NCBI RefSeq assembly: GCF_002564105.1
Contig: NZ_PDBX01000001.1
Span: 2,232,001-2,296,000 of the forward strand
Reading direction: 5' to 3'
DNA length: 64,000 nucleotides
Source: Collimonas sp. PA-H2
Lineage (GTDB): Bacteria > Pseudomonadota > Gammaproteobacteria > Burkholderiales > Burkholderiaceae_D
The translations under genes were made by a program, and so were the position numbers. The notes under the pieces were generated by a model, which saw only the letters and a program-made list of their open reading frames with translations, was not told the DNA's origin and did not search any database. The stretch's first letter is position 1. The number at the start of each line of letters is the position of its first letter. Positions 1 through 64,000 of this stretch are shown one piece after another.

Positions 1-710
1 GCCGCTTCAGCTTCTGTCGTGGCGCGCACCACCAGCTTTTCGGTATCGCGCACAGACATGCGCTTGGCCACCACCTGGTTCGCCAGCGTGATCTGGGTGG
101 CGGCATCAACCGCCAGCAGCGCCCGCGCGTGGCCCATGTCGATATCGCCGGCCATCAGCATGGTCTGCACCGGCTTGGCCAGGTTCAGCAGGCGCAGCAG
201 GTTGGATACCGCGCTGCGCGAGCGCCCTACCGACACCGCTGCCTGCTCATGGGTGAAACTGAAATCTGTGATGAGGCGATGGATGCCCTGCGCCTCTTCC
301 AGCGGATTCAGGTCTTCGCGCTGCATGTTTTCGATCAGCGCCATCGCCGCCGTGGTCTGGTCGTCGACATCCTTGACCAGCACCGGCACCTCGATCAGGC
401 CAGCCATTTGCGCGGCCCGGAAGCGGCGCTCGCCGGCGATGATTTCATAGTGCTGGGCGCCGTTGTGCAAGGCGATCGGCCGCACCAGGATAGGCTGCAG
501 CAAGCCCTGCTCCTTGATCGACGACGCCAGCTCCGCCAATGCGCCTTCATCCATGCGGGTACGCGGCTGGTATTTACCCGCCTGCATGACCGTCACCGTC
601 AATACCGACGGTGCACCGGCCACTGTCGGCACCGCTTCAGTGATATCCGTCGATCCGCCCAGCAAGGCTTCGAGACCGCGACCCAGACCCTTTGATTTTT
701 TCGTGACCAT
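1..710 (-). CDS. parB: Chromosome partitioning protein ParB (3' end cut by window edge)
   Basis: ParB/Spo0J family CTPase clamp that loads on parS sites and, with ParA, segregates replication origins. Translation from the ATG at 710 begins MVTKKSKGLGRGLEALLGG, the usual ParB N-terminus. It continues into the ParB/Srx domain with 'YQPR' and the GERRFRA nucleotide-binding motif, then the HTH region (FTHEQAAVSVGRSRSAVSN). The frame stays open to base 1, so about 236 codons are visible and the C-terminal dimerisation domain lies outside. AGGAAAAG just upstream is the ribosome site. It lies downstream of parA in the same direction, separated by 161 bp holding short iterons and a DnaA box. Two exact parS sites are present at about 5.1 kb. 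Confidence 0.96.
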   Translation of the reverse strand, partial: MVTKKSKGLGRGLEALLGGSTDITEAVPTVAGAPSVLTVTVMQAGKYQPRTRMDEGALAELASSIKEQGLLQPILVRPIALHNGAQHYEIIAGERRFRAAQMAGLIEVPVLVKDVDDQTTAAMALIENMQREDLNPLEEAQGIHRLITDFSFTHEQAAVSVGRSRSAVSNLLRLLNLAKPVQTMLMAGDIDMGHARALLAVDAATQITLANQVVAKRMSVRDTEKLVVRATTEAEA

Positions 711-871
711 CTTTTCCTACCGTAGATTACTGACTACACGCTGGCAGCCTGTGGATAACTCAGTGGACAACTATGTGGGCAAGCCGGGAATAAACTGTGA
801 CTAAGCCCATGGATAACTTCTGTATTAACCGTGTATTACCGCTGTATTGGCTGTGTATTAGCTGTGACTAA
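711..871. repeat. parA-parB spacer with 11-bp iterons and a DnaA box
   Basis: The gap is unusually long for a par operon. Four head-to-tail 11-bp units beginning TGTATT lie at 821-831, 832-842, 843-853 and 854-864 (TGTATTAACCG, TGTATTACCGC, TGTATTGGCTG, TGTATTAGCTG). A perfect DnaA box (TGTGGATAA) lies at 750-758, with a weaker ATGGATAAC at about 809-817. On the minus strand the units contain TAATAC, which resembles a -10 element, so an internal parB promoter is possible. The function is inferred only. Confidence 0.6.
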
Positions 872-1642
872 CTACATGCTCTTGATGCGTTCCACCATCT
901 CGGCGCCAAAGGCGATATACGCCTGGGCACCCTTGGAAGCGGCATCGAAACTCACGCCCGGCATGCCGTACGACGGCGCTTCCGCCAGCCGCACATTGCG
1001 CGGGATCACAGTCTTGAACACCTTGTCGCCAAAATGCTTTTCCAGTTCTTCCGACACTTGTTGCGATAAAGTCATGCGCGGATCGAACATGACGCGCAGC
1101 AAGCCGATGATCTTCAGGTCCGGATTCAGGTTGGCGTGCACCTTCTTGATGGTGTTGACCAGGTCCGACAGACCTTCCAGCGCGTAGTATTCGCATTGCA
1201 TCGGGATGATGACGCCGTTGGCGGCGCACAGGCCGTTCAGGGTCAACATCGACAAGGCCGGCGGACAATCGATCAGGATGAAGTCGTATTCCTCGGCAAC
1301 CGTGGCGAAAGCATCCTTCAGGCGCTTCTCGCGGTTCTCCAGTTCGACCATTTCCACTTCGGCGCCGGCCAGTTCGCGATTCGCCGGCAAGACATCAAAG
1401 CCGCCGGTTTCCGAAGTCTTGCGCACCGACTTGATATCCGACATGCCCAGCAATACTTCATAAATCGAGGCAGTCAATGTGCCCTTGTTGATTCCGGCGC
1501 CCATGGTGGCGTTGCCTTGCGGGTCGAGATCGGCCAGCAGTACGCGCTGATTCAGTTGCGCAAGGCCGGCGGCCAGGTTCACGGCGGTGGTGGTTTTACC
1601 GACTCCGCCCTTTTGATTGGCGACACAAAATATTTTTGCCAT
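872..1642 (-). CDS. parA: Chromosome partitioning ATPase ParA/Soj
   Basis: Deviant Walker-type ATPase that forms nucleoid-bound gradients and moves ParB-parS complexes. The 256-residue length is typical of chromosomal ParA/Soj, which lacks the N-terminal HTH of plasmid ParA. KGGVGKTT (residues about 11-18) is the deviant Walker A with its signature first lysine. DLDPQGNAT follows at about 39-47, and LIDCPPALSMLT is the Walker B region. The stop lies inside the iteron stretch leading to parB. lysE ends 17 bp before its start, so lysE-parA-parB may be co-transcribed. Confidence 0.97.
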   Translation of the reverse strand: MAKIFCVANQKGGVGKTTTAVNLAAGLAQLNQRVLLADLDPQGNATMGAGINKGTLTASIYEVLLGMSDIKSVRKTSETGGFDVLPANRELAGAEVEMVELENREKRLKDAFATVAEEYDFILIDCPPALSMLTLNGLCAANGVIIPMQCEYYALEGLSDLVNTIKKVHANLNPDLKIIGLLRVMFDPRMTLSQQVSEELEKHFGDKVFKTVIPRNVRLAEAPSYGMPGVSFDAASKGAQAYIAFGAEMVERIKSM

Positions 1643-1659
1643 GTAGTGGTCTGGTCGTC

Positions 1660-2301
1660 TTAATTGGTGGTTAACTTGATGCCAAAACCGATCAGGAACA
1701 TTCCTGCGGCCCTGGAGGCGAATGCGGCGATACGGCGATTCTGTCCGAGGCGCTTAGCGGCAGTATTCCCGAGCAGTACCAGCAGACTACCGTAAATCAA
1801 TGTGCAACTGGAAATGATTGCGCCCATGGCCAGGAAAGTCAGGCTGCCGCGATGCGCCGCCGGATCGATGAACAGGGGGAAAAACGCCATGTAAAAGATA
1901 ATCGATTTCGGATTGACCAGCGTCACCAGGAAACCGCGGGTGAAATTGCCGCCGCTGGCCAAGCCGCTATCGCTCTCGACGCCGGCGTTGCCGTTCTTTT
2001 TAGCAAACAGCAATTTGCAGCCGAGGAAGGCCAGGTAGGCCGCGCCCAGATACTGCACGCCCTTGAACACCAGCGGATTGGCCGTCAGCAATGCCGCCAC
2101 GCCGATCGCCGCCAGGAACATCAACACCGCATCGCCCAGCATGACGCCGAGCACGGAAGCAAAGCCGCCGCGCAGGCCGGCCTTGCCGGCACAGGTCAGG
2201 ATGCAGAAAGTCCCTGCCCCGGGCAGCACCAGAAAGACTACGGTGGCGGCAATCAGCTGCCAGACGTCGGTAATGCCGAGGGTGTGAAAAAAGGCGCTCA
2301 T
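1660..2301 (-). CDS. LysE/RhtB family amino acid exporter
   Basis: Inner-membrane exporter of the LysE superfamily, which pumps amino acids or homoserine-lactone-like compounds outward. It has 213 residues, a normal length, and about six hydrophobic segments. The N-terminal stretch LVLPGAGTFCILTCAGKAGLR corresponds to the conserved PGP motif and the glycine-rich loop after helix 1. The family's usual 'PGP' appears here as 'PGAG'. NPKSIIFYMAFFPLFI in the middle is also diagnostic. It sits between rsmG and parA on the same strand, 19 bp from rsmG. The substrate cannot be told from sequence. Confidence 0.9.
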   Translation of the reverse strand: MSAFFHTLGITDVWQLIAATVVFLVLPGAGTFCILTCAGKAGLRGGFASVLGVMLGDAVLMFLAAIGVAALLTANPLVFKGVQYLGAAYLAFLGCKLLFAKKNGNAGVESDSGLASGGNFTRGFLVTLVNPKSIIFYMAFFPLFIDPAAHRGSLTFLAMGAIISSCTLIYGSLLVLLGNTAAKRLGQNRRIAAFASRAAGMFLIGFGIKLTTN

Positions 2302-2320
2302 GGTAATCCTGTTCCTGTTA

Positions 2321-2980
2321 TTACTTGCTACGTTTGATAAAGATCAGATGCCGTTCCGCATCCAGCCCCGGCACCGCCAGCGGCTTTATGTCCGTTACTT
2401 GCCAGCCGGCCGGCAGGCGGGCGATTTCCTCATCCGGCTTGACGCCCTTGAGCGCGATGAACTGGCCGTCATCTGTCAGCAAATGCGCCGACCAGTTGAT
2501 AAAATCGGCTAACTCAGCAAAAGCGCGCGAGGTGATCACATCGAATTTCTGCGCCACCTGCAGCTGCTCTACCCTGGCCGTATGGACGCTGACGTTGCTC
2601 AATCCCAATTCCGCTTTGACCTGGGTCAGGAATGCCGTTTTCTTGTGCACGGTGTCGATCATCGACACCCGCATCGCTGGCTTGGCTTTGCCGGCCCAGA
2701 TCGCCAGGATCATGCCCGGCAAACCACCGCCGGCGCCGACATCCAGCACATTCTCGGCCGCCGCAAAGGCCGGCACCACCGCCAGCGAATCCAGCAGATG
2801 ATGAGTCATCATCTGCGCCGGCTCGCGGATCGAGGTCAGGTTATAGACCTTGTTCCATTTCGCCAGCAAGTTCAGATAGGCCAGCAATTGCTGTTGCTGC
2901 TGCTGATCCAGCGCAATGCCTAATGTTTGTGCACCCTGCTGCAGGCTCGCTTCCAGCGACGCGGTCTGCGTTGAACTCAT
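2321..2980 (-). CDS. rsmG: 16S rRNA (guanine-527-N7)-methyltransferase RsmG (GidB)
   Basis: Methylates N7 of G527 in 16S rRNA using S-adenosylmethionine; loss gives low-level streptomycin resistance in other bacteria. The 219-residue length is typical. HHLLDSLAV precedes the SAM-binding segment VLDVGAGGGLPGMILAI (about residues 80-97), and 'VITSRAFAEL' is the conserved downstream motif. The N-terminus has a run of five glutamines (DQQQQQQ region, about residues 25-31). It lies 68 bp downstream of mnmG, the classic gidA-gidB order near origins. Confidence 0.96.
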   Translation of the reverse strand: MSSTQTASLEASLQQGAQTLGIALDQQQQQQLLAYLNLLAKWNKVYNLTSIREPAQMMTHHLLDSLAVVPAFAAAENVLDVGAGGGLPGMILAIWAGKAKPAMRVSMIDTVHKKTAFLTQVKAELGLSNVSVHTARVEQLQVAQKFDVITSRAFAELADFINWSAHLLTDDGQFIALKGVKPDEEIARLPAGWQVTDIKPLAVPGLDAERHLIFIKRSK

Positions 2981-3048
2981 GCTGCCACTCCTTGATTATC
3001 CCGGCAATTACCTGGGCGGTCGTTGTTTTTCATGCAATGCGTTTTTTA

Positions 3049-4971
3049 TCAGGCTGCCTTGTCATCTGCATTCAGACGCTTCATGCCCTTTTTCAGATGC
3101 ACCAGCAGCAGCGACAAGGCAGCCGGCGTGACGCCGGAAATGCGTGAAGCCTGGCCGAAGGTTTCCGGCCGGTGCAGGTTGAGCTTCTGCCGCACTTCGA
3201 TCGACAGGGCTTGCACTTCCATATAGTCGAGGTCGGCCGGCAGCTTGAGGTTTTCGTTGTGCTCGTGGCGCTCGACTTCGCGCGCCTGGCGGTCGATATA
3301 GCCGGCGTACTTGACCTGGATTTCGACCTGTTCCCTGACGCTGTCGTCCTCTACGCCTGGACCGCCAAGATCCTGGCCGTCGACACCCTTCAGCGTCATT
3401 AATTGATCATAAGTAACATTTGGCCGGCGCAACAGGTCGGCCAACGCGTATTCGCGCTCCATGGCCTTGCCCAGCAGGCGCTCGGCTTCGGCGTCGGCGA
3501 CGAGGCGCGGATTCACCCACGTGGAACGCAGGCGCTCCATCTCGACGGCGACCGCTTCGCGCTTCTTCTCGAACTGCGCCCATTGGACGTCGCCGACACA
3601 GCCAAGCTGGCGGCCGATTTCGGTCAGGCGCAGGTCGGCGTTGTCTTCGCGCAGGCTCAGGCGGTACTCGGCGCGGCTGGTGAACATGCGATACGGCTCC
3701 TGCACGCCCTGGGTGATCAGGTCGTCGACCAGCACGCCCAGATAAGCTTCGTCGCGGCGCGGCGTCCAGGCATCGCGTTCCTGTGTCTGCAGGGCAGCGT
3801 TCAAGCCCGCCAACATGCCCTGCGCGGCGGCTTCTTCGTAACCGGTGGTGCCGTTGATCTGGCCGGCGAAGTACAAGCCTTGAATCTGTTTGGTTTCCAG
3901 CGAAGCCTTCAGACCGCGCGGATCGAAGTAGTCGTATTCGATGGCGTAGCCGGGACGCAGGATGTGCGCGTTCTCCAGGCCACGCATAGAGTGCACTAGC
4001 GCCAGCTGCACATCGAACGGCAAGCTTGTCGAAATACCATTAGGGTAAAACTCGTTGGTAGTCAGCCCTTCCGGCTCCAGGAAGATCTGGTGTGAATCCT
4101 TGCCAGCGAAACGATGGATCTTGTCTTCGATCGACGGGCAGTAACGCGGCCCTACCCCTTCGATAACGCCGGTGTACATCGGGCTGCGGTCCAGGCCGGC
4201 GCGGATGATATCGTGGGTTTGCTGGTTGGTATGGGTGATCCAGCATGGCAGTTGCTGCGGGTGCATGGCGGCATTGCCCATGACCGAAAATACCGGCACT
4301 GGATCAAGATCGCCCGGTTGCGGCTCCATCACGGAAAAATCGATGGTACGGCCGTCGATGCGCGGCGGTGTCCCGGTCTTCAGGCGCCCTTGCGGCAGCT
4401 TCAATTCCTTCAGGCGCGCCGACAGAGAAATCGCAGGCGGATCGCCGGCACGGCCGGCGGAATAGTTATTGAGGCCGACGTGGATCTTACCATCCAGGAA
4501 AGTACCGGCGGTCAGCACCACTGCCCGACTGCGGAACTGGATGCCGACCTGAGTCACGGCGCCGACTACGCGGTCGCCTTCCACCAACAGATCATCCACG
4601 GCCTGCTGGAATAGCCAGAGATTTTCCTGGTTTTCCAGGCGCGAGCGGATGGCTTGCTTGTACAGGATGCGGTCGGCTTGCGCCCGGGTCGCCCGTACTG
4701 CAGGACCTTTGGAAGAATTCAGGATACGGAACTGGATACCCGCTTCATCGGTGGCGATTGCCATCGCACCGCCCATGGCATCGACTTCTTTCACAAGATG
4801 ACCCTTGCCTATCCCACCAATCGACGGGTTGCACGACATCTGGCCCAGTGTTTCGATATTGTGTGTCAACAATAGCGTTTTTTGGCCCATGCGGGCGGAT
4901 GCCAGCGCGGCTTCGGTGCCGGCATGACCGCCGCCAACGACGATTACATCAAAATGTGTAGGAAAAAGCAT
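3049..4971 (-). CDS. mnmG: tRNA uridine-5-carboxymethylaminomethyl modification enzyme MnmG (GidA)
   Basis: FAD-dependent partner of MnmE that installs the cmnm5 group on U34 of certain tRNAs. The 640-residue length is normal. The N-terminus carries the FAD dinucleotide fold ([20 protein letters not shown]) followed by the family signature '[16 protein letters not shown]' at about 46-61. A second signature, '[12 protein letters not shown]', lies near residue 275. [18 protein letters not shown] is the second conserved block. The region upstream of its start carries two parS sites. mnmE is not in the window. Confidence 0.97.
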
Positions 4972-5067
4972 AGTGCGCCTCTTGGAGACGATGAATAACG
5001 GTGAGCAGAGGGGTGATTATAAAGCATGCAGCCCTGCCATACATTCGTATGCCGGACATACAACAGA

Positions 5068-5083
5068 TGTTTCACGTGGAACA
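5068..5083. promoter_or_regulatory. parS site 1 (ParB-binding centromere)
   Basis: TGTTTCACGTGGAACA is the reverse complement of the canonical 16-bp parS TGTTCCACGTGAAACA. It lies about 100 bp upstream of mnmG and about 4.4 kb from parB. Exact identity over 16 bp and the nearby parAB genes make this a confident call. Confidence 0.93.
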
Positions 5084-5100
5084 TATGAATATTGCGCGGC

Positions 5101-5145
5101 AAAAACAAAAGCGGCGATTGTTTCACGTGGAACAATCGCCGCTTT
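5101..5145 (-). terminator. Rho-independent terminator containing a parS site
   Basis: AAAGCGGCGATTGTT and AACAATCGCCGCTTT form 15-bp arms around a TCACGTGG centre (5108-5145). On the minus strand the hairpin is followed by a T-rich run (TTTTGTTTTTG). It lies 17 bp past the stop of the TauE/SafE permease gene. The hairpin loop and upper stem are the parS site itself. Confidence 0.8.
5119..5134. promoter_or_regulatory. parS site 2 (ParB-binding centromere)
   Basis: A second exact TGTTTCACGTGGAACA, 51 bp from the first and in the same orientation. It forms the centre of a longer inverted repeat (5108-5145) that also looks like the terminator of the leftward permease gene. Confidence 0.93.
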
Positions 5146-5162
5146 ACTAGAAATTCCCAGTC

Positions 5163-5936
5163 TTACTTTAGGAACGCATCGTAGCCAGTTTTTAGAATCA
5201 ACACCGATACCACGAATAAGAACAACTTCCTGACAAAGCCACTTCCATGTTTTAGCGCCAACCTGGTGCCTACCAAAGAACCGCCTACATTGCAGATAGC
5301 CATAATCAATCCAAGCTGCCAGATGATATGTCCGCTGTATCCAAACCAAAGCAAGGCTGCCAGGTTGGTTGCGACATTGATGACCTTGGATACAGCCGAG
5401 GCCGCCAGGAAATCGAAGCCGAAAAACCGCACAAACAGGAAAATCAGGAAGCTACCTGTACCAGGACCGAAAACACCGTCATAAAATCCGATGCCGCCGC
5501 CAATCAGCATCGCAAGCAGCTTTTCTTTTGAACCTGTATGCAGCGGTGCGTGGATGCTGCCGAAATCTTTCTTCTTCACCGTGTAGATAGCAACCGCCAG
5601 CAGGATAAAGGGTAAAGACTTGCGGATCGCTTCGGTCGGGATGTGGGTAACGGTATAAGCACCTAGGAAGGCAAACAGGAATGCCGCCCCCGCCGCCGGC
5701 AGTGCGGAGTTCCACGCTATCTTCACCCGTCGCGCAAAATTCACGGCAGCGGCGCCAGTACCAAAGATACCTGCCAGCTTATTGGTACCGAATATGGTTG
5801 CAGGGGTAGTATTCGGCAGCATCGCAAACAAGGCGGGAATCTGGATCAGCCCTCCTCCACCGACTACCGCATCAATCAAACCGGCAAGGAAACTGGCAAA
5901 CGCCAAAATAAAAAAGTCAGGGAATAACTCAGGCAT
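5163..5936 (-). CDS. TauE/SafE family sulfite/anion exporter
   Basis: Polytopic inner-membrane protein of the TauE/SafE (DUF81) family, associated with export or uptake of sulfite, sulfoacetate and other small organic anions. About seven to eight hydrophobic segments can be seen in two repeats, each starting with a glycine-rich signature: 'AGLIDAVVGGGGLIQIPAL' near the N-terminus and 'IGFYDGVFGPGTGSFLIF' in the middle. The ATG at 5936 gives 257 residues, the usual length. An upstream TTG at 5999 would add 21 less typical residues; neither start has a strong ribosome site. The substrate is unknown. Confidence 0.88.
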   Translation of the reverse strand: MPELFPDFFILAFASFLAGLIDAVVGGGGLIQIPALFAMLPNTTPATIFGTNKLAGIFGTGAAAVNFARRVKIAWNSALPAAGAAFLFAFLGAYTVTHIPTEAIRKSLPFILLAVAIYTVKKKDFGSIHAPLHTGSKEKLLAMLIGGGIGFYDGVFGPGTGSFLIFLFVRFFGFDFLAASAVSKVINVATNLAALLWFGYSGHIIWQLGLIMAICNVGGSLVGTRLALKHGSGFVRKLFLFVVSVLILKTGYDAFLK

Positions 5937-6167
5937 AGGATGTACTAGCAAAAATTGGAAGGCAGCCGGCAAGGGAGCATGGCTCAAGAAAACAGGCAAT
6001 TCTACGTCCCGTCGGCTGCACTGGCTTATCCGACGGCTATGTTATTTCATCATAGCTATCCAAGTAATTCCGTCATCTCGCATGGCACGCGAAGATGAGT
6101 TCAGATAAGCAACATGCCGGACAAGATACCAGCTGCCTATTATTTAAGCAGATGGATCAGGCCAGCT

Positions 6168-6225
6168 GCCCAAAGAAACAGCCCGTACAAGACAAGCTAT
6201 GTACGGGCGGCTGTTTGCTACCTGC
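6168..6225 (-). terminator. Terminator of the liv-type operon
   Basis: AACAGCC-CGTAC pairs with GTACG-GGCGGCTGTT (about 6177-6222). On the minus strand the hairpin follows livM by about 20 bp and leads into TTTCTTTG. Confidence 0.7.
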
Positions 6226-6242
6226 AAACTAAACAACAAGAA

Positions 6243-7223
6243 TCAATCGCCGCCGGATGATGATCGCCTGTTCAATGCGGCGGAAATCTCGCCCACTATC
6301 CCGCGCCGGAAAGCCAGCACGCAAACGATGAAGATGAAACCGGTGACGATAGTCACCGATTCGCCCAGTCCGCTAAACCATTCGATATGCGTCACCCCGG
6401 CCAGCCAGTTGCCGATATCGCCCAGCTTGTTTTCCAGCATGATGATGATCAGCGCACCGACAATCGGTCCGGTAATGGTACCCAGGCCGCCCACCAGAGT
6501 CATCAGCACCACCAGCCCGGACATGGTCCAGTGGACATCGGTCAGCGTTTCAAAACCCAGCACCACGGTCTTGGTGGAGCCGGCCAGGCCAGACAATGCG
6601 GCCGACAACACGAAGGCCAGCAGTTTGTAGCGGTTGACGTCATAGCCCAGGGAAATGGCGCGCGGCTCGTTTTCCTTGATGGCTTTCAACACCTGGCCGA
6701 AGGGAGAACTGACGGTGCGCATGATCAGGGCGAAGCCGGCCACCGCAATCGCCAGCACCACATAGTACAAAGTGAGGTCGTTGCCGAGGTCGATAAAGCC
6801 CAGCAAATGGCCGCGCGGCACGCCCTGCAAGCCATCCTCGCCGCCAGTGAAAGGCATTTGCAGACAGACGAAATACAGCATCTGCGCCAGCGCCAGGGTG
6901 ATCATGGTGAAGTAGATCCCCTGCCGCCGGATCGCCAGGCTGCCCATCACCAGGCCGATCAACGCACCGGCAGCGGTGCCGGCCAGCAGTCCAAGCTCGG
7001 TCGGCAAGCCCAAGGTTTGCAAGGCGTAGCCAGTCACATAGCCAGCGCCGCCAAAAAATGCGGCATGTCCAAACGACAACAATCCGGTAAAACCGATCAG
7101 CAGATTGAAGGCACAGGCGAACAGTGCGAAGCAAATGATCTTCATCAGGAACACCGGATAGACGCCGAACGGCGCCGCCAGCGCAGCGGCCAGCAGCAAG
7201 CCGTAACCAATTTTCTTATTCAT
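6243..7223 (-). CDS. livM: Branched-chain amino acid ABC transporter permease, LivM type
   Basis: Second inner-membrane subunit of a HAAT-type ABC importer. The protein has 326 residues and about nine hydrophobic segments. The family signature LLIGFTGLLSFGHAAFFGGAGY lies near residues 38-60, and the cytoplasmic coupling region 'AIKENEPRAISLGYD' lies in the second half. The ATG at 7223 is chosen because GGAG sits 8 bp upstream. An ATG at 7244 that overlaps the livH stop is possible. It is the last gene of a five-gene operon and is followed by a hairpin terminator. Confidence 0.93.
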   Translation of the reverse strand: MNKKIGYGLLLAAALAAPFGVYPVFLMKIICFALFACAFNLLIGFTGLLSFGHAAFFGGAGYVTGYALQTLGLPTELGLLAGTAAGALIGLVMGSLAIRRQGIYFTMITLALAQMLYFVCLQMPFTGGEDGLQGVPRGHLLGFIDLGNDLTLYYVVLAIAVAGFALIMRTVSSPFGQVLKAIKENEPRAISLGYDVNRYKLLAFVLSAALSGLAGSTKTVVLGFETLTDVHWTMSGLVVLMTLVGGLGTITGPIVGALIIIMLENKLGDIGNWLAGVTHIEWFSGLGESVTIVTGFIFIVCVLAFRRGIVGEISAALNRRSSSGGD

Positions 7224-7240
7224 TGTGAGTGCTCCGTCTC

Positions 7241-8125
7241 TCATTTCTCTTTGCCGAACAGGCCGGCAGGCCGGATCATCAGCACGATCGCCATCACGAT
7301 AAACACCACCGTGGCCGACGCTTCCGGATAGAACACCCGGGTCAGTCCCTCGATCACGCCCAGCGCCAGGCCGGTAACGATGGAGCCCATGATGGAGCCC
7401 ATGCCGCCGATCACTACAACCGCGAAGACGACGATAATCAGGTTGGAACCCATCAGAGGCGAGACCTGGATCACCGGCGCCGCCAGCACCCCGGCAAAGG
7501 CCGCCAAAGCGACGCCGAAGCCATAGGTCAAGGTCACCATCAGCGGCACGTTGACACCAAAGGCTTCCACCAGTTTCGGATTCTCGGTGCCGGCGCGCAG
7601 GTAAGCGCCAAGCTTGGTCTTCTCGATCACGAACCAGGTAGCGAAACACACCGTCAGCGAGGCCAGCACCACCCAGGCGCGGTAATTCGGCAGCACCATG
7701 AAGCCGAGGTCGGTAGCGCCGCTCAGTGCATCAGGCACCGAATACGGCTGCCCTGAGACGCCGTAGAACGAGCGGAAGATACCCTCCACCATCAAGGTGA
7801 TGCCGAAGGTCAGCAGCAAGCCATACAGGTGATCCAGCTTGTACAGCCAGCGCAGCATGGTCTTCTCGATGATGACGCCGAACAGGCCCACCAGCAGCGG
7901 CGCCAGGGCCAGCATCACCCAGTAGTTGAGGTTGAAATAGGTCAGCCCGATCCAGGCCAGGAAGGCGCCCATCATGTACAGCGCGCCGTGGGCGAAGTTG
8001 ATCACGTTGAGCAGGCCGAAGATCACCGCCAGGCCCAGCGACAGCATCGCATAGAAGGAGCCGTTGACCAGTCCCAGCAATAGCTGGCTCATCAAGGCTT
8101 GCAAGGGAATGCCGAAAATTTCCAT
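7241..8125 (-). CDS. livH: Branched-chain amino acid ABC transporter permease, LivH type
   Basis: First permease subunit of the HAAT-type importer, 294 residues, usual for LivH. It shows the signature LVNGSFYAMLSLGLAVIFGLLNVINFAHGALYM at its N-terminus (about residues 19-51) and the conserved coupling segment 'LRAGTENPKLVEAFGVNV'. It ends 17 bp before the livM start. A 135-bp gap with a hairpin separates it from the binding-protein gene upstream. Confidence 0.94.
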   Translation of the reverse strand: MEIFGIPLQALMSQLLLGLVNGSFYAMLSLGLAVIFGLLNVINFAHGALYMMGAFLAWIGLTYFNLNYWVMLALAPLLVGLFGVIIEKTMLRWLYKLDHLYGLLLTFGITLMVEGIFRSFYGVSGQPYSVPDALSGATDLGFMVLPNYRAWVVLASLTVCFATWFVIEKTKLGAYLRAGTENPKLVEAFGVNVPLMVTLTYGFGVALAAFAGVLAAPVIQVSPLMGSNLIIVVFAVVVIGGMGSIMGSIVTGLALGVIEGLTRVFYPEASATVVFIVMAIVLMIRPAGLFGKEK

Positions 8126-8185
8126 GGCAATATCATCTAAAAATCACTCGTGCGAGTGAAGAACAATCAAACAGCGCAAGGGCGC

Positions 8186-8220
8186 GCGGATCTCCGCAAA
8201 GATCCACGCACGCATAGAAC
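8186..8220 (-). other. Intra-operon hairpin after the binding-protein gene
   Basis: GCGGATCT and AGATCCACGC (about 8196-8213) form a stem in the gap between livK and livH. There is no U-tract, so it is more likely an mRNA-stabilising or attenuating stem than a full terminator. Such stems are common behind periplasmic binding-protein genes, whose product is needed in excess. Confidence 0.45.
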
Positions 8221-8260
8221 TGGCTAGGCCAGGCACAGTGCTCAAAAAATCAGCGCGCCA

Positions 8261-9475
8261 TCACTTCCACAGCGCGCACTTGCTCTCGGCCTTCTGCGTG
8301 AAAGCCTGCTCGCCCGGAATGGTCTCGATCTTGTTCAGATAGTCCCAAGGATATTTCGAATCGGCCGGCGCCTTGACCTGGTACAGCATCATGTCGTGCA
8401 CCACGCGGCCGTCAGGACGCAGATAGGCGTTCTTCGCGTACATGTCGTTGAACTTGCTCTTGCGCAGCTGCGCCATGACCTTGTCGCCGTCATCGGTGCC
8501 GATGGCTTTGACCGCGGTCAGGTATTGCATCGCCGCCGAGTAGTCCCCTGCCTGCAGGCTGGAAGGTTCTTTTTTCATCTTTTCAAAATAGCGTTTCGCC
8601 CAAGTGCGCGACTCCGCATTCTGATCCCAGTACCAGCTGTCGGTCAGGTACATGCCCTGCGTCTGCTTCAGGGTCAGCGAATGGATATCGTTGATGAACA
8701 CCAGCAGGCCGGCCAGCTTGGCGTTCTTGGTGACGCCGAATTCATTGGCCGCCTTGACTGCATTGATCAGGTCGCCGCCGGCGTTGGCCAGGCCGATGAT
8801 CTGCGCCTTGGACGATTGCGCCTGCAGCATGAACGAAGAGAAATCAGAGGCGTTGAGCGGATGCTTGACCGAGCCCAGTACGGTGCCGCCGGAAGACTTC
8901 ACCACTGCGGTGGTGTCTTTTTCCAGCGAAGCGCCGAAGGCATAGTCGGCGGTGATGAAGTACCAGCTCTTGCCGCCCTGCTTCACCACCTGCGAACCGG
9001 TGCCATGCGCCAGCGCGTAGGTATCGTAGGCATAGTGCACAGTGTACGGCGTGCATTCCTCATTGGTCAGGCGGGTGCTGCCAGCGCCGATTTCAAAGAA
9101 CGGCTTTTTCTTTTCCGCCGCGATCTTCGCCATCGCCAGCGCGGTGCCGGAGTTGGTGCCGCCGATCAGCATGTCCAGCCCTTGCTGGTCGAACCATTCG
9201 CGCGCCTTGCTCGAAGCAATGTCCGCCTTGTTCTGATGGTCAGCCACGATCAGTTCGATCTTCTTGCCGTTGATGCTGCCGCCCATGTCGGCGATCGCCA
9301 TCTTGATCGCTTCCGCGCCGCCAGGACCGTCGATATCCGAATACACGCTCGACATGTCGGTGATGAAACCGATCTTGACGACGTCGCCTGAAATCTGCGC
9401 CGACGCCGGCAGCGCCGCGCCGAAAGCGATTGTGCCGCCCACTGCAACAGCCAAGGTCTTTAATTTGATATTCAT
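8261..9475 (-). CDS. livK: ABC transporter substrate-binding protein, LivK type
   Basis: Periplasmic ligand-binding protein of the HAAT family (Peripla_BP_6 fold). The ATG at 9475 gives 404 residues with a clear Sec signal peptide (MNIKLKTLAVAVGGTIAFG..., cleavage after ALPASA at about residue 26). The mature part starts 'DVVKIGFITDMSSVYSDIDG', the usual first strand and loop of this family. The pattern YFITADYAFGASLEKD and the C-terminal tryptophan-rich end fit amide, urea or aromatic-acid binders as well as leucine/isoleucine/valine, so the ligand is uncertain. It lies between livF and livH. Confidence 0.92.
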   Translation of the reverse strand: MNIKLKTLAVAVGGTIAFGAALPASAQISGDVVKIGFITDMSSVYSDIDGPGGAEAIKMAIADMGGSINGKKIELIVADHQNKADIASSKAREWFDQQGLDMLIGGTNSGTALAMAKIAAEKKKPFFEIGAGSTRLTNEECTPYTVHYAYDTYALAHGTGSQVVKQGGKSWYFITADYAFGASLEKDTTAVVKSSGGTVLGSVKHPLNASDFSSFMLQAQSSKAQIIGLANAGGDLINAVKAANEFGVTKNAKLAGLLVFINDIHSLTLKQTQGMYLTDSWYWDQNAESRTWAKRYFEKMKKEPSSLQAGDYSAAMQYLTAVKAIGTDDGDKVMAQLRKSKFNDMYAKNAYLRPDGRVVHDMMLYQVKAPADSKYPWDYLNKIETIPGEQAFTQKAESKCALWK

Positions 9476-9543
9476 TGTCTCTTCTCCATTTTTGAACGAC
9501 CAGTTATCCCGCAAGCTACACGCAGGACCTCCCTTACCCAGAC

Positions 9544-10302
9544 CTACACACCTAGCAAAGCATTCAACACCGGCATTTTTTCTTCCAGCTGAGATGAGGC
9601 AAAAGATTCGACGATCTGGCCATGCTCCATCACATAAAAACGATCGGCTAAAGGCGCGGCGAAACGGAAGTTCTGCTCCACCATCACGATCGTATACCCC
9701 TTGGCTTTCAGGGTAGTGATCATGCGCGCCAGCGCCTGCACGATCACCGGCGCCAGGCCTTCGGAAATTTCGTCCAGCAGCAGCAGCCGCGCGCCTGTGC
9801 GCAGGATGCGCGCCACCGCCAGCATCTGCTGCTCGCCGCCCGAAAGACGTGTGCCCTGGCTGTTCCTGCGCTCTTTCAGATTGGGGAACATGTCGTAGAT
9901 TTCTTCCACCGACATACCCTTTTCCGTGCTCGACAAGGATGGCGGCAACAGCAGGTTTTCTTCCGTCGACAGGGACGAAAAAATGCCCCGCTCTTCGGGG
10001 CAATAACCAACGCCATGGTGGGCGATCTTATAGGTCGGCAGCGCGATGGTTTCGACGCCGCCGATCTTGATCGAGCCCTTGCGCGCACCGGTGAGACCCA
10101 TGATCGCCCGCATAGTGGTAGTGCGGCCGGCGCCGTTGCGGCCCAGCAGCGTCACCACCTCGCCCTTGTGCACGCTCAGGTTGACGTTGTGCAGGATGTG
10201 CGATTCGCCGTACCAGGCTTGCAGGTTCTCGATGCTGAGCGCGATGGCGCCCTGCGCGGCTGGTGCTGCGGCCGGCGATGAGGAATGAACAGCAGACATC
10301 AA
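9544..10302 (-). CDS. livF: ABC transporter ATP-binding protein, LivF type (Walker A Lys to Arg)
   Basis: One of the two ATPase subunits of the HAAT-type importer, 252 residues. The Walker A reads GRNGAGRTT, with arginine at residue 60 (codon at 10123-10125) where nearly all ABC proteins have lysine. The signature LSGGEQQMLAVAR, the Walker B LLLLDEISEGLAP and the D/H loops (IVMVEQNFRFA) look intact. The N-terminal 20 residues are Ala/Pro/Ser rich. Its start overlaps the livG stop (TGATG), so translation is coupled. A second ATG directly follows the first. Confidence 0.93.
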   Translation of the reverse strand: MMSAVHSSSPAAAPAAQGAIALSIENLQAWYGESHILHNVNLSVHKGEVVTLLGRNGAGRTTTMRAIMGLTGARKGSIKIGGVETIALPTYKIAHHGVGYCPEERGIFSSLSTEENLLLPPSLSSTEKGMSVEEIYDMFPNLKERRNSQGTRLSGGEQQMLAVARILRTGARLLLLDEISEGLAPVIVQALARMITTLKAKGYTIVMVEQNFRFAAPLADRFYVMEHGQIVESFASSQLEEKMPVLNALLGV

Positions 10303-11069
10303 TGCGCTCCCACCAGTGCGTCGGTGGTGGTGCCCATATAGGCTTCCATCACCAGCGGATTCTTCGATACCTCTTCATAGCGGCCTTCGGCCAGCATGGC
10401 GCCGCGCTGCAGTACGCTGATCTTGTCGCAGATGCCGGACACCACATTCATGTTGTGCTCCACCATCAGGATGGTGCGCCCGGCAGAGACCTTCTTGATC
10501 AGCGCCGTGACGCGGTCCACGTCCTCGTGGCCCATGCCCTGGGTCGGCTCATCCAGCAGCATCAGCTCCGGCTCCATGCCCAGCGTGGTGGCGATTTCCA
10601 GCGCCCGCTTGCGGCCATACGGCAGGTCGACGGTGAGAGTGTCGGCGAACTCGGTCAGGTCGACTTCCGCCAGCAACTCCATGGCGCGCTGGTTCAGCTG
10701 CGCCAGCGACTTGCCGCTTTTCCAGAAGTGGTAAGACGTGCCGAGCGTGCGCTGCAAGCCGATACGGACGTTCTCCATCACGCTCAGGTGGGGAAACACC
10801 GCGGATATCTGGAAGGAACGGATAATGCCCTGGCGCGCGATCTGGGCCGGCGCATCAGAGGTGATGTCGCGGCCATTGAAAAGGATCTGGCCGGAAGTCG
10901 GAATCAGGAATTTGGTCAGCAGATTGAAGCAGGTCGTCTTGCCGGCGCCGTTAGGGCCGATCAAGGCGTGGATATGGCCACGTTCTACCTGCAGGTTGAC
11001 GGCATTGACGGCCGTAAACCCCCTGAACTCCTTCGTCAGGTTTTTTGTCTCCAAGATGATGTCGGTCAT
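10299..11069 (-). CDS. livG: ABC transporter ATP-binding protein, LivG type
   Basis: Partner ATPase of LivF. The Walker A GPNGAGKTT is canonical, unlike that of livF. 'MLLDEPTQGMGHEDVDRV' is the Walker B and D-loop, and 'ILMVEHNMNVV' the H-loop. The start at 11069 (256 residues, MTDIILETKNLTKEF) is chosen because GGGAGA lies 5-8 bp upstream; starts at 11081 or 11129 lack a ribosome site. It is the first gene of the operon, so the promoter should lie in the AT-rich stretch 11070-11280. Confidence 0.94.
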   Translation of the reverse strand: MTDIILETKNLTKEFRGFTAVNAVNLQVERGHIHALIGPNGAGKTTCFNLLTKFLIPTSGQILFNGRDITSDAPAQIARQGIIRSFQISAVFPHLSVMENVRIGLQRTLGTSYHFWKSGKSLAQLNQRAMELLAEVDLTEFADTLTVDLPYGRKRALEIATTLGMEPELMLLDEPTQGMGHEDVDRVTALIKKVSAGRTILMVEHNMNVVSGICDKISVLQRGAMLAEGRYEEVSKNPLVMEAYMGTTTDALVGAH

Positions 11070-11280
11070 CTGGTCTCCCATTGATGTTGCTTTATTCGGA
11101 ACATCCCGCGCTGATAGATGATATGGCAATCACCTTATCAGCCTTATATTTTTTACGGATACTACCGGTGCCGCTCTGACGGGGCAATACGTAGAAATAC
11201 TATACAAAAACTGAGCAGAAAATCAGCTATGTTTTATAAAATAATTACAAAATAATTTAAAACACACAATAAACCACAGA
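11070..11280 (-). promoter_or_regulatory. Promoter region of the liv-type operon
   Basis: AT-rich gap (especially 11190-11280) upstream of livG and downstream of the GMC gene stop. It must carry the leftward promoter of the five-gene operon unless transcription reads through from mmsA-GMC. No convincing -35/-10 pair was fixed by eye. Confidence 0.35.
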
Positions 11281-12906
11281 TCAGGAACGGCTTTCCCTGA
11301 TGAATTTTGCCGCCATTTCGGCAATCATCAAGGTCGGCGAATTGGTGTTGCCGGAAGTAATGGTCGGCATCACTGAGGCGTCGACCACGCGCAAGCCCGC
11401 CACTCCCCTGACCCGTAACTTGCTGTCGACTACCGCCAGAGGGTCGTCCGCACGTCCCATCTTGCAGGTTCCTACCGGATGAAAAATCGTGGTGCCGACT
11501 TCGCCGGCGGCCTTGATCAAATCCTCCTCGGTACGATACTGCAAGCCCGGCTTGAATTCTTCCGGCGCAAAGGGCCTTAAAGCCGGCGCCGCGGCGATTT
11601 TTCGGGTCAGCAGTACCGATGCCGCCGCAACTTTGCGGTCTTCTTCCGTCGCCAGGTAATTCAAGGTGATCCTTGGCGCTTTTTCTGCATCGCCGGAAGC
11701 AATCCGCACATGGCCGCGCGAGCTCGGCCGCAGATTGCAGACACTGGCTGTGAAGGCTGGAAAATCGTGTAAAGGATCGCCGAATTTTTCCAGCGACAAG
11801 GGCTGCACGTGATACTCCAGGTTGGCGCTAGCTTGCGCCGCATCCGACTTGGCGAATGCGCCCAGCTGAGACGGCGCCATCGACATCGGCCCGCTTTGCG
11901 TCAGCAGGTATTGCAAGCCTATCTTCGCCTTGCCAAGCCAGCTGTTGCTCATCGTATTCAGGGTCTGCACCCCGCTGACCTTGAACGCCATGCGGATCTG
12001 CAAATGGTCTTGCAGGTTTTCGCCGACGCCCGGGGTATCCTGCAGCACAGGGATCTGATGCTGCTGCAATAAAGCGGCCGGACCGATGCCGGACATTTGC
12101 AAGATCTGCGGCGAGCCGACAGCACCCGCGCTCAGCAAGGTTTCGCGGCTGGCCTCTGCGCTCCACTGCTTGCCGCCGCCGGAAAATTCCACGCCCTTGC
12201 AGACCAGTCCCAGCTCGCCGCGCTCAAGCAGCAAGCGTTTCACCTGGCAACCGGTCATGATCTCCAGGTTGCCGCGCCCGGTCGCCCCGCGCAAGAAAGC
12301 CTTGGATGCATTCCAGCGAATGCCGCGCTTTTGATTGACGTCGAAATAGCCGCAACCCTCATTATCGCCGCGGTTGAAATCATCGGTTTTAGGAATGCCG
12401 CTTTCCGCCGCCGCATCGCGGAATGCATCCAGGATTTTCCATGACAAACGCTGCTTTTCCACCCGCCATTCGCCGCCGGCGCCGTGGAATTCGCTGGCGC
12501 CGTTGTAGTGGTCCTCGCTCTTCTTGAACAGCGGCAGCACATGCTCCCAGCGCCACGATTCATCGCCCGTCAGCTGCGCCCATTGCTCATAATCGCGAGC
12601 CTGGCCGCGCATGTAGATCATGCCGTTGATCGAGGAACTGCCGCCCAGCACTTTCCCGCGCGGATACAGCAGGCTGCGGCCATTCAGGCCGGCATCCGGC
12701 TCGGTCCGGTACAGCCAGTCAGTGCGCGGATTATTGATGCAATACAGATAGCCGACTGGAATATGGATCCAGATGTAATCGTCTTTTGCACCCGCTTCAA
12801 TCAGCAGCACCTTGACTGAACTATCCTGTGTCAAACGATTCGCCAGCACGCAGCCGGCGGTCCCCGCACCGATGATGATGTAGTCGTACTTGCCAGCTGA
12901 TTCCAT
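11281..12906 (-). CDS. GMC family FAD-dependent alcohol/choline-type dehydrogenase
   Basis: Glucose-methanol-choline oxidoreductase that oxidises an alcohol with FAD. The 541 residues begin with the dinucleotide fold [17 protein letters not shown] (about 8-24) and [18 protein letters not shown], the first GMC signature. '[16 protein letters not shown]' is the second GMC signature. The catalytic pair is His in 'HPVGTCKMG' and Asn in 'TSGNTNSPT' near the C-terminus. The ATG at 12906 has AGAGA upstream; a TTG at 12936 would add ten basic residues. It lies downstream of mmsA on the same strand, suggesting joint use in oxidation of an alcohol to an aldehyde to an acyl-CoA. The substrate is not known. 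Confidence 0.9.
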
Positions 12907-12959
12907 GCGTCTCTTTCTATTTTTTGATCGTTGCAAAAATCATTTCAGTTCATGCCATC

Positions 12960-13000
12960 ATGGCTGCAGGCAGCGATAAAACATCGCTCCCTGCAGCCAC
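12960..13000. other. Strong stem-loop between mmsA and the GMC gene
   Basis: GGCTGCAGG-c-AGCGAT pairs with ATCGCT-c-CCTGCAGCC around a five-base loop (about 12962-12998). There is no U-tract on the minus strand, so it is not an ordinary terminator. It may set relative expression or protect a processed mRNA end. Confidence 0.55.
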
Positions 13001-13055
13001 AAAATAAACAATAATATTATTTATATGATTAAATTTAATTTATTGTTTACACCAT

Positions 13056-14582
13056 TTATTTAGCCACCGGCATGGTGAATTCCGCACCCTTGGAAATCGT
13101 CTGCGGCCAGCGCTGCATGATCGATTTGTAGCGCGTATAGAATCGCAATCCTTCTTCGCCGTAAGCATGCGTATCACCAAACAGAGAGCGCTTCCAGCCG
13201 CCAAAGGAATGCCATGCCATCGGCACCGGAATCGGCACATTGACGCCCACCATGCCGACCTCGACGCGGCGCGAAAACTCGCGCGCAGTATTGCCGTCCG
13301 AAGTAAACAAGGCCACGCCGTTGCCGAATTCGTGGGCGTTGATCAGGTTCACCGCGGCAGCAAAATCAGGCACGCGCACGATGCACAAAACCGGTCCGAA
13401 AATTTCTTCCCGATAAATCTTCATCTCAGGCGTCACCTGGTCGAACAAGGATCCGCCGAGGAAGAATCCGTTTTCCAATCCAGCCACTTTCAAGCCGCGG
13501 CCATCGACCAGCAGCTTGGCGCCGGCAGCCACGCCGCTCTCGATATAGCCTTCGATTTTTTCCTTGTGCACTGCCGTGACCACCGGCCCCATTTCGGCAT
13601 CGGCTTCCATGCCGTTCTTGATCTTCAAAACCTTCACACGCGGAATCAATGCTTCGATCAGCTTGTCGGCGACATTACCCACCGCAACCGCCACCGAGAT
13701 TGCCATGCAACGCTCGCCGGCGGAACCGTAAGCCGCACCCATCAAGGCATCCACCGCCTGATCGAGATCCGCATCCGGCATCACCACCAGATGATTCTTG
13801 GCGCCGCCCAGCGCCTGCACCCGCAATGGATACGCGCCTTTGCGCTTGGCGCCTTCCTGGTAGATATATTCTGCGATCGGCGTCGAGCCGACAAACGATA
13901 CCGCCTTGACGTCAGGGTGCTGCAGCAAGGTATCCACCGCCAGCTTGTCGCCCTGCACCACATTAAATACGCCATCCGGCAAGCCAGCCTTCTTGAACAA
14001 CTCAGCCATCATCAGCGACGGCGAAGGATCGCGTTCCGACGGTTTCAGGATAAAGGTATTGCCGGTCGCAATTGCCATCGGCGCCATCCACAGCGGCACC
14101 ATCACTGGAAAATTGAAAGGCGTGATGCCGACGGTCACGCCAAGCGGCTGGCGCAGATTCCAGTTATCGATGCCGCCACCGATGTTGTCGGTGAACTGGG
14201 TCTTCAGCAGTTGCGGAATGCCGCAAGCGAATTCGACAATCTCCAAGCCGCGCGTGACTTCTCCCCTGGCGTCGGACAACACCTTGCCGTGTTCGCGCGT
14301 AATCGCCGCAGCCAGCGCCTCGTGATTTTGCTCCATCAACTCCTTGAACTTGAACATCACCCGCGCGCGCTTCAGCGGCGCAGTCTCCGCCCAGGCCGGC
14401 GCCGCTGCCGATGCCGCCGCTACCGCAGCGTTAACTTCTTCCACGCTGCCCAGCACGACTTTGGCAGCAACCGCGCCGGTCGCGGGATTGAACACATCCT
14501 GCTGGCGGCCGCTGGACGATTCCGTCACCTTGCCGTTGATGTAATGCTGGATCAAAGGGGTGGCGCTTGATGAAGTAGTCAT
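13056..14582 (-). CDS. mmsA: CoA-acylating methylmalonate-semialdehyde dehydrogenase
   Basis: Oxidises methylmalonate or malonate semialdehyde to propionyl- or acetyl-CoA with NAD and CoA, in valine, inositol or beta-alanine breakdown. The 508-residue length is normal. [20 protein letters not shown] is the family form of the cofactor-binding segment. The catalytic cysteine is in [14 protein letters not shown] (about residue 290); the MmsA group lacks the usual active-site glutamate of ALDHs. '[20 protein letters not shown]' near the C-terminus is also typical. It is divergent from a LysR gene across 151 bp. Confidence 0.93.
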
Positions 14583-14733
14583 AAGGATTCCTTTTATTAG
14601 TGCTGGGTTGAATTCGTTTTGTATTATTTTTTGCCCAGAATATCGTTAGCCATGCCAACAATCCAATGAGTTATGATCAATGGCATTATAAGAAACACTA
14701 ATAATGAAACACTCATGATGAAAATTTAAGCAC
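14583..14733. promoter_or_regulatory. Divergent promoter region mmsA / LysR gene
   Basis: 151-bp AT-rich gap between divergent genes, the usual place for LysR-type regulation. ATAATGAAACACTCATGATG and nearby imperfect dyads are candidate sites, but no single T-N11-A box can be chosen with confidence. Confidence 0.4.
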
Positions 14734-15621
14734 ATGGACCTCATCCAACTTCGCGCCTTCGTCACGGTCGCCCGTGAAGGCAATCTGACGCGCGCAGCAG
14801 AATTGCTGCATGTCACCCAGCCGGCCGTCAGCCTGCAAATCAAATCGCTGCAGGTCAGCCTGAACCTGCAATTATTCAACCGCATCCCCAGCGGCATGGC
14901 GTTGACCGACGAAGGCGTCAAGTTACTGCCTTTTGCCGAACGCGCCATTGCCGTTATGTCGGAACTGCGCCAGCAAGCCGCCAGTTTGCATCCAAGCAAT
15001 TCCAAAATCCTCAGCGGAAAACTCGCGATCGGCACGATTCTCGATCCGGAGTTCATCCGTCTCGGCGCCTTTCTGCAGCGCCTGGTGGAAAGTTATCCAC
15101 AGCTTTCTACACAATTGCAGCACAGTATGTCAGGCGATGTTTTGCAGCAAATCAAGTCCGGCCATCTCGATGTCGGTTACTACCTCGGTACGCCAAACAA
15201 GAGTTTTCACCGGCTCACACTGACACAATTTACTTACTGCGTGCTTGCACCGTCAGGTTGGAAAAGCCGGGTTTCCGGAAAAGACTGGCCGGCTCTGGCG
15301 AAATTACCCTGGATCTGGACGCCGCCGGAATCGGCGCATCATCGTTTACTTAGCAAAACGTTTGCACAATATAAAGTTACGCCGAATAAAGTTGCTCTTG
15401 TCGACCAGGAACCGTCAATGCTGGACCTGGTGAAATCGGGCGTCGGACTTTCTCTTGTCAGAGAATCAATTGCATTGCGTGAAGCACATGCGCATGGCCT
15501 GGTGATTTCCGATACGGTCAATTTATCCACTGAACTATCGTTTATTACACTGGAAAAACGTAAAGACGAACCGGTGATTGCGGCCGTATTTGCCATATTG
15601 GAAACAATTTGGAGAAACTGA
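14734..15621 (+). CDS. LysR family transcriptional regulator (likely of mmsA-GMC)
   Basis: LysR-type regulator of 295 residues. The N-terminal winged HTH reads LIQLRAFVTVAREGNLTRAAELLHVTQPAVSLQIKSL (about 3-39). A periplasmic-binding-like effector domain of about 200 residues follows. It is divergent from mmsA, and control of the mmsA-GMC pair is inferred from that layout only. The coding sequence contains a perfect DnaA box (TTATCCACA at 15093-15101) and a one-mismatch box near 15524, adjoining the candidate origin to its right. A hairpin terminator follows the stop. Confidence 0.92.
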   Translation: MDLIQLRAFVTVAREGNLTRAAELLHVTQPAVSLQIKSLQVSLNLQLFNRIPSGMALTDEGVKLLPFAERAIAVMSELRQQAASLHPSNSKILSGKLAIGTILDPEFIRLGAFLQRLVESYPQLSTQLQHSMSGDVLQQIKSGHLDVGYYLGTPNKSFHRLTLTQFTYCVLAPSGWKSRVSGKDWPALAKLPWIWTPPESAHHRLLSKTFAQYKVTPNKVALVDQEPSMLDLVKSGVGLSLVRESIALREAHAHGLVISDTVNLSTELSFITLEKRKDEPVIAAVFAILETIWRN

Positions 15622-15640
15622 CTTTCTGAAAGCTGTTTTT

Positions 15641-15664
15641 AAAGGGGTCAAATCCCCTTTTTTT
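15641..15664 (+). terminator. Terminator of the LysR gene
   Basis: AAAGGGG-TCAAAT-CCCCTTT followed by a run of T residues, 20 bp after the stop codon. It insulates the origin-like region to the right from this transcript. Confidence 0.8.
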
Positions 15665-15690
15665 GGATTTCACAGCTCTTCGTGTTTACA

Positions 15691-15910
15691 TTTATAGGTT
15701 TATATATATGAATAGTAATAGTAGTTAACGCCCTGCTTTTCTGTGGATAACTATGAATTTGATTATTCATTCAAGTACTTACGACTTGGATAAGCGCTGA
15801 GTAAACCTTGTATCTGGAAAGAACATTTCTTGGATAAAAATGGGCTTGTGGATAGTTGCTTCGTTTATGCACATTAGATTCCTGTAGTTATCCACGGACT
15901 TATCCACAGT
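15691..15910 (+). repeat. Origin module, copy 1
   Basis: In order: TTTATATATA run, TAG/TAA triplets, GTTAAC, a GCCCTGC segment, box TGTGGATAA at 15742, CTTGGATAA, TTGGATAAAA, box TGTGGATAG at 15847, then two reverse boxes 12 bp apart at 15888 and 15900. The same elements recur in copy 2 with offsets of 389-391 bp. Confidence 0.8.
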
Positions 15911-16080
15911 TATAAATTTTCATTCTTTCTATTTCTACCTTCCGTGCAGATTTTTCCCTCTCTTTTTTATTAAAAGGAGACCTTGAAAAAAGAATTTTTT
16001 TAGAAAAGTTGCTTTCTTAGCTTTATTTTGCGAATTCATTTTTTAAAGGCAACTTCAAAAGAAAAGGCTTTTCGGTTTTG

Positions 16081-16300
16081 TATTTAAAGATTTATATATA
16101 AAATAGTAGTAGTAGTTAACACCCTGCTTTTCTGTGGATAACTGCAAATTTGACTATTCATTCAAGCACTTGCGGCTTGGATAAAGGCTTGGTAATCGGT
16201 GTATTGCGGCAGAATAATTCTTGGATAAAAAAACGCTGTGGAAAACTAACTCGGATATCCACAATTGAAAAACAGGATATCCACAGCCTTATCCACAAAA
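16081..16300 (+). repeat. Origin module, copy 2
   Basis: Same order of parts as copy 1: TTTATATATA, four TAG triplets, GTTAAC, an ACCCTGC segment, box at 16133, CTTGGATAA, TTGGATAAAA, box-like TGTGGAAAA at 16237, then reverse boxes 12 bp apart at 16277 and 16289. An extra ATATCCACA lies at 16255. The 170-bp spacer between the copies (15911-16080) is a T- and A-rich low-complexity stretch. Confidence 0.8.
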
Positions 16301-16463
16301 TCAAGAAAACACAGTGATTCCGATGCTTTTTAAGCAATGCAAAGCCATTTTGCCAAAAAAAATCGGCCTGCTTAAACGGTAGGCAGCATCGCTTTCAGAA
16401 AAAATTCTAGACAAGCTGAATCGAAAGCTTTAATGTACGCAAAGCGTATATTTGGAGGAGCGA

Positions 16464-17765
16464 ATGCTCGATCAGCAGACTTTTTTGCGCGACGCCATGC
16501 GCCGCCTTAACCTTACCCGGGAAAATTTTTCGGAGCGGATCGGTATCCGAAAGCGTGCGTTGGACACCTGGTTATTGCCGGAAACATCCGGTGAATACAG
16601 GGTGATGCCGGATATCGTGACGAAATTTGTCAGTGAAATCCTGGGCGGAAACATTGCCGCCCAAGGATCTACGCAGAGCGTATATACCCCCGACCCCAAT
16701 GCCCCGCTACGCACACGCATCGGCTACAACGGCAAGCCGCAGCTGCTATCGGTGGACCAGTTTTCGCGCGATTCGCTGGAAGAGCTGTTCCGCATCGCCG
16801 ACATCATGCAGCCCATTGCAAGGCGCCAGAAGGTCTCGCGCATCCTCGAGGGTGCCGTACTAGCCAATTTGTTCTTTGAGGCCAGTACGCGCACGCGTAT
16901 CAGCTTTGGCGCGGCGTTTTGCCGCCTGGGAGGATCGGTTTGCGACACCACCGGGTTTACCTTCTCTTCCATGACCAAGGGCGAGTCGATCTACGACACC
17001 AGCCGCGTCATCAGCGGCTATGTCGATGCCCTGGTAGTGCGGCACCCGGAACAAGGCGCAGTCGACGAATTCGCCCGCGCCACCAATATTCCGGTGATCA
17101 ACGGCGGCGACGGCCCGGGCGAGCATCCCAGCCAGGCGATTCTCGACCTGTACACCATCCAGCGTGAATTCTCGCGGCTGGGGAAATTGGTCGATGGCGC
17201 CCATATCGTCATGGCGGGCGATCTCAAGTACGGCCGCACGGTGCATTCGCTGATCAAGCTGCTGGCCCTGTACCGCAATCTCAGGTTCACCCTGATCGCG
17301 CCGCCGACCCTGGAGATGCCGGCCCACATCCTGGAGCGCATTGCCCGCGCCGGCCATGCGGTGGAGCAATCGACTTCGCTGCGGCAAGGTTTGCGAGGCG
17401 CGGACATCGTGTACGCCACCCGGATCCAGAAAGAACGCTTCGCCGACGAGGCGATCGAGGGCTATACGCCGGATTTCCAGATCAACCAGGCCCTGATCAA
17501 CGCCGCCTGCAGCGCCGACACCATCGTCATGCACCCCTTGCCGCGCGACGGCCGGCCCGGCGCCAACGATCTCAGCACCGATCTGAATCATGATCCGCGC
17601 CTGGCGATATTCCGCCAGACCGACAATGGCATTCCGGTCAGGATGGCGCTCTTCGCAACTTTGCTGGGAGTGGAGAACCAGGTGCAGCATTCGATGCGCG
17701 ATGTCAGCTGGCGCTCGCCCCACCATGTGGGACCAGATGACGCAGCTTTCGACGGCCTGGACTGA
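16464..17765 (+). CDS. pyrB: Aspartate carbamoyltransferase with N-terminal HTH-like extension
   Basis: Condenses carbamoyl phosphate and aspartate in pyrimidine synthesis. The carbamoyl-phosphate motif FFEASTRTRISFG lies at about residues 136-148, GDGPGEHPSQAILDLYT in the middle, and HPLPRDGRPG at about 355. The 433-residue length is about 120 more than E. coli PyrB, partly because residues 1-75 form an extra domain (MLDQQTFLRDAMRRLNLTRE...) that resembles a phage-repressor-like HTH. The ATG at 16464 is chosen because GGAGGAG precedes it by 4 bp; a TTG at 16452 lies inside that ribosome site. It is the first gene right of the candidate origin. No pyrI-like gene is nearby. Confidence 0.92.
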   Translation: MLDQQTFLRDAMRRLNLTRENFSERIGIRKRALDTWLLPETSGEYRVMPDIVTKFVSEILGGNIAAQGSTQSVYTPDPNAPLRTRIGYNGKPQLLSVDQFSRDSLEELFRIADIMQPIARRQKVSRILEGAVLANLFFEASTRTRISFGAAFCRLGGSVCDTTGFTFSSMTKGESIYDTSRVISGYVDALVVRHPEQGAVDEFARATNIPVINGGDGPGEHPSQAILDLYTIQREFSRLGKLVDGAHIVMAGDLKYGRTVHSLIKLLALYRNLRFTLIAPPTLEMPAHILERIARAGHAVEQSTSLRQGLRGADIVYATRIQKERFADEAIEGYTPDFQINQALINAACSADTIVMHPLPRDGRPGANDLSTDLNHDPRLAIFRQTDNGIPVRMALFATLLGVENQVQHSMRDVSWRSPHHVGPDDAAFDGLD

Positions 17766-17919
17766 AGCCGGCGTCAGCAACGACTGGCATTACAACGCCG
17801 GCCTGAGCGGCGGCGCTGAGCTGCAAGGCAAGTGGCCACACCCGCATCCGCGGCAGTTCTGTAGTTCTATAGTTCTCTAGTACGCCAGCGTGGACTGCGA
17901 AATTTTTAAAACGAGAAAC
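17766..17919. repeat. Convergent gap with short 8-bp tandem repeat
   Basis: The 154-bp gap between convergent pyrB and the AsmA gene carries three 8-bp units, AGTTCTGT, AGTTCTAT and AGTTCTCT, at 17855-17878. No clear terminator hairpin was recognised. Confidence 0.5.
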
Positions 17920-19947
17920 TTACTTCGCCTTCTTCTGCTTCAAGGTCTTGCCCGGCGGCGGCGCCACCGGCTTTTGCCTGGCTTGCGCCAGCAAGGCCGC
18001 GCAATCGTTTTCCTGCGCCGGGGTGATATTGATCAAAGGGATCACGGCCGCCACCGGCGCCAGCACGCCAAGCGCAATCGCGCCGCCGGCCTTCAGCGCC
18101 AGCACACCCTTGTCCACCCCTACGTCCGGGTTCTTGAAGCTGCCATTGACGTGCAGAGGCGACCTGAGCGAAAAAATCCGCATGCCCTTGCTTTCCGGCT
18201 TGACGGTCAGCGCCAGCGTTTCCTGCGCCAGGTTGATCTGACCCTGGACATTGATGACGGCGTCGTCGGTATCCATCACAAAAGTGCGGGCGTCCATCAC
18301 GCCCTTGGTCACGGCAAAATCGCTGGCCAGGCAGTTCAGCTTGACCTGCTTGTCGCCGAACAGCTTGGAAATGACAACGTTGCCGATATTCAGGCCAGCG
18401 GCTTCCAGCAGGAATTTGCTGATGGTGCCCTGGTTGACCAGGGTTTTCAGCTCGCCGTTGGAACTGCCCAGCAGGCTGGCGACAGAATTGCCGACCGCCG
18501 ACAGGGAAGCGTCGCCGTTGATCTCGCCGAGGCTGGCCTGGGCCGATTCAAAAGCCGGAAACAGCTGCTTGATCTTCAGGTGGCGCGCCGAAATTTTCAT
18601 TTCCGCCTTGATCACCTTGCCGCTGCCGTCCAGCTTGATGTTGGACACCATATTGCCGCCGGCGACGCCGAAATTCAGGGGCGTCAGCGACAGCACGCTG
18701 TCTTTCAGATGAAGGTCGGCGACCAGGTCCTGGATCGGCAATTCCTTGTCGCGCACGATCTTGCGCCCGGTGAACTTGACGTCGGCGTCGATGCTGCCCC
18801 AGCGGCTGGTATCGAATTGCTCGACCGGCAGCACCTTGTTGCTAGGCTGGGCCACGCCATCGCCGCGGTTGGCCTTGCTGGCGTTGGAGTCGGCGCCGAT
18901 CAGCGGCGCAAGGTCGGCCAGCCGCAGCTGGTTGGACAGCAGCGTGCCTTTCAACAGGGGCCGCGGCTTTTGCGCGATATATTCCAGCGTGCCGGACAAA
19001 TCGCTGGAGCCGACGCGGCCGCTGAATTTGTCGTAAATCCAGTCGCCGCCGGCGCTGTTGAGCTTGCCGATCAGCCGTCCCTCGGTGGAAAACGGCGGCG
19101 TCGCCGGCAACACGATGCCGGTCAGCGGATAGAGGTTGGACATGCTGGCGCCCGACAATTTCAGGCGCAGGTCGAGCGCGGCCAGATCGCTAGGCTTGGT
19201 CAGCGTTCCTTGCACGCCTATGGTTGTCTTGCCGACGCGGACATTGGCCAGCAGCGGATAGGGCGTGCTGGAGTTTTGCAGAGACAGCACGGCGCCCGCC
19301 TTGCCGTCGCCGCTGATCGCGGCCTTGTTGAAACTGCCGCTGACTTTCCAGCCGATGCCGTAGCCTTCCGCGCTGGTGGCGGGCAAGCTGTCGATGTCGG
19401 CCTTGATATCCAGTTTGCTGACCGGGTCCAGCAAACGCACAGTGCCTTTGGCCAGCAGCAGTTTCTGCAGTTCCAGTTGCCAGGCGGATGGTCCGCTTGA
19501 TTTGAAGGTCCAGTTATTGTCGCCGTCCGGCTTGCGTTCCAGCGCAAGCACCGGCGCGTCCAGTTCCAGCGACGGCAGCACGATGCGGTGCGCCAGCAAG
19601 GGCAAGGGGCTTAGCGAAAACGTCAGTTGGCCGATTTCCGCCATATGCGGCCCGGTTTTGGCCCACTCTGGATTATCCAGCACAATGTCTTTGGCGCTCA
19701 AGCGCGGCCACGGCACCCAGCGCCGCCAGCTATCCAGGTCGCTCTGCGATTTTTGCCAGGTCAGCGCCAGATCGCCGCGAATCGCAAACGGCCGGCCAGC
19801 GGCCTCGCTGACACGCTGGTTGAGCCAGGGCTTGGCGCGGTTCCAGTCGAAAGTAAGCAGCAACGCCGCGCATACGGCAATCAGCCCCACCAGTGCCGCC
19901 AACGACCATAAAAAAAGCCGCGCCGGCCGAAATTTAGTTGTAGTCAT
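17920..19947 (-). CDS. AsmA family protein
   Basis: Large inner-membrane-anchored periplasmic protein of the AsmA/YhdP/TamB-like superfamily, linked to phospholipid transport and outer-membrane assembly. Of 675 residues, 11-33 form one transmembrane segment (FLWSLAALVGLIAVCAALLLTF). The AsmA N-terminal pattern 'RVSEAAGRPFAIRGDLALTW' follows and long beta-rich repeats fill the body. The C-terminal part, SLRSPLHVNGSFKNPDVGVD, is the conserved AsmA_2 ending. The tail is Lys/Pro rich (PPPGKTLKQKKAK). It stands alone, convergent with pyrB and divergent from the DUF3300 gene. Confidence 0.88.
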   Translation of the reverse strand: MTTTKFRPARLFLWSLAALVGLIAVCAALLLTFDWNRAKPWLNQRVSEAAGRPFAIRGDLALTWQKSQSDLDSWRRWVPWPRLSAKDIVLDNPEWAKTGPHMAEIGQLTFSLSPLPLLAHRIVLPSLELDAPVLALERKPDGDNNWTFKSSGPSAWQLELQKLLLAKGTVRLLDPVSKLDIKADIDSLPATSAEGYGIGWKVSGSFNKAAISGDGKAGAVLSLQNSSTPYPLLANVRVGKTTIGVQGTLTKPSDLAALDLRLKLSGASMSNLYPLTGIVLPATPPFSTEGRLIGKLNSAGGDWIYDKFSGRVGSSDLSGTLEYIAQKPRPLLKGTLLSNQLRLADLAPLIGADSNASKANRGDGVAQPSNKVLPVEQFDTSRWGSIDADVKFTGRKIVRDKELPIQDLVADLHLKDSVLSLTPLNFGVAGGNMVSNIKLDGSGKVIKAEMKISARHLKIKQLFPAFESAQASLGEINGDASLSAVGNSVASLLGSSNGELKTLVNQGTISKFLLEAAGLNIGNVVISKLFGDKQVKLNCLASDFAVTKGVMDARTFVMDTDDAVINVQGQINLAQETLALTVKPESKGMRIFSLRSPLHVNGSFKNPDVGVDKGVLALKAGGAIALGVLAPVAAVIPLINITPAQENDCAALLAQARQKPVAPPPGKTLKQKKAK

Positions 19948-20235
19948 AGATTTGTGAGGTAGGCGTTGCTAAAAAGTTCAATTCGACAAGTATCCCCCCA
20001 ATCCTGCTGCAGATGCTTTAACAAATGCAAACTCCCTGGCAGTTGCGGCCATTGTGCACCTGGCACGACGGCTGTCATCGGGATCCTTGCGACAGACGTT
20101 AACCCAAGATAATGGCGAGCCCCGGTACTAGTGTGCACTTTGTTAGACATGCAAGAGTTTGTAACCCATTGTAGCCAATATAAATCGACGTGCTAGCTTG
20201 TAAACACAACCCATTCCCGTTGTCTGGAGTAAAAA

Positions 20236-22257
20236 ATGACTAACAATAAAAAGCCGGTGTCGTTAATGCTCGGCGCTTCTGTCTGCGTGGCGCTGCTGTC
20301 GCTCGCCGGTTGCGATAAAAAAACCGATGCCAGCGCACCCGCCGCCGCGCCGGTCGCACCGCAGGCGCAAGCCGCGCCGGCCTATGTGCCGCCAACCGCC
20401 GCTCAGTTGTACCAGCTGGTGGGGCCGATCGCCCTGTTCCCGGACAAGCTGGTGGCGCAAGTGCTGGCCGCATCCAGCTATCCTGAGCAAGTCACTGCCG
20501 CCGACAACTGGCTGGGGCAAAACAAAAATCTGAAAGGCACGCAGCTGCAGGACGCCGCCAATCAGCAGCCATGGGATGTCAGCGTCAAGGGCTTGACGCA
20601 GTTTCCTAGCGTGCTAGACCAGATGGCGCACAATATTCCCTGGACTTCGGCGCTCGGCGACGCTTATGTCAACGACCCGACCGACGTCATGAACGCGATT
20701 CAGGTAATGCGCCAGCGCGCCGCCGCCAGCGGCAACCTGAACAACAGCAAGCAGCAGCGGATCGCCAGGGCGCCGCGGGTGCAGGTAGCGCCGCCTGGCG
20801 GCTATGCGCCGCCGCCCGACGAACCGCCTATCTATGAAGGACCGGAAGTGATTCCGCCGCCGCCGGAAACCATCGTGATCGAGCCGGCGGAGCCGGACGT
20901 GGTTTACGTGCCGGCCTACAATCCCGGCGTGGTCTACGGCGAGCCGCTGCCGGTTTATCCGGGTTACTACTATGAACCGCCGCCAGCCTATTATCCGCCC
21001 GGCGAAATCGTTACTGCTGGTGTGCTGACCTTCGGCGTGGGGATTGCCGTCGGCGCCCTGATCGAACATCAGCATTGGGGCTGGAATTCCTGGGGCGTGC
21101 ACTGGGGCGGCGATGGCGGTGGCGGCAACTGGCGCGGCGATGGCGATCGCGATCGCGGCGGCTGGCACCGGCCGGCGGTGGTGTACAACAACAATACCTA
21201 TGTGTCGCGTTCCACCACCATCATCAACCGCGTGACCAACAACTACAACAACAGCACTGTTATCAACAACAATACCCGGAATAATTTCGGCCCGGGCCAG
21301 GCGAACAATCAGGGTTTCCCCAATGGAAGTCCGGCTGGCCAGCCGGGCGGCGTTGCCAATTTCAGTGCGGCGCGGCCTAACGTGATGCAGCCTAACGTGG
21401 CTCGACCTGACGCGGCGCGGCCGAATTTCGCACCCCAGGGCAATCCGCAGCAAGCACGTCCTGCCCCGAATACCGCGCCGTTCGCCGCGGCGCCAAGGCC
21501 GAACCATGGACAGCCGGATTTCAGCCACATGACGCAGCCGAATTTCGGCAAGATCCCGCCAGGAGCCGGACCGTCGGCTGCCGCCAGCGCCAACCAGCTG
21601 GCAAAGCCTGGATTCGTACATCCGGCGCCGAATCAGGTTCAGCCTGGCGCAGTGCCGCAGCATCCCGGCTTTGGCCAGCCGCCGGTACAGAACGGGCGGC
21701 CGGTGCCTAACCAGCTGCAGCAAAATGCCTTGAACCACCCGCCGGTCATGCCGAAAAATCCTCAGGGCGAAAAGCCGCCGGTGAATCTGAACCAGCATCC
21801 TTTCGGCGGCAATCCGCAGCGGCCGAATTTCAACCGGCCGGCCGAAATGGCCAAGCCCCAGCCCCAGCCTGTGCCTGTACCGCAAAACGCGCAAAACCGC
21901 CCGCCTCAGCAGTTCGAGAACCGGCCTAACGGCGGCCAGATACATCAGGAAATGAACCGCCCTGCGCCTGCTCCGGCACCGGCGTTCAACCGTCCGGAAC
22001 CGCGTCCGCAGCCACAACCGATGGCAAGGCCACAGCCACCGCAACTGCAGCAACCGCAGCAACCGCAGCAGATGGCGCGGCCGGAACCGCGTCCTCAGCC
22101 ACAGCCACAGCCAATGGCAAGACCGGAACCGCGGCCACAACCACAACCACAGCCACAAATGCAAGCGCCACATCCGGCGCCACCGCCGCAAAACCACGAG
22201 GCGCATCATGACGGCGGCAATCTGCATCCCGACAAGCGCGCGGACGACCATAAATAA
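20236..22257 (+). CDS. DUF3300 domain lipoprotein with Pro/Gln-rich tail
   Basis: Secreted lipoprotein of unknown function. The lipobox is LLSLAGC (Cys at about residue 26). DUF3300 occupies about residues 55-300, starting YQLVGPIALFPDKLVAQVL and including 'PSVLDQMAHNIPWTSALGDAY' and 'PDVVYVPAYNPGVVYGEPL'. A hydrophobic Gly-rich segment (VLTFGVGIAVGALIEH) and a His/Trp/Gly-rich stretch follow. The last 330 residues are low complexity, built of Asn/Pro/Gln-rich repeats such as ARPEPRPQPQPQPMARPEP. Length 673. SD-like TCTGGAG lies upstream of the ATG. It ends in a bidirectional terminator shared with putA. Confidence 0.9.
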   Translation: MTNNKKPVSLMLGASVCVALLSLAGCDKKTDASAPAAAPVAPQAQAAPAYVPPTAAQLYQLVGPIALFPDKLVAQVLAASSYPEQVTAADNWLGQNKNLKGTQLQDAANQQPWDVSVKGLTQFPSVLDQMAHNIPWTSALGDAYVNDPTDVMNAIQVMRQRAAASGNLNNSKQQRIARAPRVQVAPPGGYAPPPDEPPIYEGPEVIPPPPETIVIEPAEPDVVYVPAYNPGVVYGEPLPVYPGYYYEPPPAYYPPGEIVTAGVLTFGVGIAVGALIEHQHWGWNSWGVHWGGDGGGGNWRGDGDRDRGGWHRPAVVYNNNTYVSRSTTIINRVTNNYNNSTVINNNTRNNFGPGQANNQGFPNGSPAGQPGGVANFSAARPNVMQPNVARPDAARPNFAPQGNPQQARPAPNTAPFAAAPRPNHGQPDFSHMTQPNFGKIPPGAGPSAAASANQLAKPGFVHPAPNQVQPGAVPQHPGFGQPPVQNGRPVPNQLQQNALNHPPVMPKNPQGEKPPVNLNQHPFGGNPQRPNFNRPAEMAKPQPQPVPVPQNAQNRPPQQFENRPNGGQIHQEMNRPAPAPAPAFNRPEPRPQPQPMARPQPPQLQQPQQPQQMARPEPRPQPQPQPMARPEPRPQPQPQPQMQAPHPAPPPQNHEAHHDGGNLHPDKRADDHK

Positions 22258-22310
22258 GCCCGTCTGAAAGCGCTGACCAGGGCGGCGGAGGTTTTAAAAA
22301 CTGCCGTCCA

Positions 22311-22349
22311 AAAAAAAGCTGGCTGAACAAAAGTTCAGCCAGCTTTTTT
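22311..22349. terminator. Bidirectional terminator between the DUF3300 gene and putA
   Basis: AAAGCTGGCTGAAC-aaaa-GTTCAGCCAGCTTT with an A run on the left and a T run on the right, so it serves both converging genes. Confidence 0.9.
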
Positions 22350-22379
22350 ATTCTATACGACAGGTGTGCATTACATCAT

Positions 22380-25300
22380 TCAAGCCTGCAAGGTCATCAG
22401 GCTGGCATTGCCCCCCGCGGCAGTGGTATTGACGCACACCGCGCGCTCAGCCAGCAGGCGCCACAGCGGAATCGAGGCATATTCGGAGGTTTCCAGCAGC
22501 GGCACCAGCGCGCCGGATTTCTCGCTCAACGCAGTCAGCAAGGGACGCAGGCGCGAGGAGCCGGCGCCATCTACCAGCGCCAGCTGCAGGCGCGCGCTAT
22601 TGCTGTCGGCATCGAGCTTGTCGATCACCCGGATGGCTGCGTGCACCGCCTTTGGCAAGCCTTCCGGAATCATTGCTGCCGCGCCCGCTTCCACCACCGG
22701 GGAGTTGCCGGTGGCGAATACCGCCGCCAGCTGGTTCAGCATGGCGCCGACATTATCCGCGCTGCACAGGATGGCGCCGCGCGGTGCAAACGACAAGCTG
22801 TTGCGTTCGCCGGTCGGCCCCGGCAGCACCAGCGAGGTGCCGAGCCAGCTGGCGTGCATGTATTCCTCGCCCAGCGCGGCAATCCGTTGATGGCCGTGGG
22901 TTTTGGCCCAGCCCAGCAGCGCTTGCAGCACCGGCGTATCGATCGCCGCGTCGGCATTCGGCGCATGAATCGTATGCGCACCCAGCGACACCACGGGATT
23001 GCGTTGCAGCCGCTTCAGGTACAAGGGGCCGCCGGCTTTTGGTCCGGTGCCTGATTTCCCTTCGCCGCCAAACGGCTGCACGCCGACCACGGCGCCGACG
23101 ATATTGCGGTTCACATAGATATTGCCGACATGCGCATGGCCGACGATGTAGTCGATGGTTTCGTCGATGCGCGAATGGATCCCCAGCGTCAGGCCGTAGC
23201 CGCTGCCGTTGATCGCTTCGATCAGTTGCGGCAGCTCATTGCGGGCGTAGCGCAGCACGTGCAATACCGGTCCGAACACTTCGCGTTTCAGTTCCGACAT
23301 GGAGCCGATTTCGATCAGGGTCGGCGCCACGAAAGTACCGTTGCTTTGTTCCGGCGGCAGCGGCAACTGGAACAAGTCCTTGGCTGTGCCGCGCATTCTT
23401 TCTATATGCGCCAGCAACTGACCCTGGGCATCGGCATCGATCACCGGGCCGATGTCGGTCACCAGCCGGTCCGGACTGCCGACCCGCAACTCCTGCATGG
23501 CGCCCTTCAGCATATGCAAGGTGCGGTCGGCGATATCGTTTTGCAGGCACAGCACGCGCAAAGCCGAGCAGCGCTGGCCAGCGCTGTCGAATGCCGAGTT
23601 CAGCACGTCTTGCACCACCTGCTCCGGCAGGGCGCTGGAGTCCATGATCAAGGCGTTCTGGCCACCGGTTTCGGCGATTAGCGGCAGATCGACCGATTCT
23701 TCCAGCGAGCGTTTCGCCAGCGTGCGGTTGATGATCTGCGCGACCTCGGTCGAACCGGTGAAAATCACGCCCTTGACACGCGGGTCGGCGGTCAGCGTGG
23801 CGCCGACGGTATCGCCCTGCCCCGGCAGGAATTGCAAGGCCGCGTGCGGCACGCCGGCTTCATGCATCAATTGCACTGCGCGCGCGGCGATCAGCGGCGT
23901 CTGTTCCGCTGGCTTGGCCAGCACCACATTGCCGGCTGCCAGCGCGGCGCTGACTTCGCCGACAAAAATCGCCAGCGGGAAATTCCACGGGCTGATGCAC
24001 ACCACCGGGCCGAGCGCCAGCGCGTTCTGGGTGTGGCGGATTTGCGCCGCGTAGTAGCGCAGGAAATCGACTGCTTCGCGCACTTCTGCAATGGCGTTCG
24101 GCAGCGATTTGCCGGCCTCGCGGATTGCCAGCGCGATCAATTCCATCTGGTTTTCTTCAAACAGTGCGGCTGAGCGGTCCAGTTTGTCGGCGCGTTCCGC
24201 CGGCGGCAGGGTTTGCCAATCCATGGCGTAGACGCTGGCTGCATGCAGGGCTTTGTCGACATCGGCGACGCTGGCTTCGATCACGCTGCCGACCACATCG
24301 CGATGGTCGGCCGGATTCAGCACCGGACGCGCGGCCTGGCTATAGGCTTGCAGCTCGCCCAGCAGCGGCGTCGCATGCCATTGCTGCTGGCCGAAAATCT
24401 TGAAGGCGCTGTCGATCTGGCGCAGCACTTCTTCATTGCTAAGATCGAGGCCGGTCGAATTCTTGCGTTCGGCGCCGAACATGGCCGGCGGCAGGGCAAT
24501 CTGCGGATGCGGCTCGCCGCCCAGCTGCTGGGCGGCCTGCAGCGGATCGGCAATGAGCGAATCGATGGAGACGTTCTCATCGACGATCTGGTTGACGAAG
24601 GACGAGTTGGCGCCGTTTTCCAGCAAGCGCCGCACCAGGTAAGCCAGCAAGGTCTGGTGCGAACCGACCGGTGCGTAGATGCGGCAAGGCTTGTCCAGCA
24701 TGTCTTTGCCGACCACCTGGTCGTACAGCGTTTCGCCCATGCCGTGCAGGCACTGGAATTCGTAATCGGTGACGTTCTTTTCCTTCGCCCAGCTATAAAT
24801 AGTGGCCAGGGTATGCGCGTTATGCGTGGCAAACTGCGGATAGATGACGTCGGTCGCCGCCAGCAGTTTTTGGGCGCAGGTCAGGTAGGACACATCCGTA
24901 TAAACCTTGCGGGTGTACACCGGGAAGCCCGGCAAGCCGTCGACCTGGGCGCGCTTGATTTCGGAGTCCCAGTAGGCGCCCTTGACCAGCCGCACCATGA
25001 ATTTGCGGCCGCTGCGGCGCGCCAGGTCGGCCAGGTAGTCGATCACGAAGGGACAGCGCTTCTGATAGCCCTGCACCACGAAACCGATGCCGTCGAAGCC
25101 GGCCAGGTCAGGATCGAAGGCGAGCGCTTCCATCAGGTCCAGCGACAGTTCCAGGCGATCCGCTTCTTCCGCATCGATGTTGAGGCCGATGTTGTATTGC
25201 TTGGCCAGCACCAGCAACTGCTTCAGGCGCGGCAGCAGTTCCTGCATGGTGCGCTGGCGCTGGGCGCGCGAATAGCGCGGATGCAGCGCCGACAATTTCA

Positions 25301-26111
25301 CCGAAATGCCAGGGCCCTGCTTGATGCCGCGTCCGGCCGAGGCCTTGCCGATGGCGTGGATCGCATCTTCATACGAACGGTAGTAGGCCGCCGCGTCTTC
25401 CTCGGTGAGCGCCGCTTCACCCAGCATGTCGTAGGAGTAGCGGTAGCCGCGCTTTTCATTGTCGCGGCTGTTGCTGAGTGCTTCGGCGATGGTCTGGCCG
25501 GTGACGAACTGGTTGCCCAGCATGCGCATGGCGACATCCACGCCCTTGCGGATCAGCGGCTCGCCGCCGCGCCCGATCAGTTTGGTCAGCGCCGAGCCGA
25601 GGCCGCTTTCGCTGCTGGTGCTGACCAGCTTGCCAGTGATCAGCAAGCCCCAGGTGGCGGCATTGACGAACAGCGACGGCGATTCGCCCAGATGGCTGCG
25701 CCAGTCACCCTTGCTGATCTTGTCGGCGATCAGGCGGTCGGCGGTCTGGTGATCGGGAATGCGCAACAGCGCTTCCGCCAGGCACATCAGGGCCACGCCC
25801 TCTTCCGAGGACAGCGAAAATTCATGCATCAAGGCGTCGACGCCGGAGGCGCGCGTGCGCTTTTCGCGCACGGCTTGCACCAGCTTGCGCGCCAGCGCCT
25901 GGCTGGCGGCATATGAACTGGCGCTGGTTTGCACCTGAGACAGCAGCCATTGCACGGCCAGCGTTTCATCGCGGCGATAGGCGGCGGTAATGGCGGCGCG
26001 CAGCGGCTTGGCGTCGGCCATCATCTCGGCGTGGAAGGCGGCGAAGGCGCTGCTGGGAAGGGTGGAAGGGGTAGTGCTGGACGGCTGGGATGACGGCTGT
26101 AGCGGCGGCAT
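22380..26111 (-). CDS. putA: Bifunctional proline dehydrogenase / delta-1-pyrroline-5-carboxylate dehydrogenase PutA
   Basis: Converts proline to glutamate in two steps at the inner membrane face. Of 1243 residues, the FAD-dependent PRODH barrel lies at about 180-470 (motifs VKLSALHPRY, LNIDAEEADRLELSLDL, MVRLVKGAYWDSEIKRA, HNAHTLATI). The NAD-dependent aldehyde dehydrogenase lies at about 560-1030, with the catalytic cysteine in AFDSAGQRCSALRVL (about residue 843) and PFGGEGKSGTGPKAGGP. A C-terminal domain of about 180 residues follows. The N-terminus is a Ser/Pro/Thr-rich leader with no ribbon-helix-helix repressor domain, unlike E. coli PutA. A divergent Lrp gene likely regulates it. Confidence 0.97.
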   Translation of the reverse strand: MPPLQPSSQPSSTTPSTLPSSAFAAFHAEMMADAKPLRAAITAAYRRDETLAVQWLLSQVQTSASSYAASQALARKLVQAVREKRTRASGVDALMHEFSLSSEEGVALMCLAEALLRIPDHQTADRLIADKISKGDWRSHLGESPSLFVNAATWGLLITGKLVSTSSESGLGSALTKLIGRGGEPLIRKGVDVAMRMLGNQFVTGQTIAEALSNSRDNEKRGYRYSYDMLGEAALTEEDAAAYYRSYEDAIHAIGKASAGRGIKQGPGISVKLSALHPRYSRAQRQRTMQELLPRLKQLLVLAKQYNIGLNIDAEEADRLELSLDLMEALAFDPDLAGFDGIGFVVQGYQKRCPFVIDYLADLARRSGRKFMVRLVKGAYWDSEIKRAQVDGLPGFPVYTRKVYTDVSYLTCAQKLLAATDVIYPQFATHNAHTLATIYSWAKEKNVTDYEFQCLHGMGETLYDQVVGKDMLDKPCRIYAPVGSHQTLLAYLVRRLLENGANSSFVNQIVDENVSIDSLIADPLQAAQQLGGEPHPQIALPPAMFGAERKNSTGLDLSNEEVLRQIDSAFKIFGQQQWHATPLLGELQAYSQAARPVLNPADHRDVVGSVIEASVADVDKALHAASVYAMDWQTLPPAERADKLDRSAALFEENQMELIALAIREAGKSLPNAIAEVREAVDFLRYYAAQIRHTQNALALGPVVCISPWNFPLAIFVGEVSAALAAGNVVLAKPAEQTPLIAARAVQLMHEAGVPHAALQFLPGQGDTVGATLTADPRVKGVIFTGSTEVAQIINRTLAKRSLEESVDLPLIAETGGQNALIMDSSALPEQVVQDVLNSAFDSAGQRCSALRVLCLQNDIADRTLHMLKGAMQELRVGSPDRLVTDIGPVIDADAQGQLLAHIERMRGTAKDLFQLPLPPEQSNGTFVAPTLIEIGSMSELKREVFGPVLHVLRYARNELPQLIEAINGSGYGLTLGIHSRIDETIDYIVGHAHVGNIYVNRNIVGAVVGVQPFGGEGKSGTGPKAGGPLYLKRLQRNPVVSLGAHTIHAPNADAAIDTPVLQALLGWAKTHGHQRIAALGEEYMHASWLGTSLVLPGPTGERNSLSFAPRGAILCSADNVGAMLNQLAAVFATGNSPVVEAGAAAMIPEGLPKAVHAAIRVIDKLDADSNSARLQLALVDGAGSSRLRPLLTALSEKSGALVPLLETSEYASIPLWRLLAERAVCVNTTAAGGNASLMTLQA

Positions 26112-26421
26112 GGCGATTGTCTCTGTAAGGGTATTTATTTTGTCAACTTGCTATGTTTTCAAACAGGCGGCAGGCAAGCCGGCGCCATGCTGCGATGGCG
26201 GGATCGCAGCGCGTCTGGGAAGCGGAAATCCGGCATTGCAGCACTGCGCCCGGTTTGCCGGGGAGCATTGTTTTGAATGACTCTGTCAGCTTTCCAGGAA
26301 AGCCAAGTTGTTCGATTGTAGGCGGCATCGGCATGGATTAATTCTGGTAATAATGCCTGCTATCAAAATTTTGTTATTGGTGAGAAAATTTAACCGAATA
26401 AAATTTTTCGGAAGATAGTGC
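26112..26421. promoter_or_regulatory. putA / lrp divergent control region
   Basis: 310-bp gap between divergent putA and its likely regulator. The right end is AT-rich. An 18-bp imperfect palindrome, CCGAATAAAATTTTTCGG, lies at 26394-26411, just before the Lrp start, and is a candidate autoregulatory site. The SD-like GGAAG overlaps its right arm. No other gene was seen. Confidence 0.5.
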
Positions 26422-26880
26422 ATGCTTGACAAGATCAGTAAGAAAATCCTGGCCGAACTGCAAAACGATGGTCGCATCAGCAATGTCGACCTGTCGGCCC
26501 GCGTCAACTTGTCCCCCGCGGCCTGCCTGGAACGCGTGCGCAAACTGCAGGAAGCCGGCTATATCCTGCACTACACCGCCCAGCTCAATCCGCAGCTGCT
26601 GGACGTCGCTCTGCTGGTCTTCATCGAGGTTGTGCTGGACCGCACCACGCCGGAAGTGTTCGAAGCCTTCAGCCAGAGCGTGCAGATCATTCCCGAAGTG
26701 CTGGAGTGCCATATGGTGGCTGGCGGCTTCGATTACCTGGTCAAGGCGCGCGTCAAGGACATGAACGCCTACCGCGAATTCCTCGGCAAATCGCTGCTGC
26801 AGCTCAAGGGCGTGCGCGAGACGCACACCTATGCGGTGATGGAAGAGGTCAAGCACACCACCAAGCTGCCGATACGATGA
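26422..26880 (+). CDS. Lrp/AsnC family regulator, probable proline-responsive activator of putA
   Basis: 152-residue Lrp-type protein. The N-terminal HTH begins LDKISKKILAELQNDGRISNVDLSARVNLSPAACLERVRKLQ (about 2-43). The C-terminal RAM/AsnC ligand domain includes 'VPEVLECHMVAGGFDYLVKARVKDM'-type residues. It is divergent from putA. PutR/Lrp proteins in this position activate putA in response to proline in alpha- and betaproteobacteria, where PutA lacks its own DNA-binding domain, and that matches the putA seen here. Confidence 0.93.
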   Translation: MLDKISKKILAELQNDGRISNVDLSARVNLSPAACLERVRKLQEAGYILHYTAQLNPQLLDVALLVFIEVVLDRTTPEVFEAFSQSVQIIPEVLECHMVAGGFDYLVKARVKDMNAYREFLGKSLLQLKGVRETHTYAVMEEVKHTTKLPIR

Positions 26881-26908
26881 AAGATTGCCTGAATCCTGAC
26901 TATAAAAA

Positions 26909-27226
26909 ATGACCATGAACCGACTGATACTAGCGGCGGCGTGTTTCGCCGTCCTGCAAGGATGTACCGCCATGGATGAACCGGTTGTATCGCCACAAGC
27001 TGAAACACATGCGGCTGATTCCGCAGCGGGCTGCGCTGCCGACAAGCAGGAAGACAATGCGTTGGTCGGCAAGACCGAACAGCAAGCCACGGCCCTGCTG
27101 TCCGGCTGCGTATGGCGTATCGGCGAGCGAGACGGCGAGCAATTCGCCGGCACCATGGATTATCAAGAAGCGCGGCGTACATTGGGGATTGCCGCGGGCA
27201 AAGTGACTTGGGTGCGGCGCGGTTAA
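26909..27226 (+). CDS. Small lipoprotein, peptidase-inhibitor I78-like
   Basis: 105-residue predicted lipoprotein with signal peptide and lipobox AVLQGC (Cys at about residue 19). The C-terminal half has the pattern of the I78 (elastase inhibitor) family: LVGKTEQQA, a central Arg-containing turn, 'TMDYQEARRTLGIAAGKVTWV'. Two further cysteines (about residues 42 and 66) could form a disulfide. It starts 28 bp after the Lrp stop without a clear ribosome site; an ATG six bases downstream is equally possible. Inhibitor activity is inferred from the pattern only. Confidence 0.7.
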   Translation: MTMNRLILAAACFAVLQGCTAMDEPVVSPQAETHAADSAAGCAADKQEDNALVGKTEQQATALLSGCVWRIGERDGEQFAGTMDYQEARRTLGIAAGKVTWVRRG

Positions 27227-27534
27227 GAAATCAGATTGATGTGAAACAGCCGGGGCCATGAGCAACGCGCTCATGATCCCGGCTGATCAAGGCAAGCGCC
27301 AGGCGGATGTTGTTTACTGAGAATAAATAGGGTCAGAGTCGAATTTTCCCAAGTGGATATTCGACACTGACCCTTTTTTATTCCGAAAACCCATCTACAG
27401 CGAGCCGCATGCGCCTTTAACACGCATATCAAAAATATGGCCGCAAGTAATTGTCCAGTCATATACGAAGCCTATTCTTGACGTCGACTTTCTTCGTTCC
27501 AGTTTTTTCACTATCCCACTATAGGAAAATAACT
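27227..27534. repeat. Intergenic region with two palindromes
   Basis: A strong stem-loop lies at 27248-27284 (AGCCGGG-CATGAG / CTCATG-CCCGGCT). A 63-bp imperfect palindrome at 27321-27383 has arms GAATAAATAGGGTCAG and CTGACCCTTTTTTATTC, with an inner TCGAAT/ATTCGA. The second resembles a REP-type or mobile-element end and also ends in a T run that could terminate rightward transcription. Confidence 0.6.
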
Positions 27535-29256
27535 ATGCAAATCCCGAAAAAAATCGCCTTGACGCTGATGCTGCCTTTCCTCGCATGTGCAACGACGTTT
27601 ATCCATGCCGAAGAGACGGATGCTAAAAAACAGCCGGCCAAGCATATTCTGCTTATTTCAGTCGATGGCATGCACCAAGCTGATCTTGACTGGTTCGTTA
27701 CCGCGTATCCGCAATCCACCCTCGCGCGCATGGTGCGTGAAGGCGTTAACTACACCAACGCCAGAACCCCTTTTCCTTCGGATTCATTTCCCGGCATGGT
27801 CGGCCAGGTCACTGGCGGCAATCCAAAAACCACGGGTATTTATTACGATGACGCCTACAGTCGAGGGTTGCTGCCTGCGGGAACGGCCAGCTGTGCAGGA
27901 GCGAAACCGGGGGCGGAAGTTTACTATGCGGAAGTCAGTGCAAAAGACATGAACCGTTTGGACAGCGGCCAACAGATTCCCGGCTTGTATACCGACTTTA
28001 CAAAAATATCTCAGCTGACCGGCCATGCGCAAGATTTGCTGGATCCAAAGACATTGCCGGTAGATCCAAAAACATGTTTGCCCGTGTATCCGCATCAGTA
28101 TCTTCAAGTGAATACGATTTTTGAGGTAGCGAAGCAGCATCATTTGCGTACAGCGTGGTCGGACAAGCACGCAGCCTATGACATACTCAATGGCCCGTCC
28201 GGCAAGGGAATCGATGACTTGTTCGCACCTGAAATCAACAGTTCAGTCACCGATCCGTCGGCACCTGCAGGTCCCGGCGACGACTGGACCAAGGACAACG
28301 CCAATACCCAAAAATACGATGCCTTCAAAGTAAAGGCCGTCGTGAATTGGGCCAAGGGTTTCGATCACGCCGGCAATAACTCGCTGGGCATACCCGCTAT
28401 TTTCGGGATGAATTTCCAGGCGGTCTCCACCGCACAGAAACTCAACAAGTCAAACTATTACATCGACCCGAAAGACCCCAGCACTGTCATGACCAACGGC
28501 CTGGGCGGCTACACCTTGAATGGCGCGGTGCCAGGACCAGTATTGCAAAGCGCATTGACTTTTGTGGACGACCAGCTCAAGACCATGGTCGGCGCGCTTG
28601 ATCTCAGCAAAACGGTGGTGGTTCTCTCCGCTAAGCATGGCCAATCACCACAAAACCGTACGGCGCTGACGATAATCAATGATGGCAACATGATTGACGC
28701 ATTGAACTGCGCTTGGGAAAACAATAGTGCAAGCTGCAAAGATCCCGCCCAAACCCATTTGGTGGCCCATGCAATTGACGACGACGGCATTCTGATGTGG
28801 CTCACCGACCGCTCGACTAAAGCAACTCGCTTTGCGAAGAAATTCCTGCTTGCTTATGCGGGGACCGGCATCGGCTCGGATGCTTTGGGCAACAGCATCT
28901 CCAAACCCTTTGTCCAAGCCGGCGTCACAAAAATCTATGCGGGTGAAGAGGCTGAAGATTTATTCGGCACCAAGCGTGGCGATGAACGCGTTCCCGATGT
29001 GGTCGGCATCGCCCAGCAAGGAGTCGTCTGGGCCGGCGGCAAGCTGTCCAAGATCGCCGAACACGGTGGCAACGCGCATCAGGATAGACATGTGCCTATC
29101 GTAGTATGGGGTGCTGGCATCGCACACCAATCGAATGACGATCATGTCGAGACTACACAGATTGCTCCGACAATCCTCTCATTGCTGGCACTCGATCCGA
29201 GGGAATTGCGGGCCGTACAGATTGAGCGTACCAAGGCTTTGCCGGATTTGCATTGA
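27535..29256 (+). CDS. Secreted alkaline phosphatase-superfamily phosphodiesterase/nucleotide pyrophosphatase
   Basis: 573-residue exported enzyme of the type I phosphodiesterase/nucleotide pyrophosphatase group. A signal peptide (MQIPKKIALTLMLPFLACA..., cleavage near AFIHA at about residue 24) is followed by the metal-binding start ILLISVDGMHQADLDWF. The probable catalytic Thr is in 'NARTPFPSDSFPG'. Later metal ligands are in 'VVLSAKHGQSPQ' and 'IAEHGGNAHQDRHVPIVVWG'. The ATG at 27535 has AGGAAA 9 bp upstream; an in-frame ATG 84 bp earlier would bury the signal peptide. It is a single gene, convergent with the LacI gene. The substrate is unknown. Confidence 0.87.
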   Translation: MQIPKKIALTLMLPFLACATTFIHAEETDAKKQPAKHILLISVDGMHQADLDWFVTAYPQSTLARMVREGVNYTNARTPFPSDSFPGMVGQVTGGNPKTTGIYYDDAYSRGLLPAGTASCAGAKPGAEVYYAEVSAKDMNRLDSGQQIPGLYTDFTKISQLTGHAQDLLDPKTLPVDPKTCLPVYPHQYLQVNTIFEVAKQHHLRTAWSDKHAAYDILNGPSGKGIDDLFAPEINSSVTDPSAPAGPGDDWTKDNANTQKYDAFKVKAVVNWAKGFDHAGNNSLGIPAIFGMNFQAVSTAQKLNKSNYYIDPKDPSTVMTNGLGGYTLNGAVPGPVLQSALTFVDDQLKTMVGALDLSKTVVVLSAKHGQSPQNRTALTIINDGNMIDALNCAWENNSASCKDPAQTHLVAHAIDDDGILMWLTDRSTKATRFAKKFLLAYAGTGIGSDALGNSISKPFVQAGVTKIYAGEEAEDLFGTKRGDERVPDVVGIAQQGVVWAGGKLSKIAEHGGNAHQDRHVPIVVWGAGIAHQSNDDHVETTQIAPTILSLLALDPRELRAVQIERTKALPDLH

Positions 29257-29274
29257 TCGGTAATGCCCTCGGTT

Positions 29275-30309
29275 TCAGGTACTGGCGCGTATCGCCAGCC
29301 TGAAACCAAGATCGACGCTGGTCTTTTCCACCGCTTCACGCCGCAGTATCTTGATCAGCAGCTGCGCCGCGGTAAAGCCGATGTCGTAGCGCGGCGTGAC
29401 GATGGTGGTGATGCCGGGATTGGCGTAGGCCGACCATGGCAGATCGTTGAAACCGGCGATCGCCATCTGGCCGGGCACCGAGAGGCCGCGGCGCTGGCAT
29501 TCGAACAGCACGCCCAGCGCCAGGTCGTCATTGCAGCAGAATACGGCATCGCACTGCGGCGTCTGCTGCAGGATCTGGCCGAGCATCCTGGTGCCGAGTT
29601 CCACCGTCGACGGCGCCGGCGTCAGTACTTCGATGTCGGTCGCCAGGCCGGCTTCGGCCAGCGCGCGGCGATAGCCGTGGCGCCGTTTCATCATGCGCGG
29701 ATCGAGCTGGGCGCCGAGGAAGCCGGGATGGCGGTAGCCGCGTTCGATCAGGTGGCGAGCGATGCTGTAGCCCGCTTCTTCATGCGAAAAGCCGACTGCG
29801 ATCTCGCCGCCTTGCGGGTTGATGTCGAACATCCGCACCGCCGGCACATTGTGCGCCGCCAGCTGTTCGCACAGCGCATCCTGCTGCTCTATGCCGCTTA
29901 ACAAAAAGCCGTCCGGCGCATGCGCCAGGTAAGTACTGATCAGCTGGCTTTCCTTGTCCGAGGAATAACCGCTTTCGCCGATCAGGAATTTATAGCCGTG
30001 CTGGTTCAGGCTATCGCGGATCCCGGTCAAGGTCTCTACGAATACCGAGTTGCTGAGCGACGGCACGATGACGCCGATCACCTGCGATTTGGCCGAGGCC
30101 AGCGTGCTGGCCGCCTGGTTCGGTACGTAGCCGAGCTGCTTGATCGCTGCGGTAATCCGTTCGCGCGCTTCCAGCTGCACCAGGGCTGGCGTTTTCAGCG
30201 CCCGTGATACCGTCATCGGACTGACGCGCGCCAGCCGCGCGACGTCTACGATAGTGACTCTGCCGCTGGCGCGGCTATGGCGTTGTTGCTTGATTTCCGG
30301 GCTGTTCAT
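29275..30309 (-). CDS. gntR: LacI family regulator, GntR-type gluconate repressor
   Basis: 344-residue LacI-family repressor. The HTH TIVDVARLARVSPMTVSRALKT lies at about residues 19-40 after a basic N-terminus. The periplasmic-binding-like core shows 'VIGVIVPSLSNSVFVETLTGI' and 'GFNDLPWSAYANPGITTI'. The latter and the divergent gluconokinase gene point to the gluconate regulator GntR. A perfect ATGTTA-GCGC-TAACAT operator lies in the shared promoter region at 30557-30572. Repression relieved by gluconate is inferred from the family. Confidence 0.88.
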   Translation of the reverse strand: MNSPEIKQQRHSRASGRVTIVDVARLARVSPMTVSRALKTPALVQLEARERITAAIKQLGYVPNQAASTLASAKSQVIGVIVPSLSNSVFVETLTGIRDSLNQHGYKFLIGESGYSSDKESQLISTYLAHAPDGFLLSGIEQQDALCEQLAAHNVPAVRMFDINPQGGEIAVGFSHEEAGYSIARHLIERGYRHPGFLGAQLDPRMMKRRHGYRRALAEAGLATDIEVLTPAPSTVELGTRMLGQILQQTPQCDAVFCCNDDLALGVLFECQRRGLSVPGQMAIAGFNDLPWSAYANPGITTIVTPRYDIGFTAAQLLIKILRREAVEKTSVDLGFRLAIRAST

Positions 30310-30705
30310 GGATGATGGGAAGGTTAAGGTCTCTGTGCACCTGGCTTATGCCAGTGGTTTTTGTTTATTGTCTGCGGCCTGCCTGCTTGATCTGCACCGG
30401 GCGAGGGATCGTGTCTGCGGATTCTGTCCGCGAATCTTGTCCATTTAGCCAGCACATCCAATGTTACACGCAAGCCGTGTCGCATTGTTATGGTTTCCTT
30501 GGAGTAAGGATACTACCTAGGCAGGCGCGCCTCTCCCGGATTTACGTAGAGATACAATGTTAGCGCTAACATATGTTGTATCATCGCGCTATTCGGCAAG
30601 TACTGCACAAGTACTACAATTGGACGACCGAGGCTGGCGTTGGGCCGGCTCCGTCAATGCAGTCCGCTAGCCATTATTCATCGATCAAGAATCAAGAGGA
30701 CGTTC
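30310..30705. promoter_or_regulatory. Divergent control region gntR / gluconokinase
   Basis: 396-bp gap without a gene. It holds the GntR-type operator at 30557-30572. The rest shows no other structure that I can support. Confidence 0.6.
30557..30572. promoter_or_regulatory. GntR-type operator
   Basis: ATGTTAGCGCTAACAT is a perfect 16-bp palindrome. It fits the LacI-family gluconate operator form ATGTTA-N4-TAACAT and lies about 134 bp upstream of the gluconokinase start, between it and the divergent LacI-family gene. Confidence 0.85.
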
Positions 30706-32262
30706 ATGCAGCAGCCAGAATACATGCTCGGCGTAGATATCGGCACCACCAGTACCAAGGCGGTGCTGTTCACCACCCAGGGGCAGATCGTGGCGCAGCA
30801 CGCGGTGGAATATCCACTACTGTGCACTACGCCGGGCATGGCTGAGCAGGATCCCTTGCAGATCTATGAAGCGGTGCTGAGCGCGATCCGCAACGCTGTC
30901 GGCGCCAGCCGCGTCGATCCCGGCCAGATCGCGCTGGTCTCCTTCAGCGCCGCCATGCACAGCGTGATTGCAGTGGACCAGGACGGCAAGCTGCTCAGCA
31001 ACAGCATCACCTGGGCCGATAACCGCGCCGGCGCCTGGGCCAACCGCATCCGCGATGAGCTGGACGGCCACGCGATCTATCTGCGCACCGGCACGCCTAT
31101 CCATCCGATGTCGCCGCTGTGCAAGATCATGTGGCTGCGGCACGAGCAGCCGGAATTGTTTGCGCGCACTGCGCGTTTCGTCGGCATGAAGGAATACGTG
31201 CTGTACCGTCTGTTTGGCGCATGGCTGGTCGACCATTCGATCGCCTCCGCCACCGGCATGTTCAACCTGCAGCAGCTGGACTGGGACCAAGGCGCGCTGA
31301 GCATGCTTGGCATCAGCCCGGCGCAACTGTCGACCCTGGTGCCGACTACCCACCACCTGAGCGGCCTGGCGCCCGCCGTGGCGCAGCAGCTGGGGCTGGC
31401 GCCGGCGACGCCGTTCGTGATCGGCGCCAACGATGGCGTCTTGTCAAATCTTGGCGTCAACGCCATCGGCCCCGGCCAAGTGGCGGTCACCATCGGCACC
31501 TCGGGCGCGATGCGGACCGTGATCGACCAGCCGAAGACGGATCCGGCCGGCCGCACCTTTTGCTACGCGCTGACGGCAAAGCACTGGGTGGTGGGCGGCC
31601 CCACCAATAACGGCGGCAGTATTTTCCGCTGGGTGCGCGATGAGCTGGCCACTGCCGAGTCGGCCGCCGCCACGCAGGCCGGAACCGATGCCTACGAGGC
31701 GCTCACCAAGATCGCCGAGGCGGTGCCGGCCGGCGCCGAAGGCTTGCTGTTCCATCCCTACCTGGCGGGCGAGCGGGCGCCGCTGTGGAATGCCGATGCG
31801 CGCGGCTCCTACATCGGGCTGGCGATGCACCATGGAAAAGAGCACATGATACGGGCGGCGCTGGAAGGCGTGATTTTCAGTCTGTACAGTATCCTGCCGG
31901 CAGTGGAAGACCTGATCGGACCGACCACCCACATGATGGCGACCGGCGGCTTTGCCCGTTCGGCCTTGTGGCGGCAAATGATGGCGGATATTTTCGAGCG
32001 TGAAGTGGTGGTGCCGGAAAGCGTCGAATCGTCTTGCCTCGGCGCGGCGGTGCTGGGTCTGTATGCGCTCGGGAAAATCGATACGCTGGACGCAATCGGC
32101 GGCATGGTGGGCGCTACCCATCGGCATTTGCCCAAGCCGGAGAACGTGGCGTTATACCGCCGCCTGTGGCCGATCTATGCCGCCATCCCGAAACTGCTGG
32201 AGCAGCAGTACCGGCAGCTGTCGCAATTCCAGCGCGAGACGGCAATAAGCGACCCCGGCTAG
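30706..32262 (+). CDS. FGGY family gluconokinase
   Basis: Phosphorylates gluconate to 6-phosphogluconate for the pentose phosphate or Entner-Doudoroff pathway. It has 518 residues. The N-terminal ATPase fold begins YMLGVDIGTTSTKAVLF, and the substrate segment 'NSITWADNRAGAWANRI' and MSPLCKIMWL follow. VTIGTSGAMRTV and 'MATGGFARSALWRQMMADIF' are the phosphate 2 and adenosine motifs. The start at 30706 has AGAGGA 7 bp upstream; an in-frame start 66 bp earlier lacks this. FGGY gluconokinases are larger and unrelated to E. coli GntK/IdnK. No permease is adjacent. Confidence 0.9.
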   Translation: MQQPEYMLGVDIGTTSTKAVLFTTQGQIVAQHAVEYPLLCTTPGMAEQDPLQIYEAVLSAIRNAVGASRVDPGQIALVSFSAAMHSVIAVDQDGKLLSNSITWADNRAGAWANRIRDELDGHAIYLRTGTPIHPMSPLCKIMWLRHEQPELFARTARFVGMKEYVLYRLFGAWLVDHSIASATGMFNLQQLDWDQGALSMLGISPAQLSTLVPTTHHLSGLAPAVAQQLGLAPATPFVIGANDGVLSNLGVNAIGPGQVAVTIGTSGAMRTVIDQPKTDPAGRTFCYALTAKHWVVGGPTNNGGSIFRWVRDELATAESAAATQAGTDAYEALTKIAEAVPAGAEGLLFHPYLAGERAPLWNADARGSYIGLAMHHGKEHMIRAALEGVIFSLYSILPAVEDLIGPTTHMMATGGFARSALWRQMMADIFEREVVVPESVESSCLGAAVLGLYALGKIDTLDAIGGMVGATHRHLPKPENVALYRRLWPIYAAIPKLLEQQYRQLSQFQRETAISDPG

Positions 32263-32277
32263 GCGACCCCAGCTACA

Positions 32278-32388
32278 CCCCCGGTCATTCCCGCGAACGC
32301 GGGAATCTAAATTGCTGAATATGATAGTGAAAATGGATTCCCGCGTTCGCGGGAATGACCGGGTCGCGAATGACCGGGTCGCGAATGA
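32278..32388. repeat. REPIN-like inverted repeat plus 15-bp direct repeats
   Basis: Two perfect 28-bp arms (beginning CCCGGTCATTCCCGCGAACG and its complement) surround a 27-bp AT-rich centre at 32279-32363. Each arm is itself a hairpin (ATTCCCGCG/CGCGGGAAT). Two direct 15-bp units, TGACCGGGTCGCGAA, follow at 32356-32385. A second copy with a different centre lies at 49721-49804. Confidence 0.85.
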
Positions 32389-32409
32389 CGGCATCTATTG
32401 TCTTATTTC

Positions 32410-33375
32410 TTAATCTTCATCTTCCGGATCGATCAGGCTGAATTTCTCATGCGCGGTTTCGCTCAGGTGGCCGCGCAGCCATTTATGCGCCGGGTTGCGT
32501 GCATCGCGTTCGTGCCACAGCATGTCGACGTGTACTGCGGGCGTCGGGAACGGCAGCTCGCGCGCCACCAGCACGTCGGTCATGCCGGTCGCGCCGATCA
32601 GGTGACGCGGCAGCACGGTCAGCAGATCGGAGCTGGCGACCACCCGGCCGGCGGTGAAGAACTGGTTCACGGTCAGCAGGATGCGCCGTTCACGCCCCAT
32701 TGCCGCCAGGGTTTCATCGATCAAGCCATGCGCGCGGCCGGAAAAACTCACTAGCAAGTGATGCGAGGCGCAGTAGTTATCCAGCGTCAGCACCTGGCTC
32801 GCCAGCGGATGGTTCTTGTGCATCACGCACACGTATTCGCCGGTGTACAGGCGCTCGTGGTGTATCGGCGAAGCGCTGGTGGTCTGGCCGCCGGCCAGCT
32901 GCGCCGCCACCCCGGGGAAAAAGCCGACCGCCAGATCGACGTCGCCGCGCAGCAGCATCTGGCGCGGATCGCGGGTAGTCAGCGGCACCATGCGGATGTT
33001 CATTTGCGGTGCATTGCGCTCGATGGTGCGCACCAGCGCGGGCAGCCACAGCGCGGCGGTGGCGTCCGCCATCGCCATCTGGAAGGTGGTGTGGGCGCGC
33101 GAAACGTCGAAGGTTTCGGGTGTGATCGCGGTTTCCAGGTCGGTCAGGGCGCGCCGCACCACTGGCCACAGTTCCTCCGCATGCTGGGTCGGCTTGACGC
33201 CGTGCGCGGTGCGGATCAGCAGTTCATCGTTGAGCGTGTCGCGCAGCCGCTTCAGGGCATTCGATACCGCCGGCTGCGTCATCGCCAGGCGGCTGGCGGC
33301 GCGCGTCAGGTTTTGCTCGGTCATGACAGCATCGAAGACGCGCAGCAGGTTCAAGTCAAGCGTTAAAAAGCTCAT
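32410..33375 (-). CDS. LysR family transcriptional regulator
   Basis: 321-residue LysR-type regulator of the NodD/SyrM-like branch, judging from its N-terminus: LNLLRVFDAVMTEQNLTRAASRLAMTQPAVSNALKRLRDTL. The effector domain contains MRIVPLTTRDPRQMLLRGDVDLAVGFFP-type residues. The C-terminus is acidic (DPEDED). It stands alone, convergent with gluconokinase. No target gene is adjacent on the divergent side except the small unknown locus 400 bp away. Confidence 0.9.
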   Translation of the reverse strand: MSFLTLDLNLLRVFDAVMTEQNLTRAASRLAMTQPAVSNALKRLRDTLNDELLIRTAHGVKPTQHAEELWPVVRRALTDLETAITPETFDVSRAHTTFQMAMADATAALWLPALVRTIERNAPQMNIRMVPLTTRDPRQMLLRGDVDLAVGFFPGVAAQLAGGQTTSASPIHHERLYTGEYVCVMHKNHPLASQVLTLDNYCASHHLLVSFSGRAHGLIDETLAAMGRERRILLTVNQFFTAGRVVASSDLLTVLPRHLIGATGMTDVLVARELPFPTPAVHVDMLWHERDARNPAHKWLRGHLSETAHEKFSLIDPEDED

Positions 33376-33777
33376 GTCTGGATATAAGATTAATTATTTT
33401 TGGTTAATTTTTGGCCGGCAGGGCCGCGGAAATTATTTGGTCCGCAAGAAATATTCACAGATTCTATAACTGTTATATGAAAGCGCAATGACAGAATTCA
33501 AGATGCACCAGAATATTGCATCGCCGCATAAGTCGCATATCAGGCTGGATTATGTCTGATATATAAAATCGTTGCCATGAGGAAATCTGAGAAAATCGAA
33601 TTTCCCTTCACAGCCTTTATATTACACACATTGGGTGGCCAACATAGGCGCATGGGTTTTCTCTGGAAACCGGACATTATTCGTCGAACACATAACTGAT
33701 ATCCAAAATCAGAATTGGCGGGCAGCTCCCGCAATCAATATACTGCAATGCAACAACATCATTGAAAAGTAGTCGGT
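33376..33777. other. Gap of 402 bp without a recognised gene
   Basis: AT-rich compared with neighbouring genes. It presumably carries the promoters of the LysR gene (leftward) and the small-protein locus (rightward). I see no repeat, RNA gene or convincing ORF. Confidence 0.4.
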
Positions 33778-34095
33778 ATGTCTTTATTCGCTTTTGCTCT
33801 GCCAGCTGAAATGGCCCTGTTCGATGCTTCGGCGCTGCTTGCAGCCGTTGCAGCCGCGCTCCGGCCGATGCTGGGATTGGGCGCACTGGCGACCTTGATG
33901 GTGGTTTTCAAACCGCTTTGGATGGGGATTTTGCGTGCCGCCTTGATATTGATCAAGCCGCGCAAATCGCTGGAACAGCGGATAGCCCGCAGTAAGTTCA
34001 AAGGGCAGCAATTGATGCGCCGCCTGGCTAACGACCAGGCCGTCAGCCAACCTGTCCTGGCCGCCGAACTGCGCATGCTGGCTGGCCGCGATTAA
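33778..34095 (+). CDS. Small unknown membrane protein
   Basis: 105 residues, not recognised. The N-terminal half is hydrophobic with about two membrane segments (about residues 3-25 and 30-55: LGLGALATLMVVFKPLWMGI). The C-terminal half is basic and likely cytoplasmic (KPRKSLEQRIARSKFKGQQLMRRLAND). The start at 33778 is an ATG after TAGTCGGT, a weak ribosome site. It is followed after 16 bp by a 37-codon gene with a strong ribosome site, and a terminator lies behind both, so the two form a small transcription unit. Confidence 0.7.
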   Translation: MSLFAFALPAEMALFDASALLAAVAAALRPMLGLGALATLMVVFKPLWMGILRAALILIKPRKSLEQRIARSKFKGQQLMRRLANDQAVSQPVLAAELRMLAGRD

Positions 34096-34111
34096 CCATA
34101 AGGAGTTTTCC

Positions 34112-34225
34112 ATGCACCAATACATCTACCACGACGAAGACGGCTTCCCGACTTTTGCAGTCATGCAATGGCTGCGCGCACAGGCAAGCCGCGTGCTGGC
34201 CTGGATGGGCCTCAACGGTCTGTAA
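34112..34225 (+). CDS. 37-residue unknown protein
   Basis: Short ORF with AAGGAG placed 6 bp before the ATG. The protein starts MHQYIYHDEDGFPTFAVM and ends ASRVLAWMGLNGL. The first half is acidic/aromatic and the second half amphipathic and hydrophobic, like a small membrane-associated peptide. It lies 16 bp behind the 105-residue gene, with the terminator at 34288-34322 behind it. It is too short for most gene finders. I recognise no family. Confidence 0.6.
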   Translation: MHQYIYHDEDGFPTFAVMQWLRAQASRVLAWMGLNGL

Positions 34226-34287
34226 TAAGCAATATTCTGCTGCGCCGTTTTTCTGACGTCTCCTCTTTCCTGCGATGGAAGGATTCA

Positions 34288-34322
34288 CCCTGCTGCCTAC
34301 CTGACAGCAGGGATTTTTTTTG
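34288..34322 (+). terminator. Terminator of the small-protein locus
   Basis: CCCTGCTG-cctacctga-CAGCAGGG followed by A and eight T residues. Confidence 0.9.
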
Positions 34323-34346
34323 ATTCCGATTGAATCAGGATGCAGT

Positions 34347-34610
34347 AAAAAAACGCCCGCAATATGCGGTAATGCCGTTCAGTTAAGACTGAACGGCATT
34401 TTTATTTGCGGAACTCGTAGGATGGGCACTCCGTGCCCACGCGGACGGGCCTGGGGCGCGTAGCCAGGGCACGAATGGCAGGGCACGAATGGCAGGGACA
34501 CGAATGGCAGGGACACGAATATCCACGATACTGCGTGGGCACGGAGTGCCCACCCTACGCCGTGTCGTTCCGCCCTAACTGAACAGCATTACCGCAATAT
34601 GCGGCGTTTT
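34347..34610. repeat. Nested inverted-repeat island with tandem units
   Basis: The outer inverted repeat has left part GCGGTAATGCCGTTCAGTTA (about 34361-34385) and right part TAACTGAACAGCATTACCGC (about 34576-34597), each next to a CGCAATATGCGG palindrome. The left part adds a terminator-like hairpin with a T run (34372-34406). The inner inverted repeat is GGGCACTCCGTGCCCACGC (left, from about 34424) and GCGTGGGCACGGAGTGCCC (right, to about 34552), within the edges 34416-34559. In the centre are four tandem 14/15-bp units of the CAGGGCACGAATGG type (34465-34520). No gene is seen in this stretch, which also covers the gap before pckG. Confidence 0.75.
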
Positions 34611-34630
34611 TGTTTTGCGTGATTGCAGTG

Positions 34631-36502
<1,872 letters not shown>

Positions 36503-36862
36503 GACAACTACCTCCAATACCAATAAAGAAATCTGCTGTTGCCTGCCCGGGGAGCCGCGGAAGGAATCGCGGAACATGGCCGGCGGGCGGAATGCCGTTG
36601 CGCTCACTGCGAACGGCAAAAAATGAAATAATGGCCAGATCCTGGCCCTCGTCATCAACCGGGTTTTACTGCTGGCAAAGGCCGCACACCGCAGGCTGAA
36701 GTTGTTATTTTATGTTCATTGTGCTGGAAAAGTCGGCCGATTGTACACCCGATTTGTAGTGAAAATGACCAACTATTGTAGTAAGGTATTTCCCATTTTC
36801 CGGATGCTGTTGCTTTATTACGCGGCAGCCGTTTTTTCACCGTTTTTGATTGAAAAGCCGCT
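36503..36862. promoter_or_regulatory. Divergent gap pckG / D-2-hydroxyacid dehydrogenase
   Basis: 360-bp gap between divergent genes, so it must hold both promoters. The right half (36690-36860) is AT-rich. No operator or RNA element was recognised. Confidence 0.4.
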
Positions 36863-37852
36863 ATGAAAATTGCCGTACTGGATGATTATCAGGATTGCGT
36901 GCGCCATCTAGACAGCTTCAAGCTATTGGACGGCCATGAGGTCAAAGTGTTCAACAATTCTGCCCGCGGCCTGGGCCAGCTGGCGATACGCCTGGCCGAT
37001 TTCGAGGCGTTGGTATTGATACGCGAACGCAGCAGTTTTTCCAAGGCCTTGCTGCAAAAATTGCCGAAGCTGAAACTGATCTCGCAAACCGGCAAGGTCA
37101 GCGGCCATATCGATGTCGAGGCTGCCACCGCGGGCGGCATTGCGATCGTCGAAGGGGTCGGCGATCCGACCGCGCCGGCCGAGCTGACTTGGGCCCTGAT
37201 CATGGCCGCCAGCCGCCGCATTCCGCGCTATGTCAGCAATCTGCAGGAAGGACAATGGCAGTCGGTCTCGGCGCTACCGCAAAACAATGTGCTCGGCACG
37301 GTGCTCAAGGGGCGCACGCTGGCGATCTGGGGCTATGGAAAAATCGGCCGCATGGTTGCCGGCTACGGCAAGGCCTTCGGCATGCGGGTGCTGGTCTGGG
37401 GCCGAGACGGCAGCCGTGCCGCAGCGCTGGCGGACGGTTATCAGGCAGCGGAATCGAAACAGCAGTTCTTTGCCGAAGCGGATGTGCTGAGCTTGCATCT
37501 GCGCCTGAACGACGCCACCCGCGGCATCGTCGAGGCTGCCGACCTGGCGCAGATGAAGGCTAGCGCGATTTTCGTCAACACTAGCCGTGCCGAACTAGTG
37601 GCGGCAGGCGCCCTGCTGCCCGCCTTGCAGCAAGGGCAGCCGGGCTATGCCGCGCTGGACGTGTATGAAACCGAGCCGCTGGCGCCGGATTCGCCGCTGC
37701 TGCGGATGGAAAACGTGCTGGCTTCGCCGCATCTGGGCTATGTGGAAAAAGACAGCTATGAGCTGTACTTCCGCGCAGCGTTCCAGAATGTGGTCGAGTT
37801 CGCCAAGGGTACGCCGAAGAATGTCTTGAATCCGGACGCGCTGCAAAAATAG
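36863..37852 (+). CDS. D-2-hydroxyacid dehydrogenase family protein
   Basis: NAD(P)-dependent oxidoreductase of the D-isomer 2-hydroxyacid dehydrogenase family (SerA/GhrB-like), 329 residues. The central Rossmann motif is LAIWGYGKIGRMVAGYGKAFGM (about residues 151-172). The catalytic Arg is in 'VNTSRAELV', and Glu and His are in 'DVYETEPL' and 'ASPHLGYVEKDSYE'. The N-terminal part, KIAVLDDYQDCVRHLD, is typical of a betaproteobacterial subgroup of unproven substrate. There is no ACT domain, so it is probably not the main serine-pathway SerA. Confidence 0.9.
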   Translation: MKIAVLDDYQDCVRHLDSFKLLDGHEVKVFNNSARGLGQLAIRLADFEALVLIRERSSFSKALLQKLPKLKLISQTGKVSGHIDVEAATAGGIAIVEGVGDPTAPAELTWALIMAASRRIPRYVSNLQEGQWQSVSALPQNNVLGTVLKGRTLAIWGYGKIGRMVAGYGKAFGMRVLVWGRDGSRAAALADGYQAAESKQQFFAEADVLSLHLRLNDATRGIVEAADLAQMKASAIFVNTSRAELVAAGALLPALQQGQPGYAALDVYETEPLAPDSPLLRMENVLASPHLGYVEKDSYELYFRAAFQNVVEFAKGTPKNVLNPDALQK

Positions 37853-37855
37853 CCG

Positions 37856-37881
37856 CAGGGTGGGCACCTGTGCCTACCCAC
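37856..37881. repeat. Short GGGTGGGCAC hairpin
   Basis: AGGGTGGGCACCTGTGCCTACCC directly after the dehydrogenase stop. It is a shortened relative of the GTAGGGTGGGCAC repeat seen at 34.4, 46.6 and 54.9 kb, and may also terminate transcription from either side. Confidence 0.5.
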
Positions 37882-37888
37882 AGCCAAA

Positions 37889-38641
37889 TTAGTCGTCGTC
37901 GGCGCCGTTAGGCAGGATCAGCTTGTTCAGCCTGGCCGCCGGCATCGCCAGCGTGGTGTCGCGCCACATCCCTTGCCAGCCGGGCGGCCACGGCAAGGGC
38001 GGGCCGCTGTATTCCGGCAGGTTCTTGCGCACCGGGATCACCGGCAGGCTGTCCGGCATCGGACCTTCGCTCCAGCCCAGGCTGAAGGCGTAATCGGGCA
38101 GCAAGGCATCGCATACCTTGGCAAACCAGTTGCTGTGGTCTTCGTCGTGTCCGAGCGCCTGCGCCAGTCCGTGCGGGTCGAACTGGGCCAGCGCGCTGGC
38201 CAGCTCGGGCACACTGGCGCCCGGCTGGTCGCCCCAGCCCATGATGGGATTGAAGTTGTAGTCAGCGCCGGAGCCGTACCAGCCTTCGCGCCGCGGCCTT
38301 TCCATCCAGCTGCGCCGGCCGCAGAACAAATGCCAGCGCCAGTGCAGGCCGGACGGCTTGGGCCAGCTGTACAGGTACAGGCGCTGATAGCCGGCGCGAT
38401 GCAGCTCGCGCACCAGCGCCATCAGGCGCGCATGCGGCATGCGGTCCGGCGGCGCGTGACGGAACAGGATCGCTTCGCCATCCGCATGCTGGACTTCATC
38501 CGACGATAGGTTCAGATCGAGGGTCCGCATCTCGCTGCCGAAACGTGCAGAGACCCAGCCGGTCAGCAGATTGACCGACGTGATGACGCCATAGCCGCGA
38601 AAGCGATGGAAGATGACGGTGCCGGGAGCGATGGGTTTCAT
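37889..38641 (-). CDS. Unknown protein with CarD/Tudor-like N-terminus
   Basis: 250 residues, no family recognised with confidence. The first 60 residues (MKPIAPGTVIFHRFRGYG, then an SVNLLTGWVSARFGSEMRTLDL-like pattern) look like a small beta-barrel of the CarD/KOW/Tudor type. The rest is Trp/Pro rich (LYSWPKPSGLHWRWHLF, PLPWPPGWQGMWRDT). No signal peptide or membrane segment is present. The ATG at 38641 is preferred over one 33 bp earlier because the conserved-looking part begins there; neither has a strong ribosome site. It is convergent with the dehydrogenase. Confidence 0.75.
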   Translation of the reverse strand: MKPIAPGTVIFHRFRGYGVITSVNLLTGWVSARFGSEMRTLDLNLSSDEVQHADGEAILFRHAPPDRMPHARLMALVRELHRAGYQRLYLYSWPKPSGLHWRWHLFCGRRSWMERPRREGWYGSGADYNFNPIMGWGDQPGASVPELASALAQFDPHGLAQALGHDEDHSNWFAKVCDALLPDYAFSLGWSEGPMPDSLPVIPVRKNLPEYSGPPLPWPPGWQGMWRDTTLAMPAARLNKLILPNGADDD

Positions 38642-38795
38642 GATCTGAAAATTCTTTAAAAAGCGCGCATCCAAAAATCAAATGTTATCAGTGTAGCCGC
38701 TGCGCCGGGTTTTCCTAGGGTAGTTCAAAGGCGCAACATCGATTTGCTTAGCTGAGTATAATCAGCCTACCCCCAAGGCAGAAAGGACTAGCCAT

Positions 38796-39410
38796 ATGAA
38801 GCAACGTCCATCGGTACCCGGCGAGCAATCAGGCAAGCGGCCCATCAACCAGGCCTGCGGCGGGTTCTCCACCAGCAGGCGCAACCTCATGTTGCTGGCC
38901 GGTGCAAGTTTCGCCATGATGAGTATCCCCCACTGGCTGCAGCAAGCCTCTGCCCAGAGCAGCACTCCAGCCGTTCCTCCCGCCAGCGCCAACACCCAGC
39001 AGCAAAACAATTTCATGGCCCTGTCGGCATTGCTGACTGCCGCGCCCAAACTCAATCCGCGCACCGGCTCCAGGATCTATAGCGCACTCGCCGCGCAATC
39101 GATCGAGTTTGAAAAACAGGCGGCAGCGCTGTGGCAATACAGCCAGGACCACAAGATCCAGGATGTCGACAACCTGGCGTCGGCAGTCGGCAGCGATAGC
39201 GCATTGTCGCTGGTGCTGCACCGTATCATCAGCGCCTGGTACCTGGGCGTGGTGGGCGACGGCGGAGTGACTGGAGGCGCCAAGGTGATCGCCTTTGAGC
39301 AGGCGCTGATGTTCGACCAGGTGCGCGATGCCGTCGTCGTGCCGACTTATTGCCGTGCCGCTCCCGGCTACTGGGTGACCCAGCCGGCAGTATTGAAAGC
39401 GAGGGTTTGA
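38796..39410 (+). CDS. FAD-dependent sugar dehydrogenase, small (Tat-exported) subunit
   Basis: 204-residue small subunit of the three-part membrane-bound sugar dehydrogenases (FAD-SLDH family, as in sorbitol, fructose and 2-ketogluconate dehydrogenases). A Tat signal lies at residues about 27-50 (STSRRNLMLLAGASFAMM); it also carries the FAD flavoprotein out of the cell as a folded pair. The C-terminus ALMFDQVRDAVVVPTYCRAAPGYW is typical of the family. AAAGGAC upstream of the ATG is the ribosome site. It lies 2 bp before the flavoprotein gene. Confidence 0.88.
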   Translation: MKQRPSVPGEQSGKRPINQACGGFSTSRRNLMLLAGASFAMMSIPHWLQQASAQSSTPAVPPASANTQQQNNFMALSALLTAAPKLNPRTGSRIYSALAAQSIEFEKQAAALWQYSQDHKIQDVDNLASAVGSDSALSLVLHRIISAWYLGVVGDGGVTGGAKVIAFEQALMFDQVRDAVVVPTYCRAAPGYWVTQPAVLKARV

Positions 39411-39412
39411 CC

Positions 39413-41014
39413 ATGGCTGACAACTTGTCCGCAGACGTAGTGATCGTCGGTTCCGGCGTCGCCGGCGCCCTGGTGGCGCATCAGCTGGCCTCTTCCGGGG
39501 CCTCGGTGCTGGTGCTGGAAGCAGGGCCGCGGCTGGAGCGCTGGCGCATCGTCGAAAACTATCGCAATACGCCCAGCAAAGACGATTTCATGGTGCCCTA
39601 CCCGTCCACCAAATATGCGCCGCATCCCGAATACACGCCGGAAAACAATTATCTGATCCTCAAGGGCACGCACAAGTACAACTCGCAATACATCCGCGCC
39701 GTCGGCGGCACCACCTGGCACTGGGCCGCTGCCGCCTGGCGTTTCCTGCCCAACGATTTCCGCATGAAAACGCTGTATGGCGTCGGCCGCGACTGGCCGA
39801 TCAGCTACGACGAACTGGAACCTTATTACTACGGGGCCGAAGTCGAACTGGGCGTGTCCGGTCCCAACGACGGCACCGATCTCGGCTCGCCGCGCAAGCA
39901 GCCTTATCCGATGGAGCATTTGCCGCTGTCGTGGAACGACCAGCGCTTCAGCGCCGTGGTCAACGCCAACGGCCACAAGGTAGTGTCGGAGCCGGTGGCG
40001 CGCAACAGCCGCGCCTACGACGAACGGCCTAACTGCTGCGGCAACAACAACTGCATGCCGATCTGTCCGATCGCCGCCATGTATAGCGGCATCATCCACG
40101 TCGAGAAGGCGGAAAAGGCTGGCGCCAGGGTGTTGCCCGACGCCGTGGTCTACCGCATCGAAGTGGACGCCAAGGAGCGCATTAGCGCAGTGCACTACAA
40201 AGATCCGGAAGGCGTCACGCACCGGGTCACCGGCAAGTATTTCGTGCTGGCCGCGAACGGCATCGAGATTCCCAAGCTGATGCTGATTTCGACCGACGAC
40301 AAGCACAAGAACGGCGTCGGCAACAGCTCGGACCAGGTCGGCCGCAACCTGATGGACCATCCCGGCACCGGCGTCACCTTCCTCGCCAATGAAGACTTGT
40401 GGCCGGGGCGCGGACCGATCGAAATGACGTCCATGGTGGATATGCGCGACGGCGCCTTCCGCTCTGAATACGCCGCCAAGAAACTGCACCTGAACAATAT
40501 GGCGCAGACCAACCATGCGGCCCAGAGCGCGCTGAAAGACGGCCTGGTCGGCCTCAAGCTGAACCAGGAAATCCGCCGCCGCGCTGCGCGCACCGTCAAC
40601 ATCAACAGCTTCCACGATATCTTGCCGAATCCGGAAAACCGCATACGGCCAAGCAGCGAGAAGCGCGATGCGCTCGGCATTCCGCAACCGGAAATCACTT
40701 ATTCCATCGGCGATTATGTGAAGAAGAGCGCCGTGCTGACGCATGAAACCTATGCCAGCATCGCCGCCATGTTCGGCGGCACCGAAGTCAAGTTCGACGA
40801 CGATTTCGCACCGAACAACCACATCATGGGCGCCGTCATCATGGGCGGCGATCCGCGCGATTCGGTGGTCGACGCCCATTGCCGCTCGCATGACCACGAA
40901 AACCTGTTCATCGCCAGCAGCGCGGTGATGCCGGTCGCCGGCACGGTCAATTGCACGCTGACGATCGCCGCCCTGTCGCTGCGCATCGCCGATACCTTGA
41001 GGACAGTGCTATGA
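39413..41014 (+). CDS. FAD-dependent sugar dehydrogenase, GMC flavoprotein subunit
   Basis: 533-residue catalytic subunit of the GMC fold, working in the periplasm. The FAD fold is DVVIVGSGVAGALVAHQLASSG (about 8-29). 'AVGGTTWHWAAAAWRFLPNDF' is the substrate-side motif of this subgroup. A cysteine cluster 'RPNCCGNNNCMPICPIAAMY' (about residues 205-224) fits the 3Fe-4S site known in fructose dehydrogenase-type subunits. The C-terminal catalytic part is 'VMPVAGTVNCTLTIAALSLRIAD'. The substrate may be gluconate, sorbitol, fructose or a relative; sequence alone does not tell. It overlaps the cytochrome gene by 4 bp. Confidence 0.9.
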   Translation: MADNLSADVVIVGSGVAGALVAHQLASSGASVLVLEAGPRLERWRIVENYRNTPSKDDFMVPYPSTKYAPHPEYTPENNYLILKGTHKYNSQYIRAVGGTTWHWAAAAWRFLPNDFRMKTLYGVGRDWPISYDELEPYYYGAEVELGVSGPNDGTDLGSPRKQPYPMEHLPLSWNDQRFSAVVNANGHKVVSEPVARNSRAYDERPNCCGNNNCMPICPIAAMYSGIIHVEKAEKAGARVLPDAVVYRIEVDAKERISAVHYKDPEGVTHRVTGKYFVLAANGIEIPKLMLISTDDKHKNGVGNSSDQVGRNLMDHPGTGVTFLANEDLWPGRGPIEMTSMVDMRDGAFRSEYAAKKLHLNNMAQTNHAAQSALKDGLVGLKLNQEIRRRAARTVNINSFHDILPNPENRIRPSSEKRDALGIPQPEITYSIGDYVKKSAVLTHETYASIAAMFGGTEVKFDDDFAPNNHIMGAVIMGGDPRDSVVDAHCRSHDHENLFIASSAVMPVAGTVNCTLTIAALSLRIADTLRTVL

Positions 41015-42432
41015 CGGCCCGCTCGCAAATTTCCGCATGGTGCGGCGGCCTGGCGCTGGCGGCCGGCCTGGTGCATGGCGCTTTTGCCGCCGCTGCGGTT
41101 GCCAACGTTGCACCCAACGCCGACCAGATCAAGCGCGGCGAATACCTGGCCAAAGCCGCCGACTGCATCGCCTGCCACACGGTCGATCCGGCCAAGCCCT
41201 TCGCCGGCGGCTATCCTCTGGCGACCCCGTTCGGCACCATTTACGGTCCGAATATCACGGCCGACAAGGAAACCGGCATCGGCGACTGGAGCGACGAGCA
41301 ATTTGTGCGCGCGCTGCATGAAGGCATCGACGATGAAGGCAAGCGCCTCTACCCGGCCTTCCCTTACGCCTCCTTCACCAAGCTGTCGCGCGACGACGTG
41401 CTGGCGATCAAGGCCTATCTGTTCAGCCTGCCGCCGATACAGCAAAAGACGCCGGAAAACAAACTGCCCTTCCCGCTTAACCAGCGCTGGCTGATGGCAG
41501 GCTGGAACCTGTTCAATTTCACGCCGGGTGAATTGCAGGCTGATGCTGCCAAGAGCCCTGAATGGAACCGCGGCAATTATCTGGTCAATGGCCTGGCGCA
41601 CTGCCAGGAATGCCACACGCCGCGTAACCTGACCATGGGGCTGGACCTCAAGCGCTCCTTTGGCGGCGCCCAGCTGGGCGGCTGGACCGCGTTCAACATC
41701 AGCCCCGATCCGGTCAGCGGCGTCGGCGGCTGGAAGGACGAAGAGCTGGTGCAATACCTGAAAACCGGGTTGGTGCCAGGCAAGGCTTCGGCTGCCGGCG
41801 GCATGGCGGAAGCCATCGAGCATAGCTTGCAGTATCTGACCGATGACGACCTGAAGTCTATCGTCACCTATCTGCGCAGCGCGCCGGCAGTCAACGATGC
41901 AGCCGACAAGAAGCCGCGCTATGCCTGGGGCCAGCCGGCCGATGATGACGCCGAGATCCGCGGCATTGCCGCGGTGTCGGTCAGCAGCAATGCCTCCAGC
42001 GGCGCCGAACTGTTCAGCGGCAACTGCGCCAGTTGCCATTCTGCCAGCGGCAGCGGGGTGGTCGGCGGCTACTACCCGTCGCTGTTCAACAACAGCGTGG
42101 TCGGCGCCCGTGATCCAGGAAATCTGCTGATGGTGATCTTGAACGGCGTGCAACGCCGCGGCGCCAAGGAAGAAACTTTCATGCCCGGTTTTGCCGATCA
42201 CCTCAATGACGGCCAGATCGCCATGCTGGCCAACTACGCGGTCAAGCAGTACGGCCATGCCGATACGCCGCCGATTACGCCCGAACAGGTGAAAATCCAG
42301 CGCCAGGGCGGGCCGGCCTCGCCGCTGACAACTTTGATGCCGGCAGGGCTGGCGGGATTGGCGCTGATCGTGGTATTTATATTGTTTTCAATCTTCAGGC
42401 GCGGCGGCCGTCGCCAGCCCAAGCAGTCCTGA
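41011..42432 (+). CDS. Triheme cytochrome c subunit of the sugar dehydrogenase
   Basis: 473-residue membrane-anchored periplasmic cytochrome that passes electrons from the flavoprotein to ubiquinone. A signal peptide (WCGGLALAAGLVHGAFA) is followed by three heme sites: CIACH (about residue 47), CQECH (about 198) and CASCH (about 342). A single C-terminal membrane anchor, LAGLALIVVFILFSIF, is followed by a basic tail. The start overlaps the GMC stop as ATGA. The gene order small-large-cytochrome matches Gluconobacter/Burkholderia sugar dehydrogenase operons. Confidence 0.93.
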   Translation: MTARSQISAWCGGLALAAGLVHGAFAAAAVANVAPNADQIKRGEYLAKAADCIACHTVDPAKPFAGGYPLATPFGTIYGPNITADKETGIGDWSDEQFVRALHEGIDDEGKRLYPAFPYASFTKLSRDDVLAIKAYLFSLPPIQQKTPENKLPFPLNQRWLMAGWNLFNFTPGELQADAAKSPEWNRGNYLVNGLAHCQECHTPRNLTMGLDLKRSFGGAQLGGWTAFNISPDPVSGVGGWKDEELVQYLKTGLVPGKASAAGGMAEAIEHSLQYLTDDDLKSIVTYLRSAPAVNDAADKKPRYAWGQPADDDAEIRGIAAVSVSSNASSGAELFSGNCASCHSASGSGVVGGYYPSLFNNSVVGARDPGNLLMVILNGVQRRGAKEETFMPGFADHLNDGQIAMLANYAVKQYGHADTPPITPEQVKIQRQGGPASPLTTLMPAGLAGLALIVVFILFSIFRRGGRRQPKQS

Positions 42433-42466
42433 CACGGTCACATTATAGAAAAGGAAACGGATTCTC

Positions 42467-42952
42467 ATGGCTTTACGCATCATCGCCACCGGCGGCACCT
42501 TCGATAAACACTACGACGAGATCGCCGGCAAGCTGACCTTTGCCGCCAGCCACCTGCCGCAAGTGATCCAGCGCGCCCGCATCACCACGGAAATCGCGCT
42601 GGAAGAGCTGCCGCTGCTGGATTCGCTCGACATGCAGGACATCGACCGCCGGCGCGTGCTGGCGTCCTGTACCCATGCGAAGGAAGAAGCGATCGTCATC
42701 ATCCACGGCACCGACACCATGCGCGAGACTGCCGCGGTGCTGGGAGCGGCGCTCCTGGACAAGACCATCGTGGTGACCGGCGCGATGATTCCCTATGCCA
42801 TCGCCAACTCCGACGCCCTGTTCAATTTCGGCTTTGCCTGCGGCGTTGCGCAAGTCTTGCCGCATGGCGTGTACGTGGCGATGAACGGCAAGATCTTTGC
42901 CTGGGACAAGGTAGCGAAGAACCGCACCGCCGGGGTTTTCGAGCCGCTATAA
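42467..42952 (+). CDS. Half-size asparaginase-like protein
   Basis: 161 residues covering only the N-terminal catalytic domain of type I/II L-asparaginases. ATGGTFDKHYDEIAG holds the first catalytic Thr (about residue 12), and IIHGTDTMRETA holds the Thr-Asp pair. The C-terminal asparaginase domain is absent, and the ORF ends cleanly (AGVFEPL) rather than by frameshift. Short single-domain relatives occur in other proteobacteria, so it may be a real family rather than a remnant. It lies 34 bp behind the cytochrome gene with AAAAGGAAAC upstream, probably in the same operon. Confidence 0.82.
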   Translation: MALRIIATGGTFDKHYDEIAGKLTFAASHLPQVIQRARITTEIALEELPLLDSLDMQDIDRRRVLASCTHAKEEAIVIIHGTDTMRETAAVLGAALLDKTIVVTGAMIPYAIANSDALFNFGFACGVAQVLPHGVYVAMNGKIFAWDKVAKNRTAGVFEPL

Positions 42953-42962
42953 CTTCAACCAC

Positions 42963-43045
42963 GCAGGTGGGCAAAGAACCTTGCCCACCTGCTCGATCTG
43001 GTGCAGACGAAAAAAAACGGGACAGAATTTCTGCCCCGTTTTACA
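42963..43045. terminator. Two terminator hairpins between convergent asparaginase and M3 peptidase genes
   Basis: CAGGTGGGCAAAG-aac-CTTGCCCACCTG-type stem at 42964-42991 (no T run). AAAACGGG-acagaatttctgc-CCCGTTTT lies at 43014-43042, with an A run on the left that gives a U-tract for the leftward peptidase transcript. Confidence 0.75.
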
Positions 43046-43057
43046 TTTTCCCTGCAA

Positions 43058-45244
43058 CTATTTGGCAGCGCCGCTCAGGCCGCGTGCTTCCAGCAAAGGC
43101 CCGACATCCGGGCCGCGTCCGTAGAAATCCTTGAACAAGGCGCTGGGATCGCCGCTGAAGCCGCGCGACAGCACCTTGGCGCGCAGCAGGTCGCCATTGG
43201 CGCGCTTCAGGCCGCCGTGGGTATTCATCCAGTGCTCGGTATCCTTGGCCAGCACGTCGCTCCAGATATAAGCGTAGTAACCGGCGGAGTAGCCGTTGGA
43301 GAAGACGTGCGAGAAGTACGTCGTGTGATAGCGCGGCGGCACCACGTAGCCCTTGGCGTTGCCCAGCGCCTTGGTTTCAAACGCCATCACATCGGTGACA
43401 TCCGGCGTCTGGTTGGTCGACAGCTGGTGCCAGGACTGGTCCAGCATCGCCGCCGCCAGATACTCGGAAGTATCGTAGCCGGCGCTGAATTTGCGCGCCG
43501 CCAGCAACTTGTTGAGCAGCGCCCGCGGCATCGGCTTGCCGGTCTGGTAGTGCTTGGCGTAGTGCGCCAGCACTTGCGGATCGTGCGACCACATTTCGTT
43601 GAACTGCGACGGATACTCGACAAAGTCAGGCGGCACCGAGGCGCCGGAGAACATCGGATATTCGACGTTCGAGAACAAGCCGTGCAAGCCATGGCCGAAC
43701 TCGTGGAACAGGGTGTTGACCTCGTCGAAACTGAGCAGCACCGGCTTGCCTGCCGGCGGCTTGGCGATGTTGATATTGTTCGACACCACTGGCTTGCTGC
43801 CGAACAGGCGCGACTGCGACACATAGTTATTCATCCAGGCGCCGCCTTGCTTGTTGTCGCGCGCGAACGGATCGAACAGGAACAGGCCCAGCGCCGAACC
43901 ATCTTCATTGAACACCTCGAAGACGCGCACATCCTGCTGGTATACCGGCAGGTCGGTGCGTTCCTTGAACGTTACGCCGTACAGTTCGTGGGCAGCGTAG
44001 AACACGCCTTCCTGCAGCACGTGGTTGAGTTCGAAGTAAGGCTTGATCTGGGATTCGTCGAAGCTGTAGCGCGCCTTGCGCACCTGTTCCGAGTAAAAGC
44101 CCCAGTCCCACGGTTGCAGCTTGAACGGCTTGGTATGGCTAGCCTTGGCCTGGCGTTCGATCAGCTGCTGCATGGCAGCCGCTTCCTTGCGCGCGATGGC
44201 GTTGGCGGGCGGCGCCAGCTGCGCCAGCATCTTGTTGACCGCGGCCGGAGTGCCGGCGGTTTCCTCTTCCAGCACATAGGCTGCGTGGTTCGGATAACCC
44301 AGCAAGGCAGCGCGCTGCGCCCGCAGCTTGACGATCTGGGCGACATTGCCGACGTTGTCGCCGGCGCCGCCGTCGCCGCGGTTGATCGAGGCTTTATAGA
44401 TGCGCTCGCGCAGCTGGCGGTTCTTGAGTTGCGCCAGCAGCGGCTGGTCGGTGGTGTTTTGCAGCGTGATCAGCCACTTGCCTTCCAGCTTGCGGCTGGC
44501 GGCGGCTTGCGCGGCGGCGGCGATGCTCTCTGCCGACAAGCCGTCCAGGTCGGCCACCTTGTCGATTACGATCGCGCCTTCATTGCTGGATTTCAGCAGG
44601 TTTTGCTGGAATTGCGTGGTCAGCGAAGAAAGCTGCTGATTCATCTTGCGCAGCCTATCCTTTTCCGCCGGCGACAGGCGCGCGCCGGCCCTGACGAAGT
44701 CAGTCCGGTAACGCTCCAGCAGACGCAGCGATTCAGGATCGAGGCCAAGGCCGGCGCGCTGCTGGTACAGCTGTTCGACGCGGGCGAACAGGGCAGGATC
44801 GAGGAAAATCGCATCTTCATGCTCAGCCAGCTTGGGGGCGATATCCTGCTGGGTCTGGTCCAGCACCGGGCTGGTGTTGGCGCTGATCAGATTGAAGAAG
44901 ACTTCCTTGACCCTGCCCAGCATCTGGCCGGAGCGTTCCAGCGCCACGATCGTATTGTCGAAGGTGGGCGCGGCCGGATTGGCGGCGATGGCGCTGACTT
45001 CCTGGCGCTGCTGCGCCATGCCGGCTTCGAACGAAGGCTGGTAGTCGGAATCCTTGATCTTGTCGAAGGGCGGCAGGTTGTAAGGCAGGGAGCTGATCTG
45101 CGCGAACGGCGAAGATGCGGCATACGCTGCGCTGGCGGTGGCGGCGTTCTGTGAGGCCTTGGTCGGCACGTCGCAAGCCATCAGGCTTACGGCGGCAGTC
45201 ACCATCAACCCGCATACCGCGATACGTTTCGTCGAAACTTGCAT
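43058..45244 (-). CDS. M3 family zinc metallopeptidase lipoprotein (oligopeptidase/Dcp-like)
   Basis: 728-residue thimet-oligopeptidase-family peptidase. The zinc site is HEFGHGLHG (HEXXH, in NTLFHEFGHGLHGLF, at about residue 510), with the third ligand expected about 25 residues on. The C-terminus contains the YVVPPRYHTTYFSHVFSNGYSAGYYAY signature. The N-terminus is a lipoprotein signal (VTAAVSLMAC, Cys about residue 24), so unlike cytoplasmic OpdA it acts in the periplasm. It is preceded by TCTCCTGGAG-like ribosome-site sequence. A single gene, same strand as the porin cluster upstream. Confidence 0.92.
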   Translation of the reverse strand: MQVSTKRIAVCGLMVTAAVSLMACDVPTKASQNAATASAAYAASSPFAQISSLPYNLPPFDKIKDSDYQPSFEAGMAQQRQEVSAIAANPAAPTFDNTIVALERSGQMLGRVKEVFFNLISANTSPVLDQTQQDIAPKLAEHEDAIFLDPALFARVEQLYQQRAGLGLDPESLRLLERYRTDFVRAGARLSPAEKDRLRKMNQQLSSLTTQFQQNLLKSSNEGAIVIDKVADLDGLSAESIAAAAQAAASRKLEGKWLITLQNTTDQPLLAQLKNRQLRERIYKASINRGDGGAGDNVGNVAQIVKLRAQRAALLGYPNHAAYVLEEETAGTPAAVNKMLAQLAPPANAIARKEAAAMQQLIERQAKASHTKPFKLQPWDWGFYSEQVRKARYSFDESQIKPYFELNHVLQEGVFYAAHELYGVTFKERTDLPVYQQDVRVFEVFNEDGSALGLFLFDPFARDNKQGGAWMNNYVSQSRLFGSKPVVSNNINIAKPPAGKPVLLSFDEVNTLFHEFGHGLHGLFSNVEYPMFSGASVPPDFVEYPSQFNEMWSHDPQVLAHYAKHYQTGKPMPRALLNKLLAARKFSAGYDTSEYLAAAMLDQSWHQLSTNQTPDVTDVMAFETKALGNAKGYVVPPRYHTTYFSHVFSNGYSAGYYAYIWSDVLAKDTEHWMNTHGGLKRANGDLLRAKVLSRGFSGDPSALFKDFYGRGPDVGPLLEARGLSGAAK

Positions 45245-45413
45245 CTATTCTCCTGGAGTGAGTACGGCAATTGTTTTTCTGACGAAACATTTTACGCCGC
45301 ATTCATGAAGAGTGGATGAGGCTTTTTCTGGCTTTTCCGGGCGCAAGCCAGGTAAATGCAGGCTGGGATGGCGCTGCATATTCCAGCGTCATCCCGGCCC
45401 GCTTGCTGCAGGT

Positions 45414-46490
45414 TTAGAAGCGGTGCTGGATGCCGCCGATCACGCCGGTCTGGCTGCTGCCGTAGGCGATATCGTCACGCGACAGGCCGACCAGCTGCTG
45501 GTTCTTGGCCTTGGCGTAGGCCGCGCTCAGGTACAGGTCGGTGCGTTTCGACAGCGCGTACTTGCCGCGCACCGAATACATGATCGGATCGGCATCCTTG
45601 CCGCTGGCGACATTCTTGATGTTTTGATAGTAGATGGCGCCGATCAGCGTCACTACCGGCGTCACCTTGTAGCTGGCGCCGCCCCAGAAGAAATCGCTGC
45701 GCAGGTCGGGCGCGTTCGACGCCAGCGTCTTCTTGTAGTTGCGATAACCCAGGTTCAAGTCCAGATTGCCATTGAGCTGGTAGTCGCCGGCCAGGTGGAT
45801 GCTGGTAGCCTTGTCGAAAGCGCTGCTGGTGGCGCTGGCGGCGGCGCTGTTGACGCGGTCGAAGGTGGCGGCGATCCGGAACGGACCGTTTTCATAGCCG
45901 ACGCCGAGATCGTACTTGGCGCTGTCGCTGGTGCTGCCGGCCGTCTCGCCGAAGCCATAAGTGGCGCCCAGCTTGAAGCCGCCGAACTTGCCCTGGTACT
46001 TGAGAATGTTCGACAGATTGGTCGGCATGCCATCCTTGCGGCCGCCGGTGGCGCCGGCCGAAGTCACCCAGGAATACTGGCCCGAATAGCCCATGGGATC
46101 GAAAGGCAGGATGAAGTCATAGGTGGTGGTGAACGAGCGCCCGATGACCAGGCGGCCGAAGCTGCCTTCCAGGCCGACATTGGCCTGGCGGTTGAACAGC
46201 ACGCCGGCGCTGTCGAACTCGCCGGTGTCGACCTTGAAGCCGTTTTCCAGCTGGAACACGGCTTTCAGGCCGCCGCCCAGGTCTTCGCTGCCGCGAAAGC
46301 CGATGCGCGAGGTATTCATCGCGCCGGAACTGATGCGCACCAAGCTGTCCTGCTTGGCATTGGCGTGATTGACATATTCGACCCCGGTATCGATGATGCC
46401 GTAGATGCTGACATTGGTTTGCGCGTAAGCGCCGGACGTGATTGCCCCGAGCGCGGCCAGGGTTGCGGCCGCCAGGTGTTTTCTGTTCAT
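45414..46490 (-). CDS. Gram-negative general porin
   Basis: 358-residue outer-membrane beta-barrel of the betaproteobacterial porin_4 family. A signal peptide (MNRKHLAAATLAALGAITSG...AYA) is followed by the standard first strand QTNVSIYGIIDTGVEYVNH. LGFRGSEDLGGGLKAVFQLENGF-type residues follow, and the C-terminal phenylalanine (GIQHRF) is needed for Bam recognition. GGAGGAAG lies 6 bp before the ATG. It lies behind the ABC importer genes on the same strand, separated by a repeat, and may supply its substrate across the outer membrane; that link is inferred. Confidence 0.93.
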   Translation of the reverse strand: MNRKHLAAATLAALGAITSGAYAQTNVSIYGIIDTGVEYVNHANAKQDSLVRISSGAMNTSRIGFRGSEDLGGGLKAVFQLENGFKVDTGEFDSAGVLFNRQANVGLEGSFGRLVIGRSFTTTYDFILPFDPMGYSGQYSWVTSAGATGGRKDGMPTNLSNILKYQGKFGGFKLGATYGFGETAGSTSDSAKYDLGVGYENGPFRIAATFDRVNSAAASATSSAFDKATSIHLAGDYQLNGNLDLNLGYRNYKKTLASNAPDLRSDFFWGGASYKVTPVVTLIGAIYYQNIKNVASGKDADPIMYSVRGKYALSKRTDLYLSAAYAKAKNQQLVGLSRDDIAYGSSQTGVIGGIQHRF

Positions 46491-46634
46491 GTTGCTTCCT
46501 CCATTGTGGTATTTTTTTGTTGGCTGTGCGAATGCCGAGCAGCTGCACAAAGGCTGTTGTGTGAGCTCCCCCCTTTCCCTATGGCTTACTGGTACTTGTT
46601 TAAATCATGACAAATCTTGTCTATCCATCGCTCT

Positions 46635-46733
46635 CGTAGGGTGGGCACTCCGTGCCCACGCGGAGGTGGCGGGACACGAACGTCCGGGACACCAATGTCC
46701 GCGGCACTGCGTGGGCACAGGCGCCCACCCTGC
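46635..46733. repeat. GTAGGGTGGGCAC-type inverted repeat
   Basis: CGTAGGGTGGGCACTCCGTG on the left and a GCGTGGGCACAGGCGCCCAC-type arm on the right, with short CCGGGACAC/CGGGACACGAA units inside. It ends against the stop codon of the ABC ATPase gene. It is the same family as the repeats at 34.4 and 54.9 kb. Confidence 0.8.
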
Positions 46734-47813
46734 CTAGAAAGCCCACAGCGCATCATTGGGCAACTGCAGCCAGTACTCACCCGGCGCCAGGCGCTGCCGC
46801 GCGTAAGCGCGCAAGACGCTGCTGTCGTCGCCGTTGCGGAATACGCATTCCCAGCGGTCGCCCAGATACATGCAGGTGGCCAGCGGCAGCTTGATGCTGT
46901 TCTCTACCGGAGAAGCGGAAATGTTGACCTGTTCGACGCGGATGATGGCGACCGCTTCCTTGGCGTCGCCGGCGGCGGCGTTACCGCGCAAGGTGGCGGT
47001 GACGTTGCCGCCTTCGACCTGCAACAAGGCCTGGGCGCCGTCGCGCTGCAGCAGCCTGGCCGGCAAGCGGTTATTGCTGCCCATGAATTCCGCCGTGAAC
47101 AAGGTATCCGGCGTTTCATACATGCTTTGCGGCGTGCCCTGCTGTTCGATCTTGCCGTTGTTGAGCAGCAGGATGCGGTCCGAGATCGCCATCGCCTCGG
47201 CCTGGTCGTGGGTCACCATCAACGCCGACAGGCCGAGCCGCACGATCAGCTCGCGCAGGAAGGCGCGCGCTTCTTCGCGCAGCTTGGCGTCGAGGTTGGA
47301 GAGCGGCTCATCGAGCAGGATCACCGGCGGGTTGTACACCAGCGCACGGGCGATCGCGACGCGCTGCTGCTGGCCGCCCGACAGCTGGTGCGGAAAGCGT
47401 TCGCCCAGGTGGCCGAGGCCGAGCTGGCCAAGCACGGTCTTGACCCGCTGGGCGATATCGCTGCCGCTCATTTTGCGCAGCTTGAGGCCGTAGCCGACAT
47501 TGTCGGACACGGTCTTGTGCGGCCACAAGGCATACGACTGGAACACCAGCCCGAGATTGCGTTCTTCGGCCGGGATTTCCAGCTTGCGCTGGCCGTCGAA
47601 CATGATGCGTTCGCCGATCTGGATGCTGCCGGATTTCGGCGATTCCAGGCCTGCCACGGCGCGCAGCAAGGTGGTCTTGCCGCTGCCGGAAGGGCCCAGC
47701 AGGGCGACCACTTCGCCGCGCTGCAATTCCATCGACACGCCTTTGAGAATCGGATTGGCGCTGGCGCCGCTGCCGTAGTCGAGATGCAGGTTGTTGACAC
47801 TTAATTCGCTCAT
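46734..47813 (-). CDS. ABC transporter ATP-binding protein (iron/sugar-phosphate type, FbpC/AfuC-like)
   Basis: 359-residue ATPase of the CUT1/Fe3+/spermidine group. The Walker A is LLGPSGSGKTTLLRAV (about residues 39-54), the signature 'HQLSGGQQQRVAIARALVYNP', and Walker B VILLDEPLSNLDAKLRE. The C-terminal 120 residues form a TOBE regulatory domain (MGSNNRLPARLLQRDG...). It lies 39 bp downstream of the permease gene. The repeat element abuts its stop codon. Confidence 0.92.
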   Translation of the reverse strand: MSELSVNNLHLDYGSGASANPILKGVSMELQRGEVVALLGPSGSGKTTLLRAVAGLESPKSGSIQIGERIMFDGQRKLEIPAEERNLGLVFQSYALWPHKTVSDNVGYGLKLRKMSGSDIAQRVKTVLGQLGLGHLGERFPHQLSGGQQQRVAIARALVYNPPVILLDEPLSNLDAKLREEARAFLRELIVRLGLSALMVTHDQAEAMAISDRILLLNNGKIEQQGTPQSMYETPDTLFTAEFMGSNNRLPARLLQRDGAQALLQVEGGNVTATLRGNAAAGDAKEAVAIIRVEQVNISASPVENSIKLPLATCMYLGDRWECVFRNGDDSSVLRAYARQRLAPGEYWLQLPNDALWAF

Positions 47814-47852
47814 GATGATTTCCTGTTTTTCCGTGATGCTTAATCGTGCGGC

Positions 47853-49658
47853 TCAGTCGTGCAACTTGATGCCGAAGCGCAGTGCGATGCCGAGGCCGAT
47901 GGCCACCAGCGTGATGTTGATGAAGGACAGCGTCGCCACCAGGTCGACCGAGCCGGAAGCCCACAGCGAGACGATCAGGGCGCCGATGACTTCGGTGCCG
48001 GGTGAGAGCAGATACACGCCGGTGGAGTATTCGCGTTCGAAGATCAGGAACACCATCAGCCAGGCCCCCAGCACGCCGTAGCGCACCAGCGGGAGGGTGA
48101 CGTCGCGCGTGACTTGCGAACGGCGCGCGCCGACTGCGCGCGCGGCTTCTTCCAGCTCCGGTCCGATCTGCAGCAGCGCCGTCGTGATCAGGCGCAAGCC
48201 GTAGGCCAGCCACACTACTGAATACGCCAGCCACACCGAGAAAATGGTGGAACGCAGCTCGCGCAATTGCGGAATGAAATTTTCCACCAGCCAGTTGGCG
48301 ACCACGTTGTCGAAACCCTTCAGAAAACTGTCGAGGAAAGACGGCACGAACAGGAAAACCCACAAGAACGACAGGCCGGCCAGCAAGCCCGGCACGGCGC
48401 GCGGAATCAGCACGCTGTAGTCGAGGAAACGGGTGATGCCGTCGGCCTTGCGATGCATCGCCAGCGCGATGCAGCAATAGCAAGCCACCGCAATCGCGCC
48501 GCCGATCACGCCGATGAGGATGGTGTTGACGATGCCGCGCACCAGCGCCGGCTGTTCCCAGATATCGCGGAAGTGCTGCAAGGTCATCGCATCCAGCAGC
48601 GAGACACCGTAACCCCAGTGCGAAACAAAGGCGCGCAAGGCGATGCCGGACAGCGGAATCACGATGGTGAAAATCAGCCAGGCGGCGATCAGGCTGAACG
48701 CCAGCCATTTCCATTTCCCCAGCGGCAGCGCCTTCTGCCGCGCACCTTTCCCCTTGATCGAGACATACTTGTTGGCCGAACGCAGCAGCCAGCGCTGTAT
48801 CATCACCAGCGGCAGGGTCACCGCCACCAGGCACACCGCCACCGCTGCCATCAGGTGATAGGAAGGCGTGCCGAGCTTGTTGGTCAGCTTGTACAGATAG
48901 GTCGGCAGCACCAGGTGGCCTTCCGGATCGCCCAGCACCAGCACCAGGCCGAATACTTCAAAGCCGAGGAAAAATACCAGCACGCCGGCATACGCCAGCG
49001 CCGGCATGATCATCGGCAGCGACACGTTGAGCGCCACCTGCAGCGGCGAAGCGCCGGCCACGCGCGCCGCTTCTTCGACATCGGCGCCCAGGCTCTTCAG
49101 CGCCGCCGAGGCGTACAGGTAAACGTGTGGCACGTGGGTCAGACCGGCGATGATGACGATGCTGGGGAAGGCGTACACATTCCATGGCGTCGCCTCGATG
49201 CCCATCATGCGCAGCAGGTCCTGCATCCATACGGTATAGAAGCCGACCGGCCCCATCGCCACCACATAGCCGAAGGCGATCACCATCGGCGAAACGAAAA
49301 TCGGCACCAGCAGCATGGGTGCGATCCAGTTGCGGCCCGGCAGGTCGGTGCGCACCATCAGGAAGGCCAGCATGCCGCCCAGCGGCACCGCGATCAATGC
49401 CAGGCCGCTGGCCAGCAGCAGGCCGTTAATGAAAGCCTGGCGGAAATCCGGATCGTCGAAGATGAAGCGATACGGTTCCAGGCTCAGGGTCTTGACCGGC
49501 GCGAAAAACGGCGCGGATAAAAAGCTTTGATAGAAAATCAGTAGCAGCGGCAGGAAAATCGCCACCGCCGCCAGCGTGACCACCAGCCCGCGCGGCCAGT
49601 TGAGGCGCGCCAGCCGGGATCGGCTGGCCAGCGGATGGGAAGGAGAAATCGAAGTCAT
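47853..49658 (-). CDS. ABC transporter permease, fused two-domain (FbpB/AfuB-like)
   Basis: 601-residue inner-membrane permease with two homologous halves of about six membrane segments each, as in FbpB and AfuB. Each half has an EAA coupling loop: 'EEAARVAGASPLQVALNVSLPMIMPAL' in the first and 'EEAARAVGARRSQVTRDVTLPLVRYG' in the second. It is located between the binding-protein and ATPase genes; a REPIN-like repeat lies in the 195-bp gap upstream. Confidence 0.92.
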   Translation of the reverse strand: MTSISPSHPLASRSRLARLNWPRGLVVTLAAVAIFLPLLLIFYQSFLSAPFFAPVKTLSLEPYRFIFDDPDFRQAFINGLLLASGLALIAVPLGGMLAFLMVRTDLPGRNWIAPMLLVPIFVSPMVIAFGYVVAMGPVGFYTVWMQDLLRMMGIEATPWNVYAFPSIVIIAGLTHVPHVYLYASAALKSLGADVEEAARVAGASPLQVALNVSLPMIMPALAYAGVLVFFLGFEVFGLVLVLGDPEGHLVLPTYLYKLTNKLGTPSYHLMAAVAVCLVAVTLPLVMIQRWLLRSANKYVSIKGKGARQKALPLGKWKWLAFSLIAAWLIFTIVIPLSGIALRAFVSHWGYGVSLLDAMTLQHFRDIWEQPALVRGIVNTILIGVIGGAIAVACYCCIALAMHRKADGITRFLDYSVLIPRAVPGLLAGLSFLWVFLFVPSFLDSFLKGFDNVVANWLVENFIPQLRELRSTIFSVWLAYSVVWLAYGLRLITTALLQIGPELEEAARAVGARRSQVTRDVTLPLVRYGVLGAWLMVFLIFEREYSTGVYLLSPGTEVIGALIVSLWASGSVDLVATLSFINITLVAIGLGIALRFGIKLHD

Positions 49659-49720
49659 TGTTGTACCCTGCAGAAAGATCTGCGTCGTAGAAATCCGGCT
49701 GTGTGCCGCCGGCTACGCGC

Positions 49721-49804
49721 CCCGGTCATTCCCGCGCACGCGGGAATCCAGGTTAGTAAGTCAAATAAGCAAAAATGGATTCCCGCGTGCGCGGGAATGA
49801 CGGG
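49721..49804. repeat. REPIN-like inverted repeat, second copy
   Basis: Arms CCCGGTCATTCCCGCGCACG and its complement (with GGATTCCCGCGTGCG on the right) surround an AT-rich 28-bp centre. It has the same architecture as 32279-32363 but different loop and arm-tip bases. It sits inside a probable operon, between the binding-protein and permease genes. Confidence 0.85.
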
Positions 49805-49853
49805 GGCGCCTGGCTCGTGGCCGACGAGGCGGGGTCGCCTAGACGCCGTTGAG

Positions 49854-50963
49854 TTATTTCTTACCCGCCGCGGCTTTCCACTGTTTCAGGAAAGCCAGGC
49901 GCTTGCTCTGGTCCAGGTATTGCAGCAGGGCCGGGGTCAGCGGAATCGGCTTGAGCGCATTGCCGAGTTGCGTGGTCAGGCCAGCCACGGTGGCGTTGCC
50001 ACCGACGTCCGAGCGCAGCGAATACAGCTGCGATTCAGTCGAGATGATGGTCTGGCCGCGCTTCGACAGCAGGTAGTCGACCCACAACTTGGCGGCGTTC
50101 ATGTTCTTGGCCGATTTATTGATGAACACCACGCGCGACAGCACCAGGTTGTAATCCTTGGTGAAGGCCACGCCCAGCGACGGATCCTTGGCCGCGCGCG
50201 CTTGCGCATAGGAACCGATGACGTTGTAGCCGATCAGGTTTTCGCCCGAGGAAATCCGTTCCAGCATGGTGCCGGTGGAGGACTGCACGCGGATGCTGAC
50301 ATCGCCGAAGGTCTTGGCCAGGTCCCAGAATTGCGGATTGATTTGCGCATCCTCGGTGATGAAGGAAAAGCCGACGCCGGATTTTTCGATATCGTAGGTG
50401 GTGACCTTGTTGCGGAATTTGTCGGCCTTTGTGCTGAGCAGCTTGACCAGGTCGGCATGGGTGGACGGCACTTCGTCGGCGCTTACCAGTCGCTTGTTAT
50501 AGACGATCGCCAGCGGCTCGAAAGTGGTGCCGTAGGCGCTGTCCTTATAGTTGGCCCAGGTCGGGATCGCTGCCGCTTCCTGCGACTTGTAGACTGCGCC
50601 GTAGCCTTCGCTGACCAGCTTGAACTGCAGGTCCATCGCCGATGACCACAGCACGTCGGCAGTGGCGCCGCCGGCGGCGGCTTCGGAGATGAAGCGGTTA
50701 TACACTTCGGTCGAGTTCATGTCGTTGAATTCCACCTTGACGCCGGGATAGAGCGCGCTGAAATCCTTGATCAATGGTTCCGCCGCCTTGGAATCGGTGG
50801 CGCTGTAGATCACCAGCTTGCCTTCCTTTTTTGCGCCATCGATGACCTTGCCGTAATCCGCGGGATAGCCTGCCGGCGCTTGTGCGGAAGCGTTCAGCGC
50901 CAGGCTGAATGAGAGAACCGCGAGCGCGGCAGTCAATGGCTTTAAAGGTTTTTTGATCAACAT
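49854..50963 (-). CDS. ABC transporter substrate-binding protein (FbpA/AfuA/PgtC-like)
   Basis: 369-residue periplasmic binding protein of the Fe3+/thiamine/sugar-phosphate family. The signal peptide is MLIKKPLKPLTAALAVLSFS...ALNASA. The mature part has GKVIDGAKKEGKLVIYSATDSKAAEPLIKDF, typical of this cluster, and 'GENLIGYNVIGSYAQARAAKD'. Conserved paired tyrosines of ferric binding proteins are not obvious, so a sugar-phosphate or phosphoglycerate-like ligand is a reasonable alternative to iron. The start at 50963 has AGGAGA 10 bp upstream. It lies downstream of a TctC-like gene on the same strand. Confidence 0.88.
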   Translation of the reverse strand: MLIKKPLKPLTAALAVLSFSLALNASAQAPAGYPADYGKVIDGAKKEGKLVIYSATDSKAAEPLIKDFSALYPGVKVEFNDMNSTEVYNRFISEAAAGGATADVLWSSAMDLQFKLVSEGYGAVYKSQEAAAIPTWANYKDSAYGTTFEPLAIVYNKRLVSADEVPSTHADLVKLLSTKADKFRNKVTTYDIEKSGVGFSFITEDAQINPQFWDLAKTFGDVSIRVQSSTGTMLERISSGENLIGYNVIGSYAQARAAKDPSLGVAFTKDYNLVLSRVVFINKSAKNMNAAKLWVDYLLSKRGQTIISTESQLYSLRSDVGGNATVAGLTTQLGNALKPIPLTPALLQYLDQSKRLAFLKQWKAAAGKK

Positions 50964-51120
50964 GGGTGTCGTCTCCTGATGGTTATGGGTGCTGCTGATG
51001 AATCCATGGTTAAAAGCCGCAGGCAACAGTCGAGCACCGGCCTGCCGGGTGTGGCTGCCACTTGGTGTCGCTTGCGGGAGAGGTACCGGGCTGGAAGCCG
51101 CGGCGGGGTTTATCCGAGGT

Positions 51121-52101
51121 TTATCTGATCAAGCCGAGCTGGTCCGATTGCTTGCGGTAGTCTTCAACGGTTTTCTTTATATAAGCAGTCAGCTGGTCGC
51201 CGCTCATGGCGAACGATGAAAGCCCGGTGGCGGCCCGCAGCTGCGTGAATTCAGGGGTCGCCATCATGGCGTCGAAGCGCTTGACCCAATGCTGGTAGGC
51301 GGCATCGCTGACTTCCGGTCCGACATAGACGCCGCGTATGATTGGCCAGCTCACCGCCAAGCCCTGCTCGCGTGCAGTCGGCACTTGGGCCAGCGCGCCC
51401 GGCAGGCGCTGTTCCGAGAGCACGGCAAGGATGCGGATCTCGCCATCGAGCGAATGCAGGGTGGCTTCCGAGGCGTCGCCGGAGACTACTTGCACATGGC
51501 CGGCGCGCAAGGCGGTGAAGGCTTCGCCGCCGCCTTCCAGGGCGACGAAGCGCAAGGTCTTGGGATCGATCTGGCTTTGTCTGGCCAGCATGGAGATTTT
51601 CAGCCAGTCCTGGCTGCCGACGGTGCCGGCGGCGCCTATCGTGACCTGGGCCGGGTTTTTCTTGAGTGCGGCCAGCAGGTCGCGCAGTGTCTTATAGGGA
51701 GAATCGTGGCGTACCGCAATCATGCCGTAGTCGACGCCGATGGCCGCTACCCAGCGCACATTGCTGACGTCGGCATCGCCGTACTTTCCCTGCGCCAGGT
51801 TCATCAGCGAACCGCCGGAAAACGCCACCAGCGTATCGGCTTCTGCGCGGCGCTGGCTGACGATGGAATTCCAGGCGACGGCGCCGATGCCGCCCGGCAA
51901 GTAACTGATCTTCAGGGAGCCTTCCTGCGCTTCGGCGACGGCCGGTATCTGCAAGCCTTTCTGGATCAGCTTGCAAGTGACAGCCATGCCGCCGCCCGGC
52001 TTGGCCGGGGCAAGGCATTGCAGCGGCGCTGCTTGCGCGCCGAATGTGCCAAATGTGACGAGTGCAGCGAGTGCACAAATCCTGGCGATTGCGGAATTCA
52101 T
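51121..52101 (-). CDS. TctC/Bug family tripartite tricarboxylate-type binding protein
   Basis: 326-residue periplasmic receptor with a signal peptide (MNSAIARICALAALVTFGTFGAQA). The mature start 'CLAPAKPGGGMAVTCKLIQKGL' is the Bug variant with cysteines flanking the usual PGG motif. 'SYLPGGIGAVAWNSIVSQRRAEADTLVAFSGGSL' and 'VTIGAAGTVGSQDWL' are typical. No TctA or TctB membrane subunits are nearby. It is divergent from a TctD/TctE-like two-component system, like BctC-BctDE of Bordetella, where the Bug protein takes part in signalling. Confidence 0.88.
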   Translation of the reverse strand: MNSAIARICALAALVTFGTFGAQAAPLQCLAPAKPGGGMAVTCKLIQKGLQIPAVAEAQEGSLKISYLPGGIGAVAWNSIVSQRRAEADTLVAFSGGSLMNLAQGKYGDADVSNVRWVAAIGVDYGMIAVRHDSPYKTLRDLLAALKKNPAQVTIGAAGTVGSQDWLKISMLARQSQIDPKTLRFVALEGGGEAFTALRAGHVQVVSGDASEATLHSLDGEIRILAVLSEQRLPGALAQVPTAREQGLAVSWPIIRGVYVGPEVSDAAYQHWVKRFDAMMATPEFTQLRAATGLSSFAMSGDQLTAYIKKTVEDYRKQSDQLGLIR

Positions 52102-52293
52102 TGTCTCCTACCCATTCTGTTGTTATGCCTCTTGCGCGCCTGGTCGGCGGCAGGGGTGAAACCGGGTTTTTATACGTTTTTTTGCATCATAGCGGCCCCA
52201 GTCTTTCATTTTCCTTTCACTCACATTTTGCCAACAGCGGTTTTCTGTGTGAGTATTAACGTCCTCATTTTTTAATCCCGACTGCCCGAAGCC
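52102..52293. promoter_or_regulatory. Divergent promoter region of the TctC-like gene and the response-regulator gene
   Basis: 192-bp gap between divergent genes, AT-rich at 52160-52280. It is the expected binding region for the response regulator. No direct-repeat operator could be fixed by eye. Confidence 0.4.
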
Positions 52294-52977
52294 ATGCGGA
52301 TTTTGCTGATTGAAGACCATGTCGAGCTGTCGCGCTGGCTGACCAAGGCATTGCAAGATGCCCACTGGTCGGTCGAATGCGCCATGAACGGCGCCGACGC
52401 CGACAGCCTGTTGCACACCCAGCAGTATGCACTAGTGATACTCGACCTCAGCCTGCCGAAGATGGATGGCCTGGAAGTCTTGAAGCGCCTGCGCGCGCGC
52501 GGCAGCAAGACGCCGGTGCTGATCCTGACCGCACGCGGCGGCTTGCAGGATCGCGTGCAAGGCTTGAACCTGGGCGCCGACGATTACCTGGCCAAGCCCT
52601 TCGAGCTGGTCGAGCTGGAAGCGCGCGTCAAAGCCTTGCTGCGGCGGGCGCAAGGCGGCGAGGCGCCGGTCTACAGCTGCGGCGCGCTGCAGTTCGATAC
52701 CGTCACGCGCATGTTCAGCTACGGCGGTGCGGCGCTGGCGCTGACACCGCGCGAACATGCGGTGCTGGAAGTGCTGATCAGCCGCGCCGGCCGCGTAGTG
52801 TCCAAGGAAAAATTGTTCGATGAAGTATTTTCGCTGGTCGACGACGCCAATCCCGATGCGATAGAAATCTATATCCACCGGCTGCGCAAGAAGCTGGTCC
52901 GCACCGACGCCGAAGCGGTCGCCATCACTACCTTGCGCGGCCTCGGCTATCTGCTGGAAGTCGCCGTCGTAAAATGA
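52294..52977 (+). CDS. OmpR/PhoB-family response regulator, TctD-like
   Basis: 227-residue two-component regulator. The receiver domain starts MRILLIEDHVELSRWLTKAL, with the phospho-acceptor Asp in LVILDLSLPKMDG (about residue 50) and the conserved Lys in 'DDYLAKPFELVEL'. The C-terminal winged helix has LTPREHAVLEVLISRAGRVVSKEKL and 'IEIYIHRLRKKLVRTDAEAVAITTLRGLGYLLE'. It overlaps the kinase start by 4 bp (ATGA). It probably controls the divergent TctC-like gene and the ABC importer behind it. Confidence 0.94.
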   Translation: MRILLIEDHVELSRWLTKALQDAHWSVECAMNGADADSLLHTQQYALVILDLSLPKMDGLEVLKRLRARGSKTPVLILTARGGLQDRVQGLNLGADDYLAKPFELVELEARVKALLRRAQGGEAPVYSCGALQFDTVTRMFSYGGAALALTPREHAVLEVLISRAGRVVSKEKLFDEVFSLVDDANPDAIEIYIHRLRKKLVRTDAEAVAITTLRGLGYLLEVAVVK

Positions 52978-54476
52978 ATGCGCCAGCCAGTCCTGCCGCC
53001 GCCAAACCCGCAAAATCCTTGGGAAGTTTGCGCAGCCAGCTGTTGAGCTGGCTGTTGATCCCATTGCTGCTGCTGGTGGCGCTGGATGCTTTTTCGGTTT
53101 ATCGCAATGCGCTCGATGTGGCCGACCTGGCGTACGACCGTGCCTTGCTTGCTTCTACCCGCGCGCTGGCGGAGCGCGTGTCGGTGGTCGACGGTAAAGT
53201 CGTTGCAGACGTCCCCTACGTCGCGCTGGACAGCTTTGAAACCGACACCCTGGGACGCATCTACTACAAGGTCACCGGCACCCGGGGTGAATTCGTCTCC
53301 GGCTACGAAGACTTGCCGGCGCTGCCGCCCGATGTGCCGCGCTCGGAAATCTATCCGGCGCTGGTGCGCTTCTATCACGCCAGTTATCACAACCAGCCGG
53401 TGCGCATCGCCGCCCTCTATCAGCCGGTCTACGACGACTCGATGCGCGGCATCGCCCTGATCCAGGTCGGCGAAACCATGGATGCGCGCAGCGACCTGAC
53501 CCGCAAGATCCTGTTCAGCACCTTATGGCGGCAAGGCTTGCTGGTGTGCGTGGCGGCGCTGCTGGTATGGTTTGCGGTGCGCTTCGTGCTGCGCCCGCTG
53601 ATGCAGCTGAAAGCGACGGTGGAAGCGCGCGCCAGCACCGACCTGGCCGATTTCGACGCCGACCAGGTGCACAAGGAAGTGCGGCCGCTGGTGGTCGCCA
53701 TGAATGGCTATATGGGGCGCTTGCAGACGCTGATCAGCGGCCAGCGCCGCTTCATCGCCGATGCCTCGCACCAGCTGCGCACGCCGTTGACGGTGCTGAA
53801 AACACAAGCTGAGCTGGCCATGCGTGAGCTTGACCGTCATCCCAATGACCCGCGCGCCTGGCAAGACATGCGCGAAATCGTCGCCAGCATCGCCGGCACC
53901 ACCGACGCCACGGTGCATCTGGCGAACCGCCTGCTGACGCTGGCGCGCGCCGAGCATGGCGTGGCCGAGAGCGGCGTGGCGCCGGTGTCGCTGACCGACA
54001 TCACGCGCCAGGTCGGGCTCGAACATGCGCTCACGGCTGTCAAGAAGCAGATCGACCTGTCCTTCGATGCCGGCCAGGACCTGGTGGTGGACGGCAGTGC
54101 CTTGCTGCTGCATGAACTGGTCAGCAATTTGCTGGACAATGCGATTCACTATACGCCGGCGGGTGGTAAGGTCATCCTGCGCGTGCGCTACGACGCTGCG
54201 GCGCGGCGCGCGTTGCTGGAAGTGGAAGACAGCGGCATGGGCATCGCTGCCGAAGATCGCGAACGGGTATTCTCGGCTTTCTACCGGGCGCCGTCGGCGC
54301 AGCAGCAGAATCCCAGCGGCGCCGGTCTCGGCTTGTCGATCGTGCGCGATATCGCCGGCTCGCATGGCGCGCAGATCCTGCTTGCCGACGCCGACGCCGG
54401 CGAGGGTAACGGTGGCGGCATGGGCCTGAAAGTCACGCTGAGCTTTCCCTTATCTTCATCCCCGCATACCGCTTAA
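52974..54476 (+). CDS. Sensor histidine kinase, TctE-like
   Basis: 500-residue membrane kinase. After two membrane segments (about 22-40 and 180-205) flanking a periplasmic 2CSK-type sensor region come a HAMP linker and the H box RRFIADASHQLRTPLTVLKTQ (about residues 260-280). The ATP-binding domain has the N box 'HELVSNLLDNAIHYTPAGG', G1 'VEDSGMGIAAEDRERVFSAFYR' and G2 'GAGLGLSIVRDIA'. It is co-translated with the response regulator. It may sense its ligand through the TctC-like protein. Confidence 0.94.
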   Translation: MNAPASPAAAKPAKSLGSLRSQLLSWLLIPLLLLVALDAFSVYRNALDVADLAYDRALLASTRALAERVSVVDGKVVADVPYVALDSFETDTLGRIYYKVTGTRGEFVSGYEDLPALPPDVPRSEIYPALVRFYHASYHNQPVRIAALYQPVYDDSMRGIALIQVGETMDARSDLTRKILFSTLWRQGLLVCVAALLVWFAVRFVLRPLMQLKATVEARASTDLADFDADQVHKEVRPLVVAMNGYMGRLQTLISGQRRFIADASHQLRTPLTVLKTQAELAMRELDRHPNDPRAWQDMREIVASIAGTTDATVHLANRLLTLARAEHGVAESGVAPVSLTDITRQVGLEHALTAVKKQIDLSFDAGQDLVVDGSALLLHELVSNLLDNAIHYTPAGGKVILRVRYDAAARRALLEVEDSGMGIAAEDRERVFSAFYRAPSAQQQNPSGAGLGLSIVRDIAGSHGAQILLADADAGEGNGGGMGLKVTLSFPLSSSPHTA

Positions 54477-54548
54477 GCTGGCGCGCTTGCGTTTTGCCTC
54501 GGCCTTGGTAAGCTACCCGCATAATATTCCTGGTAAAGGAGACTGGCT

Positions 54549-54860
54549 TTGAGCGATACATCCATCAAGATGGTGCATGGCACGGCGCTGACAGATGCGC
54601 AGAAGAAGGATTTGCTGAACCGGCTGGCGCGGGTCGAGGGCCAGATCCGCGGCGTGCAGAAACTGATCGCCAATGCCGCCGTGCCGGCCGATTGCGACAG
54701 CGTCGCCCAGCAGCTGGCGGCGGCGCGCAAGGCGCTGGACCGCGCCTTCATCACCTTGCTGACCGATGCCATCGTCACCCACAGCGCAGCCGCCGCCACG
54801 CCGGAGCAGGCCTTGCAGAGCGCACAAAATCTGGCAACGCTGCTGGACAAGTTCGGCTGA
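54549..54860 (+). CDS. CsoR/RcnR/FrmR-family regulator with altered ligand set
   Basis: 103-residue all-helical regulator of the DUF156 family. LLNRLARVEGQIRGVQKLI is the first helix signature, followed by 'DCDSVAQQLAAARKALDRAF'. Counting from the conserved Cys (about residue 49), the position 25 residues on is Ala and that 29 on is His. Copper CsoR has His and Cys there; FrmR has His at +25. So one usual ligand is missing and the sensed species is uncertain. The ORF starts with TTG at 54549, 8-11 bp after AAAGGAG; no better ATG is near. No metal exporter is adjacent. Confidence 0.85.
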   Translation: MSDTSIKMVHGTALTDAQKKDLLNRLARVEGQIRGVQKLIANAAVPADCDSVAQQLAAARKALDRAFITLLTDAIVTHSAAAATPEQALQSAQNLATLLDKFG

Positions 54861-54892
54861 ATATTCCTCTGCATTGACGCACTCCTAAATCA

Positions 54893-54967
54893 CGTAGGGT
54901 GGGCACTCCGTGCCCACGCGGATGCGTCTAAGCAAAGCGCGGGCAAAAAACACTTACCCACCCTACC
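54893..54967. repeat. GTAGGGTGGGCAC-type inverted repeat
   Basis: CGTAGGGTGGGCACTCCGTG at the left and TTACCCACCCTAC at the right enclose a short unrelated centre. It is a third copy of the family, with a degenerate right arm. Confidence 0.75.
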
Positions 54968-55076
54968 AGGTCGACCGGATGCTGCCGGCGAACTTTAGGT
55001 GCATCCCTTATTTCTTTAACCCCGTGTCATTCCTATAATTCCTTTCACAAGATGTCGCGCTGAAAAGGAGTAAGGC

Positions 55077-55610
55077 ATGATCATGGTCGGCAATCGTCCC
55101 GCTGCGCAGTCGGGGATCGGCATGATAGAAGTGCTGGTGGCGATGGTAATCGTCGCCTTCGCCATGTTTGCCCTGATCGACATGCAGACCACGGCCCTGC
55201 GCTATCAAAAGACGGCGCATTTGCGCGCCACTGCCGGCCAGTTCGGCGCCGATCTTGCCGAGCGGGTGCGCGCCAATATCCGCGGCGCGCACGAGGGCGC
55301 TTACAATCTGCCCGGGCAGGTCTATCCGGTACTGGATGCGCCGGCGCCGGCCTGCTTCGATCCTGGCCGCTGCACGGCGCAGGAACTGGCGGCACAGGAT
55401 ATCCATGACTGGCGCAGCCGCCTCAGCGGCGCGCTGACGGGAGGCTGGGGCGAGATCAACGGTTCGGTAAGCCGCGGTTTCACAATACGGGTGTACTTCC
55501 GCGACGCCAGCGTCCCGGGCGGCCTGTTTGCTGAAAATTGCCAGCCGCTCGCCGCCGATCCTGCAAGCTATAAAGATGTAGCCTGCTTCGCTACCGCGTT
55601 CCTGCCATGA
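55077..55610 (+). CDS. pilV: Type IV pilus minor pilin PilV
   Basis: 177-residue minor prepilin that helps start type IVa pilus assembly at the inner membrane. The class III signal is AQSG|IGMIEVLVAMVIVAFA, with Glu at position 5 of the mature part and a hydrophobic helix to about residue 38. 'MQTTALRYQKTAHLRATAGQFGADLAERVRANI' is the PilV-type continuation. GGAG lies 8 bp before the ATG; a second ATG is two codons on. It is the first gene of a four-gene unit and overlaps the next gene by ATGA. Confidence 0.9.
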   Translation: MIMVGNRPAAQSGIGMIEVLVAMVIVAFAMFALIDMQTTALRYQKTAHLRATAGQFGADLAERVRANIRGAHEGAYNLPGQVYPVLDAPAPACFDPGRCTAQELAAQDIHDWRSRLSGALTGGWGEINGSVSRGFTIRVYFRDASVPGGLFAENCQPLAADPASYKDVACFATAFLP

Positions 55611-56119
55611 AGCGCGTTACCCCTTGCCTCCAACGCGGCGCGGTGTTGCCGATGCTGCTGATCAGCCTACTGGTCATGGCTTTTCTTGGCTTCAATTCCC
55701 TGAACACTGCGCTGCTGGAAGAAAAAATGGCTGCCAATGCCGGTAGCCGGCAACTGGCATTCCAGGCCGCCGAACATGCCTTGCGCTTTTGCGAGAATCA
55801 ACTGCAGCTGACGCCGGTTACGATTCCGCAGCTCAGGCAGGGACCGGTTGCGGCGGACGGCGCAAACGGCATGCATTACTGGGAAATGGCCGACAGCTGG
55901 CGCAACGACAAGATATCCATTCCGGTGCCTCGCATCGGCACTGAGGGCCTTGCGCCGGCAGCACCGGCCCGCTGCCTGGCCGAGCACCTGGAGCTGGATG
56001 CCGACCTGCAATTCCAGCTATATGCACCGCAGCCGCGGCCAGCCTTCCGGATTACCGCGCGCGGCGTCGGCGCCAGCAATGCGGCGGTAGTTCTGTTGCA
56101 GAGTTATCTGCTCCTCTGA
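55607..56119 (+). CDS. pilX: Type IV pilus minor pilin PilX
   Basis: 170-residue PilX-type minor pilin. The N-terminus is QRG|AVLPMLLISLLVMAFLG, with no Glu at mature position 5, as is usual for PilX, and the PilX_N continuation 'LLEEKMAANAGSRQLAFQAAEHALRFCE'. In most clusters pilW stands between pilV and pilX; here the two genes overlap directly, so pilW is absent from this operon. It ends 11 bp before pilY1. Confidence 0.87.
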   Translation: MKRVTPCLQRGAVLPMLLISLLVMAFLGFNSLNTALLEEKMAANAGSRQLAFQAAEHALRFCENQLQLTPVTIPQLRQGPVAADGANGMHYWEMADSWRNDKISIPVPRIGTEGLAPAAPARCLAEHLELDADLQFQLYAPQPRPAFRITARGVGASNAAVVLLQSYLLL

Positions 56120-56130
56120 GCCGGCGTCTC

Positions 56131-57966
56131 ATGAACCCTCTGTTTCTTTGCATCTGCGCCATCGTCCTGGTCTTGGCCCCTGCCCGAGCTACGGAGACGC
56201 CGGATGAACCGCCCTTCGTCTATGTTGGCAGCTATGAAGCGGGCTCGTGGCTGGGACATGTGCAAGCCTATCCGGTTGGCGCAGGCGGCGTTGCCAAAGT
56301 CGCCCGGTGGGATGCCGCCGATCTGATTCCGCCATGGCAGGCGCGCCGCATCGGTACGGCCTCAGGTAACGCCAATGCGATTGCATTCGAATGGCAGCAG
56401 CTGGACGAGGCGCAAAGAACCGTATTGTCTTCTGAATATCTGCTGGAGTATTTGAGAGGCAATGACGCGCTGGAAGCCAAGCATGGCGTCGGCAGCTTCC
56501 GCAATCGCCAAGGCAAGCTGGGCGACATCATGTATTCCGCGCCGCTGTATGTGGGCCTGTCCGATTCCGCGTATCAGTTCCTCCCCGGCGGCGCCGGCGG
56601 CAACGCCTATCAGGAATATGTCAAAAGCAAGAAGCGGCGCCAGGCCATGCTTTACGTCGGCGCCAACGACGGCATGCTGCATGCGTTCGATGCCCTCAGC
56701 GGCGTCGAAACCAGCGCCTTTGTGTCAGGCGCGATATTCGACGCCCTGCCTCAATTAAGCGAAGCTGGCTACATCCATCGTCCGTTCGTGGATGGATTGC
56801 TCAGCGTTGGCGACGCTTATCTGGGCGCCGCCGGCAGCGCAGCATGGAAGACCATCCTGCTGGGCGCAACGGGCGGCGGCGCCAAGAGCTTGTTTGCGCT
56901 TGATGTCAGCGCGCCGCCGGCTCCCGCGGCGCTGCTGTGGCAACGCAGTGATGAAGACGACGGCAGCGGAGCAAGCGATGGCGACATGGGGTACCTGATC
57001 GGGGAAGCGTTTGCCGTTCGGCTGGCGAACGGCGCCTGGGCTGCAATCTATGGCAACGGCTACCAAAGCGAAAACCTGCATGCCGTGCTGTATCTGGTCG
57101 AGTTGTCCGATGGAGGCTTGATCAAAAAAATCACCATCGGCGCAGGAGATGCCGAAGCACCGAACGGCCTGGCGACACCGGCGCTGGTATTCAATCCGCA
57201 GCGCGGCGTCAGTGCAGTCTACGCCGGCGATTTGCAAGGCCGGCTCTGGAAAGTCGATCTGAGCGCGGTTGAACCTCAGCGCTGGCAAGTAGCTTTCAGC
57301 AAGGCGCCCCTGTTCATCGCTGCCGACAACGGCGGCAAACCGCAATCGATCGCGCAGCAGTCCTTGCTTGAACAGCATGCCAAAGGCGGCTCCCTAGTCA
57401 TGTTCAGCGGCGGCAAACCCGGCGATGGCAGGATTCCAGGCGAGGCGCAAAAGCAAAGCCTGTATGGCATCTGGGACAAGGCCGGGAGCGGCCCCGTCAG
57501 CGGCAGAGAACAGTTGCAGCAGCAGATGCTGAGCGAAGGCAGCGATGGCACATGGCAGCTGAGTAGTAATGGCGTCAATTGGGGCGTGTCGCGCGGCTGG
57601 TATGTCGACCTGCCGGAAAAGCTCGGCTATGTCATCGGCAAACTGCAAATCATCGATGGCGTCTTGTGGCTGCTGACCTATGCGTCTGCGCGCGACAAGT
57701 CCTACCTGCTTGCGCTCGACTACCACACCGGCGGCGCTAGCAGCGACGGCGCATTCATCGGGCATCTGAAAAATGCCGCGCTGGTCGAAGTGCCCGCCTC
57801 CACCGTCACGCCGATTTTCATCAAGCTGCCGGATGGCCGCAAGCAGCTGGTGATCGCCGGCCGTGACGGCTCGCCGCATGCGGTCGATATCAATCCGGGA
57901 ACCCAGCCCCCGGTGCGGACCTGGCGCCAATTGCCGGTGCCTGCGGCTGTTGTCGATCCCGGCTAA
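56131..57966 (+). CDS. pilY1: Short PilY1/PilC-type pilus tip-associated protein
   Basis: 611-residue secreted protein (signal peptide MNPLFLCICAIVLVLAPARA) that matches only the C-terminal beta-propeller of PilY1/PilC. Motifs include GKLGDIMYSAPLYVG, 'KRRQAMLYVGANDGMLHAFDA' and 'WKTILLGATGGGAKSLFALDVSAPP'. The long N-terminal vWA-containing region of usual PilY1 (over 1000 residues) is missing. The reading frame has its own signal peptide and no sign of frameshift, so this is a natural short form. An acidic loop (RSDEDDGSGASDGDMGYL) could bind calcium. It overlaps pilE by TAATG. Confidence 0.88.
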   Translation: MNPLFLCICAIVLVLAPARATETPDEPPFVYVGSYEAGSWLGHVQAYPVGAGGVAKVARWDAADLIPPWQARRIGTASGNANAIAFEWQQLDEAQRTVLSSEYLLEYLRGNDALEAKHGVGSFRNRQGKLGDIMYSAPLYVGLSDSAYQFLPGGAGGNAYQEYVKSKKRRQAMLYVGANDGMLHAFDALSGVETSAFVSGAIFDALPQLSEAGYIHRPFVDGLLSVGDAYLGAAGSAAWKTILLGATGGGAKSLFALDVSAPPAPAALLWQRSDEDDGSGASDGDMGYLIGEAFAVRLANGAWAAIYGNGYQSENLHAVLYLVELSDGGLIKKITIGAGDAEAPNGLATPALVFNPQRGVSAVYAGDLQGRLWKVDLSAVEPQRWQVAFSKAPLFIAADNGGKPQSIAQQSLLEQHAKGGSLVMFSGGKPGDGRIPGEAQKQSLYGIWDKAGSGPVSGREQLQQQMLSEGSDGTWQLSSNGVNWGVSRGWYVDLPEKLGYVIGKLQIIDGVLWLLTYASARDKSYLLALDYHTGGASSDGAFIGHLKNAALVEVPASTVTPIFIKLPDGRKQLVIAGRDGSPHAVDINPGTQPPVRTWRQLPVPAAVVDPG

Positions 57967-58409
57967 TGGGGCCGGGTCATATGGACAGGCATTGCGCGCG
58001 GGGATTCACGCTAATGGAGTTGATGGCAGTGGTGGCGATCGTCGCCATCTTGAGCAGCATGGCGCTGTCCAGCTACAGCCAACATGTCCGGCGCAGCGAA
58101 CGCATCGCCGCGCGCGCAGTGTTGCTGGAAGCTGCCAGCTGGATGGAACGCCGCTTCTCGGTGCAGCACAGCTATCTCGGCGCCGATGGCCAGATCCCGG
58201 TCTTGCCTGCGGGGCTGGATCAGTCGCCCAGGAGCGGGACGGCAAAGTATGTGATCAGCCTGGCAACTGGGCAAACCCAGGCCACAAGCTATGAACTGAG
58301 GGCGACGCCAATCCGTGCGGATGCATGCGGCGCCCTGACGCTGGACCATACCGGCGCGCGCGGGCTGATCGGCAATACCGCTCCGTTGGCAGAGTGCTGG
58401 GGACGTTAA
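57966..58409 (+). CDS. pilE: Type IV pilin, PilE-like minor pilin
   Basis: 147-residue prepilin. The class III signal is CARG|FTLMELMAVVAIVAILSSMALSSY, with Glu at mature position 5. A compact C-terminal domain has two cysteines (RADACGALTLD and LAECWGR) that can form the D-region disulfide. The ATG at 57966 overlaps the pilY1 stop; an ATG 15 bp on is possible. Last in the pilV-X-Y1-E unit, it is more likely the minor pilin PilE of Pseudomonas-type clusters than the major pilin. Confidence 0.88.
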   Translation: MGPGHMDRHCARGFTLMELMAVVAIVAILSSMALSSYSQHVRRSERIAARAVLLEAASWMERRFSVQHSYLGADGQIPVLPAGLDQSPRSGTAKYVISLATGQTQATSYELRATPIRADACGALTLDHTGARGLIGNTAPLAECWGR

Positions 58410-58411
58410 AA

Positions 58412-58432
58412 AGCCCGCTGAACGCGGGCTAG
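58412..58432 (+). terminator. Terminator-like hairpin after pilE
   Basis: AGCCCGC-TGAAC-GCGGGCT just past the stop codon. There is no T run on the plus strand, and an A run on the left, so it is weak or acts on the opposite strand. Confidence 0.5.
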
Positions 58433-58444
58433 TCAGAGTCGGAT

Positions 58445-58602
58445 CTTAGGCCCAGTTAGGCAATAAGTTGAACATTTGTGCTGGCCGTAGCTGGCGCGCT
58501 GCTGCATTGCCCACCGGTTGCAGTGCTCGCATTGCGGCGCGCCGAGCGCCTTGCATCGCATCCAGCTACAACCGCCCAACTTATTACCTAGCGGGCCCTT
58601 AG
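58445..58602. repeat. 158-bp element with terminal inverted repeats (MITE-like)
   Basis: The left end is CTTAGGCCCAGTTAGGCAAT then AAGTTG; the right end read in reverse is CTAAGGGCCCGCTAGGTAAT then AAGTTG, about 20 of 26 matching. Inside, GTAGCTGG/CCAGCTAC and GGCGCGC/GCGCGCC continue the pairing, so the whole element can fold into one long imperfect hairpin. It has no coding capacity and lies between pilE and a convergent small gene. Confidence 0.7.
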
Positions 58603-58614
58603 CTGGATTGAAAC

Positions 58615-58932
58615 TCAATCGTCGTCATGGTGGCGATGATGTTCGTGCCATCCTTCCCGGCGACGCCACTCGTCGCGGCGCCAATCTTCGTCGCGCCGCT
58701 CGCGCCATTCACGGTGTTCGCGCCAGCCCGGCTCTACATAGACCGGCTGCGGCGGCGGGTAATATACCGGCGCCGGCACATAGCGCGGTTCGTACTGCAC
58801 TACCGGTGGATAGTAAGGTTGCGGCGGCGGCTGCACATAAATGCCGACACCGACATTCACACCGGCAGCCGCACTGCCGCATGCACCTGCGGCGATGGCG
58901 CCAAACGCCAGACATGCTAAAAGTTTTTTCAT
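58615..58932 (-). CDS. Small secreted Pro/Tyr- and Arg/His-rich protein
   Basis: 105 residues, not recognised beyond a common proteobacterial pattern. A Sec signal (MKKLLACLAFGAIAAGACGSAAA) is followed by VNVGVGIYVQPPPQPYYPP, Pro/Tyr repeats (VYYPPPQPVYVEP), then a highly charged tail of Arg, Glu, Trp and His ending HHRHHDDD. Such proteins are probably exported and may bind metals through the His tail; that is a guess. The ATG at 58932 begins the signal peptide; an upstream in-frame start at 58959 is unlikely. Confidence 0.78.
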   Translation of the reverse strand: MKKLLACLAFGAIAAGACGSAAAGVNVGVGIYVQPPPQPYYPPVVQYEPRYVPAPVYYPPPQPVYVEPGWREHREWRERRDEDWRRDEWRRREGWHEHHRHHDDD

Positions 58933-59207
58933 TTGATTATCTGATTTCCTGTTTGCCAATCTATCTGCAGCGATTTCGCCATTTCACAGCCTCAGTTTAC
59001 GGGCTAGCGCGCGTCAATGTTATTCCGAGAGGCAACAAGTGTAACGTTAAGTAATTTATTGTGGCAAAAATTAATGCGGGTTAGCATGTCATTTTCCTGA
59101 TTCGCCTTATTTGGCACGGTCCACAGAGAAGCGTATCGGTGCACAATCGCCGCCAGGCGCCCGCTGCCTGGGCAGTCTGACAATCCAGAACAATAAAGGA
59201 AGCACGC

Positions 59208-59783
59208 ATGGGCAAGGGCCGTCTGGAAGCCTTCAGCGATGGCGTCATCGCCATCATCATCACCATCATGGTGCTGGAATTGAAAGTGCCGCACGAAGCC
59301 AGCCTGTCAGCGCTGTGGCTGATCTACCCGGTGTTTGTCAGTTATGTACTGAGTTTCATCTACACCGGCATCTACTGGAACAACCACCATCACATGCTGC
59401 ATGCCGTGCAAAAGATCAACGGCTCGGTGCTATGGGCCAATCTGCACCTGCTGTTCTGGCTCTCCCTGATTCCCTTCGCCACCGGCTGGATGGGGGAAAA
59501 TCATTTTTCGGAAGTGCCGGTCGCCCTGTATGGCGTGGTGCTGATGATGGCCGGCGTCGCTTATTACATCCTGAGCCGCATGCTGATCAAGCTGCATGGC
59601 AAGGACTCTGCCCTGGCCAAGGCCGTCGGCAGCGATTTCAAGGGCAAGATCTCGGTGCTCGGCTATGCCCTGGCGATACCGCTCAGTTTTCTGAACCGCT
59701 GGATCGGGTTGGGGCTGTACGTGCTGGTCGCCATCATGTGGCTGATCCCGGATCGCCGCATTGAAAAAGTGATCAACAGCTGA
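59208..59783 (+). CDS. TMEM175 family potassium channel-like protein
   Basis: 191-residue membrane protein of the TMEM175 (DUF1211) family; bacterial members form tetrameric potassium channels. The first helix carries the signature RLEAFSDGVIAIIITIMVLELKVP (FSDG at about residues 10-13). About six hydrophobic segments follow, with 'YWNNHHHMLHAV' and 'NLHLLFWLSLIPFATGWMGEN' in the family positions. The ribosome site AAAGGAAG lies upstream. It stands alone and is followed by a hairpin terminator. Confidence 0.92.
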   Translation: MGKGRLEAFSDGVIAIIITIMVLELKVPHEASLSALWLIYPVFVSYVLSFIYTGIYWNNHHHMLHAVQKINGSVLWANLHLLFWLSLIPFATGWMGENHFSEVPVALYGVVLMMAGVAYYILSRMLIKLHGKDSALAKAVGSDFKGKISVLGYALAIPLSFLNRWIGLGLYVLVAIMWLIPDRRIEKVINS

Positions 59784-59858
59784 AAGCGGTAGTTCTTTTG
59801 TGATCGTACCCGGCCTGTATGCGCTACTCCTATCGGCGATTGCCGGGCTTGGATGTAA

Positions 59859-59885
59859 AAAAGCCTCGCGGTTGGCGAGGCTTTG
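59859..59885 (+). terminator. Terminator after the TMEM175 gene
   Basis: AAAGCCTCGC-ggttg-GCGAGGCTTT, with an A run before it and a short T run in the right arm. It lies 75 bp after the stop and may work in both directions. The rest of the gap to 60054 holds no gene I can support. Confidence 0.8.
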
Positions 59886-60054
59886 GAATTACCGATATGT
59901 GAGGAGATTCTAGCCATCCAATGCTATCTGCAAAGTGACAAGGCTATGAATGAATCTACTCACATATCCGATAAGCTAGGACAGGTAGATGTACGTATCT
60001 TAACGAGAGAATATGACAGGAGTTTGACACGATTTCCTGATCCTCGGCTTGTCC

Positions 60055-60513
60055 CTACTCCGTGAGATGGAGTTCACCCTTGCTCGACTCCTTCGATGAC
60101 CAGCCCTTGGGAGTTTCCTTCATGATCAGCTGGATCGTCCGTTCCGAGTCATTGATGGCATGGATGATGTTTTTTATTTTTTCATCCCCATTCGCCTGCA
60201 GGGCATACAAAACGCGTATCAGCGAATCTGCATATTTTGGAATATGGCCGCTTTTTTCCCATATTGCTACGGCTTGCTCGGTTCGTCCAAGGGCCTTGCC
60301 CAAAGCAGCCTGGGACATCAGCATGGCGGTGCGGATATACCGGAACTCGGTGCCGCCAAGTGTCGATTTCTTGCGAATCAAGGCGCTGGCAATTGCCGCT
60401 ACCAGGCCGTCTATATTTTGAATCGCCACCGTTTCGCCGTACGGCGTGTTTTTGATACGGTATCCGTTTGCCAGCCAAACGTTACGCAGTCCCCCGTCTG
60501 TAAAGTGGTACAT
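60055..60513 (-). CDS. HTH antitoxin-like regulator (second gene of a TA-like pair)
   Basis: 152 residues. The N-terminal part, YHFTDGGLRNVWLANGYRIKNTPYGE, is followed by a helix-turn-helix domain EFRYIRTAMLMSQAALGKALGRTEQAVAIWEKSG (about residues 56-90). It resembles HTH proteins paired with small toxins (HigA/MqsA-like, but without zinc-binding cysteines). The ATG at 60513 has AGGAG 7 bp upstream and starts one base after the stop of the DUF4258 gene, which indicates coupled translation. The toxin-first order is like higBA and mqsRA. The antitoxin role is inferred from layout. Confidence 0.8.
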   Translation of the reverse strand: MYHFTDGGLRNVWLANGYRIKNTPYGETVAIQNIDGLVAAIASALIRKKSTLGGTEFRYIRTAMLMSQAALGKALGRTEQAVAIWEKSGHIPKYADSLIRVLYALQANGDEKIKNIIHAINDSERTIQLIMKETPKGWSSKESSKGELHLTE

Positions 60514-60514
60514 A

Positions 60515-60820
60515 TCAGCTCCTGACGACAAATGCCGTGACTACGATGCAATCGGGAGCATGTTCATCTTCACAGGCAACTACCATCGCGACGGCTTTGC
60601 CCGCAGTATATCTTTCCATTCGACAGCAAGTATGGCCGGTTTTCATGTCGACCTCCGGTTCCAGATCAATTTTTCCTTTTCTAAGCACATCCAATGCCAT
60701 CGAGAGTGTTATCTTGCGTACACGCATCTGGCCGAGAGCATGTCTGGAAAAGGAGACGCACTCAGTGTCCTGTGCAATTCTCCTGATCAGCTTTTCCCAT
60801 TGATGCTTGGAAGTAGACAT
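60515..60820 (-). CDS. DUF4258 domain protein, candidate toxin
   Basis: 101 residues of the DUF4258 type, a small fold related by pattern to RelE/BrnT-like toxins. 'VSFSRHALGQMRVRKITLSMALDVLRKGKI' is the family start, followed by TGHTCCRMERYTAGKAVAMVVACED and the ending 'CIVVTAFVVR'. The ATG at 60820 is preferred over an upstream in-frame start at 60868, which lies in the promoter. It is immediately followed by an HTH gene. Base composition around it is more AT-rich than in neighbours, hinting at transfer. Toxicity is not shown by sequence. Confidence 0.78.
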   Translation of the reverse strand: MSTSKHQWEKLIRRIAQDTECVSFSRHALGQMRVRKITLSMALDVLRKGKIDLEPEVDMKTGHTCCRMERYTAGKAVAMVVACEDEHAPDCIVVTAFVVRS

Positions 60821-60948
60821 ACAATATACTATAAAAATTATAGATTTTTGATAGTCTATTTTAAACAAAACTTGCTTAAGTATTATCCCTATGTTGGATG
60901 CGGGACAATATTACGATTGCGCGCGCAGCGCGCATCCTCAGGATCTTT
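60821..60948. promoter_or_regulatory. TA-like promoter with palindromic operator
   Basis: Minus-strand TATAAT lies at about 60836-60841, with TTTAAA 17 bp upstream. The -10 overlaps a perfect inverted repeat CTATAA-AAA-TTATAG (60829-60843), 9 bp from the candidate toxin start, a good autoregulatory operator. The right part must also hold the promoter of the divergent phosphatase gene. Confidence 0.6.
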
Positions 60949-61578
60949 ATGAATTTTTTACCCTTACGTGCAACCCTGCTTTTTAGCCTCGTTTCGATAC
61001 TAGGCAGCATGCAGCCAGCCAGCGCTGCCGCAACCCCCGACGTTCAAACCATCGTCCTGCTACGCCACGGCGAAAAACCCGAAGCCGGCCTCGGGCAGCT
61101 GAATTGCCAGGGCCTCAACCGCGCACTGGCCTTGCCGCGCGTGCTGGAAGCGAAGTATGGCAAGCCCGATGTCATTTTCGCCCCCGATCCCGCCACGCAA
61201 AAGAAAGACCACGGCACCAGCTACGACTATGTGCGTTCGCTGGCGACGGTCGAACCTAGCGCCATTTACTTCGGCATGCCGGTGAATGCCGCTATCGATT
61301 TTTCCAAGACCGACGACCTGCGCAACGCGCTGCTGGCGCCGCAATACCGCCGCAGCCTGCTGGTGGTCGGCTGGGAGCACAAGATCATCGAGGAGCTGGC
61401 GCGCCAGATCGTGGTGGAATACGGCGGCGACCGCGCCAGCGTGCCGCACTGGGAAGACAATGACTTCGACAGCATTTACCTGCTGCGCATCGTGCGCGAT
61501 GGCGGCGCCACCAAAATCAATTTCAGCGTCGACCAGGAAGGGTTGAACAACCGTCCCTTGACCTGTCCCGCCGGCTAA
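60949..61578 (+). CDS. Secreted histidine phosphatase superfamily protein
   Basis: 209 residues. A signal peptide (LRATLLFSLVSILGSMQPASA) is followed by the catalytic motif IVLLRHGEKPEAG (phospho-histidine in RHG, about residue 39). A second conserved His is expected in 'LVVGWEHKIIEEL' (about residue 143). The protein is short for a phytase and may be a general phosphatase in the periplasm. The ATG at 60949 has AGGAT upstream. It lies 17 bp before the AI-2E family gene on the same strand. Confidence 0.85.
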   Translation: MNFLPLRATLLFSLVSILGSMQPASAAATPDVQTIVLLRHGEKPEAGLGQLNCQGLNRALALPRVLEAKYGKPDVIFAPDPATQKKDHGTSYDYVRSLATVEPSAIYFGMPVNAAIDFSKTDDLRNALLAPQYRRSLLVVGWEHKIIEELARQIVVEYGGDRASVPHWEDNDFDSIYLLRIVRDGGATKINFSVDQEGLNNRPLTCPAG

Positions 61579-61595
61579 TCCAGAAAAGAGACTCC

Positions 61596-62669
61596 ATGAT
61601 CCAACGTAAACCAGGTGAACCTGAAACAAGCAGCAAGAAAATCCAGAACGCCGCCACCGTCGGGCTCTACGCCCTGCTGGTGTTGCTGGCGCTGTGGGTC
61701 ATGCGCGATTTCATTCCGGCGGTAGTGTGGGCCGGCGTCATCGCCATCGCTTTATGGCCGCTGCTGCTGCGCCTGGAGACTCCGCACGGATCGCGCGCGC
61801 GGACGATCGGTGTGGCGCTGCTGCTGACCGCGGCAGTGGCCTTGTTTGTAGTGCTGCCTTTTGTGGCGGTGATCACCCAGGCTGCCCACGAGTCGCACGA
61901 TTTTATCGAGTGGTTCAAGCAGGCTGAAGCGAATGGCCTGCCGCTGCCCGGCCTGGTCGAGCATTTGCCTTTCAGTTCGCCGCAAATCAGTGGCTGGTGG
62001 CAGGAAAACCTGGCCCGGCCTTTGCACGATTCGCCTTTCATCAAGGGATTGCATGTCGAAGCGGCAGTCACCGCCGGCCGGCATTTCGGCGCGCTGGCGG
62101 CGCACGGCCTGATCCTGTTCGGCTTCATGCTGATGACGCTGTTCGTGATTTTCCAGGCCGGTTCAAGGATGAGCGGCAACCTGGTCAAAGCCACCCGCCG
62201 CGCCTTCGGCGTCGACGGCGCCCTGCTGGCGCACCAGATGACGGCGGCCGTGCGCGGCACTGTCGCCGGGCTGGTAGTAGTCGGGATCGGCGAGGGCGCG
62301 CTGCTGGGCATCGCCTATGCCATCACCGGCGTGCCGCATGCCACCTTACTTGGCTTGCTGACGGCGATTGCCGCCATGCTGCCGTTCTGCGCCCCGATCA
62401 TTTTCTGCGGCGCCGCGCTCTGGCTGTTTGCACAGGGAGCGGCCGTCGGTGCAATCAGCGTCGCCGTATTCGGTTTCGTCGTGGTCCTGATCGCTGAGCA
62501 CTTCGTGCGGCCGCTGCTGATCGGCAGCTCGACCCGCCTACCGTTCCTGCTGGTCCTGTTCGGCATCCTCGGCGGCGCCCAGACCTTCGGCTTGCTGGGT
62601 TTGTTCATCGGGCCGGCGCTGATGACGGTGCTGACGGTATTATGGCGTGACTGGGTGGGGCAAGACTGA
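61596..62669 (+). CDS. AI-2E family transporter (PerM/YdiK-like)
   Basis: 357-residue membrane protein of the AI-2 exporter (UPF0118) family. About eight hydrophobic segments are seen, with the N-terminal pair WVMRDFIPAVVWAGVIAIALWPL. The family C-terminal block is 'AVRGTVAGLVVVGIGEGALLGIAYAITGVPHATLLGLLTAIAAMLPF', ending 'LGLFIGPALMTVLTVLWRDW'. Members include quorum-signal, sodium or small-solute exporters, so the substrate is open. The start follows AAAAGAGAC. Confidence 0.9.
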   Translation: MIQRKPGEPETSSKKIQNAATVGLYALLVLLALWVMRDFIPAVVWAGVIAIALWPLLLRLETPHGSRARTIGVALLLTAAVALFVVLPFVAVITQAAHESHDFIEWFKQAEANGLPLPGLVEHLPFSSPQISGWWQENLARPLHDSPFIKGLHVEAAVTAGRHFGALAAHGLILFGFMLMTLFVIFQAGSRMSGNLVKATRRAFGVDGALLAHQMTAAVRGTVAGLVVVGIGEGALLGIAYAITGVPHATLLGLLTAIAAMLPFCAPIIFCGAALWLFAQGAAVGAISVAVFGFVVVLIAEHFVRPLLIGSSTRLPFLLVLFGILGGAQTFGLLGLFIGPALMTVLTVLWRDWVGQD

Positions 62670-62727
62670 ACCGGCAACGCATCATGAATCCTCGCAGGCA
62701 ATCAAGAACGGACAGGAACGGAGCAGC

Positions 62728-63450
62728 ATGAAATTCGATAATGTACGCGCCCTGGTTTTCGATGTATTCGGCACGGTAGTGGACTGGCGCAGCGGCGTTG
62801 CGCGCGAAGCGGCGCCTTTCCTGGCAAGGCATGGCGCTAGCGCGGCCGATCCGCTGGCTTTTGCTGATGCCTGGCGCCGCCGCTATGCCCCCTCGATGGA
62901 AGAAGTGCGCAGCGGTCGCCGGCCCTTTACCCGGCTGGACGTGCTGCACAGGGAGAACCTGGAAGCAGCGTTGCTCGAATTCGGCATCGATCCGTACCGG
63001 CTGCCGGCAGCGGAGCTGGGCGAATTGAACCTGGCATGGCATCGGCTCGATCCATGGCCGGACAGCGTCGCAGGTCTGACGCGTCTGAAAGCGGGTTATA
63101 TCATTGCGCCGCTATCGAATGGCAACGTGATCCTGATGATCGACATGGCCAAACGCGCCGGCCTGCCCTGGGATGCGATTCTCGGCGCCGAAGTGGCGCA
63201 AGCCTATAAACCTATGCCGCAGGCTTATCTGCGCACGGCGGAGATTCTGGCTCTGCAGCCGGAGCAGGTTTGCCTGGTAGCGGCCCACAACGGCGATCTC
63301 GCGGCAGCACGGAAGTGCGGCCTAAGGACAGCGTTCGTCGCCCGCCCTGCCGAACACGGACCAGGCCAGACCAGCGACCTGGTTGCCGAGCAAGCCTGGG
63401 ACCTGGTGGCCACGGATTTCGGCGACCTGGCCAGTCAGCTCGGCATGTAA
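62728..63450 (+). CDS. Haloacid dehalogenase, type II-like
   Basis: 240-residue HAD-superfamily hydrolase of the L-2-haloacid dehalogenase subgroup. Motif I is LVFDVFGTVVDWRSGV with nucleophile Asp at about residue 11. Motif II has Ser in 'IIAPLSNGNVILM', motif III Lys in 'AQAYKPMPQAYLRTAEIL', and motif IV residues lie in 'LVAAHNGDLAAARKCGLRTAFV'. Here 'AHNGDL' has Asn-Gly where many enzymes have Asn-Trp or Ser-x. The ATG at 62728 has GGAG 7 bp upstream; an in-frame start at 62647 would run into the AI-2E gene. The true substrate may be a phosphate ester. Confidence 0.88.
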   Translation: MKFDNVRALVFDVFGTVVDWRSGVAREAAPFLARHGASAADPLAFADAWRRRYAPSMEEVRSGRRPFTRLDVLHRENLEAALLEFGIDPYRLPAAELGELNLAWHRLDPWPDSVAGLTRLKAGYIIAPLSNGNVILMIDMAKRAGLPWDAILGAEVAQAYKPMPQAYLRTAEILALQPEQVCLVAAHNGDLAAARKCGLRTAFVARPAEHGPGQTSDLVAEQAWDLVATDFGDLASQLGM

Positions 63451-63496
63451 CAGCGTCGCTTAAGCAGGCGTCCCGCAGCAGCCGGCCCGTACAAGG

Positions 63497-64000
63497 TCAG
63501 GCATGCACCAGAGGCCGGATGAAAGCCGCTCCGCTCTCGGTAAAAAGCCAGCCAAGTGCACAGCAATTGAGCAGCACCGTCAGCCAAAAGACCGTTTGAA
63601 ACTGTTCCTTCCTCGACTTGTGGCGCAGCGTCTTCTGCGCCAGCAAGGCCCCCGGCCAGCCGCCGATCAATGCCAGCACGTGCAAGGTGTTCTCCTGAAT
63701 GCGCCATTGCCTGCTTTGCGCCGCCGATTTGTCGATGGCGTAGGCGACAAAGGCGACCACGCTGGCCACAAGATAGAGACCGGCAAAAGCAAGCGGCAGA
63801 CGGCCCGCGAAAGCGGCCAGCAGCAGCAAACAGCAAAACGCGACGGTGAAAACGGCCGCAAGCGAACCCGATCTGGCAGGCTTCGGAGCAGCGGCAGCAC
63901 CGCCTGCAAACCTGACCTTATCAGCGCGAAAACGCCCGTTTTGTTCCAGGATCAGTTCGTAGCTGATGAGATCGCCTTCAGCCGGCCGCCGCTCGCGGTC
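63497..64000 (-). CDS. Cold-shock domain + DUF1294 membrane protein (N-terminus cut by window edge)
   Basis: The frame is open from the stop at 63497 to the window end (168 codons seen). The edge-proximal part, DRERRPAEGDLISYELILEQ then NGRFRADKVRF, is the end of an OB-fold cold-shock domain. A linker (GGAAAAPKPARSGS) and DUF1294 follow, with about four membrane segments and its signature FVAYAIDKSAAQSRQWRIQENTLH plus 'GWPGALLAQKTLRHKSRKEQFQ'. A TTG at 63829 could be mistaken for the start, but the upstream frame clearly codes. Such fusions are common in proteobacteria; their role is unknown. Confidence 0.88.
   Translation of the reverse strand, partial: DRERRPAEGDLISYELILEQNGRFRADKVRFAGGAAAAPKPARSGSLAAVFTVAFCCLLLLAAFAGRLPLAFAGLYLVASVVAFVAYAIDKSAAQSRQWRIQENTLHVLALIGGWPGALLAQKTLRHKSRKEQFQTVFWLTVLLNCCALGWLFTESGAAFIRPLVHA

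Follow-up and report, generated by a model that had tools for sequence, protein, structure and literature searches.

The replication origin of the Collimonas chromosome is probably made up of two complete tandem units of E. coli layout, with R1 boxes 391 bp apart, which would be autonomous and would make initiation redundant or mutually helped. As far as the sequence goes, this doubled origin is real, conserved and multi-unit, and it has the layout of E. coli oriC. The window, the whole stretch of 64,000 nucleotides that was analysed, corresponds to positions 2,232,001–2,296,000 of contig C1 (5,566,618 bases) in the 5.95-Mb genome of a member of Collimonas, a genus of soil bacteria.

Two complete units in one intergenic region

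The doubled unit is located in an 840-base gap between the gene of a LysR-family regulator (14734–15621, plus strand), which adjoins units in several other genera too, and that of an aspartate carbamoyltransferase of the PRK11891 type (16464–17765, plus strand), so that these two genes form the flanks of the origin. Two copies of one unit of about 220 bp, both on the plus strand, lie at 15675–15908 and 16067–16297, and no open reading frame of at least 80 amino acids was found between them. The stretch from 15660 to 16310 has a GC content of 33% and contains no GATC, and the 620-base stretch carrying both units occurs a single time in the genome. A direct repeat (15711–15840 and 16102–16231) shows 82% identity over 130 nt.

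Unit 1 has an AT-rich run TTTATATATAT (15699–15709), followed on the same strand by TAG/TAA triplets TAGTAATAGTAG (15713–15724), which read 3'-GAT-5' and resemble the DnaA-trio, by GTTAAC (15724–15729), by an R1-type DnaA box TGTGGATAA with 0 mismatches (15742–15750), by an IHF-like site at +27 (15769–15781, one mismatch to WATCAANNNNTTR), and by weak boxes in the same direction (15785–15855), namely CTTGGATAA at 15785 and 15829 and TGTGGATAG at 15847. Inverted boxes on the minus strand start at 15865, 15888 and 15900 (15865–15908), and the last one, at +158, is perfect and R4-like. Unit 2 likewise consists of an AT-rich run TTTATATATA (16091–16100), TAG triplets TAGTAGTAGTAG (16104–16115), GTTAAC (16115–16120), an R1-type box TGTGGATAA with 0 mismatches (16133–16141), an IHF-like site at +27 with one mismatch to WATCAANNNNTTR (16160–16172), weak same-direction boxes (16176–16245; CTTGGATAA at 16176 and 16220, TGTGGAAAA at 16237), all on the plus strand, and inverted minus-strand boxes at 16255, 16277 and 16289 (16255–16297), the last being perfect and R4-like at +156. 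Measured from R1, the IHF-like site thus stands at +27 in each unit, the weak boxes of the same direction at +43, +87 and +104/105, and the inverted boxes at +122/123, +144/146 and +156/158. In both units the last TAG is 17 bp from the R1 box, and the offset from unit 1 to unit 2 is 391 for the R1 box and both CTTGGATAA boxes and then 390, 390, 389 and 389.

An earlier note on this DNA had described the same named elements in the same order twice, with offsets of 391, 390, 389 and 389 bp and 17 bp between last triplet and box; when positions were rechecked in the window, all elements were in place and these distances held in both copies. Its view of the unit as a DnaA box plus trios stands in that both are present, but it is incomplete, as the layout is that of E. 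coli oriC with an IHF-like site. Beyond that first reading, each copy also has the IHF-like site at +27 and a third inverted box at +122/123. IHF-like sites are here predicted sites, that is, consensus matches mostly with one mismatch; the gene for IHF alpha is present in the genome and scores above the curated cut-off.

When 30-bp segments of the window were ranked by duplex stability, with picks more than 150 bp apart, the segment with the AT run of unit 2 (16081) was the second and that of unit 1 (15690) the fifth least stable; with 60-bp segments the two AT runs ranked fourth and fifth. Of 16 DnaA-box-like sites (0–1 mismatch) in the 64-kb window, 10 fall in 15742–16297, and a profile of the 72-nt core has exactly two matches in the 5.95-Mb genome, which are the two units (E = 1.8e-17 and 7.5e-17). 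Because of this clustering and these just two genome-wide matches, the doubled unit is not taken for a product of chance. A probe combining R1 with an IHF-like site at +27 likewise found only the two units genome-wide when at most one mismatch was allowed and two further places at two mismatches, and the reversed-pattern control gave 0 matches.

The doubled unit looks like the chromosomal origin

Cumulative GC skew, calculated from a 400-kb walk around the window and 20 samples of 20 kb taken at even intervals, together covering about 14% of the contig, is lowest at window position 24006; the first R1 box is 8.3 kb and dnaA 49 kb away from this minimum. All nine 20-kb samples up to and including the origin were negative; after the origin, eight of 11 were positive and three negative, one of these three being situated past the point that is opposite the origin. 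Two parS-like sites (TGTTTCACGTGGAACA; 5068–5083 and 5119–5134), detected in a pattern search of the genome, are the only ones with one mismatch; a third one elsewhere has two mismatches, and the reversed-pattern control gave one match. These sites, mnmG (gidA; 3049–4971, minus strand), which is often found near origins, rsmG (gidB; 2321–2980, minus strand) and a gene for a parA-like partition ATPase (872–1642, minus strand; Pfam AAA_31, passing no NCBIfam cut-off) are situated 10–15 kb from the doubled unit.

The dnaA gene is located at window-equivalent position 72768, 57 kb from the doubled unit; two DnaA boxes lie within 300 bp upstream of it and one shortly downstream. No TAG-triplet run precedes the boxes there, and the flanks of dnaA do not carry the unit; the idea of a relict unit at dnaA was rejected on this ground. 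Because the skew minimum, the parS-like sites and the mnmG, rsmG and parA-like genes are nearby and the flanks of dnaA have no triplet runs, the locus is taken as the chromosomal origin; it looks like the oriC of Collimonas, placed, by its predicted elements, away from dnaA. The earlier note had called the region origin-like and had named the skew minimum as a check, and both points are borne out: within the walk and the samples, the minimum falls near the units and not at dnaA, and the parS-like sites and neighbouring genes agree with it.

Both copies are old and constrained in Collimonas

Both copies were found in 13 of the 15 Collimonas genomes searched; the two genomes without a match are one of 1.7 Mb and one 86%-complete draft in about 420 contigs. 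The distance from R1 to R1 ranges from 371 to 393 in the genomes with both copies. The flanking LysR gene shows 89–98% identity in six Collimonas records (C. humicola, C. silvisoli, C. antrihumi and three more strains) and 66% in the best segment of a seventh.

Identity among genomes was 0.856 for copy 1 and 0.875 for copy 2, whereas copy 1 and copy 2 were identical to only 0.732 within a genome and 0.728 across genomes. By these values the duplication predates the sampled species and homogenisation of the copies is not taking place; concerted evolution was not seen in Collimonas. In the tree, all 13 first copies fall into a single clade, separate from the second copies, with a support of 1.000. 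Out of 254 alignment columns, copy 1 has 165 and copy 2 has 170 that are invariant. The AT run, the triplets, TTAAC, R1, the second weak box and the last inverted box are near-invariant in both copies, with 10 of 12 triplet columns and all five columns of TTAAC invariant in each; TTAAC, the last five bases of GTTAAC, is unchanged in 26 of 26 Collimonas copies. The R1 box is changed in copy 2 of G008 (TGTGGGTAA) and in copy 1 of G009 (TGTGGACAA), and four genomes (G003, G008, G011 and G012) have lost the +105 weak box from copy 1, a copy-specific change.

The earlier note had considered a recent duplication, one silent copy and two unwinding sites. The first is rejected, as the copies form separate clades, are kept in 13 of 15 genomes and predate the sampled Collimonas species, and the second is unlikely, as both copies are equally constrained. 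This leaves the third, two unwinding sites, as the putative arrangement.

Two or three units are common in the family

A sequence-only profile of the 72-base core, made from 27 copies including both units of the window, was used to search 392 genomes from 44 genera (E ≤ 0.01) of a family which, by its named members, is Oxalobacteraceae; the family guess of the earlier note fits these named relatives. Matches were obtained in 350 genomes (one in 41, two in 202, three in 104 and four in 3) and none in 42. Two to four matches are thus present in 309 of 392 genomes, and 25 of the 44 genera include a genome with at least two. Together with the genus data this answers the question, posed in the earlier note, whether relatives keep both copies; it also refines that note, as the doubling is common in the family rather than peculiar to one genome.

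Among the 350, each of the 54 genomes in a single contig has two or three matches, and at least one single-contig genome (G109, 2.5 Mb) has no match. Among the 20 no-match genomes listed, of 42, ten have 1.7–2.6 Mb and ten 3.4–4.9 Mb, some of them being nearly complete. The number of matches follows the genus: it is mostly two in g1, g12, g47, g48, g51, g56 and g64, mostly three in g6 and g19, and one in g5. As all 17 matched genomes of g5 have one match, one unit can suffice. Genomes of 1–3 Mb mostly have one or no match (g5, g7, g9, g11), genera with 5–7 Mb often have three (g6, g19), and some genomes of 3.7–4.9 Mb (g9, g11) have none; a link between unit number and genome size is only a lead.

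The proximity of the matches of one genome was checked in 76 family loci from 75 genomes chosen by us. Two or three units within the stretch are carried by 70 of these loci, arranged as 46 tandem pairs, 15 tandem triples and nine head-to-head pairs with their unwinding runs facing (g3, g18, g47, g63); the other six show one unit, and three of them (G231, G401, G134) belong to genomes with two matches, which in G231 are on two contigs. Distances from unit to unit are 315–1112 bp in the 76 loci, and no helical phasing was found between units (p about 0.8–0.97; one distance per genus, 14 genera). In g47 (L108, L157, L159), head-to-head cores are identical within a genome and tandem units diverge, a pattern for which gene conversion between inverted copies and selection against identical tandem copies are offered as alternatives.

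The internal ruler was read in 74 units from 36 loci and 21 genera, also chosen by us. An IHF-like site is present at exactly +27 in 65 of the 74 units, and it was not selected for, since it lies outside the profile; the nine units without it belong to g10, g12, g15, g19 and g54. An inverted box occurs at +155 to +161 in 72 of 74 units, and at the control offset of +115 to +121 in 0. Further inverted boxes gather at +122/123 and at +144 to +146. GTTAAC or GTAAAC stands straight after the triplets in 70 of the 74 units (46 of GTTAAC type and at most 24 of GTAAAC type, the rest being other); the two types often occur together in one origin. In a tree of the 74 units, given without support values, copies pair across genera in some cases (g6 with g64, g4 with g12) and group within the genus in others (g1, g51, g47).

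Outside Collimonas, 14 named or MAG loci had a LysR gene with at least 65% identity: seven with two units, two with one and five with none, two of these five being incomplete loci. Two units stand beside the LysR gene in Noviherbaspirillum massiliense, N. denitrificans, N. suwonense, Herbaspirillum sp. ST 5-3, Oxalobacteraceae bacterium OM1, a Herminiimonas MAG and one more MAG; the five loci with no units beside it include N. pedocola and Undibacterium squillarum. No units were seen in the Caballeronia loci that carry the LysR gene.

Units in other families

The R1+IHF probe was applied to an order sample of 399 genomes and a class sample of 274 genomes. With the IHF-like site at +27 this probe is specific but not sensitive, as it found one of three profile matches in G032 and none in G133. 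Two sites on one contig were detected in all five genomes of f27/g70, 246 bp apart in four and 337 bp in one; the pairs at L263 and L264 have poorer triplets. One f41 genome has two sites 301 bp apart. Reading of loci revealed a pair 244 bp apart in f51 (G591) and, in f49 (G590, G757, G482), unit pairs with triplets, those of G590 without the +27 site; the f49 units are 54 kb (G757) and 16 kb (G482) from dnaA. In the class sample, only G000 has two R1+IHF matches within 2 kb and no other such pair was seen; this absence is weak evidence, since only 46 of 274 genomes have any match.

G507, from f31, another family of the order, carries an inverted pair of units at a distance of about 3 kb (L269:1335, L269:4371), both with GTTAAC and a +27 site, and this pair may bear on the undecided position of the Burkholderia chromosome 1 origin. 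The genomes of f31/g74, of near 2 Mb (L177, L130–L133), have only one unit, which follows shortly after dnaA on the opposite strand, the position of dnaA having been checked for G421 and G724. From these arrangements, one unit beside dnaA may be the ancestral condition, and units may have been doubled repeatedly.

How the units might work

By analogy with E. coli and B. subtilis, DnaA-ATP would load at R1 and spread over the boxes of the left half, IHF would bend the DNA back, and DnaA would engage the TAG strand as a filament, upon which the AT run would open and the helicase would be loaded. Either unit could open, and the fork would pass the other unit within about 1 second at usual fork speeds. 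With two or three units within about 1 kb, redundant or mutually helping initiation would be the likeliest consequence, giving a higher chance, or a sharper timing, of initiation. Because the ruler inside the unit is kept in 21 genera, whereas units differ in number, orientation and spacing, each unit is regarded as a putative autonomous orisome. We conclude that these are predicted autonomous origin units kept in multiple copies, and both units in Collimonas likely fire.

The main rival, which we consider unlikely and which is partly compatible with the best explanation, is that one unit unwinds and the other tunes timing as a platform for DnaA binding, titration or help, like oriC1 of B. subtilis and H. 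pylori. In both species the bipartite origin carries the DUE in one part (PMC4285127, PMC8235120), and the copy-specific changes, such as the loss of the +105 weak box of copy 1 in four genomes, would suit such a division of labour. However, a helper would not need an AT run, triplets and GTTAAC of its own, yet these are equally constrained in copies 1 and 2, and in duplex stability both AT runs fall within the lowest five of the window's 30-bp segments. Still less probable is that two units cooperate as one bigger origin and supply one helicase each, one per fork. The head-to-head pairs with facing runs, in nine of 76 loci, are what this model would lead one to expect, but in the 46 tandem pairs the TAG strands are the same, 15 loci are tandem triples, the spacing is variable and unphased, and genomes with one match exist.

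That copy 2 arose by recent or neutral duplication, or is a silent relic, is very improbable: a duplication does exist and the head-to-head cores of g47 are identical within a genome, but the Collimonas copies contradict this reading by predating the sampled species and by being both constrained, and some copies pair between genera in the tree without shown support. It is just as hard to believe that the locus is not an origin but a datA/DARS-like DnaA-binding cluster near a true origin at dnaA, for although dnaA is 57 kb away with boxes on both sides, those boxes lack a preceding TAG-triplet run, the skew minimum, parS-like sites and mnmG accompany the doubled unit, and its AT run, R1 and IHF layout matches E. 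coli oriC.

Returning to autonomous units, chances seem evenly balanced that in Oxalobacteraceae and several other Burkholderiales families the main chromosome is run from two or three side-by-side origins of E. coli layout, each able to unwind and to load helicase, so that initiation would be controlled at the level of a cluster of orisomes, which compete or help, rather than of one oriC. A family mostly with two to three full units is a natural experiment on once-per-cycle initiation with several orisomes within about 1 kb, and the comparison isolates what an origin unit needs, a fixed ruler from R1 over IHF to R4. It may also bear on the Burkholderia chromosome 1 origin, which has been left open.

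Comparison with known origins

The textbook bacterial origin is one oriC with one unwinding element. Among the open-access titles and abstract openings that were listed, none described doubled complete origin units. According to its methods as described there, the DnaA-trio survey of Pelliciari (2021) sought triplets 0–16 bp from the box in its first search and filtered to one best candidate in more than 99% of genomes (PMC8287927); because of this single-candidate filter and the 0–16 bp limit, the survey could hardly report doubled units. The basal unwinding system (BUS) as defined in that paper and the Collimonas units share a DnaA box, a spacer and at least three NAN triplets of TAG type; the box, for which up to two mismatches are allowed, has none in Collimonas. 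The BUS spacer is 0–16 bp, whereas that of Collimonas is 17 bp, one over the limit, and a longer distance is allowed there only with a second upstream box (PMC8287927); moreover, two to three copies per origin occur in the family. Since the 17-bp spacer exceeds this range, the units are not classed as BUS and are only said to work in a similar way.

Divided origins are described as two box clusters, one harbouring the DUE (PMC4285127), and the bipartite origin of H. pylori likewise has its DUE in one part (PMC8235120); in B. subtilis, a 2026 review has the strands separated at a single site (PMC13220808). Two DnaA-binding parts are common to these origins and that of Collimonas. In B. subtilis and H. 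pylori, as these sources present them, the parts are unlike, split by dnaA and endowed with one DUE, whereas in Collimonas the full layout occurs twice with no gene between, and both units have a run and triplets.

The two origins of a two-oriC strain of V. cholerae are reportedly not a tandem pair of one unit. According to the Ori-Finder 2022 paper, multiple oriCs per chromosome have been predicted, and this strain has a single chromosome with two functional oriCs (PMC10225481); it shares with Collimonas a natural chromosome with two origins, which are working ones in V. cholerae and are read from sequence in Collimonas. Putative double origins were listed by Gao (2015), with DoriC displaying only the most probable one, and the same article reports two autonomously replicating origins in P. 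aeruginosa (PMC4403523). There, too, two natural origin-like elements reside on one chromosome, but just one of them is essential under laboratory growth (PMC4403523). For chromosome 1 of B. cenocepacia, the exact origin was left open and a second DnaA-box cluster was noted (PMC4948915), so that dispersed features and a second cluster are what it has in common with Collimonas.

The closest layout is that of E. coli K-12 oriC (NC_000913.3), which shares with each Collimonas unit an unwinding region, an R1 box TGTGGATAA, IHF at exactly +27, weaker boxes between and an inverted R4 box at the far end. The IHF site of E. coli has two mismatches to the consensus used and those of the window one each. 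E. coli has one unit with R4 at +180, whereas Collimonas has two with R4-like boxes at +156/158; E. coli oriC has GATC sites, whereas Collimonas has none in 15660–16310 and has TAG triplets. To our knowledge, GATC-based control by SeqA and Dam is limited to relatives of E. coli. Both units thus have an R1 box beside an easily melted element, an IHF-like site at +27 and an inverted R4-like box but no GATC sites, and because GATC is absent from this stretch and R4 is nearer, we speak of an E. coli layout and not of membership in the E. coli type.
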